A stretch of DNA of 64,000 nt from Methylophilus methylotrophus DSM 46235 = ATCC 53528 (GTDB lineage: Bacteria; Pseudomonadota; Gammaproteobacteria; Burkholderiales; Methylophilaceae), in contig NZ_KB905146.1 in assembly GCF_000378225.1 (NCBI RefSeq), positions 62,001-126,000 on the forward strand. Direction: 5' to 3'. This document shows positions 1 through 64,000 of this stretch, piece by piece. The notes below the pieces were generated by a model. It was given only the letters and a program-made list of their open reading frames with translations. It did no database searches and was not told the origin of the DNA. The stretch's first letter is position 1, and the number at the start of each line of letters is the position of its first letter. The position numbers were made by a program, and so were the translations under genes.

Positions 1-885
1 GCCCACCGGCGCTTGGGCATCATTATCAAACGTGCAATATTCCCAGGCAGAATCATCGGCCAGCAGTGCACGCAACAACTGGTTATTCAGTGCATGTCCG
101 GACTTGAAAGCCGTAAACTGGCCAATAATGGGATATCCAAGGATATAAAGATCGCCAATGGCATCTAATACTTTATGTTTGGCAAACTCGTCGTCGTAAC
201 GCAAGCCACCGCCATTCAATACTTTGTATTCATCGAGCACAATCGCATTGTCCAGGCTACCACCTTTAGCCAAGCCATTCGCACGGAGGTATTCCACCTC
301 GTGCATAAAACCAAAGGTACGGGCACGACTGATCTCATCAACATAGCTCTGGCTATCGTAATCAATGGTCACAGTTTTGCCTGAAAACTCGAATACAGGG
401 TGTGCAAAATCAATGGTAAATTCGGCTTTAAAGCCATGATGCGGTGTAAATTTTGCCCATTTATCACCGTCTTGTACTTCTACCGGCTTGAGGATGCGCA
501 CAAACTTCTTGGGCGCGTCCAATTCTGCCAGTCCGGCCGTTTGTAACAGATAAATAAACGGCCCCGAACTGCCATCCATGATAGGCACTTCAGCAGCCGT
601 CAGCTCTATCAGTACATTGTCTACCCCCAGACCGGCGAGGGCAGACATTAAATGCTCCACGGTAGCAACGCGCGCCCCTGAAAACTCTAGGGCGGAGCTC
701 AGGCGGGTATCGTTCACTGCCGTCGGGGCGACCCGCATGGCAGGCGTGTCGGGCAAATCGACACGCTGGAACACGACACCATGATCGGCGGGCGCAGGCT
801 TGAGCGTCAGCGTGACCTTTTCACCGCTGTGCAGCCCAACGCCGGTGGCGCTGATCGTTTGTTTAAGCGTGCGTTGCTTTAACAT
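1..885 (-). CDS. lpxC: UDP-3-O-acyl-N-acetylglucosamine deacetylase, cut at its 3' end
   Basis: Zinc deacetylase for the first committed step of lipid A synthesis, acting in the cytoplasm. The reading frame is open from the ATG at 885 to the window edge, giving 295 residues. The family is about 305 residues long, so only roughly ten C-terminal residues and the stop are missing. The expected zinc ligands are present: H78 in VEHLMSAL, and H237 and D241 in HKVLDAIGD. It lies downstream of ftsZ in the same direction, as in many proteobacteria. A TATAAT-like -10 box in the 86-base gap suggests it also has its own promoter. Confidence 0.97.
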
Positions 886-914
886 GGTTTTCTCTGTATT
901 AACTGATTGGCTCC

Positions 915-920
915 ATTATA
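915..920 (-). promoter_or_regulatory. Candidate -10 box for lpxC inside a hairpin loop
   Basis: On the minus strand the bases read TATAAT, 30 bases before the lpxC start. The box sits in the loop of an 8-base-pair inverted repeat (GATTGGCT at one side, AGCCAATC at the other, 905-928). No good -35 element is visible at 17 bases, so this rests on the -10 match alone. Confidence 0.4.
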
Positions 921-971
921 AGCCAATCTCTTTAGTTACTAATCATTCACTGGCCAATCAAGGCCGGTGAA

Positions 972-2132
972 TTAATCAGCCTGTTTACGCAAAAACGCTG
1001 GGATATCATATTCTTCAATCCCGGAGTTTTTCATGGCTTCTACCTGCGCGCGACGGCTGTTGCTGGTAAATACGGCTGGCTCATCTTCTTCTACTGCACT
1101 GAAGATAGGCTGGTTAGTCGTACCATCACGCAATGTTGTCATCACTTTCAGCTCAGGTTTAGCCTGGCGTTTACCCAGTGAGCCGTTCAAACCAGTGGCT
1201 ACCATGGTCACGCGCAGGTTGTCACCCATGCTTTCATCCATCACATTACCTACGATCACGGTCGCATCTTCTGCGGTGAACTCTTTAATGGTGTTCATCA
1301 CATCATAGTACTCACGCATCTTGAAGCTGCCGCTGGCACTGATGTTGACCAGCACGCCACGCGCGTTCGCCAGGTTCACATCTTCCAGCAATGGGCTGGC
1401 AACCGCTTGTTCGGCTGCGATACGTGCACGGTTAGGACCACTGGCTTCAGCGGATCCCATCATCGCCATGCCCATTTCAGACATCACAGTACGTACGTCG
1501 GCAAAGTCGACGTTGACCAGGCCTGGGCAGTTGATGATCTCGGCAATGCCGGACACGGCATTATGCAATACATCGTTGGCGGCACGGTAAGCTTCTACCA
1601 CGGTCACATCTTCACCCAATACGTCCATCAGCTTCTCGTTAGGGATAACGATAAGAGAGTCCACATATTGTGAAAGTTCTTCCAAGCCTTCCTGTGCAAC
1701 CTTGGCGCGCTTGCCTTCGAATGAGAATGGCTTGGTCACCACTGCCACGGTCAGGATGCCCATTTCACGCGCGACTTCAGCAATGATCGGTGCGGCACCG
1801 GTACCGGTACCACCACCCATGCCTGCCGTAATAAACAGCATGTCAGCACCGTCTATGGTTTCAGCAATGCTGTCACGGTCTTCCAAAGCAGCTTCGCGGC
1901 CGATTTCAGGCTTGGCACCAGCGCCCAGGCCTTTGGTAATATCAGAACCAATTTGCAGCACCACCTTGGCATGACTCTTCTTCAAAGCCTGCATGTCGGT
2001 GTTGGCGCAAATAAACTCTACGCCAGTCACGCTCTTGGTCATCATGTGCTCAACGGCGTTACCACCGCAACCACCGACGCCAATGACCTTGATCACGGCG
2101 CCGTCATTCTCTTTGTCAAAAATCTCAATCAT
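972..2132 (-). CDS. ftsZ: Cell division GTPase FtsZ
   Basis: Tubulin-like GTPase that polymerises into the Z ring at midcell. The 386-residue protein has the tubulin signature GGGTGTG at residues 106-112, the N-terminal GGCGGNAVEHM nucleotide-binding loop, and the conserved C-terminal peptide IPAFLRKQAD that binds FtsA and other partners. The ATG at 2132 has a strong GGAGGG ribosome binding site. It is the last division gene of the dcw cluster, 78 bases after ftsA. Length and motifs are standard for the family. Confidence 0.99.
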   Translation of the reverse strand: MIEIFDKENDGAVIKVIGVGGCGGNAVEHMMTKSVTGVEFICANTDMQALKKSHAKVVLQIGSDITKGLGAGAKPEIGREAALEDRDSIAETIDGADMLFITAGMGGGTGTGAAPIIAEVAREMGILTVAVVTKPFSFEGKRAKVAQEGLEELSQYVDSLIVIPNEKLMDVLGEDVTVVEAYRAANDVLHNAVSGIAEIINCPGLVNVDFADVRTVMSEMGMAMMGSAEASGPNRARIAAEQAVASPLLEDVNLANARGVLVNISASGSFKMREYYDVMNTIKEFTAEDATVIVGNVMDESMGDNLRVTMVATGLNGSLGKRQAKPELKVMTTLRDGTTNQPIFSAVEEDEPAVFTSNSRRAQVEAMKNSGIEEYDIPAFLRKQAD

Positions 2133-2210
2133 ACTAACCCTCCATTGCCTAATATTTGAGTGATTGGTTTGCCCCGCACACTCGCCCTAAAACACATAAA
2201 AAACGACTAA

Positions 2211-3449
2211 TTAAAAATTGCCGGTAAACCAGCTCTTCATCCTTTCCAGCAGTCTGCCAACTGACCCAGACTGCAAATTACCCACCATTTGTTTTTCTAC
2301 CTGTTGCTTGGCCATCAGCAACAAGCCTATGCCGGTGGCATAACGTGGATTGCCCACGACCTCGGACAATCCTTCCACGCCCCTGGGCACGCCCAGGCGT
2401 ACCGGGGTGTGGAAAATTTCTTCGCCCAGCTCAACCATGCCACGCATCTGTGCCGCGCCACCGGTAATCACAATGCCTGAGGCAATCATGGATTCCATGC
2501 CGCTACGACGTAGCTCTTGCTGTACAAACTCGTAAATCTCCTCCACGCGGTCTTCAATCACCTCGGTCAAGGCCTGGCATGAAAGCTGGCGTGGCTCGCG
2601 GCCATCGACGGCCGGCACTTCCACTACTTCACGCGGGTCTGCCAGCTGGCGCAAGGCGCAACCATGCTTGACCTTGATCTCTTCAGCCGATTGCGTCGGT
2701 GTACGCAAGGCCACCGCAATATCATTGGTGATCTGGTCACCGGCAATCGGGATCACTGCGGTATGGCGGATGGCACCATTCTTGAACACAGCCAGGTCAG
2801 TCGTTCCGCCACCGATATCCACCAGGCAGACGCCCAGTTCTTTTTCATCGTCGGTGAGTACGGATTCACTTGACGCCAGTGGTTGCAAAATGAGGTCACT
2901 CACTTCGAGGCCACAACGTTTGATACACTTGATGATGTTCTGTGCAGCTGCAATGGCCCCTGTCACGATATGCACGCGTACTTCAAGACGGATGCCGCTC
3001 ATACCGAGTGGCTCACGCACATCTTCCTGGCCGTCGATAATGAACTCCTGGGTCAGGATGTGCAGTATCTGCTGGTCGGCCGGCAAGGCGATCGCGCGTG
3101 CAGTTTCCACCACCCGGTCTATATCCATCTGTGAGACTTCGCTCTCCTTGATTTTCACCATGCCATGCGAATTCAGGCTCTTGACGTGGCTGCCAGCAAT
3201 GCCTGAGTACACCGTGTTGATCTTGCAGTCGGCCATGAGCTCGACTTCTTCAATCGCACGCTGGATCGCCTGCATGGTTGAATCAATATTCACCACCACG
3301 CCTTTCTTCAAGCCACGGGAAGCATGCTGACCGACACCGATCACCTTCAACGTGCCTTCCGGCAGTATCTCAGCCGCAATGGCCACGACTTTGGAGGTGC
3401 CTATATCCAGGCCGACAATTAAATTTTTATCTTCTCTGACTCTACTCAT
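2211..3449 (-). CDS. ftsA: Cell division protein FtsA
   Basis: Actin-like ATPase that tethers FtsZ to the membrane and recruits later division proteins. The 412 residues include the N-terminal phosphate loop VGLDIGTSKV, the second phosphate motif VDIGGGTTDLAVF near residue 213, and a C-terminal amphipathic helix (LLERMKSWFTGNF) typical of the membrane-targeting sequence. It lies between ftsQ (36-base gap) and ftsZ, the usual order. A long antisense reading frame across this gene is a codon-usage shadow. Confidence 0.99.
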   Translation of the reverse strand: MSRVREDKNLIVGLDIGTSKVVAIAAEILPEGTLKVIGVGQHASRGLKKGVVVNIDSTMQAIQRAIEEVELMADCKINTVYSGIAGSHVKSLNSHGMVKIKESEVSQMDIDRVVETARAIALPADQQILHILTQEFIIDGQEDVREPLGMSGIRLEVRVHIVTGAIAAAQNIIKCIKRCGLEVSDLILQPLASSESVLTDDEKELGVCLVDIGGGTTDLAVFKNGAIRHTAVIPIAGDQITNDIAVALRTPTQSAEEIKVKHGCALRQLADPREVVEVPAVDGREPRQLSCQALTEVIEDRVEEIYEFVQQELRRSGMESMIASGIVITGGAAQMRGMVELGEEIFHTPVRLGVPRGVEGLSEVVGNPRYATGIGLLLMAKQQVEKQMVGNLQSGSVGRLLERMKSWFTGNF

Positions 3450-3485
3450 GTTTCTTCCTTGACCTTATTTCTGGCAGTCTTATTT

Positions 3486-4190
3486 TCAGGCACCACCACG
3501 TGGCATGCGCAATGCAAAACCATTCGGGTAGCGCAAATCGGCATAACGCCAGTCACTTTCTGCGATACTTGCCTGCTGGCGGTAAGCCGCTACAAACTGC
3601 TGTAATCGCTGCTTGGCCGCTTCACGGCCCAGCATCATTTGTCGGCCATCTGCTGTTCTAATCTCCCAGGCGCGGCGTGAAGACAGGCTCAGCTGCTGGA
3701 TTTCCAGCGGTGTCCCTGACAGCATTTGGGCAAAACTGGCGTAGCCCTGTGCCACTTCCTTGACGGCATCTCCTGGACCATAAAATGTCGGCAACTGCGA
3801 ATCAGACGCGGCCTGGAACAACTCGCCGTGGCGGTTGACCAGGGCAACCCCACCCCAGCGTCCCAGTGCCTGATGTTCCTCAATCTGCACCACTATCGTG
3901 TCCGGCCATTGGCGACGTACACTCACCTTGCGTGCCCACGGCAATTTCTCAAACGCAATGCGCGTACGTTGCAAGTCCAGCGTATAAAAATTACCTTTGA
4001 GGTACTTGCTGACGATCAACTGGATCTGTTCGTGATTGACGTGATCCAGGTTACCTTCCACCTGCACCTGCTTGACCGGGAAGATAGGCAGGTGCAACAC
4101 CACAAACAATAAGGCGTAGAGCAGCATCACCACTGCCAGTGAAAACAGCAGGTTGGCAATCCAGTTCAGCAATGTTGGCCTATCCCACAT
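3486..4190 (-). CDS. ftsQ: Cell division protein FtsQ
   Basis: Bitopic inner-membrane protein of the divisome, which bridges early and late division proteins together with FtsB and FtsL. The 234 residues show a short cytoplasmic start, one membrane segment at about 12-31, and then a POTRA domain beginning FPVKQVQVEGNLDHV. The domain's beta-rich sequence continues to a C-terminal part rich in aromatic and basic residues. Position between ddl (17-base gap) and ftsA is the classical order. Sequence conservation in this family is low, so order and architecture carry much of the call. Confidence 0.96.
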   Translation of the reverse strand: MWDRPTLLNWIANLLFSLAVVMLLYALLFVVLHLPIFPVKQVQVEGNLDHVNHEQIQLIVSKYLKGNFYTLDLQRTRIAFEKLPWARKVSVRRQWPDTIVVQIEEHQALGRWGGVALVNRHGELFQAASDSQLPTFYGPGDAVKEVAQGYASFAQMLSGTPLEIQQLSLSSRRAWEIRTADGRQMMLGREAAKQRLQQFVAAYRQQASIAESDWRYADLRYPNGFALRMPRGGA

Positions 4191-4207
4191 AGCTTCAATC
4201 GTCCTCT

Positions 4208-5128
4208 TTAAACGTTACCCAGTGTTTGTTGCAAAATCCGGATGACCAGGGCATCAAAATCCATGCCGGCCGTTTTAGCGGCCATCGGCACCAGGCTGTG
4301 GTCTGTCATACCCGGGCTGGTATTCACTTCCAGGAAGTAATGCTTACCCGCGTCATCCATCAAAAAGTCCACACGTCCCCAGCCTTTACAGCCCAAAACC
4401 TTGAAAGCTTGCAAAGCCTCGGACTGAATCAGTCTTTCCTGCTCGGCAGACAGGCCACATGGGCACAAATACTCGGTGTCATCGCGCAGGTACTTGGCTT
4501 CGTAATCGTAATATTCGTTTTTAGGCACAATGCGCACGATAGGCAACGCAATTTCACCCAGAATGCCGACCGTATATTCGCCACCGCCAACAAACTGCTC
4601 GGCAATCACCAACGGGTCAGACTGCTTTGCCAGGTTGTAGGCGGCCATCAAATCGCCTGCCTGCTTGACCTTGCTCACGCCTATACTCGAGCCCTCGTTG
4701 GCCGGTTTCACAAACAAGGGTAAACCCAGTGCCGTCACCACATTCTCGGCGTGTGTGCTGACATCCATGAGGACGTAGTTAGGGGTAGTCACGCCCGCGG
4801 CCGTCCACAACAGCTTGGTGCGCCATTTGTCCATCCCCAACGCAGACGCCATCACGCCACTACCGGTGTAAGGGATGTCCATCAGCTCCAGTGCGCCCTG
4901 GATGGTGCCGTCTTCACCATAGCGGCCATGCAAGGCGATAAAGGCGCGGTCGTAGGCTTTCAACGCAGACAAATCCTGCGTGGCCGGGTCAAATGCATGC
5001 GCATCCACGCCCTGGCGCTGCAATGCCGCCAGCACGGCAGAACCGCTTTTGAGCGACACTTCCCGCTCGCCGGAGCGACCACCAAACAACACCGCTACCT
5101 TGCCAAATTGAAACTGACTTGCACTCAT
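4208..5128 (-). CDS. ddl: D-alanine--D-alanine ligase
   Basis: ATP-grasp enzyme joining two D-alanines for the end of the peptidoglycan stem peptide. The 306 residues match the DdlB length. Visible motifs are [14 protein letters not shown] at residues 16-29, the [10 protein letters not shown] segment, the ATP-grasp lysine region [13 protein letters not shown], and the metal-binding end [15 protein letters not shown]. Its ATG overlaps the murB stop as ATGA, which suggests translational coupling. ftsQ follows after 17 bases. Confidence 0.98.
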
Positions 5129-6030
5129 GCTTGTAAAACACCTTCCCCGATCACTTTGACTTCCTGTACCAATGCCACGCCTTGTTTGGCAAGCACTGTG
5201 CTTTTCACCTGGTTTATCAAGGCTTCAATATCTGCCGCGCTGGCATGCCCCAAATTCACAATAAAATTGGCATGCTTTTCCGACACCTGCGCACCACCAA
5301 TGGTGAGTCCCTTCAAGCCTGAGGCTTCAATCAGGCGGGCGGCGAAATCGCCTTCAGGATTCCTGAAGGTGGAACCGGCGCTCGGCATATTCAGCGGCTG
5401 GCTCGCCAGGCGTTTTGCCAGCAACTGTTTAATCTGCTCGGCAGAGGCTTTGCCATCCCCGGCAGGCACTGCAAACCAGCCGCCCAAAAACCACTCATCA
5501 GCTGCCGGATGGGTCACATGCCGATAACTGGGTTGGTATTCTGCTTTCATGCGCGTTTGCACTACGCCTGCACGGTTAATCGTTTTCACTTCACTGACCC
5601 ACTGCCAGGTTTCGCCACCATAACAACCGGCATTCATGGCCAACGCGCCACCCACGGTGCCGGGAATGCCGGCCATAAATTCAGCCCCGGCGCGGTTTTG
5701 GCTGGCAGCAAACCTTGCCAGCTTGGCGCAGGTCACGCCGGCATCGGCATATATACGTTCTCCTTGCATTTCCAGTGCCTGCAAGGCCTGGTGCATCACG
5801 ACCACTGTTCCGCGCACTCCACCATCACGCACCAGCAAATTGCTGCCCAGGCCAATAAACGTCAGCGGTTCACTGGCAGATAATTGCTCTAGAAATTGCT
5901 GCAAATGTTCTACGCTATCGGCCAGTACCAGGCGATCGGCCGGGCCACCCACGCGCCAGCTGGTATACCGGGCCAACGGTTCGTTATTCAGCACTTGCAA
6001 GCCTGTCATTTTTAATCCTGAAGCATTCAT
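5125..6030 (-). CDS. murB: UDP-N-acetylenolpyruvoylglucosamine reductase, short form
   Basis: FAD and NADPH enzyme that reduces UDP-GlcNAc-enolpyruvate to UDP-N-acetylmuramate. At 301 residues it fits the shorter type II family rather than the roughly 340-residue E. coli type. FAD-binding segments [15 protein letters not shown] and [19 protein letters not shown] are clear, as are the catalytic serine region [18 protein letters not shown] and the C-terminal catalytic glutamate region [10 protein letters not shown]. It overlaps murC by ATGA upstream and ddl by ATGA downstream. murB inside the dcw cluster is common in betaproteobacteria. Confidence 0.98.
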
Positions 6031-7421
6031 GTACTGGCCAGCTCCCTGGTTTTAGCCGCTACACTACCGATATTGCCGGCCCCCATCACCACAACGACAT
6101 CACCAGGCTGTACGCTGTCCAGAATGGTGGCGGGCAATTCATCTGTGGTTTCCACAAAGCGCGGCTCAATCTTGCCGTTGACGCGGATGGCGCGGATCAG
6201 GCTGCGCGTATCTGCCGCCACAATCGGCGCTTCGCCAGCGGCGTAGACTTCCGTCAGCAACAAGGCATCCACGGTGGAGAGCACTTTGACGAAGTCTTCA
6301 AAGCAGTCACGCGTGCGGGTATAGCGGTGTGGCTGGAAAGCCAGCACCAGGCGGCGACCTGGAAATGCTCCGCGCGCTGCCGCAATCACCGCCTGCATTT
6401 CAATCGGGTGGTGGCCATAATCATCCACCAGCGTGAAGTGGCCGCCATTGACCGGGATTTCACCATAGCGCTCAAAACGGCGGCCTACGCCCCTGAATTC
6501 AGCCAGGGCCTTGAGGATGGCTGCATCCGGCACATTGAGTTCGGTGGCAATCGCAATCGCAGCCAGGGCATTCAACACATAGTGATGGCCAGGCAGATTC
6601 AGGGTGATGTCATTACGCAGGGTTTTGCCGTTTTTACGCACCAGCGTGAAATGCATCTTGCCGTGATCGGCCACGATATTTTCTGCCCGGATTGCGGCCT
6701 CTTCATGCGTACCGTAAGTGGTCACCGGGCGGGTCACACGTGGCAGAATCTCGCGCACATTGGCATCGTCTATGCATAGCACGGCCATTCCCCAGAATGG
6801 GATCTGCTGCAAGAACTCCACAAACGCTGTTTTGAGCTTGTCAAAACTATGCTCATAGGTGTCCATGTGGTCTTGGTCAATATTGGTCACCACGGCCAGG
6901 ATGGGTGTCAGGTGCAAGAAAGAAGCATCTGATTCGTCGGCTTCCACCACGATCCATTCACCGGTGCCCAAACGTGCATTAGCACTGGCGGCTTCCAGCT
7001 TGCCGCCAATCACAAAAGTCGGGTCCATGTCTGCCTCGGCCAGAATGCTGGCGATCAGGCTGGTCGTGGTCGTTTTGCCGTGCGTCCCAGCCACGGCAAT
7101 CCCCTGTTTGAAGCGCATGAGTTCAGCCAGCATCACAGCGCGCGGGATGACCGGCACCTTACGTGCACGGGCAGCCATAATTTCCGGGTTTTCTTCATTA
7201 ATGGCACTGGAAACCACCACCACATCTGCGTCACTCAAATACTCGGTCGCGTGCCCTTGGTAAACGGTGGCACCAAAGCCTTGCAGGCGTTTGGTGGTTG
7301 CATTGCTGGCAAGATCAGACCCACTCACCTCAAAACCGAGGTTAAGTAACACTTCGGCAATGCCGCTCATGCCTGAGCCGCCTATGCCGATAAAGTGGAT
7401 TTTTTTGACTTTATGTTTCAT
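6027..7421 (-). CDS. murC: UDP-N-acetylmuramate--L-alanine ligase
   Basis: Mur ligase adding L-alanine to UDP-MurNAc. The ATG at 7421 overlaps the murG stop as ATGA and gives 464 residues beginning [20 protein letters not shown]. The frame stays open 33 codons further upstream, but that part lies within murG and does not look like MurC. The Rossmann motif GIGGSGMSG, the ATP loop [10 protein letters not shown], and the ligase-family DDYGHHP and FQPHRYTRT motifs are present. It overlaps murB by four bases downstream. Confidence 0.98.
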
Positions 7422-8500
7422 GCTACTTTTCCTATCGCCAGCTGCTGGCAAATCTCTGCGACCTGTTGCGTGGCTTGCGGCCTGGCCAAGGCGCGCGCTT
7501 TCTTTGCCATCTCCAGGCATGTGCTGCGATCTATTGCTTTTAAGGTATTTGCCAGTTGGGTCACGTCCAGGTCACGCTGCTGGATCAGCAACGCCGCTCC
7601 TGCCTGCTGCAAATATGCCGCATTGGTCGTCTGGTGGTCGTCCACCGCAAACGGGAACGGCACCAGGATGCTGGCAGCACCTACATTGGCCAGTTCTGCC
7701 ACCGTCAAGGCGCCCGCGCGGCAGATCACCAGATCCGCCCATGCATAGACTTCTGCCATGTCATGGATAAAAGCACGGCAATCCGCCGCCACGCCCGCCT
7801 CTGCATAATTCTTTTTAAGCGCTTCAATCTGCTTCTCACCGGCTTGGTGAATAATGTGCGGACGCGTATTCACTGGCAATTGCGCAAATGCCTGTGGCAA
7901 CAAGGTATTCAATGCCACTGCACCCAGGCTGCCACCGACCACCAATACCCTAAACACGCCATGATGCTCAGCAAAACGCTGTTCAGGTGCTGGCAAGGTG
8001 GTGATGGCTTCACGCACCGGATTGCCCACCATTTCGCCTTTTGCCCCGAGGGCATCAGGAAAACCTGTCAACACCCGGTGAGCAATTTTTGCCAGCACTT
8101 TATTGGTCAGTCCAGCAATCGAATTCTGTTCATGAATCACCAGCGGCACCCCTGCCAGTTTGGCCATCACGCCACCTGGAAACGCCGCAAAACCACCCAT
8201 GCCTAATACCACATGCGGTTGATACTGCTTGATCGCCGTCCGTGCTTGAGAAAATGCACGCGCCAGTTTGACTGGCAATGTCACCCAGCCTATGAAGCCT
8301 TTACCGCGCACGCCTTGCATAGTCATCATGGCTTTTTCATAGGGCTTTTCGGCAATCAGGCGGTTTTCCATGCCGCCCTCGGTCGCTAGCCAGATGATCT
8401 GCCAACCCTGCGCATGCAAAGCATCAGCCACCGCAATGGCAGGATACACATGGCCACCGGTGCCGCCCGCCATCACCATCAATGTGTACTGGCGGCTCAT
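7418..8500 (-). CDS. murG: Peptidoglycan lipid II synthase (GlcNAc transferase)
   Basis: GT-B glycosyltransferase, peripheral at the inner membrane face, which adds GlcNAc to lipid I. The 360 residues have the N-terminal glycine loop [15 protein letters not shown], the acceptor-side segment [15 protein letters not shown], the second glycine motif [10 protein letters not shown], and the donor-binding C-terminal part [16 protein letters not shown]. Start and stop both overlap neighbours by ATGA (ftsW upstream, murC downstream). Confidence 0.98.
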
Positions 8501-9648
8501 GTCTGCAAACCTTTTTGGAGCCGTCTATTTTCAAAATCAATACGCAATAGCACTGAAAGTGCAATGCAATTAGCGAGAATACCGCTGCCGCCATAAGACA
8601 GCAGTGGCAGGGTCAAGCCTTTGGTCGGCAGCAAACCCATATTCACGCCCATATTGATAAAACCCTGCACCCCCATCCACACACCAATGCCCTGGGCCAG
8701 TAAGGCAGAGTAATAACGCTCATTGGCGACGGCCTCTTTGGCAATGCTGAACGCGCGGATCACCAGCCAGGCGAATAACAGTACGACGACTAGCACGCCG
8801 ACATACCCCAGCTCTTCGGCCACCACCGCCAGCAGGAAGTCGGTATGTGCTTCCGGCAGGTACAGTAGTTTTTCTACGCTGCCACCCAGACCCACACCCC
8901 AGAATTCGCCCCGGCCAAACGCGATCAAGGCATGCGACAACTGGTAACCGGTATCAAATGGGTCATCAAACGGGTTCAGGAACCCTTTCATACGTTCCAG
9001 GCGGTAGGGCTCCATCACGACCAGGCCAATCACTGCCAATGGCAGGGCGGCCAGCATGGCCAGGAATACTTTGAGGTTCACGCCACCCAGCCACATAATG
9101 GAAAACGCAATGGAGGCGGTCACGGCAAAAGCACCAAAATCCGGCTCTTTAAGCAGCAAGACACCGACAAACACCATGACGCCAAGCATGGGCAAAAAGC
9201 CTTTTTTAAAGCTGTGCATATTGCTGGCCTTGCGGACGGCGTAATCTGAGGCATACATGGCAATAAACAGCTTCATGAGTTCTGAAGGTTGCAGATTCAT
9301 GACCAATAGCGAAATCCAGCGGCGACTGCCGTTCACCACCTTGCCAATGCCAGGGATCAGCACCAGGATGAGCAGCACAATGCCCATGATGAACAGGTAA
9401 GGCGACATCTTTTGCCACCAGGCCATGGGGATCTGGAACACAATCACAGCCGCGACCAGGCCCACCACGATATACAAGGCCTGGCGCACCAGGAAGTAAG
9501 TGCTGTTATGACCGAACATCTTGCTGGAATCAGCATAGGCAATTGATGCCGAATACACCATGACCATGCCGAACGCCAGCAGGGACAACACCACCCATAG
9601 CAACGACACATCGTAGCTGGGTGAGTTATAGCGCTCGCGGTTCATCAT
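8497..9648 (-). CDS. ftsW: SEDS-family peptidoglycan glycosyltransferase FtsW
   Basis: Polytopic septal transglycosylase working with FtsI. The ATG at 9648 shares its A with the murD stop (TAATG) and gives 383 residues. A further in-frame ATG lies at 9645, and one at 9663 would extend into murD. Many hydrophobic segments and the conserved SEDS loop with GFGRGEFWGVGLGGS-like sequence (here AFGRGEFWGVGLGGS), followed by EAHTDFLLAVVAEE, identify it. The order murD-ftsW-murG is standard. Which of the three starts is used is not settled by the sequence. Confidence 0.97.
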   Translation of the reverse strand: MMNRERYNSPSYDVSLLWVVLSLLAFGMVMVYSASIAYADSSKMFGHNSTYFLVRQALYIVVGLVAAVIVFQIPMAWWQKMSPYLFIMGIVLLILVLIPGIGKVVNGSRRWISLLVMNLQPSELMKLFIAMYASDYAVRKASNMHSFKKGFLPMLGVMVFVGVLLLKEPDFGAFAVTASIAFSIMWLGGVNLKVFLAMLAALPLAVIGLVVMEPYRLERMKGFLNPFDDPFDTGYQLSHALIAFGRGEFWGVGLGGSVEKLLYLPEAHTDFLLAVVAEELGYVGVLVVVLLFAWLVIRAFSIAKEAVANERYYSALLAQGIGVWMGVQGFINMGVNMGLLPTKGLTLPLLSYGGSGILANCIALSVLLRIDFENRRLQKGLQT

Positions 9649-11018
9649 TAGCGGCCCAAGCATGCAGCCTCCAGTGCTTTCACAGCCTCAACAAACACCT
9701 GCGCCCGGTGTTCGTAATTGCGGAACATATCAAAACTGGCGCAGGCCGGTGATAACAATACGGCATCCCCTGCTTCCGCCAGGGTGTTGGCAATATGCAC
9801 GGCGGCCGTTAAATCTACTGCATCCACCACCGGCACTTGCACGTGATGCAATATCTGCTGGATTTTCGGTCCATCGCGGCCAATGAGCACCACCGCCCTG
9901 GCGTGGTTCAACACCGCTTCACGCAACGGGCTAAAATCCTGGCCCTTGCCGTCACCGCCAGCAATCAGCACCACTTTTTGCGGTTTGCCCTGCTTGAGCA
10001 TACCGCTGATGGCGGCACAGGTGGCACCGACATTGGTGCCTTTTGAGTCATCGTAAAAATCCACATCATCAATATTGGCCACCCATTCCACGCGGTGCGG
10101 CAAACCGGCAAAAGACTGCACCGTATGCAGGATAGAGACTTTGTCGATGCCGATGGCTTGTGTGAGTGCAATTGCCGCCAGCGCGTTGGCAATATTATGT
10201 TTGCCTCGGATTTGCAGGCTATCAGCTTCAATATAGTGCCGGTTGCCAGCACATAACCAGCCAGAATCATTGAGTCCGTAATCGTTGATGGTTGGCGAAG
10301 GGTTCACGCCAAAGGAGACTTGCGGCATCTGACCAGCCAGTACTGCACTTGCTGAATCATCACGATTCACGATGGCAATACGGGCATTCTGGTAAATGCG
10401 CGCCTTGGCTTGCCCGTAATCGTGCATGCCGTCATACCTGTCCATATGATCTTCTGACAGATTAAGGATAGTCGCAGCATCGACCTGTAAATTGTGGGTG
10501 GTTTCAAGCTGGAAGCTGGAGAGCTCAAGCACATACACATCAGGCGCCGTCATTTGCAAGGTGTCCAGCACCGGGAGGCCGATATTACCAGCGACAATCG
10601 TATTCAGGCCTGCCTGTTTGCAGATTTCGCCAACTAATGAGGTCACCGTCGTTTTTCCATTGGAGCCGGTAATGGCAATCACCTTGGCATACGGTGCGCG
10701 GAAGCGTGCAAACAATTCCACATCACCCACGACACTCTTGCCCTGTGCCATCAACTCGACAATGACAGGCTCTTTTAACGACACCCCCGGGCTAGCCACA
10801 ATCAGGTCCATCACCGCCAATAAAGAGGGATTGAACGGACCAAGATGGTATTCCACATCTGGAAACTCTTCATGCAAGCGATCAAGGTTCGATGGATGCA
10901 GGCGCGAATCAAACATGACCACTTGCGCACCCATCTGGCGCAGCCAGCGCAACGCTGAGAAGCCGGTGTCACCCAGTCCCAGTACGGCTATACGCTGTTG
11001 TTCAAAGTGCTTTTTCAT
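9648..11018 (-). CDS. murD: UDP-N-acetylmuramoylalanine--D-glutamate ligase
   Basis: Mur ligase adding D-glutamate to UDP-MurNAc-L-Ala. I chose the ATG at 11018, giving 456 residues starting MKKHFEQQRIAVLGLGDTG. A TTG four codons upstream is possible but less likely. The nucleotide-binding LGLGDTGFSALRWL, the ATP loop [17 protein letters not shown], and the late motifs HRVEWV and DDSKGTNVGAT are all present. It begins 28 bases after mraY and its stop overlaps the ftsW start. Confidence 0.98.
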   Translation of the reverse strand: MKKHFEQQRIAVLGLGDTGFSALRWLRQMGAQVVMFDSRLHPSNLDRLHEEFPDVEYHLGPFNPSLLAVMDLIVASPGVSLKEPVIVELMAQGKSVVGDVELFARFRAPYAKVIAITGSNGKTTVTSLVGEICKQAGLNTIVAGNIGLPVLDTLQMTAPDVYVLELSSFQLETTHNLQVDAATILNLSEDHMDRYDGMHDYGQAKARIYQNARIAIVNRDDSASAVLAGQMPQVSFGVNPSPTINDYGLNDSGWLCAGNRHYIEADSLQIRGKHNIANALAAIALTQAIGIDKVSILHTVQSFAGLPHRVEWVANIDDVDFYDDSKGTNVGATCAAISGMLKQGKPQKVVLIAGGDGKGQDFSPLREAVLNHARAVVLIGRDGPKIQQILHHVQVPVVDAVDLTAAVHIANTLAEAGDAVLLSPACASFDMFRNYEHRAQVFVEAVKALEAACLGR

Positions 11019-11046
11019 GTGTTGACCCAACGAATGATCCCGTGTG

Positions 11047-12150
11047 TTATCTCAGTTTCAGGGTGGATAAGCCCACCAGTACCAGCATCATGGTGATAAT
11101 CCAGAAACGCACAACGACTTGTGTCTCTTTCCAGCCTTTTTGTTCATAGTGATGGTGCAATGGCGCCATCAGGAAAATGCGCTTGCCGGTACCGGTCATT
11201 TTTTTGGTGTACTTGAAATACAGCACCTGGGCAGCGACCGAGAAGGTTTCTACCACAAAGACGCCACCCATGATGAACAGCACGATTTCCTGGCGCACAA
11301 TCACGGCCACCACGCCCAACGCAGCCCCTAATGCCAGGGCACCCACGTCTCCCATAAATACTTCTGCCGGATAGGCGTTAAACCAAAGGAAGCCAAGGCC
11401 TGCACCCGCCATGGCCGCACAAAATACCATCAACTCACTGGCACCAGCCACATATGGGATACCCAGATATTTGGAAAAAACTGCGTGACCGGCCACATAG
11501 GAGAAAATCGCCAGAGCACTCCCTACAAGCACCGTTGGTAGTGTCGCCAGGCCGTCCAGGCCATCGGTCAGGTTGACGGCATTGCTACTGCCCACAATCA
11601 CCAGGTAGGTCAATACGATGAAACCCACGGCACCCAGTGGGAAGACCAGATGTTTGAAAAAGGGCACGATCAGCGTGGTTTCAACCGGCGTAGTGGCGGT
11701 GGCGTAGAGAAAACCGGCTACACCGAAACCGATCAGGCTTTGCCAGAAATATTTTTCCTTGGCAGACAAACCCTTAGGATTTTTGTAAACGACCTTACGG
11801 TAATCATCGACCCAACCCACCGCACCAAAACCCAATGTAGTAACCAGTACGACCCAGACAAAACGGTTATGCAGATTGCCCCACAACAAGGTAGAAATAG
11901 CGATAGCCACCAAGATCAGTGCGCCCCCCATGGTCGGCGTCCCAGCCTTGACCAAATGTGTCTGCGGTCCATCATCGCGCACGGACTGACCAACCTTGTA
12001 TTCCGTCAGCTTGCGTATCATGCCAGGCCCGACCAGGAATGAAATTGCCAGTGCAGTCAGTGTCGCCAGGACGGCACGCAAGGTGATGTAATTGAATACA
12101 TGAAATCCATGGATATCTACTGCCAGCCATTTCGCCAGTTCAAGTAACAT
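11047..12150 (-). CDS. mraY: Phospho-N-acetylmuramoyl-pentapeptide-transferase
   Basis: Inner-membrane enzyme that moves phospho-MurNAc-pentapeptide onto undecaprenyl phosphate to make lipid I. The 367 residues have about ten hydrophobic segments. Catalytic motifs are visible: [30 protein letters not shown], and the PLHHHYE loop near the C-terminus. The start has a GGGAGG ribosome binding site close upstream. Only eight bases separate it from murF. Confidence 0.98.
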
Positions 12151-12158
12151 AAGCCTCC

Positions 12159-13523
12159 CTATTTCCCCACTGATTCAGTGGTTTGTGACCCAACCAAGGC
12201 ATTGACCACACGCTCCATTTGCATAAAGCGTGAGCCCTTCACCAACACCACGTCATTTGTTGTTATTTCTGCCTGCAAGGCAGCCACCAGATCCTCTACG
12301 GAGGCAAAGTGTCGCGCTGATCCGCCAAAGGCTTGCACCGCTGCCTGCGTCAAATTACCCAAGGCATACATCCTGCCTATGCCACTGTCTTTGGCATAAC
12401 GGCCAATTTGCGCATGCATGGCCTCGGCATCTGTGCCCAACTCACCCATATCACCCATAACAAACACCGTGTTTGCGCCTGCGTTTTTCAATACATCCAA
12501 CGCCGCTTTCATGGAGTCCGGATTCGCGTTGTAAGTGTCGTCTATCAGTGTTGCTCCAGTAGCGGCTGTTTTCTGCTGCAATCGCCCCTTCACGCCGCCA
12601 AATCCCTGCAAGCCCTGCGTCACTTCAGCCAGGCTAGCGCCAGCAGCCAGGCTGGCTGCTGCGGCTGCCAACGCATTCATGATGTTATGTGTGCCAGGCA
12701 CAGCCAGCGTCAATTTCGCCTCTTCACCCTGGTAATGCAGTTTGAAAGTTGACGCCACATCCAATACTTCACCTCGCACATCAGCAGCAGGGTGCAAGCC
12801 AAATGTCAGCACCTTGCGCCCGGCATTCAATCCACGCCAGTAGTCAGCAAACTCGCTATCAGCATTGATTACCGCAACACCGTCATGACCCAAGCCGGCA
12901 AAAATCTCACCTTTGGCCTTGGCGATATTTTCACGTGAGCCAAGCTCACCAATATGCGCCGTTCCGGCATTGTTAATCACCGCGACATCTGGCCGCGCCA
13001 GACGCGTCAGGTAATCAATCTCGCCCAGGTGGTTCATGCCCATTTCGATCACGGCACAACGGTGCGCCGGGCGTAAACGCAACAAGGTCAGTGGCATGCC
13101 GATGTCGTTATTAAAATTACCGGCAGTGGCTAGTACATTGTCCGCACCACCGACATGCACCTGCATAATGGCGCTGATCATTTCCTTGGTGGTGGTTTTA
13201 CCATTACTCCCAGTCACAGCAATCAGCGGCAATGCGCGTTGCTGACGCCACCAGCTGGATAATTGGCCCAATGCCAGACGCGTATCTTTCACCAGCACGG
13301 TCGGTAAATCAGTTTCAACAGGCTTGCTCACCAGCGCAGCCACCGCACCCTGCACAGCGACCTGCGGCAGGAAATCGTGACCATCAAACTTTTCGCCAGG
13401 CAAGGCAACAAATAGCTGTCCCGGTTGCACGCGGCGGCTATCGGTGTCGACCGAAGTCACAACGACGTCACCTCCCTGCAGGATGCCTTGCAATACCTCA
13501 GCGATTGTCTGTAGCGAGATCAT
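12159..13523 (-). CDS. murF: UDP-N-acetylmuramoyl-tripeptide--D-alanyl-D-alanine ligase
   Basis: Final cytoplasmic Mur ligase, adding D-Ala-D-Ala. The ATG at 13523 overlaps the murE stop as ATGA and starts [13 protein letters not shown], giving 454 residues. The frame is open 22 codons upstream, but those lie inside murE. The ATP loop [14 protein letters not shown], the ligase signature [11 protein letters not shown], and the later [15 protein letters not shown] motif are diagnostic for MurF. Confidence 0.98.
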
Positions 13524-14980
13524 GCTGACACCTTCTGACTGAATGTATTCTGATTCAATGCACTTTTTTTCAATGCGTTTTGCACCCACTCGGCATCACT
13601 GAACGGATAGCGAATCCCCTGGATTTCCTGATAGTCCTCGTGGCCTTTACCAGCAACCAACACCACATCTCCTTTTGCTGCCTGGCTGATGGCAAGTGCA
13701 ATCGCTTTGGCCCTGTCTGTTTCTATTTCCATATCCCGCGTCATGCCCTCTGCAATGGCGGCAATAATCGCGTAGGGATTCTCAGAGCGCGGATTGTCGT
13801 TGGTTACAATCACGGTATCAGCCAGTTCGTCGGCAATACGGCCCATTTCACTGCGTTTGCCCGCATCGCGGTCACCGCCACAACCGAATACGCAGAGCAA
13901 TCTGCCACGTGCCTGGATACGCAAAGTGTGTAAAGCCTTTTCCAATGCGTCTGGCGTGTGTGCATAATCGACCACTACCAGCGGTAAATCCCCCCCACCA
14001 AACATCTGCATACGACCAGCGACTGGGACCAGGCCAGAGACTGCCTGCAACGCCGCTGGCAAAGCCACATCATGCGCAAGCAGGCTGGTCAGCACTGCCA
14101 GCGCGTTATACACATTGAACTGCCCCAGGGCATGCAACTGGATATCGCCACGGCCTTGCGCCGTGCGCACCTGGATTTCAAAACCCGTGGCATGCATGGT
14201 AACGGCAGTAGCACAGACATCAGCTTCCTGGTGCAAGCCGTAACTCAACACTTTTTTGCCCTGCTTGCGCAGCGCATCTATCAAGCTCAGGCCAAAGGTA
14301 TCGTCCGCATTAACGACAGAAGCAGAGAGGGTTTGCCAGTCAAACAGTTTGCGTTTGGCTGCTTGGTATGCCTCCATTGTCTGGTGGTAATCAAGGTGGT
14401 CACGCGTCAGGTTAGTGAACACTGCCACATCAAAAGCAACGCCATTGACTCGCCCCTGATCCAAGCCATGTGAAGACACCTCCATCGCCACCATGCGTAC
14501 TTCATCCAGTACGAAGGTGGCCAGCAACTTTTGTAATTCCACCGGCCCTGGCGTGGTGTTCTGGGTTGGCTGCAAGTCATCCAGTGCTCCGTTACCCAAC
14601 GTGCCAATCACGGCCGATTTCTGCTGAAGGAAGCGGTAGGCTTGCGCCAACCAGTGGGTGACTGTTGTTTTACCGTTAGTGCCCGTGACGCCCACGCACC
14701 ACAGCTGTTCGGAAGGATCCTTATAAAACTGGCTGGCAATATGCCCAACTTGCGACTTGAGGTCAGGGATGGCGATATTGTGCACCGTCCATTCCGGGTT
14801 CCAGTCAAACCCCTGGCTGTCCCAGATCACGGTATTCACCCCTTTGGCGATGGCGTCTTCAATATAGTCACGGCCATCGCTGTGCTGGCCCGGGTAGGCC
14901 AGGAACAAGCCATGCTTTTCCACCTGGCGGCTATCTGCCGTAATGCCGTGCACGGGCGCTGGAATAATGTATTTACTCAC
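13520..14980 (-). CDS. murE: UDP-MurNAc-tripeptide synthetase (meso-DAP adding)
   Basis: Mur ligase adding the third residue of the stem peptide. The 486 residues carry the ATP loop VTGTNGKTTVTHWL, the MEVSSHGLDQGRV segment, VVDYAHTPDALEKAL, and FGCGGDRDAGKRS. The motif DNPRSENP in the C-terminal domain is the one associated with meso-diaminopimelate as substrate, as opposed to lysine. It overlaps ftsI upstream and murF downstream by four bases each. Confidence 0.98.
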   Translation of the reverse strand: MSKYIIPAPVHGITADSRQVEKHGLFLAYPGQHSDGRDYIEDAIAKGVNTVIWDSQGFDWNPEWTVHNIAIPDLKSQVGHIASQFYKDPSEQLWCVGVTGTNGKTTVTHWLAQAYRFLQQKSAVIGTLGNGALDDLQPTQNTTPGPVELQKLLATFVLDEVRMVAMEVSSHGLDQGRVNGVAFDVAVFTNLTRDHLDYHQTMEAYQAAKRKLFDWQTLSASVVNADDTFGLSLIDALRKQGKKVLSYGLHQEADVCATAVTMHATGFEIQVRTAQGRGDIQLHALGQFNVYNALAVLTSLLAHDVALPAALQAVSGLVPVAGRMQMFGGGDLPLVVVDYAHTPDALEKALHTLRIQARGRLLCVFGCGGDRDAGKRSEMGRIADELADTVIVTNDNPRSENPYAIIAAIAEGMTRDMEIETDRAKAIALAISQAAKGDVVLVAGKGHEDYQEIQGIRYPFSDAEWVQNALKKSALNQNTFSQKVSA

Positions 14981-16710
14981 ATCGCCTCCTTCACTTCGGC
15001 CGCATCGGCAGGGGTTGCGATTGGCAATGCATTGCCATCCTGCGGAATCACCAGCATACGCAACACATCGTTCATGACCGCACTAAACACCGGCGCAGCC
15101 ACGCTGCCGCCGTAATATTCGCCATTGCTAGGCTCATCTATCATCACCGCCATGATCAGGCGTGGATTGGAAGCCGGCACCATACCGACAAAGGAACCCA
15201 CGTATTTATCATGCTCATATCCACTCGCACCCAACTTGTGCGCTGTTCCTGTCTTACCTGCCACGCGATAACCTGTGACTTGCGCTTTCAGTGCGGTACC
15301 ACCCGGTTGCACCACGAGTTCCAGCATATCCTTGACTGCGTTGGCAACCTTGGCTGAGAACACCTGGCGCCCCACTGGCGGCTCAGGCAGCTTGGTCAGC
15401 GTGACGGGCAATAGCTCACCCTCATTGGCAAACACGGTGTAGGCGCGCGCCAATTGCAGCAAGGTCACGCTGATACCGTGGCCGTAAGACATGGTGGCCT
15501 GCTCAATCGGGCGCCAGGTTTTGTAATCGCGCACCTTGCCAGAAGCCTCTCCCGGGAAGCCAATTTTGGTGGGTGTGCCAAAACCCAGTTGTACATAGGT
15601 ATTCCACAACTGCTCGCGATTCAGGTCGAGCGCCATTTTGGCCGAACCGACGTTGGATGACTTTTGAATCACTTGCGACACGCTTAACACCTGATTCGGG
15701 TGTGCGTCGTGTATGGTCGCCGAGCCTATGCGCAGGTAACCTGGTGCCGTCTGGATCTTGGTATCCGGCTGGTAAGGGCCGAACTCCATGGCCGCTGCTG
15801 CGGTCACCGGCTTCATGGTCGAGCCTGGCTCAAAAATATTGACGATGGCAGAGTTGCGCAATTTGCTAGCAACATTGACTGGATTGTTCGGGTTGTAAGT
15901 AGGTATATTGACCAAGGCCAAGACTTCGCCCGTTTTGGCATCAAGCACCACGGCAGCACCTGCCTTGGCCTTGTGCTTTTCAACTGCGCGGGACAATTCA
16001 CGGTGGACCACATATTGCACGGTCCGGTCTATGCTCAATACCAGGTCCTGGCCATCATGCGGTAGTTTCACCGCAACCAGGTCTTCCACGACATGCCCCT
16101 TGCGGTCACGCACAAAGTCGCGTTTGCCTGGCGTGCCAGACAGCACATTGTTGCGGTACAGCTCCATGCCTTCCACGCCTGTGTCATCGACACCCGTGAA
16201 ACCGACGATATGCGCCGCCACTTCTGCCGCAGGGTAGAAGCGTTTGTATTCTTTCTGACTGAATACGCCGGGCACTTTCATTGCCATCACCTGTTTTGCC
16301 ACATCGGGCGCCACTCTCCGTTTGATATACACAAATTCTTTTTTCTTTTGCTGCACTTTTTGCTGCAGCTCCTTTGCTGGCATGTCCAGCAATTTAGCCA
16401 TCTGTTTCAGTTGAACCGGCGATATTTGCACGTCGGTCGGGTTCACCCATAACGACTCCACCGGCAGGCTGATGGCCAATGGCTTGAAGTGTCGGTCATA
16501 AATCTTGCCTCTATGCGGCATCAGCACTACTTTGCGCCGCGAAAACGCTTCACCCTTTTTAATCAGGTAATCCTTATGCAGGGTTTGCAGGTAGAACCCG
16601 CGCCCCAGCAACAGGCCAAAACTCAACAACAGCAACACCAGCAGCGTCCTGCGACGCCAGGCTGGCAGCTTGACCAGCTTGTGTTGACTCTCTTTAAGCA
16701 GCATGACCAT
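14977..16710 (-). CDS. ftsI: Septal peptidoglycan transpeptidase FtsI (PBP3)
   Basis: Monofunctional class B penicillin-binding protein that cross-links septal peptidoglycan. The 577 residues start with a cytoplasmic tail and one membrane anchor at about 22-40, followed by a dimerisation domain with HRGKIYDR. The transpeptidase triad is visible: STMK in FEPGSTMKPV, SSN in QKSSNVGSAK, and KTGT in AGKTGTAHK. The start could be M1 or M3. It overlaps murE by ATGA and follows ftsL by 20 bases. Confidence 0.98.
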   Translation of the reverse strand: MVMLLKESQHKLVKLPAWRRRTLLVLLLLSFGLLLGRGFYLQTLHKDYLIKKGEAFSRRKVVLMPHRGKIYDRHFKPLAISLPVESLWVNPTDVQISPVQLKQMAKLLDMPAKELQQKVQQKKKEFVYIKRRVAPDVAKQVMAMKVPGVFSQKEYKRFYPAAEVAAHIVGFTGVDDTGVEGMELYRNNVLSGTPGKRDFVRDRKGHVVEDLVAVKLPHDGQDLVLSIDRTVQYVVHRELSRAVEKHKAKAGAAVVLDAKTGEVLALVNIPTYNPNNPVNVASKLRNSAIVNIFEPGSTMKPVTAAAAMEFGPYQPDTKIQTAPGYLRIGSATIHDAHPNQVLSVSQVIQKSSNVGSAKMALDLNREQLWNTYVQLGFGTPTKIGFPGEASGKVRDYKTWRPIEQATMSYGHGISVTLLQLARAYTVFANEGELLPVTLTKLPEPPVGRQVFSAKVANAVKDMLELVVQPGGTALKAQVTGYRVAGKTGTAHKLGASGYEHDKYVGSFVGMVPASNPRLIMAVMIDEPSNGEYYGGSVAAPVFSAVMNDVLRMLVIPQDGNALPIATPADAAEVKEAM

Positions 16711-16730
16711 TTCAGTGCAACAACTTCCAC

Positions 16731-17009
16731 CTACGGTGCAGACGGAACATCCACCATAATCACCTGCGTTTGCTGCATGCTTGGGCTATGCATATGCAAA
16801 CGCGTGGTGGCGAACTCTTCCAGCCGCGAATGCATGGCCCAGGTACTTTGCTCAATCTGCAGTTGGTCGTATTCGGTCATGTACTGCTTGGTCAACATTT
16901 CCTGTCTGTCCAGCTCAAAATACAATTTGCGCGCCTTGTATTGCGCTGTGACCACCCCCAGTGCCATGGCGATGGTCAATGCAAACAAGATCAAATTCAG
17001 GCGCAACAT
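16731..17009 (-). CDS. ftsL: Cell division protein FtsL
   Basis: Small bitopic divisome protein forming a coiled-coil complex with FtsB and FtsQ. The 92 residues have a membrane segment at about 3-22 and then a periplasmic helix rich in heptad-spaced leucines (for example KARKLYFELDRQEML). A GGGGG-rich ribosome binding site precedes the ATG. The family is poorly conserved, so the call relies on size, topology and the position between rsmH and ftsI. Confidence 0.93.
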   Translation of the reverse strand: MLRLNLILFALTIAMALGVVTAQYKARKLYFELDRQEMLTKQYMTEYDQLQIEQSTWAMHSRLEEFATTRLHMHSPSMQQTQVIMVDVPSAP

Positions 17010-17018
17010 GCATGCCCC

Positions 17019-18008
17019 CTATTGCACACTGGTGCGCTCAGCTACACGCAGCACCGCGCTACGCGAACGCACATTGGCCGTCACTTCTGCCTTGCCGGGC
17101 TTGATGGCTTTGCCTACAGCAATCAAACGCGGCTGTGGCAAATCCTTGGCGCGCACGGGCAACCCGGCTGGCAGGTTGTCCCTATCCGCCTCAGACTGGA
17201 TAAAGCGTTTGACGATACGGTCTTCCAGCGAATGGAAACTGATCACCGCCAAGCGGCCTTGCGGACGCAGTAAACGCAAACAATCCGGCAGCACTAGCGA
17301 GAGTTCCTCAAGCTCTTGATTGACGAAAATCCGTAGAGCCTGAAATGTGCGCGTTGCAGGGTTCTGGCCCGGCTCAACCTTTGGGATGGCGCTTGCCACG
17401 ACCTTGGCAAGTTGTCCCGTCGTGGTGACGGCACGCCCATCTTCGCGCTCCTTAACAATCGCCCTTGCAACCTGCTTAGCAAACCGTTCTTCACCATAAT
17501 CCTTAATTACCTCCACCAATTTTTTTTCTGGCATTTCAACCAACCACTCCGCCGCAGTCTTACCCCGGCTTTGATCCATACGCATATCCAGCGGCCCGTC
17601 AAAACGGAAACTGAACCCACGCTCACCTTCATCAATCTGCGGCGACGAAATGCCCAAATCTAGCAAAATGCCATCCACCGCCTGCACACCCTGCTCAGCC
17701 AAGACCGTGGTCATGGACGAAAAATGCGCGTGCACCATGCTAAAACGCGCATCTGCAATCGCTTGCCCATGCGCCACCGCCGCCAGGTCGCGATCCAGCG
17801 CGATCAAACGGCCCTGACTACCCAACCTGGAAAGTATGAGGCGGCTGTGTCCACCCCGGCCAAAGGTACCATCGACATACACACCATCCGCTTTCACATT
17901 CAAGGCTTCCACGGCCTCATGCAACAACACGGTGATATGACTGGCGGCGACTGGTGACACTGACGTTTCCGTCAAGGACGCGGGCGCTGGCTTCGCGCCC
18001 CGCGTCAT
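17019..18008 (-). CDS. rsmH: 16S rRNA (cytosine1402-N4)-methyltransferase
   Basis: SAM-dependent enzyme that N4-methylates C1402 in the ribosomal decoding centre. Its partner RsmI, which modifies the same nucleotide at the 2'-O, is also in this window at 22.8-23.7 kb. The 329 residues have the SAM motif [36 protein letters not shown]-type sequence near residue 120, and [14 protein letters not shown]. The N-terminus is about 20 residues longer than usual and low in complexity. It overlaps mraZ by ATGA. Confidence 0.97.
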
Positions 18009-18451
18009 AGCGAGAATCCTTCTAGCTCTTGCGGGATCTGTAATTGATCAGCCGCCATCAGGCTTTCTAATTGCTGATCCCATGCAGCAACATCCCATAA
18101 CTCAAAATGACTACCTTGCCCGACCATCATCACATCCTTGTCGAGCTTGGCAAACTTGCGCAGTACGGCATTCACCAGCAAACGACCGGCAGAGTCCAGA
18201 TGCATCACATCTGCCTGACCCACGATCATGCGTTGAATACCACTGGTTTGAGGATTAAAACTGGACAAACTGGTCAGCTTGGTTTCAATCGGCTCCCAAG
18301 CCGCTTGTGGATACAGAATCAGGCAACGATGCGGGTGTGCAGTTAGCACCACCTCTCCTTGGCCACCTGCGGTCAGGGCGTCCCTATGCTTGGCCGGTAC
18401 ACTGAGCCGCCCTTTCGCATCCAAACTTAACTGTACCGCCCCGCGAAACAT
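18005..18451 (-). CDS. mraZ: MraZ transcriptional regulator of the dcw cluster
   Basis: First gene of the cluster, encoding an AbrB-like ring-forming DNA-binding protein that in E. coli represses its own promoter. The 148 residues contain two copies of the swapped-hairpin motif: [16 protein letters not shown] near residue 11 and [16 protein letters not shown] near residue 85. The start ATG at 18451 has an AGGA site 11 bases upstream. Candidate GTGGG-type binding sites lie in its own leader, consistent with autoregulation. Confidence 0.97.
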
Positions 18452-18466
18452 GATTTATTGTTCCTA

Positions 18467-18524
18467 CCCACCTGTTTTTGAGAAAAATGGTATAAATTTC
18501 CCACAAATCAACACAAAACCACCC
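18467..18524 (-). promoter_or_regulatory. Candidate MraZ binding boxes
   Basis: Three GTGGG-like words on the minus strand (complements of 18467-18472, 18500-18505 and 18519-18524) lie between the mraZ start and its promoter. MraZ is known to bind repeated TGGG-type boxes upstream of its gene. The spacing here (19 and 33 bases) is not the regular short spacing of the E. coli sites, so this is a suggestion only. Confidence 0.35.
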
Positions 18525-18532
18525 TTTTGCAC

Positions 18533-18561
18533 ACTATAGTTAAAAAAAAAGTGCTTGGCAA
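18533..18561 (-). promoter_or_regulatory. Sigma70-type promoter of mraZ and the dcw cluster
   Basis: On the minus strand TTGCCA (18561-18556) is followed after exactly 17 bases by TATAGT (18538-18533). The start of transcription would be near 18526, giving a leader of about 75 bases. The -35 box lies in the loop-side of an inverted repeat (AAGTGCTT and AAGCACTT) that is followed by a run of nine T on the same strand, so the same bases could also act as a terminator. Confidence 0.7.
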
Positions 18562-18796
18562 GCACTTTGGTGAAAAAATCCCTTTTAAAGACAATGACTT
18601 ATGCTGTTTTAACAAAGCAATTTAAATCAACACATTGGCGCAACCAATACACAAAGTTGTTTAATAAAAATAGCTATCCCATTGAAAATATTGAATAATT
18701 AAAAAACGTTACTTTTTGATGATTTTTCCGGCATCAAACAAGTGCTATTCGGTCAAATCTTTTACCATTTTCATAAGTAGCCATACACAAATCCAT
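18562..18796. other. AT-rich intergenic region between mraZ and the glutaredoxin gene
   Basis: This stretch separates divergent genes. It is strongly AT-rich and holds the upstream part of the mraZ promoter hairpin. The glutaredoxin frame remains open back to 18716, but that part is not protein-like. No RNA gene is recognisable, although a minus-strand transcript would end at the hairpin and T-run at 18541-18570. Confidence 0.4.
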
Positions 18797-19168
18797 ATGT
18801 CCCGCAGATTGAAATTTTTACTGGCTGGCACCATCATTCTGATTACCATGGAGTGGCGAACCTTGCTTTATTACGTATTACCGCCACCAGACTTCAGCCA
18901 GGGCAAAGTGGTGCTGTATGCCACCGACTGGTGCCCTTATTGCGAAAAAACCAGAACCCTCCTTGAACAGCGGCACATTCCTTACAAGGAATACAATATA
19001 GAATCGTCAGAGGAGGGCCGCCATCAATACAAGCAGCTCGCGGGAAAGGGTGTTCCGGTGCTATTGGTTGATGGTGAAGTGGTGCGTGGATATCACGAGA
19101 AAAGAATGGTTGCAGTGCTGAATCAGTGGCAAGCCAGACAACACAACAAAACAGTCAAAGAGAAATAA
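18797..19168 (+). CDS. Membrane-anchored glutaredoxin-family protein
   Basis: Thiol-disulfide oxidoreductase of the glutaredoxin fold. From the ATG at 18797 it has 123 residues: a hydrophobic segment at about 6-20 that should anchor or export it, then a glutaredoxin domain with the active site CPYC in TDWCPYCEKTR, and the conserved GVPVLLVDGEVVRGY segment containing the cis-proline. An upstream start at 18716 is possible but adds an unlikely N-terminus. No good ribosome binding site is visible at either. It stands alone between mraZ and a terminator. The redox partner is unknown. Confidence 0.85.
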   Translation: MSRRLKFLLAGTIILITMEWRTLLYYVLPPPDFSQGKVVLYATDWCPYCEKTRTLLEQRHIPYKEYNIESSEEGRHQYKQLAGKGVPVLLVDGEVVRGYHEKRMVAVLNQWQARQHNKTVKEK

Positions 19169-19323
19169 GCGAACCGGCAAGAGGATGATGGAGACAATCG
19201 GGTAGCCATAGCCATTCATCCATGACAGGCATTACTTACGCACCCTTGCTGGCAGCCAACTGAATCTCACAATGGCATCAGGTATTGATATCCGAAGAGA
19301 CCACTTAAACAGCTCATTTATTT

Positions 19324-19355
19324 GGAAAACGCCGAAGCGGATCACGGCGTTTTCC
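19324..19355. terminator. Bidirectional hairpin terminator
   Basis: Perfect 11-base-pair inverted repeat, GGAAAACGCCG and CGGCGTTTTCC, with a 10-base loop. T-rich bases follow in both directions. It lies between the glutaredoxin gene and the convergent membrane-protein remnant. Confidence 0.6.
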
Positions 19356-19394
19356 TTCGTATGCATTCAGCAAGCTAAAATAGGCACAGCAGCA

Positions 19395-19862
19395 TTACTG
19401 CCCTGTACCACTTTTAAGAAGATCGGTATTAAAACCGAACACCTTACCCGCCCAGATAAACACCACCCACACCAGCACGCCAAAGGGCAAAAGTGGCATT
19501 TCAGCATATATATGAGTCACATTCACATAAGGGATATCGTATATCCAGTAATTCGGGTTGGTCACAGGCAATGCTGGATGTGCACCATCATAGTTCCAAA
19601 CCTCCCAGAAAAATCCGTTGAACAATGAGCTGAGCGCCATCAGCAGGACAGGACTCCAATTGCCATTAGCGAGATCAGTAAACGGTGTCCAGATACCCCG
19701 CATCATCAATATATCAGCGATGCCTATCAGTGGCGCGATCCACATGGCCCAGAACAAAGGATAAGGCCAGAACGGTACGGCGGCAAACAACACAAAACTC
19801 AAATACAACATTGGCTTTGCCGGGAGCGCAAGTGCGGGGCCTGTAAATAACGACCTGCGATC
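19395..19862 (-). pseudogene. C-terminal fragment of a multi-spanning membrane protein
   Basis: The first ATG is at 19811 and gives 138 residues, but the protein-like reading continues upstream of it without a start codon to a stop at 19860-19862. The visible part has two or three hydrophobic segments and the aromatic motif GFFWEVWNY followed by an EMPLLPFG segment. I recall this pattern from the C-terminal third of uncharacterised bacterial membrane proteins of about 250-300 residues. The missing N-terminal half suggests a truncated remnant. A short functional protein from 19811 cannot be excluded. Confidence 0.5.
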
Positions 19863-20132
19863 TTAGGGAAAGTATTGAGCAAGGTATACCACTCAACAAT
19901 AAAACATCCCCATGATAAAACTCACCGCTTTTTTATTAATCAATAAGCAAACTATACAAGAAAGTCACCCCATCCCCCAGTTTAACCAATCATCGCCCCT
20001 CCAATCTGAACGACCCAGATTTTCAAAGCGGCAGGCTTATCGGAAGTCAACCAATGGCAAAAACAGGCAACATTGCATGGTCTGATTGAGATTAAGAAGA
20101 GTCTTATAAAAAGATTGTAAGATGAGAGAAAA
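19863..20132. other. Intergenic region with no recognised feature
   Basis: Between the membrane-protein remnant and the RNase P RNA gene. I see no convincing coding frame, RNA gene or repeat. The short minus-strand frame that crosses into rnpB is not protein-like. No clear rho-independent terminator for rnpB was found here. Confidence 0.4.
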
Positions 20133-20463
20133 CAAAGCCAACCGGTAAGCCGGGTTCTGTAACTACTTGCGTAGCTGACAGTCATTCCTCTAGGCGTGCA
20201 ATTACTCACACGCTCAAGCTATCTACCCGCTGGCAGCGCGAGCCACGCCTTATGTCTTGCGACAAATGCCAGCCTATTTGATATTGCTGCAGATGGAGGT
20301 TACCGCGTTTCACCGTAACTTAATACGCTCGTCTCTGTGGCCCTATTCCTCGCCTTATACTGTTACCAGCTTTCAGCGTACGGCCGTTAGCCGTCATCCC
20401 GCTCTGTGCAGCCCGGACTTTCCTCCCCCTGCTTGCACAGGCGGCGACTGTCTGGTTGGCTTC
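20133..20463 (-). ncRNA. rnpB: RNase P RNA, bacterial type A
   Basis: Catalytic RNA that removes 5' leaders from pre-tRNAs. On the minus strand the 5' end reads GAAGCCAACCAGACAGTCGC, very close to the start of the E. coli RNA. The core GAGGAAAGTCCGGGCT, and the 3' part AGAACCCGGCTTACCGGTTG, are the universally conserved blocks. The 5' GAAGCCAACC pairs with the 3' GGTTGGCTTT to form helix P1, which sets both ends. Length about 331 bases is normal for type A. Ends are accurate to a few bases. Confidence 0.95.
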
Positions 20464-20470
20464 AAGCGGC

Positions 20471-20476
20471 ATTTTA
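20471..20476 (-). promoter_or_regulatory. Candidate -10 box of rnpB
   Basis: Minus strand reads TAAAAT, placed 7 bases before the inferred 5' end of the RNase P RNA at 20463. The -35 region is not a good match to consensus. Confidence 0.4.
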
Positions 20477-20604
20477 ACACGAAGCAAAAAAGACTTGCCC
20501 GAGCATTCCCTAACGAATTAAACTCGACCGGGCGCTTCTATGAATTCAAATTGCTAAGCTAGCCTTGGCGTGATTAAAAAATTTAGACACCGCATATAGC
20601 TGAT

Positions 20605-20977
20605 ATGGCAGAAGAAGTTTTTTTATGAGCAAGGCCGTATTGCGACGGAATCTGAATTTATAGAAGTGCCTATCTCTATGTTTTACATGGATATATTTAA
20701 ACAACTCGCGCTTGCGTTAACCACGCCCGTCATCGCAGGCGTCACGATTGATATTTTACTGTTTCCTGCCGTCGACTTTTTTGAAATGCAGCAACGCGCA
20801 GTTCACTTCATGATCGATGAGACGGATATTCCCGTGGCGTCTATTGATGACCTGATATCGCTCAAAGAAGCCGGGGGCAGAGCGATCGATTTAAGCGACA
20901 TTGAGCATTTGAAACGTTTAAAAGGGTATCGTCGTGAAAGACACATTCAAGCGGGAAGACAGAACATCCTATGTTAG
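20605..20977 (+). pseudogene. Remnant of a nucleotidyltransferase-like gene with a frameshift
   Basis: The C-terminal part resembles nucleotidyltransferase-like proteins of the DUF6036/AbiEii type: IDILLFPAVDFFEMQQRAV, then IPVASIDDLISLKEAGGRA and DLSDIEHLKRLKGYR. The N-terminal catalytic region with the GG-DxD motif is absent. The frame has a possible GTG at 20666 or ATG at 20678. An ATG at 20605 would join this frame if one T were removed from the seven-T run at 20618-20624. Truncation and the likely frameshift suggest a decayed gene. The family call rests on pattern memory. Confidence 0.45.
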
Positions 20978-21122
20978 CGATGAGCGCCTGGCTGCATTTA
21001 AGGCATTGACACCAGCACAACGCCTGGCCTGGGTCGAACAGATGGCCGCTTTCTTGCGCAAAGCGGCCATCGCCAGATCACATCAGCAATTGGCTCAACC
21101 TACTCATATAAAAACCACATGA
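20934..21122 (+). CDS. Small uncharacterised protein coupled to ung
   Basis: 62 residues from a GTG start with an AAGGG site 8 bases upstream. It overlaps the end of the nucleotidyltransferase remnant in another frame. The segment [21 protein letters not shown] resembles the short partner proteins often encoded after DUF6036-type nucleotidyltransferases, though I cannot confirm that. Its TGA stop overlaps the ung ATG (ATGA), so it may now serve mainly as a leader cistron for ung. Function unknown. Confidence 0.5.
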
Positions 21123-21805
21123 TGACACAAGAAAAACCCGGCCAACTTGACCCTTCCTGGCAAGCCGTACTCGGCGCAGAATTTGATAAGCCTTATATGC
21201 AGTCGCTCAAGGCATTTTTGCAGCAGGAGAAGGCCGCGGGCAAAACCATCTTTCCACCAGGTCCGTTGATTTTCAATGCCTTTAATCACACGCCTTTCAA
21301 TCAAGTACGCGTGGTGATTATAGGCCAGGACCCTTACCACGGCCCTGGTCAGGCACATGGCCTGAGTTTCTCTGTCCAGGCTGGGGTTGCATTACCACCC
21401 TCTCTGGTCAATATTTTTAAAGAGATTCAATCAGATTTAGGCATACGCATGAGTGGTAACGGCGATTTAACATCTTGGGCAGATCAGGGCGTATTGCTAC
21501 TCAATGCCACGTTAACGGTGCAGATGGCTAACGCTGGTTCACACCAGAATCGCGGCTGGGAGACCTTTACTGATGCGGCGATTGCCGCCCTCAATGCGCA
21601 ACGCGAGGGCTTGGTATTTGTGCTATGGGGCAGCTATGCACAAAAAAAAGGGGCCATGATAGACCCCAGCAAACATCTGATTTTAAAGTCGGTGCACCCT
21701 TCACCACTCTCCGCGCACCGAGGTTTCTTTGGTACGCGACAGTTTTCAAAAATCAATGAATATTTGGTTTCGCATGGGCAAACACCTATCAACTGGCAAC
21801 TTTAA
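21119..21805 (+). CDS. ung: Uracil-DNA glycosylase
   Basis: Base-excision repair enzyme that removes uracil from DNA. The 228 residues carry the family 1 water-activating motif [18 protein letters not shown] and the leucine-loop motif [13 protein letters not shown]. Asparagine motif LLNATLTV and [12 protein letters not shown] are also present. Length is the same as in E. coli. A second ATG directly follows the first. The gene is convergent with pyrC and the two stop codons overlap by four bases. Confidence 0.98.
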
Positions 21806-22836
21806 ACCAGCTTCCACGCCACTGTTTGCCCTGCGCGCAATGGCACCAGTACATCGCCTGCAAACGGAATACTTTCAGCCACTAGCCAGTTTTCCTTACG
21901 TAAGGTGATTTTGTCAGTATTGCGTGGCAAGTTGTAAAAGTCTGGACCATAGAAACTGGCAAAGCCTTCGAGCTTATCCAGTGCGCCAGCTTCTTCAAAT
22001 GCCTCGGCATACAATTCGATCGCCGCATGCGCCGTATACATGCCCGCACAACCACAGCTGGCTTCCTTGGCAGACTTAGGATGAGGCGCACTGTCCGTGC
22101 CTAAAAAGAATTTACCGGAATCTGAAGTTGCGGCTTTCAACAGCGCCTGCCTATGGATTTCGCGCTTGAGTACTGGCAAACAATAGTGGTGCGGCCGGAT
22201 ACCACCTGTAAACATCGCATTGCGGTTCATGAGCAAATGATGGGCAGTGATGGTTGCCGCCAAATTTGCCGGCCCGGCGGCCACAAATTCGGCCGCATCC
22301 TGTGTGGTAATGTGTTCAAACACCACCTTGAGCCCAGGAAAGTCTTTTAACAGCGGCTGCAAATGACGCTCGATAAATACCTTTTCGCGGTCAAACACAT
22401 CCACATCACCATCAGTCACTTCACCATGAATCAGTAGCGGCATGCCTTGCTTTTCCATCTCTGCCAGCGCACTAGCGCATTTATGCAAACTGGTCACACC
22501 AGAATCGCTATTGGTGGTCGCACCGGCAGGATACAGTTTGACCGCATGTACGATACCGCTGGCGCGGGCTGCCGTAATCTCCTGTGCTGGCGTGTTGTCA
22601 GTCAAATATAAAGTCATGAGTGGCTCAAAAACCAGCCCTACTGGCAACGCCTGCTGGATGCGCTGGTAATAGGCAAGCGCAGCTTCGGCAGTAGTCACGG
22701 GCGGACGTAAATTGGGCATCACAATGGCACGCGCAAACTGTCTGGCCGTATCCGGCAATACAGCCTTCAGGCCGTCACCATCGCGCAGGTGCAAGTGCCA
22801 GTCATCGGGGCGGATCAGGGTTAATTCAGTGGTCAT
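21802..22836 (-). CDS. pyrC: Dihydroorotase
   Basis: Zinc amidohydrolase of pyrimidine biosynthesis that closes carbamoyl aspartate to dihydroorotate. The 344 residues match the E. coli-type (type II) enzyme. Visible are the metal-binding [11 protein letters not shown] near residue 12, the lysine expected to be carboxylated in [15 protein letters not shown], and the [14 protein letters not shown] segment with the catalytic aspartate. Its start overlaps the rsmI stop by ATGA, so the two are likely co-transcribed. Confidence 0.98.
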
Positions 22837-23702
22837 TCATCGCTACCTTTTTGTGAGTTTTCAGCCTTGTGCGCAAGGGCTGCTTCATATAATTCGTTTT
22901 TTTTGTGACCGGTGATATCGGTTGCCAACGCTACAGCCTGTTTAAGTGGAAGCTCTTGCAACAGTCGACGCAAAATCCTGACCGTCTCATCATCCAAGCC
23001 TTGAGCCTTTTCCTGGGTATCAGGATGTACCAACAGCACAAACTCCCCACGCTGCTGGTTGGGGTCGGACTTCAACCAATCTAGCGCGTCAGTCAACAGG
23101 CAGGTGTGTATGGTTTCAAAGGTTTTGGTCAGCTCACGTGCCAGTGTCAGCTGCCGTGCGCCACCCAGCACATCATGCAAGTCTTGCACACACTCCACAA
23201 TTCGGTGAGGTGCCTCATAAAAAACCAGGGTTGCCGGCATCGGCTTCAGCGTTTGCAACCGCTTGCGCCGCTGCGAACCACTGGCTGGCAAAAACCCCTC
23301 AAAATAAAAACCAGGCTGTGTGATCCCTGCTGCAGACAACGCAGTAATCACTGCACTTGCACCCGGCACTGGCACTACCTTGATTCCCGCCTGCCGCACC
23401 GCCTGCACCACCACTGCCCCTGGGTCGCTTACTGCGGGCGTTCCCGCATCCGTCACCAGCGCGATGGACTCACCAGCCAGCAAGCGCTTGATCAAACCCT
23501 GTGCCGATTGCTGCTCATTGTGCTCATGTACCGCCAGCAAAGGTTTGCTGATACCGAAATGCCGCAACAGGCCCACGCTGTGGCGCGTATCTTCGGCGGC
23601 AATCGCATCCACTTGCTGCAAGGTAGCGAGGGCGCGCTGGGTCACGTCGCCCAGATTGCCGATGGGCGTTGCCACTACATATAATATGCCTGCTTCATTC
23701 AT
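22833..23702 (-). CDS. rsmI: 16S rRNA (cytidine1402-2'-O)-methyltransferase
   Basis: Tetrapyrrole-methylase-fold enzyme that 2'-O-methylates C1402 of 16S rRNA, complementing RsmH encoded at 17-18 kb. The 289 residues contain [18 protein letters not shown] at the start, [17 protein letters not shown], the [11 protein letters not shown] motif, and [10 protein letters not shown]. It is divergent from the yraN-like gene, an arrangement similar to yraL and yraN in E. coli but without lpoA between them. Confidence 0.97.
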
Positions 23703-23768
23703 TTCATTATTTTAAGGCATCGTGCTGGTTTCGCTAAGTAATAAAATAACTCCGGCAAACTCAAGACC

Positions 23769-24125
23769 ATGAAACTTAACCAGAATAACCAGGGGTTGGC
23801 GGCAGAAAAGGCGGCGGCATTATTTCTGCAGCAGCAAGGCTTGTCTTTACTTGCGCAAAACTATAGTTGTCGTTATGGGGAGATAGACCTGATTATGCGA
23901 GAAAGCAAAACGCTGGTCTTTGTAGAAGTCCGCTTACGTACTCATCGCGGATTTACCAGCGCGGCCGACAGCATAGACCAGCGCAAACAACAAAAACTGA
24001 TCCGGGTTGCGCAATTTTATTTACAAAGCCACGACCTGAATATGCCATGCCGCTTTGATGCCATCCTGTTTGATAACAGCGAATACCAGTCTCCAAACTG
24101 GATTCGTAATGCAATAGACACATAA
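23769..24125 (+). CDS. YraN/UPF0102 family putative endonuclease
   Basis: 118-residue protein of the UPF0102 family, predicted to have a RecB-like nuclease fold. It has the N-terminal G-x-x-AE-x-A helix (GLAAEKAAALFLQQQG), followed by RYGEIDLIM and VFVEVRLRTHRGF, which supply the E-D-ExK-like pattern of this fold (here the usual lysine is R). The biological role of the family is not settled. It is followed 75 bases later by a BON lipoprotein gene, as yraN and dolP are neighbours in E. coli. Confidence 0.92.
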   Translation: MKLNQNNQGLAAEKAAALFLQQQGLSLLAQNYSCRYGEIDLIMRESKTLVFVEVRLRTHRGFTSAADSIDQRKQQKLIRVAQFYLQSHDLNMPCRFDAILFDNSEYQSPNWIRNAIDT

Positions 24126-24200
24126 AAAGCGTAGAATTTTATTTATTACCTGCTGTCACACCCAACATCTTTACTTTTTCTCACAGATCTAGGAAGTTTC

Positions 24201-24785
24201 ATGACCCAAAAAAAATTCACTGGTAAAATCTCCGCTATCGCCTTGTTACTGATCAGCACCCAATTGAGCGGTTGCTTTCCAGCCGTCGTTGGTGGCGCGG
24301 CAGCTGGAGGTGCAATGGCAGCAGACCGCCGCACTTCAGGCATTTATGTAGAAGATGAAAACATTGAATTAAAAACATTGAAACGCCTGTCGCAATATAT
24401 GGATAAGGCCTCGCATATCAATGTAACCAGCTATAACCGCATTGTTTTATTGACAGGCGAGGTGCCTAACGAGGGTCAGCGTACGCAGGCGGAAACACTG
24501 ACAAAGGAAATCTCCAGTGTCCGCAACATCCATAACGGCCTAACCATAGGCCCGGCTTCTTCCATCGGCGATCGCAGTAATGATACCTACCTGACCACCA
24601 AGGTAAAAGCTCGCTTTGTCAGTGAAAACCTGTTCCCGGCCAATGTGGTAAAAGTGGTGACCGAAGCCAGCGTGGTATACCTCATGGGCATCGTGTCTGG
24701 AAAAGAGGCCAATGACGCGGTGGAAATCGCCAGAACGACAGAAGGCGTGAGCAAAGTCGTCAAGGTATTTGAATACACCAATTAA
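24201..24785 (+). CDS. BON-domain outer-membrane lipoprotein, DolP-like
   Basis: 194 residues with a lipoprotein signal peptide whose lipobox is LSGC near residue 25, followed by a glycine/alanine-rich linker and two BON domains (about 50-115 and 125-192). BON domains bind phospholipid, and DolP in E. coli supports outer-membrane integrity and BAM function. The position next to a yraN homologue supports a DolP (YraP) assignment. The residue after the cysteine is F, so no inner-membrane retention signal is evident. Confidence 0.88.
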   Translation: MTQKKFTGKISAIALLLISTQLSGCFPAVVGGAAAGGAMAADRRTSGIYVEDENIELKTLKRLSQYMDKASHINVTSYNRIVLLTGEVPNEGQRTQAETLTKEISSVRNIHNGLTIGPASSIGDRSNDTYLTTKVKARFVSENLFPANVVKVVTEASVVYLMGIVSGKEANDAVEIARTTEGVSKVVKVFEYTN

Positions 24786-24813
24786 CTATCAACTACATTC
24801 TCAAGGAATTTGA

Positions 24814-25101
24814 ATGGAAAATCAGGAAATCATCATCCAGGGCATTACACTGGCTGGCAAGCCTTTCCGCCCTAGCGACTGGGTGGACCGTATGTGCAGC
24901 ACTTACGCTTCATTTGGCGATGACAAGAAATTGCGCTACTCGCCTTACCTCAAGCCCAAACTGGTGAATAACGTACGCAGCCTGTCCGTGGACATGAAAT
25001 TAAAGGATGTTAATCCGGCTGGTTTTGAGCAATTAATGCAATTTGCCAAAGAAAACCAGCTCAGCGTGATTAATCCGGCTGGTGAAGCCGTCACCATTTA
25101 G
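24814..25101 (+). CDS. DUF3579 family protein
   Basis: 95-residue soluble protein. The pattern of GKPFRPSDWVDRMCSTYASF followed by the basic stretch YLKPKLVNNVRSL matches a small betaproteobacterial family that I recall as DUF3579. No signal peptide or known catalytic motif is visible. It follows the BON lipoprotein gene by 28 bases in the same direction and may share its transcript. Function unknown. Confidence 0.8.
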   Translation: MENQEIIIQGITLAGKPFRPSDWVDRMCSTYASFGDDKKLRYSPYLKPKLVNNVRSLSVDMKLKDVNPAGFEQLMQFAKENQLSVINPAGEAVTI

Positions 25102-25109
25102 TTTCAGCA

Positions 25110-25628
25110 TCATTTGGACGCTGACGCGGCCTCCTTGAGCAAGGTTTCCAACCACTCTCTACTCAAGGCGCCGCGTTTTACTTTATAAAGCGAGCCATCT
25201 GGGGCATAAATATAGGTCGTCGGCAACACCTCAGGGTGCAATAGTGCGCTTTTTTGAGCATCCCCCAGGATGATGGGATAAGAAATGAGCATATCGTCGA
25301 CATAATCACGCACCGACCGCTCCGTTTTATATTGCACTGCCACGCCAAGAACGATGGCATCATGCCTGGCATGCGCATCATGAAATGTTACCAGGTCAGG
25401 CATCTCTTGCAGGCAGGGCGGACACCACGGTGCCCAATAATTCAAGATCACCCATCGCCCCTTGTACTGGGATAGCTGGTGGGTATGACCAGCCATATCC
25501 TGCATGACCCAGCTCAGGCCCGCCGCTAAGCACGGATTGGGCCGTAACAAGCAGGCAACTAGCGCCAACGTGCCAAATAGGCATAAGAGCTGGCAGCTCC
25601 TCTTGTTTTTATCCAAAATATTCCCCAT
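25110..25628 (-). CDS. Exported TlpA-like thioredoxin-fold protein
   Basis: 172 residues with an N-terminal signal sequence (hydrophobic core at about 14-28, likely cleavage near CLAAG) and a TlpA/ResA-type thioredoxin domain. The active site is CPPC in NYWAPWCPPCLQEMP, and the LPTTYIYAPDGSL segment holds the cis-proline. Such proteins reduce disulfides in the periplasm, often of apocytochromes c. No cytochrome maturation genes are next to it, so the substrate is unknown. It is divergent from trxA. Confidence 0.88.
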   Translation of the reverse strand: MGNILDKNKRSCQLLCLFGTLALVACLLRPNPCLAAGLSWVMQDMAGHTHQLSQYKGRWVILNYWAPWCPPCLQEMPDLVTFHDAHARHDAIVLGVAVQYKTERSVRDYVDDMLISYPIILGDAQKSALLHPEVLPTTYIYAPDGSLYKVKRGALSREWLETLLKEAASASK

Positions 25629-25653
25629 ATTGAATAACGTAGACGGAAAAAAC

Positions 25654-25683
25654 TTGATTATGCTGGAAAACTGTTGCTATACT
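25654..25683 (+). promoter_or_regulatory. Candidate sigma70 promoter of trxA
   Basis: TTGATT and TATACT are separated by 18 bases. Transcription would start near 25690 and leave a leader of about 130 bases before trxA. Confidence 0.6.
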
Positions 25684-25819
25684 AGCCTTATCCCGTTTGG
25701 TAATTTCACCTTTCAGCAAATTACTCATCCAAACAAAAATTAGCCACACATTCAGAATTTTTCTGTTTAAATCCAGTCTACATTTGATTTAAATCCTTTA
25801 CCTCTCTTAAGAGGCAATA

Positions 25820-26146
25820 ATGAGCGACAACATTACCCATTTAAGCGACGCCAGCTTTGAACAAGAAGTATTGCAATCCACGATTCCGGTACTGGTTGAT
25901 TACTGGGCTGAATGGTGCGGACCTTGTAAAATGATTGCGCCTATTCTGGACGACATCAGCAAAGAATACGCTGGCCGCCTGAAGGTCGCCAAATTGAATA
26001 TTGATGACAACCAGAACACCCCGCCAAAATATGGTATTCGTGGCATTCCAACCCTGATGTTGTTTAAAAACGGTAATGTTGAAGCCACCAAAGTTGGCGC
26101 ATTGTCCAAGTCTCAACTCAGCGCGTTTATTGATAGCAACATTTAA
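25820..26146 (+). CDS. trxA: Thioredoxin 1
   Basis: Cytoplasmic thiol reductant for ribonucleotide reductase, methionine sulfoxide reductase and other partners. The 108 residues have the classical active site WCGPC in [14 protein letters not shown], the buried aspartate region, and the cis-proline in RGIPTLMLF. It is followed by a rho-independent terminator and then rho, the same neighbourhood as in E. coli. Confidence 0.98.
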
Positions 26147-26154
26147 TTCTCTTG

Positions 26155-26190
26155 CCCGGTTTCCAGTCTGCGAAACCGGGTTTTCTTTTC
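26155..26190 (+). terminator. Rho-independent terminator after trxA
   Basis: Stem CCCGGTTT and AAACCGGG with a 10-base loop, followed by TTTTCTTTTC. It sits between trxA and rho. No separate rho promoter was found in the 36 bases downstream, so some read-through is expected to feed rho. Confidence 0.8.
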
Positions 26191-26226
26191 AATCTCTCCG
26201 GCGTTTCTCAGTCTAGCGAGTTACTC

Positions 26227-27486
26227 ATGCACTTATCCGACCTCAAACATCTTCCCGTGACCGAACTGGTCGAAATGGCAATTGCCAATGACATTGAAAA
26301 TGCCAGCCGCATGCGCAAGCAGGATCTTATTTTTGCGATCCTCAAAAACAAGGCAAAAAAAGGTGACAGCATTTTTGGTGATGGCACACTGGAGGTGTTA
26401 CCGGACGGATTTGGCTTCCTGCGATCCCCGGACACTTCTTACCTGGCGGGTCCAGACGACATTTACGTGTCACCTTCGCAGATTCGCCGCTTTAACCTGC
26501 ATACCGGTGACAGTATCCAGGGCGAGATTCGCACCCCTAAGGATGGTGAGCGTTATTTCGCACTGGTAAAAGTCGATAGCGTTAACGGCGAAGCACCTGA
26601 AAACACTAAGCATAAAATTCTGTTTGAGAACCTGACGCCGCTGTTCCCTACCGTGCCGCTGACACTGGAACGTGACATCCGCGGGGAGGAAAACATCACC
26701 AGCCGGGTCATTGACATGATTGCGCCGATTGGTCGAGGCCAGCGTGCCTTACTGGTCGCCAGCCCCAAAAGCGGTAAAACGGTTATGTTGCAAAATATTG
26801 CACATGCGATTACCGCCAACCATCCCGACTGTGTCCTGATCGTATTGCTGATTGACGAACGTCCGGAAGAAGTGACAGAAATGACACGCTCCGTACGTGG
26901 CGAAGTGGTGGCATCTACGTTTGACGAACCGGCAACCCGTCACGTGCAAGTGGCTGAAATGGTGCTGGAAAAGGCCAAGCGCCTGGTGGAGCACAAAAAA
27001 GATGTGGTGATCCTGCTTGACTCCATTACCCGTCTGGCCCGTGCTTACAACACGGTGATTCCATCTTCCGGCAAGGTCCTGACCGGCGGTGTGGATGCCA
27101 ATGCACTGCAGAAACCAAAACGTTTCTTCGGTGCGGCACGTAACGTGGAAGAAGGTGGTTCATTAACCATTATTGCCACGGCCCTGGTGGATACCGGCTC
27201 ACGGATGGATGACGTGATCTACGAAGAATTCAAGGGTACCGGCAACATGGAAATCCACCTGGATAGACGCATGGCCGAGAAACGGATTTACCCAGCCATC
27301 AACGTCAACAAGTCAGGCACCCGCCGCGAAGAGTTGTTGCTGGACAAAGATGTACTGCAAAAAATATGGGTTCTGCGCAAATTGCTTTACCCCATGGACG
27401 ACCTCGAAGCGATGGAGTTCTTGCTCGACAAGATCAAAGGCACCAAGAGCAACAACGATTTCTTTGACAGCATGCGTCGGGGCTAA
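26227..27486 (+). CDS. rho: Transcription termination factor Rho
   Basis: Hexameric RNA helicase for factor-dependent termination. From the ATG at 26227 it is 419 residues, the same as E. coli Rho. The frame remains open upstream, but that part crosses the trxA terminator. Motifs include the RNA-binding [13 protein letters not shown] of the cold-shock-like domain, the Walker A loop [12 protein letters not shown], and the Walker B segment [16 protein letters not shown]. Its beginning [18 protein letters not shown] is the usual N-terminus. Confidence 0.98.
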
Positions 27487-27521
27487 ACCGCAGACGGCTG
27501 CAATTATTTATCGCTTTACTA

Positions 27522-27550
27522 TTGATAAATCTATCAAAATCATAGATAAT
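27522..27550 (+). promoter_or_regulatory. Candidate sigma70 promoter of rpmE
   Basis: TTGATA and GATAAT with a 17-base spacer lie 40 bases before the rpmE start, between rho and rpmE. Confidence 0.62.
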
Positions 27551-27589
27551 CGCGCGTTTACTGCAACTGCTTAAGATTAGAGAGAAAGC

Positions 27590-27790
27590 ATGAAAGCTGA
27601 TATTCACCCAAATTACCCGGAAATCAACGTCACATGTAGCTGTGGCAACAAATTCAAAACCCGCTCTACAAACGGTAAAGACCTGAACATTGAAGTATGT
27701 TCACAGTGCCACCCGTTCTACACCGGCAAACAAAAGATCGTCGATACTGCTGGTCGCGTTGAGAAATTCCGCCAAAAATACGGCATGTAA
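27590..27790 (+). CDS. rpmE: 50S ribosomal protein L31, zinc-binding form
   Basis: 66-residue ribosomal protein of the central protuberance. It begins [19 protein letters not shown] and has cysteines at 16, 18, 37 and 40 (the last two in [10 protein letters not shown]), so it is the zinc-containing C+ type rather than the zinc-independent paralogue. It has its own promoter and is followed closely by a strong terminator. Confidence 0.98.
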
Positions 27791-27810
27791 TTTCGGCACA
27801 GTATGTACAG

Positions 27811-27838
27811 AAAGGCAGCATGGCTGCCTTTTTTGTTT
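27811..27838 (+). terminator. Rho-independent terminator after rpmE
   Basis: Stem AAAGGCAGC and GCTGCCTTT with a short ATG loop region, followed by a run of T (TTTTTTGTTT). Confidence 0.8.
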
Positions 27839-27928
27839 TATCTGCAGCTGTTCGCTCTGGGCGCATACGCTTTGCGCTAATATATAACAACCGTATCATG
27901 CGTTTTATTCTGCGACTCGAATTCAAAC

Positions 27929-29608
27929 ATGCAGTTTTATATTGATCACGACTGGCAAGAAAACATGGCCACTCCCCGCGCGAAGGTGGGTGAGCGAGCA
28001 AAAACACATTTATTGATTTTGCTATGTGCCATCTGGCTTTGTGTGGGCCTGGTCGGCCATTCACCCTGGAAACCTTTCGAGTCCCAGTCAGCCAGCATCA
28101 TTCAAAATCTGATCAACCACCCTTTTTTATCTCTTGATAGCTGGACTAATGGCTATTGGATTGCCCCAACTTCTGCCGGGCATCCGTTTCTGGAAACACC
28201 CCCATTATTTTATTGGGCAGCAACCGGCTTTGCTCATCTGCTCTCTCCGCTGCTTCCCACCCACGATGCAGCGCGTCTCAGCGTAGGCCTGTGGATGCTT
28301 TTGACACTGATCATGACCGGACTCAGTGGACGTGAGTTATGGAATCTGGGGGTAGGCCGCCAGACCAATTTTATTTTTATCGGCTGCCTGGGATTGGTAG
28401 TCAGCGCACACACCATGATGCCAGCTGTCGCTGCATTGAGTGGCATCACCATGGCGTTTTATGCGCTGGCGCTGGCCATGCGCAAGCCTATGCGGGCCAT
28501 GTGGTTATTGTGCACCGGATTATTAGTCGCCTTTCTCTCCGGTGGCGTTGTGCCAACACTGATGATTGTGTTGTCCGTCAGCTGCCTTCTATTACTGCCC
28601 TCCATTCGCCAGCAAAAAACTGCATCCCGGGCTATGATCATTGGCACCATTCTGGCCTTACCAGGCATCTACTTATGGTGCTGGCTCTGCCAGCAATGGG
28701 CGCCTGGACTGTGGCACGCCTGGTGGGAAACACAATGGCAGGTTCAGTGGCCCAGCAATCATGGCTATTTTCTGAGAACACTGGCGTGGTATGCGTGGCC
28801 AGCGCTGCCATTTGCCATGTGGGGCATATGGCGCTTCAGGCATTCTGTGCTGAGCACTTACCGCTTCCAGCTGGGGCTAATTTTTTTTGGGATTGCCTTT
28901 ATCCTGATTGGTTTTTTAAGTGATCGCAGCGAAGTCAGTGCTTTACCGTTACTGGTTCCCTTGACGGTGTTGGCAGCAGGCAGCATAGAAACACTTAAAC
29001 GTGGCGCAGCTGGCGCATTGAACTGGTTCGGACTCATCCTGTTTGGCATCCTGATCGCCATCGCCTGGATTGGCTGGTGGGCGATGCTCAACGGCACACC
29101 GGTCAGGTTTTACCAACGTTTAAGCTACCTATCTGGTCTGCAAACTATCCCTTTCAGCCTCCTATATGGAGCGATTGCCGTTGCAGTGACGCTGATCTGG
29201 CTCTCCATTGTCTTGCGTTCCAAGCACTCCAACCGGTCCAGTGCCACCAATTGGGCCATCGGCATGACTTGCGCATGGACGGTGTTCATGAGTTTATGGC
29301 TGCCGATGATAGAAGCCGCACGTACCTACCAGCCATTGTTTGAAGACCTGCGCAAACACTTGCCTGCGCATTACAATTGTATCCACGCCCAAAACATTGG
29401 CGCTTCACAGGCGGACCTGCTGCACTATCATGCCGGCATAAGATTGAATTACCATATACCGAACAACCCCACGCACTGCAATTTGTACCTGATTGAAGAT
29501 CAGCCCGGGAAACGCCACGCATTACCCGGTGAAGGTTGGCAAGTAATCTGGGAAGGTGAGCAAACCCGTCAAAACAAGGAATCTTTCAGGCTGCTTCAAC
29601 ACCGCTAA
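27929..29608 (+). CDS. ArnT/PMT-like membrane glycosyltransferase
   Basis: 559-residue integral membrane protein with about eleven hydrophobic segments. The first periplasmic loop has PWKPFESQSASIIQNL and GHPFLETPPLFYWAA, the acidic and proline pattern of GT-C fold transferases such as ArnT that use polyprenyl-linked sugars. The C-terminal soluble part has paired cysteines. The ATG at 27965 may be the true start, because the first 12 residues look unrelated to membrane targeting. Donor and acceptor cannot be told. No lipid A aminoarabinose genes are nearby. Confidence 0.8.
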   Translation: MQFYIDHDWQENMATPRAKVGERAKTHLLILLCAIWLCVGLVGHSPWKPFESQSASIIQNLINHPFLSLDSWTNGYWIAPTSAGHPFLETPPLFYWAATGFAHLLSPLLPTHDAARLSVGLWMLLTLIMTGLSGRELWNLGVGRQTNFIFIGCLGLVVSAHTMMPAVAALSGITMAFYALALAMRKPMRAMWLLCTGLLVAFLSGGVVPTLMIVLSVSCLLLLPSIRQQKTASRAMIIGTILALPGIYLWCWLCQQWAPGLWHAWWETQWQVQWPSNHGYFLRTLAWYAWPALPFAMWGIWRFRHSVLSTYRFQLGLIFFGIAFILIGFLSDRSEVSALPLLVPLTVLAAGSIETLKRGAAGALNWFGLILFGILIAIAWIGWWAMLNGTPVRFYQRLSYLSGLQTIPFSLLYGAIAVAVTLIWLSIVLRSKHSNRSSATNWAIGMTCAWTVFMSLWLPMIEAARTYQPLFEDLRKHLPAHYNCIHAQNIGASQADLLHYHAGIRLNYHIPNNPTHCNLYLIEDQPGKRHALPGEGWQVIWEGEQTRQNKESFRLLQHR

Positions 29609-29696
29609 CAGATTATGAATGCTAGAAGTGATTAAGGCTGTATGTAGCTAGGTAATAACAGCCTTGCTGCGATAATTGCTTATTGTTAACGCCAAT

Positions 29697-29915
29697 TCAG
29701 AGATGCAAATGTTGCTGAATCGCAGCAATCACTTTGGGATGCAAACCCTGCCCCTGCTGTTGCTGCACATGCGCCACCAGAGTTTTAATCATGATCGAAT
29801 TCCAAAACTTCTTCAGGTGACTGGCAATTTCCCGCTTTGCCTCTTCAACATCTGGATTTGCCTCAAAAAAATCGCCAATCTGGTTGGCCATTTTGATTAA
29901 CTTTTCCACTTCCAT
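29697..29915 (-). CDS. fdsD: NAD-dependent formate dehydrogenase delta subunit
   Basis: 72-residue protein starting MEVEKLIKMANQIGDFFEANP, followed by a segment with FWNSIMIKTLVAHV. This matches the FdsD family, a small cytoplasmic protein needed for active soluble molybdenum formate dehydrogenase in other bacteria. It lies 25 bases downstream of fdhD as the last gene of the fds operon. The gene is small, but the family pattern and context are convincing. Confidence 0.93.
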   Translation of the reverse strand: MEVEKLIKMANQIGDFFEANPDVEEAKREIASHLKKFWNSIMIKTLVAHVQQQQGQGLHPKVIAAIQQHLHL

Positions 29916-29940
29916 ACTTGCTTACTCTTTCTAGCGACTT

Positions 29941-30846
29941 TCAACGCTTACGATGGTCACGCAATTCCCCGCTATACACGACACATTGCGTGGCTCTAGC
30001 AAATCCAACCAGCAAAAAATCATATTCATTTGCCAAACTGACAGCAAGCGCTGTCGGGGCTGACAATGCAACCAATGCCCTTCCGCCACAGACAGCCACT
30101 TTCTGAACCATTTCGTAACTTGCACGGCTGGTGGTTAATACCCAATGCGTCGCCCAGAATACGGAAAAATCATGGCCTTGACGCAACAAGCCACCTATCA
30201 GTTTATCAAGCGCATTGTGGCGGCCAACATCTTCCCGCACGCATACCACTTGCCCGTGTGCATCTGCGATAGCGCTCGCATGCGTAGCACCCGTCAGCAG
30301 CTGTAGCGGCTGACGGGTCTTCAATCCATCCAATGCGGCCTCTAGCGCGGTTAATGACAGTGACACCAGAGGGCCACTGGCTGGCATGGGTTGTTTAAAA
30401 ACCTGCTGCAAACTCTCGGCACCACACAACCCACATCCGGTGCGACCGGTTAAATTGCGCCGCTGTGCCTTGAGCGCGACAAATTGCTCTGTCGCCAGGT
30501 CAATATGCAGTTCTATTCCTTGCAATTGACCATCTGCCTGCGTCAATGCTCTGGCTTCTACGCCATAGATTTGGCCGCGTTCAGTGATAATGCCTTCAGT
30601 AAATGAAAAACCATAAGCAAAATCCTCAAGATCCGCCGGTGTTGCCAGCATCACTACATACGAAATACCGTTATATATCAGCGCAACAGGTACTTCCTGC
30701 GCCAACGCATCTGCCACAGTGGTGGATTGATCTTCACGCCATCGCGTGACGATCACCGTAGCCGCTGCCTGCTCTGCAAGAATAGGCTGCCATTCTTGAC
30801 TGTCAGGCAGCGCACAATCCTGCTCGTTTAAGACTTCCACTGCCAT
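29941..30846 (-). CDS. fdhD: Formate dehydrogenase sulfurtransferase FdhD
   Basis: Accessory protein that passes sulfur from a cysteine desulfurase to the molybdenum cofactor of formate dehydrogenase. The ATG at 30846 shares a base with the fdsA stop (TGATG) and gives 301 residues. The two functional cysteines are in TGCGLCGAESL, and the VCREDVGRHNALDKLIG and SRASYEMVQKV motifs are clear. Position directly after fdsA is typical. Confidence 0.97.
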   Translation of the reverse strand: MAVEVLNEQDCALPDSQEWQPILAEQAAATVIVTRWREDQSTTVADALAQEVPVALIYNGISYVVMLATPADLEDFAYGFSFTEGIITERGQIYGVEARALTQADGQLQGIELHIDLATEQFVALKAQRRNLTGRTGCGLCGAESLQQVFKQPMPASGPLVSLSLTALEAALDGLKTRQPLQLLTGATHASAIADAHGQVVCVREDVGRHNALDKLIGGLLRQGHDFSVFWATHWVLTTSRASYEMVQKVAVCGGRALVALSAPTALAVSLANEYDFLLVGFARATQCVVYSGELRDHRKR

Positions 30847-33737
30847 CAAGAAACAACCGTTTGCGGATCCATCCCTGACAGTTCAATTTGTGTATCACTA
30901 AACGAACGGTACTGCTTCTGCCAATCAGACAGCTGGTTGACTTTGGACACCTGCACGGCAGTCACTTTGTATTCAGGGCAATTGGTCGCCCAGTCGGAGT
31001 TGTCTGTAGTAATTACATTGGCACCAGACTCAGGATGGTGGAAAGTGGTATACACCACGCCTGGCTGCACGCGATCGGTAATCTTGGCCCGTAATACCGT
31101 CTGCCCGGCACGGCTGGTAATGCCCACCCAATCGCCTTCAGCAATGCCCCGGTCTTCGGCGTCATGCGGATGAATTTCAATCAAATCCTCATGGTGCCAT
31201 GCCACGTTATGCGTACGGCGGGTTTGCGCACCCACGTTATATTGCGACAGGATACGGCCGGTGGTCAGGATCAGGGGGTATTTCTGGTTGACGCGCTCAG
31301 TGGTGGGCACATACTGGGTAATAAAGAACTTGCCTTTACCACGTACAAACTCATCCACATGCATGGTTGGCGTCCCCGTAGGGGCTTCGTCATTACATGG
31401 CCACTGGATACTGCCCAGTTCATCCAGTTTTTTGAAGCTGACACCGGTAAAGGTCGGCGTCAGAGCGGCAATCTCATCCATGATTTCACTGGCATGTGCG
31501 TAATGCATGGGGTAACCCAAGGCCTCTGAGAATTTAGCAGTAATCTCCCAGTCTTCCATGCCATTTTTTGGCGTCATCACTTTGCGCACAGGTGAAATAC
31601 GGCGCTCGGCATTGGTGAATGTGCCGTTTTTCTCAAGGAAAGAGGCGCCTGGGAAAAAAACGTGGGCGAACTTGGCAGTTTCGTTCAGGAACAAATCCTG
31701 CACAATGACGCACTCCATGTTTTCCAGCGCATGTGTCACGTGCTGGGTATCAGGATCAGATTGTGCAATATCTTCGCCTACACAATAAACCGCTTTAAAG
31801 CTACCTTCCACAGCCAGGTCCAGCATATTGGGGATACGCAAACCAGGGTCAGCACTCAGTGTCACGCCCCACGCTTGTTCAAACTGGGCGCGTGTTGCAT
31901 CGTCAGAAACATGACGGTAGCCAGGAAACTCATGCGGCATGGAGCCCATGTCACAAGACCCTTGTACATTGTTTTGACCACGCAATGGATTCACCCCTAC
32001 GCCTTCGCGGCCAATATTCGCGGTTGCCATCGCCAAGTTGGCAATCCCCATCACAGTGGTGGAGCCCTGGCTATGTTCGGTGACACCCAGGCCATAATAA
32101 ATGGCAGCATTACCGCCTGTTGCATATAAACGTGCCGCTTCGCGTACATCATTTGCTGGCACGCCTAATTCTTTTTCCAGCGCTTCCGGGGAGTTTTCCG
32201 GCTTGGCAGCAAAGTCACGCCAGGCAACGTAAGAGTCCCACTCGCAACGGGCTTTCACAAACTCTTCCTGTACCAGGCCTTCAGTCACAATCACATGTGA
32301 AATCGCAGAAATCATGGCCACGTTGGTGCCAGGACGCAATTTGAGGTGATAATCAGCACGCACATGCGGGGAATTATCCACCAGGTCAATTTCACGTGGA
32401 TCAACCACAATCAGCTTGGCCCCTTCACGCAAGCGGCGCTTCATGATAGAAGCAAATACCGGGTGGCCATCAGTGGGGTTGGCGCCCATGACAAAAATCA
32501 CGTCAGACTTCATGACAGAATCAAACGTTTGTGTCCCGGCTGATTCGCCCAGGGTCTGCTTGAGGCCATAGCCAGTCGGGCTATGGCAAACACGCGCACA
32601 GGTATCCACATTATTCACCCCAAACACGGCACGGATCAGCTTTTGTGTCACATACACTTCTTCATTGGTGCAACGGCTGGAAGTGATCCCACCGACGGCC
32701 TCCTTGCCATATTGAGCCTGAATGCGCTTGATTTCGCTGGCAGCGTAATTAATTGCCTCATCCCAACCGACTTTTTGCCAGGGGTCATGAATGCTTTTGC
32801 GTATCATAGGCGTGGTAATGCGGTCAGCGTGGGTCGCATAGCCCCAAGCAAAACGGCCTTTTACACAGCTATGACCATGGTTGGCACCACCCTCTTTGCT
32901 AGGCGTCATGCGCACGACCTGCTCACCTTTCATTTCGGCATCAAAGCTGCAACCAACGCCGCAATAAGCACAGGTGGTGGTGATTTTGTGTTCTGGCGTA
33001 CCGGCCTCAATCACGGTTTTTTCCATCAGGGTGGCCGTAGGGCATGCCTGTACGCAGGCACCGCAAGAGACACATTCCGAGTCGAGGAAATCCTTATTAC
33101 CGGCAGAGACCTTGCTTTCAAAACCGCGCCCCTGGATCGTGAGCGCAAAAGTCCCCTGAGTTTCTTCACAGGCACGCACACAGCGTGAGCAGACGATACA
33201 TTTAGAGGGGTCAAACGTGAAATAAGGATTGGACTCATCCTTGGCCTGGCCAATGTGATTTTCACCTTCATAGCCATAACGCACTTCGCGCAAACCGACA
33301 GCGCCAGCCATGTCCTGCAATTCGCAGTCGCCATTGGCAGCGCAGGTCAGACAGTCCAGCGGATGGTCAGAGATATACAATTCCATGACGCCGCGACGAA
33401 CATCTGCCAGTTTGGGCGTCTGGGTTTTGACTTTAAGCCCGGGGGCAACAGGCGTGGTACAAGAAGCCGGGTAGCCGCGCCGGCCTTCGATCTCGACCAG
33501 GCATAAACGGCAGGAACCGAAAGGCTCTAAAGAGTCAGTGGCACACAACTTGGGAACGGTGACACCTCCCAGTTGGGCTGCGTGCATGATGGAAGTCCCG
33601 TCTGGCACTGTCACATCCACGCCGTCAATGTTCAGGGTCACCATGGTGGCACTGTCAGACTTCGGTGTGCCGTAATCCTTATCAGGATCATACTTCGGCA
33701 TCTGTGGCTGGGAAGATGAGTATTTGATGTCGTCCAT
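30846..33737 (-). CDS. fdsA: NAD-dependent formate dehydrogenase alpha subunit
   Basis: Catalytic subunit oxidising formate to CO2 in the last step of methanol dissimilation. The 963 residues run in order: a [2Fe-2S] domain (C65, C76, C79, C93), a His/Cys [4Fe-4S] site (H125, C129, C132, C138), two ferredoxin-type [4Fe-4S] sites (CIVCSRCVRAC, CVSCGACVQACP), the FDH cluster motif CAYCGVGCSF, and the bis-MGD molybdopterin domain. C384 in CARVCHSPTG is the expected molybdenum ligand, cysteine rather than selenocysteine. It ends with a dinucleotide-binding C-terminal domain. Confidence 0.98.
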   Translation of the reverse strand: MDDIKYSSSQPQMPKYDPDKDYGTPKSDSATMVTLNIDGVDVTVPDGTSIMHAAQLGGVTVPKLCATDSLEPFGSCRLCLVEIEGRRGYPASCTTPVAPGLKVKTQTPKLADVRRGVMELYISDHPLDCLTCAANGDCELQDMAGAVGLREVRYGYEGENHIGQAKDESNPYFTFDPSKCIVCSRCVRACEETQGTFALTIQGRGFESKVSAGNKDFLDSECVSCGACVQACPTATLMEKTVIEAGTPEHKITTTCAYCGVGCSFDAEMKGEQVVRMTPSKEGGANHGHSCVKGRFAWGYATHADRITTPMIRKSIHDPWQKVGWDEAINYAASEIKRIQAQYGKEAVGGITSSRCTNEEVYVTQKLIRAVFGVNNVDTCARVCHSPTGYGLKQTLGESAGTQTFDSVMKSDVIFVMGANPTDGHPVFASIMKRRLREGAKLIVVDPREIDLVDNSPHVRADYHLKLRPGTNVAMISAISHVIVTEGLVQEEFVKARCEWDSYVAWRDFAAKPENSPEALEKELGVPANDVREAARLYATGGNAAIYYGLGVTEHSQGSTTVMGIANLAMATANIGREGVGVNPLRGQNNVQGSCDMGSMPHEFPGYRHVSDDATRAQFEQAWGVTLSADPGLRIPNMLDLAVEGSFKAVYCVGEDIAQSDPDTQHVTHALENMECVIVQDLFLNETAKFAHVFFPGASFLEKNGTFTNAERRISPVRKVMTPKNGMEDWEITAKFSEALGYPMHYAHASEIMDEIAALTPTFTGVSFKKLDELGSIQWPCNDEAPTGTPTMHVDEFVRGKGKFFITQYVPTTERVNQKYPLILTTGRILSQYNVGAQTRRTHNVAWHHEDLIEIHPHDAEDRGIAEGDWVGITSRAGQTVLRAKITDRVQPGVVYTTFHHPESGANVITTDNSDWATNCPEYKVTAVQVSKVNQLSDWQKQYRSFSDTQIELSGMDPQTVVS

Positions 33738-33757
33738 AATGTCTTCCTTTGCTACCC

Positions 33758-35323
33758 TCAGGCAGCAGCTTCTTTATTGCTTAGACCAAAATCTTCAGGG
33801 AAATGATTCAAGGCACTCAGCACCGGATACGGCGTCATGCCACCTAGTGCACACAACGAACCATTGAGCATGGTATCGGACAAATCGCGCAGCAATTGCA
33901 CATTTTGCGGATGGTTTTTGCCAAGCACTATCTTGTCCATGACTTCAACGCCGCGCGTAGAACCTATGCGGCACGGCGTACATTTGCCACAACTTTCTTC
34001 AGCACAAAACTCGAAGGCATAGCGCGCCATTTTGGCCATATCCACGCTATCATCAAAGGCGACAATACCGCCATGGCCCAGCACCGCCCATATCTTGGTA
34101 AACTCTTCGTAGTCCAGCGGCGTATCAAACTGGCTCTCAGGCAAGTAAGCACCTAACGGCCCACCGACTTGTACTGCTCGGATAGGCCGACCGGAGGCGG
34201 AACCACCGCCAAATTCATACAGCAACTCGCGCAAGGTAGCACCAAAAGCCAGCTCAACCAGGCCAGTTTGCTTGAGATTGCCTGCCAACTGGATAGGCAA
34301 GGTACCGCGCGAACGGCCCATGCCATAATCGGCATAATATTGCGCGCCCTTATCTAAAATAATCGGCACCGTAGCCAGTGAAATCACATTATTGACAATG
34401 GTGGGCTTACCAAACAAACCTTCTATCGCAGGGAGCGGTGGTTTGAAACGCACCAGGCCACGCTTACCTTCCAGGCTTTCGAGCAAGGAGGTTTCTTCGC
34501 CACAGACATAGGCACCAGCCGCCCTACGCACCTCAAGATGGAAACTATGGCCAGAACCGAGAATATTTTCGCCTAAATACCCTTGCAGATTGGCTTTGCG
34601 GATGGCTTCATTGAGCGTTTTCAGCGCATGCGGATATTCGCTGCGCAGATAGATATAGCCTTGTGTGGCACCCACTGCAATACCGGCAATAGTCATGCCT
34701 TCAATCAAGACAAAAGGATCGTCTTCCATGATCATGCGGTCTGAATAAGTCCCTGAATCACCCTCGTCGGCATTACAGACCACATACTTTTGCTCTGCTG
34801 GCGCATTGAGCACAGTATTCCATTTGATCCCTGTCGGGAAAGCTGCGCCGCCACGGCCGCGCAAGCCTGAATCTGTCACCGCTTTAACAATGTCGGCACC
34901 CGTCATGGCAAGCGCATTTTTAAGGCCTTGATAGCCATCATGCGCAAGATAGTCTTCCAGGGATAACGGATCGATAATACCCACACGCGCAAAGGTCAAA
35001 CGCTGTTGCTTTTTGAGCCAGGCTATTTCATCTGTCAGACCCAAATATAAAGGATGCGCCCTGGCACTATCAGACAACGCGTCAGTGAAAGCGGCAACGA
35101 ACAAGCTGGCCACATCTTTGGGTTGCACCGGACCGAAAGCCACTCGACCTTGTGCAGTCTCTACTTCAACCAGCGGCTCGAGCCAGAACAAGCCTCGCGA
35201 ACCGTTGCGAACCAATTCAACCTGTATTCCACGCGTTTGCGCTTCCTGAACGATTCTTTTTGCAGTGCGCTCAGCACCCAAAGAAAGCGCCGCCGAATCA
35301 ATGGGCACATAGACCTTAACCAT
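33758..35323 (-). CDS. fdsB: NAD-dependent formate dehydrogenase beta subunit
   Basis: NADH- and FMN-binding subunit homologous to NuoF. The ATG at 35323 gives 521 residues starting [20 protein letters not shown] five codons upstream is less likely. An N-terminal thioredoxin-like region precedes [16 protein letters not shown] and [17 protein letters not shown], the FMN/NADH site. The C-terminal [4Fe-4S] motif [10 protein letters not shown] and its distal cysteine near the end complete the architecture. It overlaps fdsG by eight bases, indicating coupling. Confidence 0.98.
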
Positions 35324-35816
35324 GGCACACCTCTGCAATCAACTCGGTCACTTTTTCTGTATTCATGCGCCCATAGACTTCATCGTCGAGCATCACGGCT
35401 GGCGAACAGCCACAGTTCCCCAGGCAATAGACAGGTAATAGAGTCACACTACCGTCAGCAGTGGTCTGATGGTAATCCACACCGAGTTTTGCTTTGAGTT
35501 CAGCCTCCATTTTTTCGGAACCCATGGACTGGCAGGACTCCGCACGGCAAACCTGCAAAACATGTTTACCGATGGGGTGGGTACGGAAATGATGGTAAAA
35601 AGTGACGACGCCATGGACCTCTGCCACTGACAGGGCCAGCGCTTTGGCAATCTCGGGATACACCAGCTCAGGGACATAGCCAATATCGTCCTGAATCGCA
35701 TGTAACAAAGGCATTAACCCGCCTGGCACATGCTGGTGTGCTTGAATATGCGCTTGTATTTGCGCGTGTTGCTCATTGCTTAATGTGTTATCCAAACCGA
35801 CCTCACATCCAACCAT
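35316..35816 (-). CDS. fdsG: NAD-dependent formate dehydrogenase gamma subunit
   Basis: NuoE-like [2Fe-2S] subunit. The 166 residues have [30 protein letters not shown], shown here only by its parts [12 protein letters not shown] and [13 protein letters not shown], and the four cluster cysteines in CRAESC and [10 protein letters not shown]. First gene of the fdsGBA-fdhD-fdsD operon, divergent from moaA, with a 116-base shared control region. Confidence 0.97.
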
Positions 35817-35861
35817 TTACAATTCAGTTACATTCTACCTTCCTCGAATCATATCCTCTAT

Positions 35862-35896
35862 TTATGCCTTGTGAAAGCACAAAAAGGGCATAAAAT
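35862..35896 (+). promoter_or_regulatory. Candidate moaA promoter within an inverted repeat
   Basis: TTGTGA (35869-35874) and TAAAAT (35891-35896) are 16 bases apart on the plus strand. They lie in an interrupted inverted repeat: TTATGCC-TTGTG and CACAA-GGCATAA (35862-35893). The repeat could be an operator shared by fdsG and moaA. Confidence 0.4.
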
Positions 35897-35932
35897 ACGA
35901 ATTACTTTAGACGTTCACCAGTCACACCAACA

Positions 35933-36934
35933 ATGACCAACATTCCTTCACAATTGATAGACCAGTTTGGCCGACGTGTGGATTATATCCGCCTGTCGAT
36001 CACAGATCGTTGTGATTTCCGCTGCCAATATTGCATGGCAGAAGACATGACTTTTTTGCCACGCGAGCAAGTCCTGTCACTCGAAGAATGTGCACGCCTT
36101 GTTAAACTCTTTGTCCGTATGGGCGTACGCAAAGTTCGCATTACCGGAGGCGAACCCCTGGTACGCAAAAACGCCATGTGGCTGTTTGAAGAAATCGGCC
36201 ATTTACCAGGACTGGACGAGTGTGTTCTTACCACCAATGGCAGCCAATTAGATAGGTACGCTGTTAACTTAAAAAATGCCGGCGTCAAACGCATTAATAT
36301 TTCCATTGATAGCCTGCAAGACGCGCGTTTTAAAAACATCACACGCGTAGGTGAACTACCAAAAGTATTGAGTGGTCTGGACGCCGCCATCGCAGCTGGT
36401 TTTGACAATATCAAGATTAATACAGTCTTAATGCGCGGCATCAATGACGACGAAGCAGAATCATTGGTGAGCTTTGCCATTCACAAACAGGTGGACATCA
36501 GTTTTATTGAAGAAATGCCTTTGGGCGAAGTGAATCATGACCGTGAACAAAGCTGCGTCAGTAATTCAGACACCCTGGCCCTATTAAAAAGTAAGTTCTC
36601 ACTCACACCTAGCACGCACCGTACAGGTGGCCCGGCCCGTTATTGGCAAGTCAATGGTCATGCCACCAAAATTGGGTTTATTTCCCCGCATAGCCATAAC
36701 TTCTGCGAAAGTTGCAACCGTGTGCGTATCACTTGCCAAGGAGAGCTTTTCCTGTGCTTGGGGCAAGATCACCAGGTGAATCTGATGCCCTTGCTGCGCG
36801 ACCATCCTGATGACGACCAGCCATTAGTTGATGCCATATTGCATGGCATGCGTATCAAACCACAAGGGCATGACTTTGATTTGCGCCGAGCAGCGCCTGC
36901 GGTTGTACGTTTTATGTCTCATACAGGTGGTTGA
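35933..36934 (+). CDS. moaA: GTP 3',8-cyclase (molybdopterin synthesis)
   Basis: Radical SAM enzyme for the first step of molybdenum cofactor synthesis. The 333 residues have the radical SAM cluster CDFRCQYC near residue 27, the VRITGGEPLVRK glycine motif, and the C-terminal second cluster with FCESCNRVRITCQGELFLC. The protein ends in GG, as is required for MoaA function. First gene of moaA-mobA-moeA, divergent from the formate dehydrogenase operon that needs this cofactor. Confidence 0.98.
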   Translation: MTNIPSQLIDQFGRRVDYIRLSITDRCDFRCQYCMAEDMTFLPREQVLSLEECARLVKLFVRMGVRKVRITGGEPLVRKNAMWLFEEIGHLPGLDECVLTTNGSQLDRYAVNLKNAGVKRINISIDSLQDARFKNITRVGELPKVLSGLDAAIAAGFDNIKINTVLMRGINDDEAESLVSFAIHKQVDISFIEEMPLGEVNHDREQSCVSNSDTLALLKSKFSLTPSTHRTGGPARYWQVNGHATKIGFISPHSHNFCESCNRVRITCQGELFLCLGQDHQVNLMPLLRDHPDDDQPLVDAILHGMRIKPQGHDFDLRRAAPAVVRFMSHTGG

Positions 36935-37506
36935 TGCAGATTACCGCAGTGATTCTGGCCGGTGGCCGCGGTATGCGTATGGGGGGCATGGATAAAGGGC
37001 TGGTAGATTATCAAGGCCAGCCCATGATTGAACATGTACTATCCCGCATTACGCCTCAAGTCGATCAAGTCATGATTAACGCCAATCGAAACCTGGACCG
37101 CTATGAACAATATGGTGTTCCCGTGATCACCGATGAGACCGACCAGTTTGATGGCCCGCTGGCTGGCATGCAGGCTGGCATGCGCCATGCAAAGCATGAC
37201 TGGATACTCAGTGTGCCTTGTGATTCGCCTTTACTGCCCTCGGACCTGGCAAATCGGCTGAGGCAGGCCATACAAACCATGCAAACCCTCACCCATCCGC
37301 CCTCCATGCTAGCCATTGCCCGAAGTGCCACCGGCACGCATCCCGTGTTTTGCCTCATGCCACGTCAATTGGGCAATGATCTGGATGTTTTTCTGCAAAG
37401 CGGCCAGCGCCGTGTCAGTGCATGGCAAGACAGGCATCCGCATGTATTTGTGGACTTCAGGGATGAGCAAGCGTTTACTAACATCAACCAGCTTCAACAG
37501 GCGTGA
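36934..37506 (+). CDS. mobA: Molybdenum cofactor guanylyltransferase
   Basis: Adds GMP to Mo-molybdopterin to make the MGD form used by formate dehydrogenase. The ATG at 36934 overlaps the moaA stop (TGATG) and gives 190 residues. The nucleotidyltransferase loop LAGGRGMRMGGMDKGLV and the VPCDSPLLPSDLA motif are present. Its end overlaps the moeA region. Confidence 0.96.
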   Translation: MQITAVILAGGRGMRMGGMDKGLVDYQGQPMIEHVLSRITPQVDQVMINANRNLDRYEQYGVPVITDETDQFDGPLAGMQAGMRHAKHDWILSVPCDSPLLPSDLANRLRQAIQTMQTLTHPPSMLAIARSATGTHPVFCLMPRQLGNDLDVFLQSGQRRVSAWQDRHPHVFVDFRDEQAFTNINQLQQA

Positions 37507-37508
37507 GT

Positions 37509-38774
37509 ATGAATAATCAAGATCTTTTACAGCAGCTGGCTAGCAACCCTTCTTGCGCGGACGACTATGACCCAAATGCCATGTCAGTGACGCAAGCGCG
37601 CCAGTATATCCAGCAATTTCTGTCTCCCGTGCAGGAAATCGAGACCATTGCGATCAAGCAGTCTTTGGGCCGTACGCTCGCCGCCCCCATTACTTCTGCC
37701 ATCAATGTACCAGGGCACAACAATTCCGCAATGGATGGTTTTGCCTTCAGGCATGCCGAGGCGGCACAGCCCTTGAAAATAGCTGGCACAGCGCTGGCTG
37801 GCAGTCCATTTACCGGTTCACTACCTGCAGGTGGTTGCATCAAAATCATGACAGGTGCTGTGATTCCTGCTGGCGTAGATACCGTGGTCATGCAGGAACA
37901 TACTTCCATACAAGACGACCTGGTGATGCTGAGCAAGGCCCCACCGCTGGGTGCAAATATCCGCCTGGCTGGAGAAGATATCGCCATCGGGCAAACGGTG
38001 CTATGCCGCGGCCATCAAGTGCATGCGGCCGACATGGGCCTACTGGCCTCGCTGGGTATCGCAGAGATTCAAGTTTATCGCCAACTAAAAGTCGCTTTTT
38101 TCAGCACTGGCGATGAATTGGTCAGTGTCGGCAAGCCCTTGCAAACAGGCCAGATTTACGACAGCAACCGCTACAGCTTATGGGGCATGTTGCAGGCACT
38201 GGGGGTAGATGTGCATGATTTGGGAAATGTAGCCGACGACCCAGATGCATTAGAAAAAACACTGCTACAGGCAGCGGCGGAACATGATGTGGTTATCACC
38301 AGTGGCGGCGTCTCTGTCGGTGAGGCAGACTTCATGAAGCAACTGTTGGCCAAACACGGGCAAGTCCTGTTCTGGAAAATCAATATGAAACCGGGCCGCC
38401 CGCTCGCTTATGGCAAAATTGGCCAGTCTCATTATTTTGGTTTGCCAGGCAATCCGGTATCTACCATGGTGACGTTTTACCAGTTTGTACAGGAAGCGCT
38501 GAAATGTTTGATGGGATCCAGCAGTACCCTCGTTCCTTCATTCAAGGTGGAGTGTGTGACTGCCATCAAAAAAGCCCCAGGGCGCACTGAGTTTCAACGC
38601 GGCATCCTCTTCAAGGAAGGATCTGACTGGAAGGTAAAAACGACGGGCGAACAAGGTTCAGGCATATTAAGCAGCATGAGCCAGGCCAATTGCTTTATTG
38701 TGCTGGATGAACAATCAGGCACGATAAAGGCTGGCTCGCAGGTCGAGGTTCAACCCTTTTACGGTATTTGCTAA
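37509..38774 (+). CDS. moeA: Molybdopterin molybdenumtransferase
   Basis: Inserts molybdate into adenylylated molybdopterin. From the ATG at 37509 (AGG site 9 bases upstream) it has 421 residues. A GTG at 37503 overlapping the mobA stop is the alternative. Conserved motifs are NNSAMDGFAFR near residue 75, STGDELV, YDSNRYSL, ITSGGVSVGEADF, and the substrate loop GLPGNPVSTMVTF. A companion mogA gene is not in the window. Confidence 0.97.
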   Translation: MNNQDLLQQLASNPSCADDYDPNAMSVTQARQYIQQFLSPVQEIETIAIKQSLGRTLAAPITSAINVPGHNNSAMDGFAFRHAEAAQPLKIAGTALAGSPFTGSLPAGGCIKIMTGAVIPAGVDTVVMQEHTSIQDDLVMLSKAPPLGANIRLAGEDIAIGQTVLCRGHQVHAADMGLLASLGIAEIQVYRQLKVAFFSTGDELVSVGKPLQTGQIYDSNRYSLWGMLQALGVDVHDLGNVADDPDALEKTLLQAAAEHDVVITSGGVSVGEADFMKQLLAKHGQVLFWKINMKPGRPLAYGKIGQSHYFGLPGNPVSTMVTFYQFVQEALKCLMGSSSTLVPSFKVECVTAIKKAPGRTEFQRGILFKEGSDWKVKTTGEQGSGILSSMSQANCFIVLDEQSGTIKAGSQVEVQPFYGIC

Positions 38775-38814
38775 ACCACTTTCTAAACCTGGATTCGCTG
38801 CTCACGCTGGCAAC

Positions 38815-38838
38815 AACTATCAAAAATAGCTTATAGTT
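38815..38838 (+). promoter_or_regulatory. Inverted repeat before tonB
   Basis: AACTAT and ATAGTT form an inverted repeat with a 12-base spacer, and the right arm overlaps a TATAGT -10-like word 22 bases before the tonB start. It does not resemble a standard Fur box closely. Confidence 0.3.
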
Positions 38839-38858
38839 ATGGGTCGCGGTGGGGGTTA

Positions 38859-39659
38859 ATGATTAAGGATAGTGGCGTGCAAGCCGTTTTAAAAGAGTCA
38901 AAACAGTTCAATCATTTATTAGAGTGGTGCCTGGTTGCTTCCCTTCTGATACACGCATTGTTCATGTTTACGCTGAACAAGCCAGACTATGACCTACCGC
39001 CACCAAAAAAGCAGGAACTCCGTATTGAGCTGGTGAAAGAGCAGCCGCCAGTGCCTGTGCAGCCCGCGGCCGAGCCTGAGCCTACACCACCCAAGCCGCT
39101 CCCAGAGCCTCCCAAGCCGAAGCCCACACCGGTGAAGCAAGAGCCCAAACCGACTAAACAAGAGCCGGTACCGCAAAAACCCACACCAGTCCCCGAGCCT
39201 GTCGTGGAAACACCTCGCCCGGCTGTTGAGTCCCCCACACCACCAGTGATTGCCGCCAAACCGACCGTCAGCGAAGCAAGACCGGAAGTGGTCGTTCCGC
39301 CCCCGGCTCCGCCAGCACCCCCACCTGAACCCGTCAAAGCAGGCCCTAGTGAAGGTGATATTGAAGCGGCACGCAATGCCTTCAGAAATGCAGCCCATAG
39401 AGAGCTCAAGAAAAACCAGCGCTACCCCAGAATCGCCCAAGACAGGGGTATTGAGGGAGACGTAAAGTTAAGCATCAACATTGATGACCACGGCAATATC
39501 ACTGGCATCGAAATCGTGGAGTCCAGTGGTAACAAAGCCATTGATGATGCAGCAATGACAGCTGCGCAAAAGTCTCAGTTAAAGCCGCATTTCAACGAAA
39601 TACTGCGTGGCAAAATCAATAATATTATTGTCACGGTCAGCTTCAAATTGACCAGTTAA
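38859..39659 (+). CDS. TonB energy transducer
   Basis: 266-residue inner-membrane protein that passes proton-motive energy to outer-membrane receptors. It has one membrane segment at about 22-39, a long proline-, lysine- and glutamate-rich periplasmic spacer at about 46-165, and a TonB C-terminal domain with YPRIAQDRGIEGDVKLSI and the GNKAIDDAAMTAAQ region. ExbB and ExbD genes and a receptor are not adjacent, so it may serve receptors encoded elsewhere. A histidine kinase gene follows after eight bases. Confidence 0.9.
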   Translation: MIKDSGVQAVLKESKQFNHLLEWCLVASLLIHALFMFTLNKPDYDLPPPKKQELRIELVKEQPPVPVQPAAEPEPTPPKPLPEPPKPKPTPVKQEPKPTKQEPVPQKPTPVPEPVVETPRPAVESPTPPVIAAKPTVSEARPEVVVPPPAPPAPPPEPVKAGPSEGDIEAARNAFRNAAHRELKKNQRYPRIAQDRGIEGDVKLSINIDDHGNITGIEIVESSGNKAIDDAAMTAAQKSQLKPHFNEILRGKINNIIVTVSFKLTS

Positions 39660-39667
39660 CTCCTGTC

Positions 39668-41143
39668 ATGTTTTTTCAGCGTACATCTTCATCAGCTCAC
39701 GGTGCTCACGACAAGCCGCTCCGGTACCTGCTATTATTTCATGACTTGTATTTCATTGCCCTTATCATTCTGGCCGTCGCCAGTGGCGGCTATGGTATTT
39801 ACCTATGGGACAAAGCATCCGCGCAATCACAGCGCATTAATTTCGTGATTCAGGAAATTTACCTGGTGCGTGGTGACCTTTACCGGCAAACCAAGGAATT
39901 ATTCGACGCTTTTTTCTTGCAGGAAGAAAATGCCTTGCATGAATACAACCAATACACCACATCCATCCTTGCGCATCTGGAACGTCTCCAAAACATTGCA
40001 ATTGATCAGCAGGAGCGCGAAGCACTCATGGAAATCGAGCGCAAATACCGCAGCCTGGTGAACGAAGCGCCCGCTCTGTTCTATCGCTATCAAAACAATC
40101 CTAACCGCAAAGCACAAAAGTCTATTTACCAGGATATTGAAACCGGGATATTCCGGCATTACGAGGAGGTTTCCAAGCGGGCAGAATACCTGCTCATGGT
40201 CAAACAGGAGGAAATCAAACACAGGCTGGATGATGCCAGAAGCAACTCAATTGCCGTACTCTCCATGCCATTGATACTTGGCTGCATCCTGATTGTCTAT
40301 TCCCGTCGGATTTTGAAAAACTCTATTGTCAGGCCGATTAATGACATCATGCAAGCTACCAATGCCATCAGTGCTGGCAATCTTAGCCACCAGGTGCCGG
40401 AAGCTGGCGCAGAAGAACTGGCAGTCCTTTCCCGGGAAATCAATAAAATGGCTGAAGACCTGGCCGCCAGCCGCGACGCACTGGTTAAAAGTGAAAAACA
40501 GGCCGCGCTTGGCTTACTGGTCCCCATGCTCGCCCACAACATCCGCAATCCACTGGCTAGCATCCGTGCCACGGCACAAGTGATTGATGACCCGCTGCTG
40601 GATAAAGATACGCAGGAGTCCATCCAAGGGATTATGCACACGGTAGATCGCCTGGAGCGGTGGACTGGCAGCCTGCTGTCTTACCTGCATCCGATCAAAC
40701 CCATGCTCAACCAGTTGCTACTGTCTTCTATTGTGCAGGGAGCCGTTTCGACCTTGCAACCCAAACTCGACGAAAAGCAGATCGCAATCATAGAAGACAG
40801 TGCAAACGTCAAACAGCTGATCCTCACCGACGAGCACTTGCTGGAACAAATGCTCTATAACCTGCTTCTCAATGCAGCTGAAGCATCGCCCAAAGGCGCT
40901 GAAATCAAGATTTTGTGCAGCCTGGCGAATAATCTTTTAACGCTGGTGATGATTGACCAGGGGCCGGGCATGCCGTTTAAACCAGATCCACATGCCCTCA
41001 CCCCAGGACCAACAACCAAACGATTCGGTACCGGCCTGGGCATTCCGTTTGCGTTCAAGGTCTGCGAAGAACTGGGGGGCGCCATGTCCTTTGAAAGCGA
41101 TGCGGGTAGAGGCACTCGCATTACCATTACATTGCCACAGTAA
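39668..41143 (+). CDS. Sensor histidine kinase, orphan
   Basis: 491-residue membrane kinase. Membrane segments lie at about 25-48 and 197-212, enclosing a mostly helical periplasmic sensor of about 145 residues. A HAMP domain (about 213-265) is followed by the dimerisation helix with H290 in LAHNIRNPLASIRA, then ATPase boxes N (LLLNAAEAS), G1 (DQGPGMPF) and G2 (GTGLGIPFAF). No response regulator gene is beside it. Eight bases separate it from tonB, which suggests a common transcript. The signal is unknown. Confidence 0.92.
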   Translation: MFFQRTSSSAHGAHDKPLRYLLLFHDLYFIALIILAVASGGYGIYLWDKASAQSQRINFVIQEIYLVRGDLYRQTKELFDAFFLQEENALHEYNQYTTSILAHLERLQNIAIDQQEREALMEIERKYRSLVNEAPALFYRYQNNPNRKAQKSIYQDIETGIFRHYEEVSKRAEYLLMVKQEEIKHRLDDARSNSIAVLSMPLILGCILIVYSRRILKNSIVRPINDIMQATNAISAGNLSHQVPEAGAEELAVLSREINKMAEDLAASRDALVKSEKQAALGLLVPMLAHNIRNPLASIRATAQVIDDPLLDKDTQESIQGIMHTVDRLERWTGSLLSYLHPIKPMLNQLLLSSIVQGAVSTLQPKLDEKQIAIIEDSANVKQLILTDEHLLEQMLYNLLLNAAEASPKGAEIKILCSLANNLLTLVMIDQGPGMPFKPDPHALTPGPTTKRFGTGLGIPFAFKVCEELGGAMSFESDAGRGTRITITLPQ

Positions 41144-41229
41144 TATGCCTACCAACCACTGCAATGAAATTTGCGTTTTGTGCTTGCTTAATTTTGTATT
41201 TTTATCAACAATGTGATTAAGTGATTGTC

Positions 41230-41700
41230 ATGACTACTATGTTGAATTCACCTGTTCCAGAACTCTCCTTACCGGCTACCTCCAGCCTGCAATTTAATAG
41301 CAAAGACTATTCGGGTAAGTTTCTTGTTCTCTATTTTTACCCCAAAGATGCAACGCCCGGCTGTACCACACAGGGCATGCAGTTCCGCGATATGCATGAT
41401 CAGTTTGCCGCAGCCAATGCTGTCATCTTTGGCATTTCACGCGACAGCCTGAAATCCCATGAAAATTTCAAGGCCAAGTACAGTTTTCCTTTCGAATTGA
41501 TTTCTGACAGCGAAGAAACCGCTTGCCAGGCGTTCAATGTGATCAAAATGAAAAACATGTACGGTAAACAGGTACGTGGCATTGAGCGCAGTACATTTCT
41601 TGTTAACCCACAAGGCATCATCGTCCGCGAGTGGCGGGGTGTCAAAGTGGATGGTCATGCCGCTGAGGTATATGCCAGCATCCAGTCTTCCCACTCATAA
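41230..41700 (+). CDS. bcp: Peroxiredoxin, BCP/PrxQ family
   Basis: Thiol peroxidase reducing hydroperoxides. From the ATG at 41230 it has 156 residues. The peroxidatic cysteine is in YPKDATPGCTTQGMQFRD. The usual resolving cysteine five residues later is absent (M there). The only other cysteine is in ETACQAFNV, so this may be an atypical 2-Cys or a 1-Cys enzyme. FGISRDS and ERSTFLVNPQG are typical. A GTG at 41221 is an alternative start. Confidence 0.93.
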   Translation: MTTMLNSPVPELSLPATSSLQFNSKDYSGKFLVLYFYPKDATPGCTTQGMQFRDMHDQFAAANAVIFGISRDSLKSHENFKAKYSFPFELISDSEETACQAFNVIKMKNMYGKQVRGIERSTFLVNPQGIIVREWRGVKVDGHAAEVYASIQSSHS

Positions 41701-41711
41701 AGTGATTTTCT

Positions 41712-43106
41712 ATGGCACGTGCTCCACACACCAAGCTGTTTGTTCTTGATACTAATGTCCTGATGCACGACCCATCGTCGTTATTCAGGTTTGAAGAGCA
41801 TGACGTTTATTTGCCAATGGTGACATTGGAAGAACTAGACAACAATAAAAAGGGATTAACCGAAGTCGCCCGCAACGCGCGCCAGGCCAGCCGCTTTCTG
41901 GAAGAAATCATCGGCAGTATAGAGACAGATAAACTGGAAGAAGGTTGTCCTCTCGGCATCCAGGGTAACCGCCATCTCACTGGCAAGCTGTTCTTCCAGA
42001 TGGAACATGTACCGACAGACCTGCCAGGCCTCGCAGGCAGCAAGGCGGATAACCAGATTATCGGTGTCGCTCTGGCACTGAAAAAACAGCACTCTAAACG
42101 CAGTGTGATCCTTGTCAGCAAGGATATCAATATCCGGATTAAAGCCCGTGCCATGGGCGTGCCGTCTGAAGATTACTTCAATGACAAGGTGCTGGAAGAC
42201 AGCGACATGCTGTATACCGGCTTACGCGAGTTGCCAGAAGACTTCTGGGAATCCCACAGCAAGGATATGCATTCCTGGCAAGAGTCCGGCCGCATGTTCT
42301 ATAAAATCAGCGGGCCTATCGTCAAGTCGCTGCTAGTCAATGAGTTTGTGTTTTACGAATACAACAAACCGTTCCATGCCATCGTACGCAAAATTGAAGA
42401 CAACTCTGCCGTGTTGGAAGTGATACAGGATCACCAGAATCCTAAACACAGCGTTTGGGGGATCACCGCCCGCAATCGTGAGCAGAATTTCGCCCTGAAT
42501 TTGCTAATGGATCCTGAGATTGATTTTGTCACCTTGCTGGGTCAGGCCGGTACCGGTAAAACCCTGCTGACACTGGCAGCTGCGCTGACGCAAACACTGG
42601 ACAAGAAACGCTACTCCGAAATCATTATGACTCGCGTCACCGTTCCGGTCGGCGAAGATATCGGTTTCTTGCCAGGCACGGAAGAAGAAAAAATGGCACC
42701 ATGGATGGGAGCGCTCGAAGACAACCTCGACGTGCTGAACAAAACGGATGAAGATGTTGGTGAATGGGGTCGCGCGGCGACACAAGACCTGATCCGTACA
42801 CGCATAAAAATCAAGTCACTGAATTTCATGCGTGGCCGCACCTTCCTTAACAAGTTTCTGATTATCGACGAAGCGCAGAACCTCACCCCCAAGCAGATGA
42901 AAACACTGATTACGCGTGCGGGCCCGGGTACTAAAGTCGTTTGTTTAGGTAACATTGCCCAAATTGATACGCCTTACCTCACCGAAGGCAGCTCTGGCCT
43001 GACTTATGTGGTGGACCGCTTCAAGAACTGGTCGCATAACGGCCACATTACGCTGGTTAGAGGTGAGCGCTCACGCCTGGCAGACTTTGCGGCAGAGGTC
43101 TTGTAG
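41712..43106 (+). CDS. PIN domain-PhoH ATPase fusion
   Basis: 464-residue cytoplasmic protein with an N-terminal PIN ribonuclease-like domain (LFVLDTNVLMHDPSS at residue 9, acidic residues spaced along to about 140) and a C-terminal PhoH-type P-loop ATPase. Walker A is GQAGTGKTLL near residue 278 and Walker B is FLIIDEAQNLTP near residue 385. This is the PhoH2-type arrangement proposed to act as an RNA helicase/RNase. It follows the peroxiredoxin gene by 11 bases, and lplT follows by 21. Confidence 0.95.
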   Translation: MARAPHTKLFVLDTNVLMHDPSSLFRFEEHDVYLPMVTLEELDNNKKGLTEVARNARQASRFLEEIIGSIETDKLEEGCPLGIQGNRHLTGKLFFQMEHVPTDLPGLAGSKADNQIIGVALALKKQHSKRSVILVSKDINIRIKARAMGVPSEDYFNDKVLEDSDMLYTGLRELPEDFWESHSKDMHSWQESGRMFYKISGPIVKSLLVNEFVFYEYNKPFHAIVRKIEDNSAVLEVIQDHQNPKHSVWGITARNREQNFALNLLMDPEIDFVTLLGQAGTGKTLLTLAAALTQTLDKKRYSEIIMTRVTVPVGEDIGFLPGTEEEKMAPWMGALEDNLDVLNKTDEDVGEWGRAATQDLIRTRIKIKSLNFMRGRTFLNKFLIIDEAQNLTPKQMKTLITRAGPGTKVVCLGNIAQIDTPYLTEGSSGLTYVVDRFKNWSHNGHITLVRGERSRLADFAAEVL

Positions 43107-43127
43107 ACACTCGTCTGCTCGTTTGTC

Positions 43128-44294
43128 ATGGTTAAAGGCTTTTATACCTTACTGATTGCCCAATTCCTATCGGCAATCGCAGACAATGCGCTCCTGTTTG
43201 CAGCGATTGCCTTGCTGGCCAAACTCAATGCGCCTAGCTGGCACGAACCGTTGCTGCGGGAGTTCTTTGTCATCTCCTACATCCTGCTGGCGCCTTTTGT
43301 CGGCCCATTTGCCGATGCCCTGCCCAAAGGACGCGTCATGTTCCTGAGCAATGGCCTGAAGTTTATTGGCTGTTTCATGGCACTGATAGGCGTACCACCT
43401 CTGTATGCCTATGCTATGGTTGGTGTTGGTGCGGCAGCTTACTCCCCTGCCAAATACGGCATCCTCACGGAGATGCTGCCCTCCCACTTGCTGATCAAGG
43501 CTAATGCATGGATGGAAGGCACGACTGTGACCGCCATTATCTTGGGGCCAGTGCTTGGATCCACCCTTTCAGCCAACAACCCCTACATCGGCATCGCATT
43601 CATCATGCTGCTGTATTTACTTGCGGCCGGGTTTAATTATTACATTCCCAAAGTACCTATCGACCATCAGGTTGAACAAAAGACCTTGCGGTTTTTACTC
43701 AAAGACTTCTGGCACGCGTTTATTACACTCTGGAAAGATCCACAAGGCCAAGTTTCGCTGGCAGTGACAACATTATTTTGGGGCGCAGGCGCCACATTAC
43801 AATTTGTAGTATTGCAGTGGGCAGATATCAGGCTAGGCTTTTCACAGCAGCAAGCCACTTATCTGATTGCCATTCTGGCAGTCGGTATCGCAGTTGGCTC
43901 GGTGGTTGCGTCGCGTTATGTCCAATTGGAAAACGCGGTCAAGGTCCTGCCTGCCGGTATTTATATGGGAATATTGGTCATGAGCATGATAGTCATCCAC
44001 AGCCCCATACTTGCAGGACTGCTACTCTTCGTTATCGGCATCCTGTCAGGTTACTTCCTGGTACCGCTGAACTCCCTTTTACAGCATAGAGGACATCATT
44101 TGCTGGGTGCCGGGCATTCAATAGCTGTGCAAAACTTCAACGAAAACATAGGCATACTGTTACTATTGGGCGCTTATACCTGGATGGTGGGGGCCAAACT
44201 TGACATCAATACCATCGTAGCTATCTTCGGCGTATTTATCATAATAAGCATGTCCCTCATTACAGTGGTCTACCGAAAACAGATTAAACATTGA
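43128..44294 (+). CDS. lplT: Lysophospholipid transporter LplT
   Basis: 388-residue major facilitator superfamily protein with about twelve hydrophobic segments. The start QFLSAIADNALLFAAIALL and the YSPAKYGILTEMLP motif are typical of LplT, which flips lysophosphatidylethanolamine across the inner membrane for reacylation. In E. coli it is paired with the acyltransferase gene aas. None is beside it here. A bidirectional terminator follows. Confidence 0.93.
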   Translation: MVKGFYTLLIAQFLSAIADNALLFAAIALLAKLNAPSWHEPLLREFFVISYILLAPFVGPFADALPKGRVMFLSNGLKFIGCFMALIGVPPLYAYAMVGVGAAAYSPAKYGILTEMLPSHLLIKANAWMEGTTVTAIILGPVLGSTLSANNPYIGIAFIMLLYLLAAGFNYYIPKVPIDHQVEQKTLRFLLKDFWHAFITLWKDPQGQVSLAVTTLFWGAGATLQFVVLQWADIRLGFSQQQATYLIAILAVGIAVGSVVASRYVQLENAVKVLPAGIYMGILVMSMIVIHSPILAGLLLFVIGILSGYFLVPLNSLLQHRGHHLLGAGHSIAVQNFNENIGILLLLGAYTWMVGAKLDINTIVAIFGVFIIISMSLITVVYRKQIKH

Positions 44295-44319
44295 GATTAA
44301 CAAGGAACTGCTAATAAAT

Positions 44320-44348
44320 AAAAGGGCGCTCAAAGCGCCCTTTTATTT
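44320..44348. terminator. Bidirectional terminator between lplT and ndh
   Basis: Stem AAAGGGCGCT and AGCGCCCTTT with a 3-base loop, with T-rich bases on both strands. It separates the convergent lplT and NADH dehydrogenase genes. Confidence 0.78.
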
Positions 44349-44357
44349 AGCCTAGTT

Positions 44358-45689
44358 TTAGTGCAGTTTTACATGCGGTTCAGTACGTCTTGAAATGATA
44401 CGGCCTATGGTATGTACAATCACTGCAAGAATGCCATGCAAAGCCATCAAGTGCATTTTGTATAACGAGCGATACATCACACGCGCAAACAGCCCTTGAA
44501 TATACATGCTGCCACCAGCCACAGCCCCCATCAGGCTACCAACCGTTGAGTATTTACCCAGGTTCACCAATGAACCATAATCATGGTAATGGAACTCAGG
44601 CAATTGCGATTTACCAGCGACACGTGCCTTCACTGTTTTTACCAGCAAGGAAGACTGCTGATGTGCGGCCTGCGCACGTGGCGGGACCGTCGTATCATGA
44701 CCCAACCATGGACAAGCAGCACAATCACCAAACGCAAAAATATTTTCATCACGTGTCGTTTGCAGGTTTTGGTTTACAACCAACTGATTAATTCTGTTAG
44801 TTTCCAGACCATCAATATCCTTCAAAAAGTCAGGTGCTTTAATCCCCGCGGCCCATACCACCAGTTCGGCCGGAATTGTACGGCCACTGTGCGTTGTGAT
44901 GCCTTTGGGTGAGACCTCAGTGACACGCTCACCGGTAAAAACGTTGACGCGCAACTTACGCAATTCGACATCTACCGCATAAGATAATTTTGGCGGCAAA
45001 GCAGGCAAGATTCGGTCGCTAGCTTCAATTAGTGAGATCTTAACATCACGGTCTGCATCAATTTTGTCCAGCCCATAAGCGGCCAGCTCACGAGTAGTGT
45101 TATGCAGCTCAGCAGCCAGCTCAACGCCGGTAGCTCCGGCACCTACAATCGCAACTTCCAGCTGACCGGGTTTCAACGGCTCTGGCTGTGTCTGGGCACG
45201 CAATAAGGCATTATGCAGATATCGATGGAATTTCTGCGCTTGTTCCTGGGTATCTAAGGCCATCGAATACTCACGCGCGCCTTTGATTCCAAAATCATTG
45301 GTCGTACTACCCACTGCAATAATCAATGTATCGTATTTAAATGAACGGCGCGCAATAATCTCATTACCATCTTCGTCATGAACTGGTGCCAAGAATACTT
45401 CGCGAGTGCTACGATCCAGCCCATCCATACGCCCCAGACGGAATTTAAAATGATGCCAGTGTGCCTGAGCCAAATACTCCAGCTCATGCCGATCCGGGTC
45501 CATGCTGCCAGCTGCGATTTCATGCAGCAATGGCTTCCAAACATGGGTCCTGGTGGCATCTATCAGCGTAATACGGGCTTTTTTCTTTTTGCCCAGTGAA
45601 TCACCCAGTTTGGTCGCTAACTCCAGGCCACCAGCACCGCCACCAACAATGATGACATGGTGTAAATCATTTTCGTCTGTTACGCTCAC
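44358..45689 (-). CDS. ndh: Type II NADH:quinone oxidoreductase
   Basis: Single-subunit, non-pumping NADH dehydrogenase. The GTG at 45689 has an AAGGA site and gives 443 residues. The frame is open further upstream, but that part is the terminator of the preceding cytochrome gene. FAD-binding VIIVGGGAGGLELATKLG is at the start, the NADH-binding VAIVGAGATGVELAAEL lies in the middle, and FAFGDCAACP is a late FAD motif. A hydrophobic C-terminal helix should bind the membrane. It is the last gene of the methanol oxidation region. Confidence 0.95.
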   Translation of the reverse strand: MSVTDENDLHHVIIVGGGAGGLELATKLGDSLGKKKKARITLIDATRTHVWKPLLHEIAAGSMDPDRHELEYLAQAHWHHFKFRLGRMDGLDRSTREVFLAPVHDEDGNEIIARRSFKYDTLIIAVGSTTNDFGIKGAREYSMALDTQEQAQKFHRYLHNALLRAQTQPEPLKPGQLEVAIVGAGATGVELAAELHNTTRELAAYGLDKIDADRDVKISLIEASDRILPALPPKLSYAVDVELRKLRVNVFTGERVTEVSPKGITTHSGRTIPAELVVWAAGIKAPDFLKDIDGLETNRINQLVVNQNLQTTRDENIFAFGDCAACPWLGHDTTVPPRAQAAHQQSSLLVKTVKARVAGKSQLPEFHYHDYGSLVNLGKYSTVGSLMGAVAGGSMYIQGLFARVMYRSLYKMHLMALHGILAVIVHTIGRIISRRTEPHVKLH

Positions 45690-45705
45690 GCTTCGATCCT
45701 TCAAT

Positions 45706-45738
45706 AAAAAAGCGCGCCTGCCGTACTGCCAAGCGCGC
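45706..45738 (-). terminator. Terminator after the lipoprotein cytochrome gene
   Basis: GCGCGC words 15 bases apart form a stem, followed on the minus strand by TTTTTT. It lies just before the ndh GTG start, which supports that start and separates ndh from the cytochrome gene upstream. Confidence 0.65.
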
Positions 45739-45757
45739 ACAACACTTCAAAATACCG

Positions 45758-46270
45758 TTATTCGTTACCAGTAATTTTGGCATGGCTACGGATAAAGGCG
45801 ATGACTTTCAATACATCATCTGGCTTCAATCCATCATCGGGTGCCATCAGGCCAAATCCTTTCGCGCCCATCCCACCATTGGTGCCATGCCAAATGGTTT
45901 CAAACATACCTTTATTGGTTGCATTTTTAGCGTAGCGGAAATTCTCACCTATCAAGCCAGGACCCACTGCGCCCTCACCGTGTCCGCCATGGCAAGCCAC
46001 ACACGAAAACAGGTTAAACTTTTTCTTCCCTTCTTTGATGGCCTCTTCGTTGCCAATATAAGGGTTTTTACCAGTAGCCAAAAATTCCTTGGCGGCCGGT
46101 GTATCAAACATTTTTTGATCAATTTCCAGAGGCTGACCATCCTGCGTTGCCACAAACTGGATAGCCTTCACATCGCCACCTGTATTCGCAGCTGCACCAG
46201 ATGACTGGCCATCCTTACTACATGCCACCACCAATGTCGCCAGCAATGCCGTTAAAAGCATATTTCTCAT
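45758..46270 (-). CDS. Lipoprotein c-type cytochrome, XoxG-like
   Basis: 170 residues with a lipoprotein signal: MRNMLLTALLATLVVAC, with the acceptor cysteine at 17 followed by S and K, which does not signal inner-membrane retention. A low-complexity linker leads to a mono-heme cytochrome domain (CVACH heme site) nearly identical to that of the next gene upstream, with a conserved methionine in GLMAPDDG as likely axial ligand. It probably takes electrons from methanol oxidation while bound to a membrane. An ATG four codons upstream (46282) is an alternative start. Flanked by terminators on both sides. Confidence 0.9.
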   Translation of the reverse strand: MRNMLLTALLATLVVACSKDGQSSGAAANTGGDVKAIQFVATQDGQPLEIDQKMFDTPAAKEFLATGKNPYIGNEEAIKEGKKKFNLFSCVACHGGHGEGAVGPGLIGENFRYAKNATNKGMFETIWHGTNGGMGAKGFGLMAPDDGLKPDDVLKVIAFIRSHAKITGNE

Positions 46271-46370
46271 CTTTACCCCCATCTTTCCATGTATCCAAAT
46301 GTTCTTTGAAATAAAACGGTTTTTAATTGTTTTTTATAATCAAACCGACTGCATTTATTGTGCCACAAAA

Positions 46371-46400
46371 ACAAAAAACGGTCACCTCAGTGACCGTTTT
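46371..46400 (-). terminator. Terminator between the two cytochrome genes
   Basis: Stem AAAACGGTCAC and GTGACCGTTTT with a 4-base loop. On the minus strand it is followed by TTTTTTGTTTTT. It ends the transcript of the soluble cytochrome gene. Confidence 0.8.
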
Positions 46401-46413
46401 ATTCGCAACGAAT

Positions 46414-46896
46414 TTACTCGTTACCTGTCATGCCTACGTTGCTGTTGCTACGAATGTAAGCAATCACCTTCAGCAATTCATCAGGTTTGATGCCGTCATC
46501 TGGAGCCATCAGGCCAAAGCCTTTAGCACCCATACCACCGTTGGTACCGTGCCAGATTGTTTCAAACATCCCTTTGTTCGTTGCGTTTTTTGCATAACGG
46601 AAGTTTGCACCAATCAAGCCTGGGCCTACAGCACCTTCACCTTTACCACCGTGGCAGGCCACGCAAGAGTACATATTGAAAATTTTCTTGCCTTTTTTAA
46701 TAGCCTCTTCGTTACCGATGTATGGGTTTTTACCAGTCGCCAAGAATTCTTTAGCAGCGTCTGTATCAAACATTGCTTTGTCGATGTTGATGGTTGAGCC
46801 GTCTTGAGTAGCTGAAAATGTAATATCAGCCATTGCACCCGTGGCAAATGCCATCAAGGAAATCAACAATGCTGATTTAAAAGTGTTGCCTAACAT
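46414..46896 (-). CDS. xoxG: Soluble periplasmic cytochrome c, XoxG-like
   Basis: 160 residues with a cleavable signal peptide (MLGNTFKSALLISLMAFATG, cleavage probably after AMA) and one c-type heme site, CVACHGGKGEGAVGPGL. A methionine in GLMAPDDG is the likely sixth ligand. Cytochromes of this kind accept electrons from PQQ methanol dehydrogenases, and xoxJ and xoxF lie immediately upstream. AGGAGA stands 7 bases before the ATG. The gene symbol rests on context and family resemblance. A close paralogue follows downstream. Confidence 0.88.
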   Translation of the reverse strand: MLGNTFKSALLISLMAFATGAMADITFSATQDGSTINIDKAMFDTDAAKEFLATGKNPYIGNEEAIKKGKKIFNMYSCVACHGGKGEGAVGPGLIGANFRYAKNATNKGMFETIWHGTNGGMGAKGFGLMAPDDGIKPDELLKVIAYIRSNSNVGMTGNE

Positions 46897-46920
46897 GTTT
46901 TCTCCTAATCCTAAACAAAA

Positions 46921-46967
46921 TGAGCGACGTTAACATCCATCCCAACCAAAATATTAACGTATGCTCA
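46921..46967 (-). promoter_or_regulatory. Inverted repeat in the leader of the soluble cytochrome gene
   Basis: Two nested pairs of arms, TGAGC with GCTCA and ACGTTAA with TTAACGT, span 47 bases, ending 25 bases before the start codon. It could be an operator or an RNA structure near the ribosome binding site. Confidence 0.42.
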
Positions 46968-47123
46968 TTTAACGAATCGTTCCAGAAACGGTTGACGAAT
47001 ATTTCCGAATCTCTGTACAGAAACTTTCACTCAGCCATCTCAAAACAAGCCAATGATTCTACTGTGTTTTTTTTAGATTGTCATCAGTGACTGCCTGTTT
47101 TTGAAACTTTTCCGCCATGCATG

Positions 47124-48002
47124 TTACTTTTTATACACACTATCACCTTCAACTACTGGCACTGTTGGAATGCCGTAATCTTTCAGGATCGCATCAATCT
47201 TGTCCTTATTACGCTCGAGCGCTTCGTTGATCATCTTGATACGATCCTTGTCCTTCATACGCACTGCGACCGAAATGTTCCAGTATTCCTTACCCTTGAG
47301 GTTCACCTTGTTGTATTCAGGAATCAGGCGCACCTCTAAAGGCACTTTGGATTGCTTGGCAAAATAACCTGCAATCGGCCCCCACATAACGGCAACATCA
47401 ATATCACCCTTGACCAAGTCATCGATAATAAAGCTGGTTGGCAAATTCAGGTCACGTTGCAAACGATATGGGCGTGCATTCGTCATCAAGCCATAATCAT
47501 TCAACGGAATGGTTGCTGGACTCTTGTCAACAATACCGATGATGCCCTTTTTCAGATCTGGGGAATCCCAGTTATTAATGTCGTAGTTACTGTCTTTACG
47601 CCAGACAAACACATGGCCGGAACGATAGTAAGGCTTGGAGGTTCTCAAGCCATCAAAGTCAGAGGTCATACCAATAATCACATCACATCGCATCGCATTG
47701 ATGGTATTACGCAAAAAGCCTTGGCGATTGTATGCATATTGAAAGGTCAATTTCTTACCGAGATCATCAGCCAGCACTTTCGCAATCTTGTCTTCAAAGC
47801 CTTCGAGCTTTAAATTGGAGTAAGGCATATTATCTGGGTCCGAACAGACCTTGAACTCTGACTCATCCGCGACACGACGTATTTCACCGATACGGCCTTC
47901 GTCCGGATTAATGGACGGGATGTCAATTTCTTCGGCAAACACCACACTTTGTGTGGCAAACATCATCGCAAACGCACCCACAATATTCCATGTAATTCTC
48001 AT
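47124..48002 (-). CDS. xoxJ: XoxJ/MxaJ-type periplasmic binding protein
   Basis: 292 residues from the ATG at 48002 (GGATGAAG upstream). The frame extends further but not as protein. A signal peptide (MRITWNIVGAFAMMFATQ) precedes a solute-binding-protein fold with FKVCSDPDNMPYSN and RCDVIIGMTSDFDGL. XoxJ is thought to help activate or assemble the lanthanide methanol dehydrogenase. Located between xoxF and the cytochrome genes, the usual order F-J-G. Confidence 0.94.
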   Translation of the reverse strand: MRITWNIVGAFAMMFATQSVVFAEEIDIPSINPDEGRIGEIRRVADESEFKVCSDPDNMPYSNLKLEGFEDKIAKVLADDLGKKLTFQYAYNRQGFLRNTINAMRCDVIIGMTSDFDGLRTSKPYYRSGHVFVWRKDSNYDINNWDSPDLKKGIIGIVDKSPATIPLNDYGLMTNARPYRLQRDLNLPTSFIIDDLVKGDIDVAVMWGPIAGYFAKQSKVPLEVRLIPEYNKVNLKGKEYWNISVAVRMKDKDRIKMINEALERNKDKIDAILKDYGIPTVPVVEGDSVYKK

Positions 48003-48172
48003 TTTGACTTCATCCTTTTTTGTGATTGTTTCCTGTCGTTTTTGGAGCCTGGTCTCACTCAAAAGTTCTACCAATCAACGACAAAGTGAATCATCTTATC
48101 GTGAATGCGTTTTCATTTGTAGCCAAAACACATTTAATTTTATTCCTCTTGTTTTGAATCATGATATTCATG

Positions 48173-48202
48173 AAAAAAAACACCCTGCCGAAGCAGGGTG
48201 TT
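48173..48202 (-). terminator. Strong terminator after xoxF
   Basis: Perfect 10-base-pair stem AACACCCTGC and GCAGGGTGTT with a TTCG tetraloop, followed on the minus strand by a run of T. It separates xoxF from xoxJ. Confidence 0.9.
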
Positions 48203-48246
48203 AAGGAGTCAACGTATTACTACGTGTAACTTAAGACTAGCTCAAA

Positions 48247-50112
48247 TTACAGTGAGAAAACGTTCAGTGCACCGCCGCCAGGAGCAGCGTTGTACTTGGT
48301 CAACTCTTTGTAGCCACCAGCAGCACCCAGCGCGTCGGTGTCGTTGGTCATACCCAGGTTCATCGCAACACCAGCCCAACCGCCGATACCGGACAGCACG
48401 CCAACGTATTGTTTACCCTTGTTGCCGTATGTGAATGCGTTACCAATCACGCCAGAACCAACTTGGAATTTCCACAGTTCTTTACCGTTTTGTGCATCAA
48501 CAGCTTTGAACCAACGATCCAGAGTACCGTAGAACACGATGTTAGAAGCTGTAGTCAGAGCACCGCCCCAAGCAGAGAACTTCTCTTTGTTGTACCAAAC
48601 TTTTTTGTTGGTCATTGGGTCGTAAGCACCGAAACCACCCATCACGCCGTCTGGACCAGCAAACATGGTCAATGTCGCACCAACCCATGGTTGACCAGCA
48701 ACGTATTTGGATTCAACTGGCTCGTATGTCATACATACGTGGTTCAATGGTGTGTACATCAGACCAGTTTTTGGAGAGTAAGCAGCTGGCTGTTGGTCTT
48801 TAGTACCCAGAGCAGCTGGGCAAACACCCTTAGCGTTGTAGTCTTGGTGAGTAGAAGCAGATGCCAGTTTGTTAGGCACACCTGTTTTCAGGTCAATATC
48901 AGTTGCCCAGTTAACGAATGGGTGTACTTTTTCAGCAGCTACCAATGTGCCGTTACCAGCTTGCCATGTGTAGATGAAACCGTTACGGTCATGGTGCCAT
49001 GCGTATGTTTTGCCACCTTTGTCGAACAGGATCACTTCGTTAATACCGTCGTAGTCCCACTCATCGTGTGGAGTCATTTGCATGCCCCATTTAGCCACGC
49101 CAGTATCCAAATCACGAGCAAAAATTGTCATGGACCATTTGTTGTCGCCTGGACGTACATCTGGGTTCCATACGGATGGGTTACCAGTACCGTAGTAAAC
49201 CAGGTTTGTACGTGCATCATATGGCCACCAGCCCCATACGGAACCGCCACCATGCTGCCAGCCGTCTTTCACAGCTTGTGGTTTCAACCAAGTACGTGTA
49301 CCTAGTTCTTTTTCACCAATTTTCAGGCTGTCGTTAGCCAATTTTTTGAAAGAACCACCTTGCTTGTTACCGCCGTTTACATCTTCGTAAACTGACAGAG
49401 CATTGTAAGATGGGTTTTCTTTGTTGAAGTCAGCACCGATCAATACTTCGCTGTCTGGGCCTGTAGAGTAAGCTTTCCATGCCAGGGAACCGTCTTTGAT
49501 GTTGTATGCAGCGATAAAGCAACGTACGCCGAATTCAGCACCTGAACAACCGGTCAATACTTTGTCTTTGATCACGTGTGGCGCGTTGGTGTTAGTTGCA
49601 CCGACTTTTGGATCAGTGTTTTTAACATCCCATACTTTAGCACCAGTTTTTGCATCTAAAGCAACCAACATACCGTCGTTTTGTTGCAGGTAGATTTTAC
49701 CGTCGCCGTAGCCCAGACCACGAGAAACGTTGTCACAGCACAGAACTGCTTGAACGCTTGGGTCTTGTTTAGGGAAATAAGACCAAACGATTTTTTGGTT
49801 ATCGTTCAAGTCCAAAGCATATACGTTGTTTGGGAAAGCAGTGTGAACATACATCATGTTGCCCACAACCACTGGAGAACCTTCGTGACCACGGTTTACA
49901 CCAGTCGCGAATGTCCAAGCAGCTTTCAGGTTTTTAACGTTGCCTTTGTTGATTTGAGCCAAGGCGCTGTAACCGTTGTTGTTATGTTGTCCACGTGGGT
50001 GAACCCAGTTATTTGAATCTTTCATTGCAGCTTCTTGGTCTGCAGCTGCGAAAGCAACCATTGGCAATGCTGCCACCAGACCCAAGGCCAGTTTGATTTT
50101 GTTAACTTGCAT
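48247..50112 (-). CDS. xoxF: Lanthanide-dependent PQQ methanol dehydrogenase
   Basis: Periplasmic quinoprotein oxidising methanol. From the ATG at 50112 (GGAGATCA upstream) it has 621 residues with a signal peptide ending near AFA. Features are the adjacent-cysteine disulfide C125-C126 in AVLCCDNV, tryptophan-docking repeats of the beta-propeller, and D353-Y354-D355 in HDEWDYDGIN. The extra aspartate two residues after the catalytic one is the lanthanide ligand that distinguishes XoxF from calcium-dependent MxaF, which has alanine there. The sequence looks closest to the XoxF4 clade of Methylophilaceae, by inference only. Confidence 0.97.
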   Translation of the reverse strand: MQVNKIKLALGLVAALPMVAFAAADQEAAMKDSNNWVHPRGQHNNNGYSALAQINKGNVKNLKAAWTFATGVNRGHEGSPVVVGNMMYVHTAFPNNVYALDLNDNQKIVWSYFPKQDPSVQAVLCCDNVSRGLGYGDGKIYLQQNDGMLVALDAKTGAKVWDVKNTDPKVGATNTNAPHVIKDKVLTGCSGAEFGVRCFIAAYNIKDGSLAWKAYSTGPDSEVLIGADFNKENPSYNALSVYEDVNGGNKQGGSFKKLANDSLKIGEKELGTRTWLKPQAVKDGWQHGGGSVWGWWPYDARTNLVYYGTGNPSVWNPDVRPGDNKWSMTIFARDLDTGVAKWGMQMTPHDEWDYDGINEVILFDKGGKTYAWHHDRNGFIYTWQAGNGTLVAAEKVHPFVNWATDIDLKTGVPNKLASASTHQDYNAKGVCPAALGTKDQQPAAYSPKTGLMYTPLNHVCMTYEPVESKYVAGQPWVGATLTMFAGPDGVMGGFGAYDPMTNKKVWYNKEKFSAWGGALTTASNIVFYGTLDRWFKAVDAQNGKELWKFQVGSGVIGNAFTYGNKGKQYVGVLSGIGGWAGVAMNLGMTNDTDALGAAGGYKELTKYNAAPGGGALNVFSL

Positions 50113-50278
50113 ATTGATCTCCAAAGTTAGTACTAAGGGTTTAATATAAGTACACATTTAATTTCGCCAACACTAGGATCAGCCCAATTAAATTTTTACG
50201 CATACTTTACACATTGATGGTTAGGGAAAAACTCCTGACTGATCGTGGAATTTATCACTTCCCGCATGTGAGGATTGC

Positions 50279-50307
50279 AATATAGAACAATTTGTTTTCA
50301 ATTGCAA
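50279..50307 (-). promoter_or_regulatory. Sigma70-type promoter of xoxF
   Basis: On the minus strand TTGCAA (50307-50302) and TATATT (50284-50279) are separated by 17 bases. Transcription would start near 50272, giving a leader of about 160 bases before xoxF. Confidence 0.65.
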
Positions 50308-50311
50308 CAGT

Positions 50312-50332
50312 TTGGTTACAAATTGGTTACAA
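50312..50332 (-). promoter_or_regulatory. Tandem repeats next to the xoxF -35 box
   Basis: TTGTAACCAA occurs twice on the minus strand with an 11-base period (50332-50323 and 50321-50312), ending four bases upstream of the -35 box. One helical turn between repeats and this position suit an activator binding on one face of the DNA. The rest of the 50113-50419 gap holds the leader and, on the other side, the AT-rich region before the proline iminopeptidase gene. Confidence 0.58.
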
Positions 50333-50419
50333 TTTTTTCTAATTATTTTTTGTTAGTTTTTTGCCACCTTTTTTATTCATTTTTTCTCAATAAAAATCAT
50401 ATAGTTAAGAAAATAAACC

Positions 50420-51370
50420 ATGACAACATCCTCTCTGTACCCCGAATGCCTGCCTTATAACCAAACTGTCATTCCTGTTACAACCACACACTCTATTTAT
50501 GTAGAAGAATGTGGCAATCCGCATGGCATGCCTGTCATTTTCTTGCATGGTGGTCCCGGCAGTGGATGCAATCCGGCTCAAAGGCGCTTTTTCGATCCGG
50601 ACCATTATCGGATTATCCTGTTTGATCAGCGCGGTTGTGGCCGTAGCCAGCCCGCTGGCGAAACGAAAGAGAACAACACCCAGGCCCTGGTTGCAGATAT
50701 TGAAACCATACGAAATTACCTGGAGATAGAACGTTGGCATGTATTTGGTGGGTCGTGGGGCAGTACACTCGCGCTGGCATATGCCAACACCCACCCCTCG
50801 CCGGTGGTTAGCCTGACGTTAAGAGGCATATTTCTTAGCAGGCCACATGAAATCCGCTGGTTTCTCGGGCAGGTGGCTCTATTTTTCCCGGAGGCCTGGC
50901 AGACCTTGCTGGCACCCGTCCCCACCAGCCAGCGGGAAAATATCCTGGATTACTACGCGAGCCTGGTGTTTGATGAAGATATCTCCATCAGCATTCCGGC
51001 AGCCATAAGCTGGAATGCTTTTGAAGCGAGCATCATGAGCCTGATTCCAAAGATGGACAGTGCTGAGGTGAATGGCGCAATTGAATTGGCACGCGCAAGG
51101 GTGCAAATCCACTACATACAACATTTATGTTTCGTCGATGGTGATGAGATGTTACAGACTGCAGCCAAGCAGCTAGCTGACATCCCGACTACCATTGTAC
51201 AGGGCCGTTATGACATGGTATGCCCACCACAGACTGCCTGGGAGCTCGCAAAGGCCTTACCGCATGCAACTTTGGTCATGGTACCCGATGCCGGACATTC
51301 GGCAATGGAACCTGGCACCTGCCAGGCTTTAATGGCAGCGACCGAGCAATATAAACGGTTGGCTGCATAA
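50420..51370 (+). CDS. pip: Proline iminopeptidase
   Basis: Alpha/beta hydrolase that removes N-terminal proline from peptides. The 316 residues have the oxyanion-hole motif LHGGPGSGCNPAQRRFFDP, FDQRGCGRSQP, and the nucleophile elbow GGSWGSTLALAYA. The catalytic histidine is in DAGHSAMEPG, and the aspartate lies near GRYDMVCP. No signal peptide, so it is cytoplasmic. Divergent from xoxF. Confidence 0.96.
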   Translation: MTTSSLYPECLPYNQTVIPVTTTHSIYVEECGNPHGMPVIFLHGGPGSGCNPAQRRFFDPDHYRIILFDQRGCGRSQPAGETKENNTQALVADIETIRNYLEIERWHVFGGSWGSTLALAYANTHPSPVVSLTLRGIFLSRPHEIRWFLGQVALFFPEAWQTLLAPVPTSQRENILDYYASLVFDEDISISIPAAISWNAFEASIMSLIPKMDSAEVNGAIELARARVQIHYIQHLCFVDGDEMLQTAAKQLADIPTTIVQGRYDMVCPPQTAWELAKALPHATLVMVPDAGHSAMEPGTCQALMAATEQYKRLAA

Positions 51371-51395
51371 TCGATCGCAAAGTGGAACGGACTTT

Positions 51396-52685
51396 ATGCA
51401 ATCTGCGTCATGGAAACTGTTGCTGCAGCAATGGCTAAGTGCAAAACAGCGTCTATTGTCTTATCGCTACTGCACGCCGCTATTTGTCATTCATACTACC
51501 TTGCAAGGGGTCACCAGGCACCGCTTGATGGGGCTGGCTGCCGCACTCTCCTTCTATGCGTTGTTTGCCCTGATTCCGCTGATCGTGCTGATTTTCTTTT
51601 TAATCAGCCACCTAGTGTATTCATCTGATTACGCCATTGTAAAACTGGCCATACTCACCAGTAATCTGCTGCCTGAATTCAGCCAGCGCATCATGGTCGA
51701 GGTTTATCACAATACACGCACCAAGGCAGGCTGGGGAGTGATTGGTTTCCTGATCTTGTTATGGACGATTACGCCCCTCGCAGCCTATATGCGATCAAGC
51801 TTTCACCTGATTGCGAGCCGCAATGATGCCAACTCGTTCTGGTATAAGAAATTTCATGATGTGCTGGCCGTGCTGGGTGTTCTACTCGTCTTTTTTTTAT
51901 TTACTGCTGCGGGCTTTGTGCTGGAAAGCATGATTGTTTTTTTAGCCAACCACCTCCCGGCAACATTCATTAACCATGTCGGCTCCATCCTCTCACTCAC
52001 CTTGACGACATTGCTGATTGCTGGCTTCTATCATGCGTTTTCCCCGCTCCAGGTACACTGGCGCCACCTCTTGCTTTCAGCCTTTCTAACTGCAAGTCTA
52101 TGGATGCTCATGCGGCCGGCTTTTGGCTTGTTTTTGAGTTTGAACAAGAACTTCGGGGCTGTATTTGGCAGCATGAAAGCCATGTTTATCTCCATCAGTT
52201 GGCTATATCTGAATTTTGCCGTATTTTTAATTGGCATTGAATTGATGGTGACTCTCAAGCAAAAAGACGTTTTGCTATTGAAAGGCCTGTTCGACGACAT
52301 TCCCAATCAGCAGCATTATTTGCAGGCGCTAATGCAGACCTATGGCCAGACTTATACAGAGGGTCATTATGTGTTTAAAGAAGGTGATGCGAACCACCAT
52401 TACTACATGGTGATAGATGGCACACTACATTTAAACCAGCAGCAAGCAGATGGCACCGATAAAACATTGCGCATTCTGCAGTATGGTGATTTTTTTGGCG
52501 ATATTGCTTTATTTTCATCCATGCCAGTGACCGCCAGCGCAGTGGTTGTTTCGCCCCAAGCCTCCGTGATAGAGATTGAGGCCGACGTCATGGAGAACCT
52601 GCTCATTGAAGATCCGAAAATTGCAGTGCGTCTGCTAAAACAACTGTCTCATCATGCGCAAGTGAAGCCAGCGATGCCTATATAA
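51396..52685 (+). CDS. YihY/BrkB membrane protein fused to a cyclic-nucleotide-binding domain
   Basis: 429 residues. The N-terminal 285 or so form a YihY/BrkB family membrane unit with about six hydrophobic segments, including RLMGLAAALSFYALFALIPL and FISISWLYLNFAVFLIG. The C-terminal 120 form a Crp-like nucleotide-binding fold (EGHYVFKEGDANHHYYMVIDG, then YGDFFGDIALFSSMPVTAS). The phosphate-cassette position reads GDIALFSSMPVTAS, lacking the R of the classical cAMP motif RTA, so another ligand or none is possible. Start is 26 bases after pip. Function unknown. Confidence 0.9.
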   Translation: MQSASWKLLLQQWLSAKQRLLSYRYCTPLFVIHTTLQGVTRHRLMGLAAALSFYALFALIPLIVLIFFLISHLVYSSDYAIVKLAILTSNLLPEFSQRIMVEVYHNTRTKAGWGVIGFLILLWTITPLAAYMRSSFHLIASRNDANSFWYKKFHDVLAVLGVLLVFFLFTAAGFVLESMIVFLANHLPATFINHVGSILSLTLTTLLIAGFYHAFSPLQVHWRHLLLSAFLTASLWMLMRPAFGLFLSLNKNFGAVFGSMKAMFISISWLYLNFAVFLIGIELMVTLKQKDVLLLKGLFDDIPNQQHYLQALMQTYGQTYTEGHYVFKEGDANHHYYMVIDGTLHLNQQQADGTDKTLRILQYGDFFGDIALFSSMPVTASAVVVSPQASVIEIEADVMENLLIEDPKIAVRLLKQLSHHAQVKPAMPI

Positions 52686-52737
52686 CCGTTGTGCTAACGA
52701 TATTTGCGCCAAATCAATGCAGACAAACATTGCGAAA

Positions 52738-52764
52738 TTGTAAGATGTGTTACAAAATTGTAAC
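52738..52764 (+). promoter_or_regulatory. GTTACAA half-sites before the TPR-oxygenase gene
   Basis: GTTACAA and TTGTAAC form an inverted repeat around AA (52749-52764), and a further TTGTAAG stands at 52738. The same word TTGTAAC makes up the tandem repeats before xoxF. It lies 22 bases before the downstream start codon, where a repressor could act. Confidence 0.38.
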
Positions 52765-52785
52765 CATCTTTGGAATTTTCGAATC

Positions 52786-54291
52786 ATGGCTGCTCCCCTT
52801 TCACAAGAGATCAATACACTGATACAACAATTGAATCACGGGCAATTTGAAACCGTGATTCAGCGCGCACGTCCTTTGGCTGCACAATATCCACGAGAAT
52901 TTATTCTGCACCACCTGCTGGCATTAGCACTCGACCAAACCCAGCAATACGTGCTGGCTGCCCAGGCCTATGAAAAAGCGTTGCAACTCAACCCCAAAGC
53001 AGCAGAGCTTTGGTTCAACTATGCCATCGTCCAAACACAATTGGATGCGTTGCCAGCGGCCGAGCAGGCCTATCGCAAGGCGATTGCATTGAATCCGCAG
53101 TTCTTTGAGGCACATGGCAATCTGGGGACGGTCTTGCAAAAACAGGGGCGCCTGGATGAGGCCATGGCAAGTTACCAACAGGGATTGCGTATCCAGCCGC
53201 AAGACGCGCGAGGTCACTTCAACCTGGGGACAGTATTGCGTGATAAAGGACAGCTGTCGGCAGCTGTGCAGAGCTACGAGCGTGCGATTATGCTGTTCCC
53301 CAATTACACCGATGCCTATAACAACTTAGGTGAAACCTGGCGCGACCAAGGCGATATGTCCAAGGCGGTGCAATACTATCAAGAGGCCCTGCAGCGCAAT
53401 CCACAACATCCGGGGGCCAATTACAACATGGGCGAGTTTTTATATCTGGCCAAGCGCTTTGAAGAAGCGATCCCACATTTCCAGGCTTCTCAGCTGGATG
53501 ACTGGCAAGCCCGCGTGCTTTATTGCTTATACCGGGCCGAAAAATTCGCCGCCTTCAAGCAACTACGTGACGACATTATCAAGCAAGCCCCGCATACCGC
53601 ACCATTTATTGCAACATTATCCACCCATTACAGCCTTAATCATGGCGAACCAGACCCCTACCAGTTTTGTCCTGATGGACTCTCGTTTGTTTATCACCGC
53701 AGCTTGCCAGAACTAGCGCCTGGCAGCCCGCTATTAGCAGCACTCCTGGAAAGCATTGCGCAAGCAGACATCGCAGAACGCAAGCAAGCACGCCTAACCA
53801 ATGGCAAACAGTCCGCTGGCAATTTGTTCAAACGCCCCGAAGAAGCCTTCAGAACATTGGGCGAATTGGTAAAGCGGGAATTCCGTCAATATCGTGACCA
53901 ATTCCAACATGCAGAGTGCGCCCTGATCACTCATTTTCCGGACACACTGGAATTTACCAGTTCATGGTATGTAAAAATGCAAAAAGGGGGGCACCTGGAT
54001 GCGCATATTCATGAAATCGGCTGGATCAGTGGCGCTGTTTACCTGGCGATGCCACAAACATTGGATCCACGAGAAGGCGCCTTTGAATATGGTACCCATG
54101 GCGATCATTATCCCCAGTTGCATAACAACTTTCCCACGCGCTTTATCAAACCCAATATAGGGGATATCGTACTTTTTCCCTCGTCCCTGTTTCACAGAAC
54201 CATCCCATTTAATGCGGATGCGGAACGCATTTGCGTCGCGTTTGATTTAAAACCGGCAGTACATCTGGTAAGCGCAAGAAACCAGTACTAG
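52786..54291 (+). CDS. TPR protein with C-terminal 2-oxoglutarate/Fe(II) oxygenase-like domain
   Basis: 501 residues from the ATG at 52786. About five or six tetratricopeptide repeats fill residues 10-240 (for example LNPKAAELWFNYAIVQTQLD). The C-terminal part from about 370 resembles the putative 2OG-Fe(II) oxygenase family (PF13759-like): SSWYVKMQKGGHLDAHIHE and GDIVLFPSSLFHRTIPF, with H-x-H and a later H as likely iron ligands and R in AERICVAFDL as possible 2OG contact. The substrate, perhaps a protein or peptide bound by the TPRs, is unknown. Confidence 0.85.
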   Translation: MAAPLSQEINTLIQQLNHGQFETVIQRARPLAAQYPREFILHHLLALALDQTQQYVLAAQAYEKALQLNPKAAELWFNYAIVQTQLDALPAAEQAYRKAIALNPQFFEAHGNLGTVLQKQGRLDEAMASYQQGLRIQPQDARGHFNLGTVLRDKGQLSAAVQSYERAIMLFPNYTDAYNNLGETWRDQGDMSKAVQYYQEALQRNPQHPGANYNMGEFLYLAKRFEEAIPHFQASQLDDWQARVLYCLYRAEKFAAFKQLRDDIIKQAPHTAPFIATLSTHYSLNHGEPDPYQFCPDGLSFVYHRSLPELAPGSPLLAALLESIAQADIAERKQARLTNGKQSAGNLFKRPEEAFRTLGELVKREFRQYRDQFQHAECALITHFPDTLEFTSSWYVKMQKGGHLDAHIHEIGWISGAVYLAMPQTLDPREGAFEYGTHGDHYPQLHNNFPTRFIKPNIGDIVLFPSSLFHRTIPFNADAERICVAFDLKPAVHLVSARNQY

Positions 54292-54494
54292 ACCACTTGG
54301 TGAATATACCAATCATTCCCCCGATTAACCTGAAGGCAAACCGCCTTATCAAACCGATACAGAAATTATCAGTTTTGCGGATTGTGGATTCCATGGCGCA
54401 AGGTATGATGCTTTATGGGTATAGTGCGGCCCAGGCATCATAACCGCAGTTCCCCCATTCGCGCGATTAACAACCTTAAGGGAGTCCGATCAAT

Positions 54495-55022
54495 ATGAGC
54501 TCAGTTCGCCGGACATGTGTATTATTATTCCTGCTCAGCATGGGCATCATTCATATGGCTCAAGCGCAAACGGAAGACTTGCGCGCAACCAAGAGTGAAT
54601 TGATCTTCAATTTAGCGCTGCTGAGCCAGGCACCGAACCGACCGCAACAGGATACATACGTCATTTGCGCCTTTGAAGAAGACATTGCTCATCTAAAAGC
54701 CACCACACTGGAATCACAAAAGCTTCAAAACCTGCAAATTTTTCTGGTCACAGTAAAATCCCTTGCGGATGTTAAACGTTGCAATCTGTTATTTATTCAA
54801 GACTATGTCGTACAAAAAACGCTAGAATTGCAACAGATCATTCAAAAAGATTCTGTACTAACCGTGGTCCATCGAAGTAATCAATTTTCCGAATACAGCC
54901 ATGTCGAAATCAGTGAGCAGGACAAACACTATCAGTTCGCACTGCACCTCACCTCAGCAAAAGTGGCAGGCCTCGTCTTTGACACACGGCTGATCAAACT
55001 GGCGACTAATATCATCAATTAA
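54495..55022 (+). CDS. YfiR-like periplasmic regulator (DUF4154)
   Basis: 175 residues with a signal peptide (about 1-24, ending AQA) and a YfiR/DUF4154 domain. In Pseudomonas, YfiR represses the diguanylate cyclase YfiN from the periplasm and responds to redox state. Here C58 (YVICAFEED) and C96 (VKRCNLLF) are spaced 38 residues apart, like the structural disulfide pair of YfiR. The second YfiR cysteine pair is absent. The YfiN-like gene follows after seven bases, which supports a pair. Confidence 0.88.
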   Translation: MSSVRRTCVLLFLLSMGIIHMAQAQTEDLRATKSELIFNLALLSQAPNRPQQDTYVICAFEEDIAHLKATTLESQKLQNLQIFLVTVKSLADVKRCNLLFIQDYVVQKTLELQQIIQKDSVLTVVHRSNQFSEYSHVEISEQDKHYQFALHLTSAKVAGLVFDTRLIKLATNIIN

Positions 55023-55029
55023 TGTTCTT

Positions 55030-57108
55030 ATGATTAGACTGCTACCTCATCTCAAAATCGCACACAAGCTACTGCTCACCGAGCTGGTGATGACATTGAG
55101 TATGTTGCTGGTATTTATTGTGTTTGCATTTGGCAGTCACTACCATAGCTTGCGCACGCACCTGATTCGAGACATTCTGGTACAAATGAATGTGGTGGCC
55201 AACTCGATTGGTCCGGCAGTCATGTTTGGAGAAGTGAGTTCCGCAGTCAAAACGCTGGAACCGCTCACCGACAACCAGAATATCCGCAGCATTGTCATTC
55301 TTAACCAGCAACAGCAGCCACTACAAAGCCTGCATCCAGAACATCCAAGAACTGCGGCCGTCTGGCAATGGCTATATCCCTTTTTTGGCGACCTGGAAGT
55401 ATCGACGCCGATCATCGTCAACGAAAAAAACGTCGGTAGCTTGCAAGCGACTATCAAACAGGAACAGATTGTGGATGTGCTGATCGGCTTTGCCTGGTCA
55501 AACGCCATTGCTGTCCTGGCGGCAGCATTGACTGGCTGCCTGATCATGTGGCGACTGAATCGTAATATTGTTGACCCCATCCATGCCTTGCAAACTTTTG
55601 TCAGCAATATCACGCGCAATCATCATTACGATCAGCGCGTCAAAATCACCAGCGCAGATGAGATAGGCATGCTGGGCCACGACATTAACAACATGCTGGA
55701 AAGTATTCGCCAGCGTGACTCACAACTGCAAAAAGAACTGGAACACCGCAAGATCATTGAAGAAAAACTGCAGTTTTTAGCGCATTACGATAAAAACACT
55801 CAGTTACTTAACCGTCACGCGTTTGAAGAAGCAATTACCCGCAAAATCACTGCCACGCCGGATGACCGCAAACATGTCTACCTGCTATTACTTGATCTGG
55901 ACCGCTTCAAGATTGTTAACGATGCTTTTGGCCACGGGACCGGAGATAAATTGCTGCAACAAGTGGCCCATCGCCTGCGCGGCAACCTGTCACAAAAGGA
56001 TGCCATTTTTCGCCTGGGCGGCGACGAGTTCGCCATTTTGCTGGATGCCTCCGGACGCACGACCATAGAACAGGTCTGCAAACGCATTATCCAAACCATT
56101 TCTGCCCAGTTTATTGTCGATGACCATGAAATCCATATCGGGGTCAGTATTGGCATTGCGCTACTCAGGCCGGGCTTTGACTCAAAAACAGAGGTCATGA
56201 AAAACGCGGATGTCGCGCTTTACCAGGCCAAGGATGCTGGTCGCAATACATTTCGTTTTTACAGTGACGAAGATGAGGCTAGCACCTCTGAATTACGCAC
56301 CCTGCGCGAGGAATTGCATTTTGCGTTGCAGAACCAGGAGCTGGAGCTGTATTACCAACCGATTATTCATACCCAGCAATTGAAAACTATCGGCTTTGAA
56401 GCCCTGTTGAGATGGCGTCATCCAAGCAAAGGAGTGCTGGCACCGGACCAGTTCATCAGTCTGGCTGAAGGCTCAGGACTCATTATCAGCATCGGTGCCT
56501 GGGTGATTCACCAGTCACTCAAGCAACTGGCGATGTGGCAGGAGATGTTTGACCGCGACCTGTTCATGAATGTGAATATCTCCTCACGGCAGCTTGATGA
56601 CGACAGCCTATCGAATACCATACGTCATGCACTGGACTTCTACCATATTGCGCCTCGCACATTAAACCTCGAGATCACGGAATCCATGGTCATGCGGAAT
56701 ATTGAATCGGCCAAGCAAATTCTTTACTCCCTGAAACAACTGGGGATAGGTATTGCCATCGATGACTTTGGCATCGGCCATTCGTCGATGAACTACCTGA
56801 AACAATTGCCGGTGGATATCCTTAAAATTGACAAGCAATTTACAGCAGGCATCCCACAAGACAAGGTGGATATCGCGATTGTCGATGCCTTGGTGGCGCT
56901 CGCGGTTAGTCTGAACCTCAAAGTGGTTGCCGAAGGCGTGGAAAGCGCCATCCAGTTTGAATACTTGCAATACAAGCTGTGCCATCATGTGCAAGGTTAT
57001 TTATTCAGTGCCGCCCTGTCTGCCAGCCAAACCACCACATTTATGGCCGAGTTTCCCGAGAGTATTCCGGCCATGTTTCGTAAAGTTGCGGGCTCTACAG
57101 GTTCTTAA
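55030..57108 (+). CDS. YfiN-like CHASE8-HAMP-GGDEF-EAL protein
   Basis: 692-residue inner-membrane c-di-GMP enzyme. Two membrane segments (about 15-35 and 155-175) enclose a CHASE8-type periplasmic domain. A HAMP domain is followed by GGDEF (LGGDEFAILL near residue 330) and EAL (FEALLRWRHP near residue 455), both with intact signature residues, so synthesis and breakdown are both possible. YfiN of Pseudomonas has no EAL domain. It is coupled to the YfiR-like gene upstream and precedes a FadL-type gene. Confidence 0.93.
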   Translation: MIRLLPHLKIAHKLLLTELVMTLSMLLVFIVFAFGSHYHSLRTHLIRDILVQMNVVANSIGPAVMFGEVSSAVKTLEPLTDNQNIRSIVILNQQQQPLQSLHPEHPRTAAVWQWLYPFFGDLEVSTPIIVNEKNVGSLQATIKQEQIVDVLIGFAWSNAIAVLAAALTGCLIMWRLNRNIVDPIHALQTFVSNITRNHHYDQRVKITSADEIGMLGHDINNMLESIRQRDSQLQKELEHRKIIEEKLQFLAHYDKNTQLLNRHAFEEAITRKITATPDDRKHVYLLLLDLDRFKIVNDAFGHGTGDKLLQQVAHRLRGNLSQKDAIFRLGGDEFAILLDASGRTTIEQVCKRIIQTISAQFIVDDHEIHIGVSIGIALLRPGFDSKTEVMKNADVALYQAKDAGRNTFRFYSDEDEASTSELRTLREELHFALQNQELELYYQPIIHTQQLKTIGFEALLRWRHPSKGVLAPDQFISLAEGSGLIISIGAWVIHQSLKQLAMWQEMFDRDLFMNVNISSRQLDDDSLSNTIRHALDFYHIAPRTLNLEITESMVMRNIESAKQILYSLKQLGIGIAIDDFGIGHSSMNYLKQLPVDILKIDKQFTAGIPQDKVDIAIVDALVALAVSLNLKVVAEGVESAIQFEYLQYKLCHHVQGYLFSAALSASQTTTFMAEFPESIPAMFRKVAGSTGS

Positions 57109-57161
57109 GTAAACGCGTTTTAAAAATAAGCAAGTAACAAAAAATATGTCTGGGGGAATAC

Positions 57162-58445
57162 ATGTTGCGATTTAAATCATCTTCTCTATGGCTGGGGTTG
57201 ATATTCTCAACTTATCAGTTAAGCAGCTATGCTGCAGGATTTGCCTTGTCAGAACAAGGCGCAAGTGGCTTAGGAAACGCCTATGCTGGCGCTGCGGCCA
57301 TCGCAGAAGATGCCAGTACGATTTTTTTTAATCCTGCAGGGATGACTTACTTACAAGGCAGCCAAATTGTCGGTGCCTTGCACTTGATTAAAACCAACGG
57401 TGATTTTGACAATAAAAATAGCGTGCCTGTAGCAGCGTATGCGGCAGGTGGAGAAGGTGGCAATTTAGGCAGCCTGGCTGTCATCCCTAATTTTTTCTAC
57501 AAACAGGATATTAATGAGCAACTCAAGTTCGGCTTAGGGATAAGCACACCCTTCGGCCTTAAAACAGAGTATGACAAGAATTGGCTTGGCCGCTTTCAAG
57601 CCATTAAGTCTGAACTCAAGACCATAAATATAAATCCATCACTTGCCTGGAAACTCAATGATCAATGGTCATTTGGTTTTGGTGTTTCTGCCATGTGGGC
57701 GCAAGCAGAGTTGACTAGTGCGGTAAATCTTTCAGCCTTAAACTTACCAGAGTCTTCAGCAAAAAACAAAGGAGATGACTGGGGGTTTGGCTATAATCTA
57801 GGTGCCATTTACCAAGTAACTCCTGACACCCGGTTAGGCTTGGCGTTCCGCTCAAAAGTCGAACAACACTTAAAAGGCAATGTATCCTCCCCCTTTACGT
57901 TAGCCAACGGTAATCCACTCCAGACCTTAAATACGGATATCACAGCCGACTTAACTCTTCCTGAAACCCTTTCCATAAGTAGCTTCAGTCATTTGAATGA
58001 CCGCTGGGATTTACTGGCGGACGTGACTTGGACTCGCTGGACTCAGTTTAAAACACTAACCATCTTGCGTGACAATGGATCGAATACTGCCGTTGGCACA
58101 ACGCAAGAACACTGGAACAACACTCTACGTTATTCTGTCGGCTTGAACTATCGATATTCAGACAGCATTAAATTGCGTACTGGCGTCGCCTATGACCAAG
58201 AGGCGATTGATAATGATCGCAGAACGTCACGTATTCCTGGCAACGATCGACTCTGGCTCTCATTTGGTGCCAGCTGGCAATATAGTCCGCAGACTAGATT
58301 AGACGCTGGTTATGCACATCTTTTTATCAAAGAGGCCAGCATTTACGATGATCAGCGCACCCCCGCCCCCAGCAAAGGGCTGATTGACGGCAAATATGAT
58401 GGCAGCGCAGATATCCTCAGCCTGCAATTCACGCACCAGTTCTAA
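57162..58445 (+). CDS. FadL/OmpP1/TodX family outer-membrane channel
   Basis: 427 residues. After a signal peptide, the mature N-terminus AGFALSEQGASGLGNAYAG and the IFFNPAGMTYL hatch motif identify the FadL family, beta-barrels that take up hydrophobic molecules such as long-chain fatty acids or aromatics. The C-terminal residue is phenylalanine (QFTHQF), as needed for barrel assembly. It begins 53 bases after the GGDEF-EAL gene and could be in the same transcript. In Pseudomonas the third gene is the OmpA-like yfiB instead. Confidence 0.93.
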   Translation: MLRFKSSSLWLGLIFSTYQLSSYAAGFALSEQGASGLGNAYAGAAAIAEDASTIFFNPAGMTYLQGSQIVGALHLIKTNGDFDNKNSVPVAAYAAGGEGGNLGSLAVIPNFFYKQDINEQLKFGLGISTPFGLKTEYDKNWLGRFQAIKSELKTININPSLAWKLNDQWSFGFGVSAMWAQAELTSAVNLSALNLPESSAKNKGDDWGFGYNLGAIYQVTPDTRLGLAFRSKVEQHLKGNVSSPFTLANGNPLQTLNTDITADLTLPETLSISSFSHLNDRWDLLADVTWTRWTQFKTLTILRDNGSNTAVGTTQEHWNNTLRYSVGLNYRYSDSIKLRTGVAYDQEAIDNDRRTSRIPGNDRLWLSFGASWQYSPQTRLDAGYAHLFIKEASIYDDQRTPAPSKGLIDGKYDGSADILSLQFTHQF

Positions 58446-58468
58446 GCTTTATCACATCAGAAAATACT

Positions 58469-58512
58469 ACAAACAGCCAAACGTTTTAAAAACTGCCTGG
58501 CTGTTTGTTTAT
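58469..58512 (+). terminator. Possible terminator after the FadL-type gene
   Basis: ACAAACAGCCA and TGGCTGTTTGT are complementary arms separated by about 20 bases and followed by TTATG. The long loop and short T tract make it only moderately convincing. Confidence 0.45.
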
Positions 58513-58555
58513 GATTGATATACATTTTTTTATCCGTAAGTTTCATGTAAGCCGC

Positions 58556-58573
58556 CTGTCATCCAACATTCAC
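58556..58573 (+). promoter_or_regulatory. Candidate Pho box before the porin gene
   Basis: CTGTCAT, four bases, then CATTCAC: two 7-base repeats with the 11-base period of a PhoB site. The first repeat matches consensus fully, and the second at five of seven positions. It lies 60 bases before the porin start. Confidence 0.35.
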
Positions 58574-58633
58574 ACACAAACTCGAAAATCCCTGTTCTGA
58601 AATCACCAGCAAAACCGTTTTCAAGGATAGAGG

Positions 58634-60106
58634 ATGGACATCAAGCATTTTTTCAAACTGGCAATCCTGCCGTTAATCATCAACCAAGCATTTGCAGCCC
58701 AAACACAAAGCACGACAGATACATCCATTACCACCACAAAAGAATCACCTTCTCTTGTCTCCCGTTTTATGAATGATGATAATCCGTTCCGTATTAATTT
58801 CGATCTGGGCGATCACCCTTCTTATTTCCAGGTTTACGGCTTGGTGGATATTGGCCTGTCCCATATCAATCACTCTCTGCCCGAGAACTACGAGTTAGCC
58901 AATAACTTTTACCCTTACGCAGGCGCAAAAAAAACCAGCAGGGTCACATCCCGTACTAACTGGGTAAACGGTGGTTGGCAAGGATCACGGCTGGGATTTA
59001 AAGGTGAAGTGGCCAAACTGCAGGCCTGGGACCATGATTTTAAATTCATCTATCAGTTTGAAGCTGGTTTTAACACGCTGGACATGAAGTTACATGATGC
59101 CGCACAAACACTGGCGGACAACTCTGGCACCAATGCCAACTCCAGCGTCAGCGCCAACTCTTCCATGAACGGCGAGTTGTTTACCCGGCAAGCCTGGGCG
59201 GGTGTTGATGGTGGCTCATTAGGGAAGTTGACCTATGGCACCCAATACAACCCGTTCTTTGAAATCACTGTGACCTATGATCCTAACGGCAAAGCCGATA
59301 GTTTTTCACCGCTGGGTGAGAGTGGTACTGTTGGCGGCGGCGGTGGCGTGTCAGAAAACTCCCGTATGAAAAACTCACTGAAGTATGCCAATGTGTACGA
59401 AACTGAGGATCATGACAAAATCAATTATGCCATCATCAACCAGTTCGGTAACTCCGCCGGCACTGCTCACGGGAATGGCTATACCACGCAATTGGGCTAT
59501 GAAAGCAGTGCATTCGGCATTCAGTTGGCCTATGACAGATTCTTTGACTCCGTGAAATCAAACTCTGCTGCGCCTGGCAACCCGTTAGCGAATGACACAA
59601 TCGCAGTCTCGCTGTATAACACCCAAGCCGTGCTGCTCACAGGCCGATGGATGCCAACGAAAGACCTGAAATTAATTGGCGGGATGGAGTGGTATCAATT
59701 ACAACCGTCATCATCGCCTTCTATCAGTTATCACAACATCTATGATCAAACCGTGTTTGGCGGTGTGGCCACTTCGGCATTAAAACCGGGTTTCAAGCAA
59801 GATAACTATGTGTATTACCTGGGAGCCAACTTTGACTTTGCGCAACGCGTGCCTGCCCTGACCGGACTGACAACATCCATTGGTTACTACCTGACCAAGG
59901 CAGATGCGATTGAAGGCCCCACTGTTTCAACCAACTCGCAGGGTAAAATTGATACCTGGACGGCGATGGTGGACTATAAAATCAATAAGCGTTTCGATAC
60001 TTACCTCGCCTATACCACCAACCACTTTTCGGGCGACAAATATCCACGCGCGACGAACTATACGAATGTGACCAGCTACGGTGCCGGCTTACGTATGAAG
60101 TTCTAA
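58634..60106 (+). CDS. General outer-membrane porin, betaproteobacterial type
   Basis: 490 residues with a signal peptide (cleavage near AFAAQ). The beginning of the barrel (YFQVYGLVDIGLSHINHS), the segments GGWQGSRLGFKGEV and RQAWAGVDGGSLGKLTYGTQY, and a C-terminal phenylalanine (AGLRMKF) match Gram-negative porins of the OmpC-like betaproteobacterial family. It is longer than the usual 350-400 residues, with a low-complexity N-terminal extension and a serine/asparagine-rich loop. A possible Pho box upstream hints at induction under phosphate limitation. Confidence 0.9.
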   Translation: MDIKHFFKLAILPLIINQAFAAQTQSTTDTSITTTKESPSLVSRFMNDDNPFRINFDLGDHPSYFQVYGLVDIGLSHINHSLPENYELANNFYPYAGAKKTSRVTSRTNWVNGGWQGSRLGFKGEVAKLQAWDHDFKFIYQFEAGFNTLDMKLHDAAQTLADNSGTNANSSVSANSSMNGELFTRQAWAGVDGGSLGKLTYGTQYNPFFEITVTYDPNGKADSFSPLGESGTVGGGGGVSENSRMKNSLKYANVYETEDHDKINYAIINQFGNSAGTAHGNGYTTQLGYESSAFGIQLAYDRFFDSVKSNSAAPGNPLANDTIAVSLYNTQAVLLTGRWMPTKDLKLIGGMEWYQLQPSSSPSISYHNIYDQTVFGGVATSALKPGFKQDNYVYYLGANFDFAQRVPALTGLTTSIGYYLTKADAIEGPTVSTNSQGKIDTWTAMVDYKINKRFDTYLAYTTNHFSGDKYPRATNYTNVTSYGAGLRMKF

Positions 60107-60148
60107 CCATTAGCCTAAGGCAATCTTTTTAATTGCTTGTTGCTATAA

Positions 60149-60180
60149 AAAAGACTCAAGTAGCACTTGAGTCTTTTATT
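60149..60180. terminator. Bidirectional terminator between porin and sensor genes
   Basis: Stem AAAAGACTCAAG and CTTGAGTCTTTT with a 5-base loop. T-rich on both strands, serving two convergent genes. Confidence 0.8.
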
Positions 60181-60208
60181 TGGTGATGCTTCCGTTTCAC
60201 AAAACTGC

Positions 60209-62845
60209 CTACCTGGCTGAGGCAATCTCGCGAGACTGCAGTACAAGCATTTGTTCAAAAGCCTCGGCCGGGACAGGGGGGGAATAGAAAAAACCTTGCG
60301 CGTAATCGCAATGAATGTCTATCAGCAAATCTCGTTGCAGGGCGGTCTCCACCCCTTCAGCAATGACTTTGAGGCCCAGTTTGTGCGCCATCACAATAAT
60401 TGCCTCGCACAATACATAACTTTCGTTACCGGCATTCAGATTTCGCGTGAAGGACTGGTCAATCTTCAGGTAATCAATATCGAATTTGCTGAGGTAAGAA
60501 AGCGAGGAATATCCGGTGCCAAAATCATCAATGGCTACCTGGATGCCCATGTCTCTGAACTGCAACAAACGTTGCTCAACGATAGGGTCCGGATTAAGGA
60601 GCAACCCTTCAGTAATTTCCACCACAATCCGCTTACCTTCCAGCCCCATGCTGCGTAAAGCGTGCACCCAGTCATTTTTTGTATCCATCTGTTCTACAAA
60701 CTGGACCGGTGATTTATTGACACTGATGGCAAAGGCATCATCACTCACCAGTGACTGCCATTGCATCGCATGTTGTGCTGCCTGATTTAGAATCCAGTCA
60801 CCCATGGCAACAATATCGCCGGTTTCTTCTGCCACTGGAATAAACAAACTTGGACTGATCAATCCACGTTGCGGATGTTGCCAGCGCATCAACGCTTCTG
60901 CTTTCGCAATTTTGCCTGTTGCAAGGTCAACGATGGGTTGGTAATAATCGCGCAATTCGCCATTTTCAAGCGCCACGCGCAAATCACGCGCTAAACTGAC
61001 ACGTTGCGACAGGGCCTCTTTAATCGCCAGTGAGAAAAAACGCAGGTTGTTACGGCCACGGTTTTTCGCCTCATACATGGCTTGGTCTGCATGCTGTATC
61101 ATTTCTTCAGCGTTGACCGCATCTTCAGGATATTGGCTGATGCCGATACTGACTGTGACATAGACCCGTTCGCCTCCCAGAATCATCGCTTTGGAGATTT
61201 CCTGCAGCAACTGCTGGCCAAAGGCTTGTACATCCGCACAGGCTGGTTCTGGCAAAACAATGGCAAACTCATCGCCTCCCAAGCGGGCTACCAGCATTTG
61301 ATCAGACAAGCACTGCCGGATGCGATGACCGATTTCCATGAGCAATTCGTCGCCACTACGGTGACCCAGCGTATCATTGACCTCTTTAAAACGATCCAGA
61401 TCCAGCAATAACAGCCCGAGTTTTTGCTGATGCTCGGCGGCCGTGGTAATTGCCTCATGCAAGTGACTATTGAAATAATGCCGGTTGGGCAATTGCGTCA
61501 GGCTGTCGTAATTAGCCTGTTGCCAAATCACTGCATCCGCCTTTTTCTTGTCAGTGATATCAATATGGGTACCACGCATGATCCATGGCTCACCACTACT
61601 GGTACGTGAAATCAACCGTCCCCGATCAGCCACCCACACCCAGTGTCCGTCGTGATGACGCATACGGATATCGCACTCATAAAAATCAATTTCCCCCTTG
61701 AGATGCCGCTCAACTACCGCAAGCGCAGTTTGCCAGTCATCAGGATGCGTTAATGATTTGACCTTGTCTGCATTGAGCGGGGCCAGCGCTTCAAGCGTAT
61801 AACCCAGCATTTCTGTCCAGCGATGATTCACCTGGCATACACCAGTTTGTATATCCCATTCCCAGGTCCCGGCCCGTGTAGCATCAATAATGTCGATCAA
61901 CCGCAAACGTTCAAGCTCAAGCTCCTCACGTTTACTTTCTATTTCAGCGGTTTTTCTTTTCACAGCAAGGCGCAGCATGAACACCAGCAAGACCAAACTC
62001 ACGGCAACAGTCAACGCCGCAGCCAACGCCCACAAAGCTTGGCCAGAATAGAGATGTTTCTGCAAAGGTCGGCCCTTCCATTTTGCCTCAATCGCCGCCA
62101 TTTCGGCAGGCGTGATCGCCGCCATGCCTTTTGCAATCAAACTAAGTGTTTGCTCATTCCCTTTTTTCACTGCCCGGTGAAATTCACCCTGGTAAAGGGT
62201 AAAGGCTCGCAATATTGTTTGGTCTGCGTGGGCGCGATAGAGATAATAAGTGGCCGGATAATCATCCATACACAGGATTTTGATCTCACCTTTGAGTGTG
62301 GCCGTGATCATTTCTTCGTAGTTGTTATACAGCCTGAATGATTGAACCCCTGCTTGCTTGAGGTGAAAAATACAGCCATCGCCCTTTTGTACACCCACAG
62401 TAAAGCCACTTAAGTGGTTGGAAGTAGCAAGACCGCCTATGCTTTCATGGGCATAGATCCCGACAGGCAAGGTGGCATAGGGCGCACTGAAACTGAATCG
62501 TTTTTCACGCTCGGGATCCTGATAAATCATTTCAATGACATCGGCATGCCCACTCAGCAGTTGCTGGAGCGCCTGCTCCCAGACAATCGCCAGCAACGTC
62601 ACCTTGACCCCTGTCTTTTGTTCCCACAATTTCCAGGTGTCAGCCACAATACCCACGGTATTACCGTTAGTATCTTTGAATAAATACGGGGGATAGTTAT
62701 CGTCGCTGATCACCGTGATGGATTCTGCAGCTCTCACATTTGCCGCGATGCTCAGACACAGCATGACCAGGCTGCAGAGAGGGCAGAGTCGTGACATTTT
62801 GCCGTCAACAAAAGCACGTAAGAACCTGGCAACACACTTATTCAT
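60209..62845 (-). CDS. Solute-binding-PAS-GGDEF-EAL sensor
   Basis: 878-residue membrane protein. After a signal sequence or membrane segment at about 24-40, a periplasmic family 3 solute-binding domain spans about 42-265 (ITVISDDNYPPYLFKDTNG). A transmembrane segment at about 272-292 and a coiled-coil linker lead to a PAS domain (about 310-440), GGDEF (ARLGGDEFAIVLPE) and EAL (KAEALMRWQHP, DDFGTGYSS). Both catalytic motifs are intact. It probably senses an amino acid or similar small molecule and adjusts c-di-GMP. Stands alone between convergent and same-strand genes. Confidence 0.93.
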   Translation of the reverse strand: MNKCVARFLRAFVDGKMSRLCPLCSLVMLCLSIAANVRAAESITVISDDNYPPYLFKDTNGNTVGIVADTWKLWEQKTGVKVTLLAIVWEQALQQLLSGHADVIEMIYQDPEREKRFSFSAPYATLPVGIYAHESIGGLATSNHLSGFTVGVQKGDGCIFHLKQAGVQSFRLYNNYEEMITATLKGEIKILCMDDYPATYYLYRAHADQTILRAFTLYQGEFHRAVKKGNEQTLSLIAKGMAAITPAEMAAIEAKWKGRPLQKHLYSGQALWALAAALTVAVSLVLLVFMLRLAVKRKTAEIESKREELELERLRLIDIIDATRAGTWEWDIQTGVCQVNHRWTEMLGYTLEALAPLNADKVKSLTHPDDWQTALAVVERHLKGEIDFYECDIRMRHHDGHWVWVADRGRLISRTSSGEPWIMRGTHIDITDKKKADAVIWQQANYDSLTQLPNRHYFNSHLHEAITTAAEHQQKLGLLLLDLDRFKEVNDTLGHRSGDELLMEIGHRIRQCLSDQMLVARLGGDEFAIVLPEPACADVQAFGQQLLQEISKAMILGGERVYVTVSIGISQYPEDAVNAEEMIQHADQAMYEAKNRGRNNLRFFSLAIKEALSQRVSLARDLRVALENGELRDYYQPIVDLATGKIAKAEALMRWQHPQRGLISPSLFIPVAEETGDIVAMGDWILNQAAQHAMQWQSLVSDDAFAISVNKSPVQFVEQMDTKNDWVHALRSMGLEGKRIVVEITEGLLLNPDPIVEQRLLQFRDMGIQVAIDDFGTGYSSLSYLSKFDIDYLKIDQSFTRNLNAGNESYVLCEAIIVMAHKLGLKVIAEGVETALQRDLLIDIHCDYAQGFFYSPPVPAEAFEQMLVLQSREIASAR

Positions 62846-63000
62846 GGTTGATTAGATGTGGTCCTGCGATTGGTCGAAAAAGGCTAACCGCGCCATTATG
62901 AGCTGCATCATACAAACATTTACGGAAATTGTCCCTTCCACCTTTAACACCAGCCGTCATTTACGTTAAAAATACGGACTCCCATCATCAAGCAAACAAT

Positions 63001-63028
63001 AAAAAAGCGCCAGGATCACCTTGCGCCT
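63001..63028 (-). terminator. Terminator after the PNPOx-family gene
   Basis: On the minus strand GCGC-A-AGG and CCT-G-GCGC form a stem with one mismatch, followed by TTTTTT. Confidence 0.58.
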
Positions 63029-63051
63029 TCATAAAATAGCTGTGTTGATGG

Positions 63052-63711
63052 CTAAACGTCCGGGGCCCCGGCCTTGATTTTCGCAATCCAGTCTTCCACT
63101 TGGATAAAACCGGCCTCTTGCGCCTTTTTCGCGTCCGCCTCGGAAATCACATCTTGCACAAACTCCAGGCGCTTCCATTCAGCCAACGGCGTCTGGCATT
63201 GGGCAGTTGGCACATAGCGTGAATTGCTCTCTCGGGCATAGCGATGAATGTAGCGTGGGCAGTTTTGCCACAATTCGGACAGTGTGACCTTCACCACGAA
63301 CTCGGCTTCCTGGTAAAGAGCCAACAGAGCCGGCTCCCTGGAAACCTGGCTGACGCCTTGCAATCGGATACGATGCGGGCGCTCGAATGAAATAAACAAC
63401 ATACCGATCTCCGCATTGCCAACCATATTGCCCACGGAAAGCTGCATGCCATTGCCGTTGTAAATTGGAAAGGTCAGCGTCTTGTCATCAATCACTCGCA
63501 CAAAACCGGGGAAGCCACCTTTATAGGAAACAGTGGGCCGGCCATTGTGATCGACAGTAGACAGGAAAAACATATCCAATGACTCAATAAAACCTTTGGC
63601 ATCCTCATCAATCTCAGTTTTACAGGCAATTTCCTCAATGCGGTCTGCCAGCTTTCTTGTGCCTTGTTCATCCTGCACCTTGCGGTGCGTTTCTCCAAAT
63701 AAACGACTCAT
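63052..63711 (-). CDS. Pyridoxamine 5'-phosphate oxidase-family flavin-binding protein
   Basis: 219 residues from the second of two adjacent ATGs (63711), with a GGGGG site just upstream. Starts at 63714 or 63726 are also possible. The split-barrel fold pattern is visible: MFFLSTVDHNGRPTVSYKGG, LTFPIYNGNGMQLSVGN and PHRIRLQGVSQV. Such proteins bind FMN or F420 and are often of unknown substrate. It is not PdxH itself. The C-terminal 50 residues (about 175-219) form an extension. Function unknown. Confidence 0.85.
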   Translation of the reverse strand: MSRLFGETHRKVQDEQGTRKLADRIEEIACKTEIDEDAKGFIESLDMFFLSTVDHNGRPTVSYKGGFPGFVRVIDDKTLTFPIYNGNGMQLSVGNMVGNAEIGMLFISFERPHRIRLQGVSQVSREPALLALYQEAEFVVKVTLSELWQNCPRYIHRYARESNSRYVPTAQCQTPLAEWKRLEFVQDVISEADAKKAQEAGFIQVEDWIAKIKAGAPDV

Positions 63712-63772
63712 CATTCCCCCATTCATTGACTAATTGGTATCACATAGCATCCTACCCGCGGATTCTGGCATT

Positions 63773-63807
63773 TGATCGGGACGGTACGATTGCCGGGTAT
63801 CCGATCA
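63773..63807. repeat. Inverted repeat downstream of the partial beta-barrel gene
   Basis: TGATCGG and CCGATCA are 21 bases apart. On the minus strand it follows the stop of the gene entering from the window end, but no T-run is present, so a terminator role is uncertain. Confidence 0.35.
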
Positions 63808-63820
63808 GGGATGCCATTCA

Positions 63821-64000
63821 TTAAAACACACGGATAAAACGGAAACTCCATAGCCGTTCTGTTTTATCGGCCTGATCCAGCGTAGACCATGCAGTACCCA
63901 GCTGCAAGGTGTAATATTGGCTGACATCATAATGCAACTGCGGGGTCAGCCGATAGCGCCAACTGCCTCGATGGCTGACCTCCTGGTTGAGCTCCATGCC
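63821..64000 (-). CDS. C-terminal end of an outer-membrane beta-barrel protein
   Basis: The frame is open from the window end to a TAA at 63821, giving 59 residues. Alternating hydrophobic and polar residues (RYRLTPQLHYDVSQYYTLQL, then ERLWSFRFIRVF) and the C-terminal phenylalanine are typical of the last strands of an outer-membrane barrel. The family cannot be told from this fragment, and the start lies outside the window. Confidence 0.72.
   Translation of the reverse strand, partial: GMELNQEVSHRGSWRYRLTPQLHYDVSQYYTLQLGTAWSTLDQADKTERLWSFRFIRVF

Follow-up and report, generated by a model that had tools for sequence, protein, structure and literature searches.

A conserved pair of xoxG cytochromes, one soluble-type and one predicted lipoprotein, in the lanthanide methanol dehydrogenase locus of Methylophilaceae

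The 64,000 nucleotides of Methylophilus methylotrophus DSM 46235 analysed here (the window) contain what is probably the core lanthanide methanol-oxidation locus of the Methylophilaceae, xoxF-xoxJ-xoxG-xoxG-ndh. In the explanation we favour, to which that judgement belongs as a whole, both cytochromes would serve one XoxF from different places; we infer the electron transfer and the membrane from the sequences. Across the family the predicted soluble/lipoprotein split follows gene position. The cluster itself is already known, since Beck et al. (2014; PMC4109929) describe xoxFJGG with an 'NADH reductase' as strongly conserved in Methylophilaceae, the same gene set as in the window. Neither a soluble/lipoprotein distinction between the copies nor hairpins nor conversion come up in the consulted parts of that article, and in its main text 'lipoprotein', 'soluble' and 'gene conversion' each occur 0 times. 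For the position-linked split, the position-free heme domains and the hairpin division our searches of an open-licence library gave no report among the matches listed.

Genes of the window locus

The features of the locus are as follows:

44358..45740, minus strand: NDH-2-like FAD/NAD(P) oxidoreductase (ndh); Pyr_redox_2; closest solved structures are type II NADH dehydrogenases; probable start GTG at 45689
45758..46282, minus strand: xoxG copy B, predicted lipoprotein cytochrome c; lipobox VVAC, CxxCH, GGMG
45989..46003, minus strand: CVACH heme site of copy B, residues 94-98
46220..46231, minus strand: lipobox VVA/C of copy B, followed by SKD; residues 18-21
46375..46400, minus strand: terminator-like hairpin separating copies A and B; 11 pairs and a T run
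46414..46896, minus strand: xoxG copy A, cytochrome c with ordinary signal peptide; Pfam Cytochrom_C
46651..46665, minus strand: CVACH heme site of copy A, residues 78-82
47124..48002, minus strand: xoxJ, periplasmic binding-protein-like; TIGR03871; ORF 47124-48074, ATG at 48002
48179..48202, minus strand: terminator-like hairpin 3' of xoxF; 10 pairs and a T run
48247..50112, minus strand: xoxF, lanthanide-type PQQ methanol dehydrogenase; TIGR03075; ORF open to 50157, ATG at 50112
49048..49056, minus strand: D353-Y354-D355 lanthanide signature codons, PHDEWDYDGINE; residues 368-370 of the full ORF, 353-355 from the ATG at 50112

The xoxF product belongs to the PQQ alcohol dehydrogenase family (TIGR03075, 611.4 bits against a cut-off of 480.05), and its closest solved relatives are the lanthanide-dependent XoxF proteins 6oc5 and 6dam. 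Lanthanide enzymes of this kind carry an additional Asp two residues past the catalytic Asp (D-x-D). The window XoxF has this motif as D353-Y-D355, where the Ca-type large subunit 4tqo aligns DYA; the preliminary description had read the same signature, and its numbering is exact from the ATG at 50112. It also rightly placed xoxJ next in the cluster, as the product is XoxJ/MxaJ-like (TIGR03871, 265.7 bits, cut-off 212.15). The NDH-2-like gene lies inside the interval then described and had been left unnamed. Its best matches (9pxk, 5na1, 9mqy, and 4nwz) relate the product to NDH-2, while the NCBIfam matches listed for it all fall below their cut-offs. Elsewhere the genome encodes two more XoxF proteins, one MxaF-like protein and one distant PQQ enzyme. 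Lanthanide-dependent activity has been published for XoxF4 of Methylotenera mobilis, and the consulted part of the same paper reports XoxF4 from Methylophilaceae only (PMC6028718).

Copies A and B are about 79–80% identical as proteins (79% across 141 residues) and 71% identical as DNA. Both have an intact CxxCH and GGMG methionine and lie inside a xoxF locus, which makes them XoxG-type. Cytochrome cL (MxaG; solved as 2d0w and 2c8s) has a homologous c-type cytochrome domain, but with 105.4 (A) and 103.8 bits (B) against TIGR03872 (MoxG) the window copies fall under the equivalog cut-off of 147.8; by these scores A and B are relatives of MxaG and are not classed as MxaG. The leader of copy B has VVAC after a hydrophobic signal and is predicted to be that of a lipoprotein. 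A soluble-type XoxG-like cytochrome followed by a second one with a lipoprotein signal, as first described, is thus present with both heme motifs intact. The heme domains had also been called almost identical, and here the likeness holds (80% as protein) while the wording was somewhat strong, given 71% identity at the DNA level and a same-codon use of only 0.38 where residues are conserved. The longest identical run between A and B is 14 nt (p 0.60), so no recent conversion is seen; with identities of 80% (protein) and 71% (DNA), the two window copies were homogenised long ago. A recent duplication within the strain is ruled out by the same codon figure and by A and B each forming a 15-row Methylophilus group.

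A third copy in the same genome (C1:1046914) is lipoprotein-like, and no xox gene was recognised among its neighbours. The genome encodes LolB, and the sorting signal of B is ambiguous. A Lys stands one residue beyond the position considered by the E. coli rule in 32 of 77 B genes; in Pseudomonas, a Lys there with a Ser after it is an indication of the inner membrane.

Two IMG/VR phage contigs carry a XoxG-type gene, a relative with 58–59% identity. A phage collection of 50,697 records gave no match to copy A, and a phage origin of the window pair was rejected on that result. XoxG was found on 0 of 9 viral XoxF contigs within the stretches examined.

Conservation of the pair in the family

The query of the family scan was the window's copy B, and loci were taken one each from part of the genomes among the matches listed; loci L186–L195 lie outside the analysed set. 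A and B were assigned by a hand rule, the distance to ndh. A set of 78 pairs was compiled that counts identical heme-domain pairs once and excludes loci lacking ndh (L065, L097–L100, L110, L147, L154, and L163), three-cytochrome loci (L141 and L144) and one-cytochrome loci (L068, L078, L085, L086, L093–L096, L126, L143, L152, L155, L157, and L171). Among the last group L096, L126, L143, and L157 are at contig edges, and L155 and L078 appear to come from one genome.

The gene order phoH-lplT-[ndh-B-A-xoxJ-xoxF]-PIP-rbn recurs family-wide, with small exceptions and cuts at contig edges. The search of Methylophilaceae genomes for paired cytochromes beside xoxF, as suggested in the preliminary description, found that, of 56 xox loci collected by genome handle with the window among them, 48 hold both copies. 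The accompanying view of a single xoxG as the typical arrangement fails for a family in which xoxFJGG has been published as strongly conserved (PMC4109929). B is missing away from contig edges in seven of the 56 loci (three g14 and four g11), and also in HTCC2181 (L171) and one Ca. Methylopumilus MAG (L152), so it is not universally needed. It is retained in OM43 genomes of 1.3–1.4 Mb.

Under a loose rule, 77 of the 78 B genes have a lipobox-like motif, in leaders that are otherwise variable (B–B identity 0.29). The same rule is passed by 13 of 78 A proteins, all at a conserved type-2 domain cysteine, and a few A proteins may therefore be lipidated. Every B has the Met motif (78/78), and two of 78 A proteins (L129 and L140) miss the Met-ligand pattern; the conservation of CxxCH proves nothing here because it was the selection rule. 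The family-wide pair and the intact Met motif rule out a second copy that is specific to this strain or has broken ligands.

A terminator-like structure lies after A in 70 of the 78 loci, where shuffles (plain shuffles where the dinucleotide walk fails) predict 0.3, and after xoxF in 54 of 65. Fewer loci, 25 of 78, have a hairpin between B and ndh. Most loci are thereby split into xoxF, xoxJ-A, and B-ndh. A separate hairpin count over another stretch, made without a control, gave 72 of 77.

Heme domains and gene position

In the heme-domain tree, a single clade of all A copies was rejected (AU p 4e-72, delta lnL 533), and mapping the label A onto the tree takes 13 changes, of which strong branches force at least seven. 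Heme types were mapped on the NDH tree for 73 of the 78 loci, with all non-type-1 heme domains lumped. The A heme type switches at least six times on this tree, and B shows three changes, of which two are firm and the third includes a single row (L160) whose type is uncallable by pattern. A and B differ in type in 30 of 78 pairs, so matching is not always kept; with copy B as query, type-2 loci are under-sampled and such type counts are not frequencies.

Long identical tracts were found in seven pairs from genomes that we take to be OM43, the clade of the LSUCC and KB13 strains. Their A and B DNA is identical across 381–413 nt, nearly the full heme domain (permutation p 0.001 each), and their leaders are only 10–27% identical. 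A–B identity within these genomes is 0.98–1.00, and A–A identity between the eight genomes compared is 0.79–0.95. KB13, of the same clade, has an A–B identity of 0.94 and no long identical tract. On the NDH tree, KB13 groups with six of the seven genomes in one seven-member clade (ERR599143 is outside that tree's sample). In genome G036, which has one XoxF match, the heme-domain DNA of A and B is 98% identical, which fits a shared partner.

The A copy of Methylovorus looks like a mosaic. Past the NPY motif it has a mean identity of 0.71–0.72 to type-1 B and 0.44–0.45 to type-2 A; before NPY it has the type-2 cysteine pair and is on average nearer type 2, a weak contrast, as the best match A22 equals A11 (0.69) in two loci and A11 has 0.74 vs 0.71 in the third. 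In a 34-row clade (99/92), the window's CVACHGG type brings together both copies of Methylophilus and both copies of Methylotenera oryzisoli and one Methylotenera MAG, a grouping that is absent from the NDH tree. From these patterns we infer that heme domains have been repeatedly overwritten by gene conversion between tandem neighbors, perhaps helped by lateral transfer.

Proposed roles and alternatives

In the favoured explanation XoxF would oxidise methanol and could reduce either cytochrome. Copy A would diffuse through the periplasm and pass electrons towards a terminal oxidase, and copy B, with a like heme domain on a lipid anchor and a short Ser/Ala/Gly-rich tether, would be an acceptor held at a membrane. 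Conversion would overwrite the heme domains and the divergent leaders would escape it, so that the two addresses would be left alone. The hairpins probably set stepwise lower expression, from xoxF through xoxJ-A to B-ndh. More tentatively, and with less confidence than in the shared XoxF, we suggest that Methylophilaceae keep a two-address acceptor for one lanthanide methanol dehydrogenase, maintained by domain-limited gene conversion that would copy the XoxF-docking heme domain again and again from one tandem gene to the other, with the periplasm and membrane leaders remaining distinct; T4-like phages that infect these bacteria would carry a XoxG of their own, an electron acceptor to go with the viral methanol dehydrogenase already published.

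Copy B might instead be a dispensable extra dose of xoxG, its anchor without special role and its homogenisation a neutral result of the tandem layout. Several lineages lack B, conversion of tandem repeats requires no selection, and long-lasting concerted evolution is described for other bacterial energy genes, including cytochromes of ammonia oxidisers (PMC6053082). We consider this unlikely, as B keeps its lipobox-like motif despite variable leaders, its Met motif throughout and its place in the small OM43 genomes. It is about as doubtful that the heme-type switches reflect lateral transfer of xoxG genes, entire or in part, from other Methylophilaceae rather than conversion within genomes. 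The CVACHGG clade, at odds with the NDH tree, and the XoxG-type gene on phage contigs would suit transfer, but in the seven OM43-clade genomes A and B are closer within a genome than A is between genomes, a likeness that transfer alone would not produce.

Slightly less credible again is a partnership of B with another dehydrogenase (another XoxF, MxaF or another PQQ enzyme) in place of the adjoining XoxF. The genome has candidates in its two further XoxF, MxaF-like and distant PQQ proteins, co-expressed xoxF and xoxG are not always colocalised (Yu et al., 2017; PMC5723320), and A and B differ in heme type in the 30 pairs noted above. Both copies nevertheless remain within the xoxF locus family-wide, and G036 retains two nearly identical heme domains beside its one XoxF match. 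That B functions with the adjoining NDH-2 rather than with XoxF seems very improbable. B, defined as the copy adjoining ndh, is indeed separated from A by a hairpin in 70 of the 78 loci, with the B-ndh hairpin rarer; NDH-2, on the other hand, works at the cytoplasmic face and B would be periplasmic, loci that lack B still have ndh, and by its heme domain B belongs with XoxG and MxaG.

The shared-XoxF explanation can be set beside known systems. In the Nitrosomonadales, concerted evolution of amo, hao, and cyc genes likewise makes paralogues in one genome closer than orthologues in energy genes, cytochromes included (PMC6053082); the copies described there are near-identical genes, whereas those of Methylophilaceae share the heme domain only and differ in the targeting leader. 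XoxG1 and XoxG2 of Yu et al. (2017; PMC5723320) are likewise two phylogenetic types of betaproteobacterial XoxG co-expressed with xoxF genes. As described there the types are lineages, whereas in the present loci type is independent of gene position. Because type and position are decoupled, our results suggest that XoxG tree types should not be taken as orthologous lineages in Methylophilaceae.

XoxG4 of Methylomonas sp. LW13 is reported to be reducible by XoxF (PMC5874918), and the electron acceptor of XoxF in Methylophilaceae was called open in 2017–2018 (PMC5723320; PMC6028718). With a phage XoxG, viruses would affect the electron sink of methanol oxidation as well as the enzyme. The conserved pair of a predicted soluble and a predicted anchored cytochrome, with heme domains matched in the small OM43 genomes, would offer a compact test case for acceptor location in rare-earth methanol oxidation.

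The paired cytochromes beside xoxF

The preliminary description had placed xoxF, xoxJ, a soluble XoxG-like cytochrome and one with a lipoprotein signal in a lanthanide methanol dehydrogenase module, and the window carries all of them on its minus strand:

48247-50112, minus, xoxF (ORF open to 50157)
48202-48179, minus, terminator-like hairpin after xoxF
47124-48002, minus, xoxJ
46414-46896, minus, cytochrome A (XoxG-type), ordinary signal peptide
46400-46375, minus, terminator-like hairpin between A and B
45758-46282, minus, cytochrome B (XoxG-type), lipobox VVAC
44358-45740, minus, NDH-2-like oxidoreductase (ndh)

The lanthanide signature proposed at D353-Y-D355 was borne out, as, with the ATG at 50112 taken as residue 1, DYD occupies XoxF residues 353–355. 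The two cytochromes are 79% identical across 141 residues, with CxxCH and the GGMG methionine intact in both, and the tether of B, directly after VVAC, is short and Ser/Ala/Gly-rich. XoxF residues 242–289 (49291-49434) include ∼33 residues extra compared with the solved XoxF 6oc5, and phmmer alignments are interrupted there.

The module is genuine, and it has been described before. That a typical cluster has one xoxG is wrong for the Methylophilaceae; an excerpt of Beck et al. (PMC4109929) describes the two-xoxG cluster beside xoxF for this family, so two copies are normal. Among 56 xox loci (one set by genome, window included) our search found the pair in 48 and a single cytochrome in eight, namely L096 at a contig edge and seven loci in the genera g11 and g14. 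Joining the named loci and removing exact repeats gave 78 distinct two-cytochrome loci and two with three cytochromes. The recurring order is phoH-lplT-[ndh-B-A-xoxJ-xoxF]-PIP-rbn, with contig-edge cuts and small exceptions; lplT had no match in L069 and L087, and xoxJ none in KB13 (L079/L167). One soluble-type xoxG with ndh and without B was seen in L068, L078, L086, L085, L093-L095, L152 and L171. Three tandem xoxG replace the two at L141:1444-3409, where the two copies closest to ndh have lipobox-like leaders, and at L144:3368-5528, where two soluble-type copies have nearly the same leader.

The 2.86 Mb assembly containing the window encodes three XoxF. The other two are 89% and 76% identical to the window's, in agreement with the copies of "90 to 92%" and "approximately 70%" given in an excerpt on M. 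methylotrophus ecotypes (PMC4109929). We infer that the window XoxF belongs to the XoxF4 clade, known from Methylophilaceae only according to the part consulted of PMC6028718. An MxaF-like protein (50–55% identity to the window XoxF) and a distant PQQ enzyme (30%) are also encoded. There are four MoxG-type cytochromes: A, B, one on contig C2 adjoining the MxaF-like protein, and a lipoprotein-like third XoxG at G000:C1:1046914-1047414 (L097:5903-6484), among whose neighbours no xox genes were recognised. Other genomes of the genus have XoxG copies of similar identity apart from the A/B pair, among the matches listed. MxaG-like proteins of Methylophilus conserve a lipobox-like TVACAK motif after a hydrophobic signal in nine loci (L100:7537-8190, L176, L178-L184; L177 and L185 have no row in this comparison), and the cytochrome of the calcium methanol enzyme may likewise be a lipoprotein.

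Leaders, heme types and gene position

A lipobox-like motif is found in 77 of the 78 B genes, the exception being L159. The same loose rule is passed by 13/78 A, always at the cysteine opening the type-2 domain, 57–58 residues before the heme, and in 11 of these 13 as the weak lipobox SAAC. We read these as domain cysteines, though a few A could be lipidated. The A signal peptides (identity 0.32 between heme types, 0.40 and 0.47 within types; A vs. B 0.22) are still recognisable across heme types. The predicted address, ordinary signal or lipobox, thus goes with gene position. The B tether spans 3–36 residues (median 18, 77 loci). The residue after the B cysteine is G (34), S (23), N (16) or D, V, F and K (one each), with Lys one position further on in 32/77. 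Under the lipoprotein sorting rules of E. coli and Pseudomonas these residues give differing indications; LolB is encoded.

Heme domains, as classed by motif, are not tied to gene position. Type 1 carries TGKNPYIGN and GGMGAKG. Type 2 is marked by TCxNPYTK, by MFAWH or a close variant of it, and by a cysteine pair; a third variant has MFIWH. The (A,B) classes of the 78 loci were 11/11 (43), 22/11 (23), 22/22 (4), 21/11 (3) and rarer (5), counts that are not frequencies as type-2 loci are under-sampled; A and B differ in type in 30. On the heme-domain tree (108 rows; few columns, many forks unresolved) the label A changes 13 times, at least seven of these forced by strong branches, and constraining all 48 A into one group cost 533 log-likelihood units (p 4e-72). 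The NDH tree (73 loci) requires at least six changes of A heme type and three of B type, one of the latter being the single row L160, untypable by the pattern. As far as our searches of open-licence papers reach, which found no description of it, the conserved address split combined with shuffled heme domains is undescribed.

Signs of gene conversion

Seven OM43-clade pairs (LSUCC0717, LSUCC0665, LSUCC0401, the ERR599143, SFB_3D and Ww101 MAGs, and G036) have a DNA-identical A/B tract of 381–413 nt with leaders only 10–27% identical, which appears to be a direct sign of conversion. The tract reaches the stop of B in six and ends 28 nt short in G036. A-B identity within these genomes is 0.98–1.00 and A-A identity across the genomes compared 0.79–0.95; KB13, the eighth pair tested, has 0.94 and no long tract. 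B leaders are similar among the closer strains, so leaders are inherited position by position, whereas the two genes of a genome have their heme domain in common.

Methylovorus A (two named species and G066) looks mosaic, with type 1 after NPY (0.71–0.72 to type-1 B, 0.44–0.45 to type-2 A). In the preceding 39 residues, which hold the type-2 cysteine pair, identity averages 0.64–0.67 to type 2 vs. 0.55–0.56 and 0.51–0.53, but the best single match there is equal or better for a type-1 A. The longest identical run had p < 0.05 (uncorrected) in 20/78 pairs. For the window pair p was 0.60, so its homogenisation would be old. Both copies in Methylophilus have the window's heme type, as do both in Methylotenera oryzisoli and in one Methylotenera MAG. 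On the NDH tree the rows closest to the window's protein are Methylophilus, which is not joined with either Methylotenera; lateral transfer may therefore have started some heme-type switches.

Viral genes, proposed expression steps and putative electron acceptors

A XoxG-type cytochrome c without lipobox is carried by two IMG/VR contigs, which are also the contigs of L197/L198:

L199:3967-4494, viral XoxG-type gene, IMGVR_UViG_3300023176_004832
L200:1359-1886, viral XoxG-type gene, IMGVR_UViG_3300020168_000383

Its DNA is at most 82% identical to the compared loci, and its sequence is close to that of OM43-clade xoxG. The neighbours are clamp-loader, translation-repressor, S21, Hsp20 and thioredoxin genes, a set we take to be that of a T4-like phage. 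The viral XoxG is a possible electron acceptor for methanol oxidation. Nine further IMG/VR contigs (L201-L209) encode XoxF, in several cases a partial one, 78–92% identical to the window's, and no XoxG was found in the stretches examined. A viral methanol dehydrogenase is published from T4-type Methylophilaceae phages in the part consulted of PMC7678222, whose main text has no occurrence of "cytochrome".

Terminator-like structures follow xoxF in 54/65 loci, xoxJ in 8/77, A in 70/78, B in 25/78 and ndh in 15/75, where shuffles yield ≤0.5 in every class. This suggests the expression steps xoxF, xoxJ-A and B-ndh.

Gene order, heme motifs, leaders, the decoupling of type from position, identical tracts and hairpins are all read from the sequence. 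B might serve another dehydrogenase and not the neighbouring XoxF. A shared XoxF is the better fit for G036, a genome that has a single XoxF match and whose two cytochromes are almost identical. B is absent from some lineages and so is not always needed. Where both are present, the same XoxF would give electrons to A in solution and to B at a membrane.
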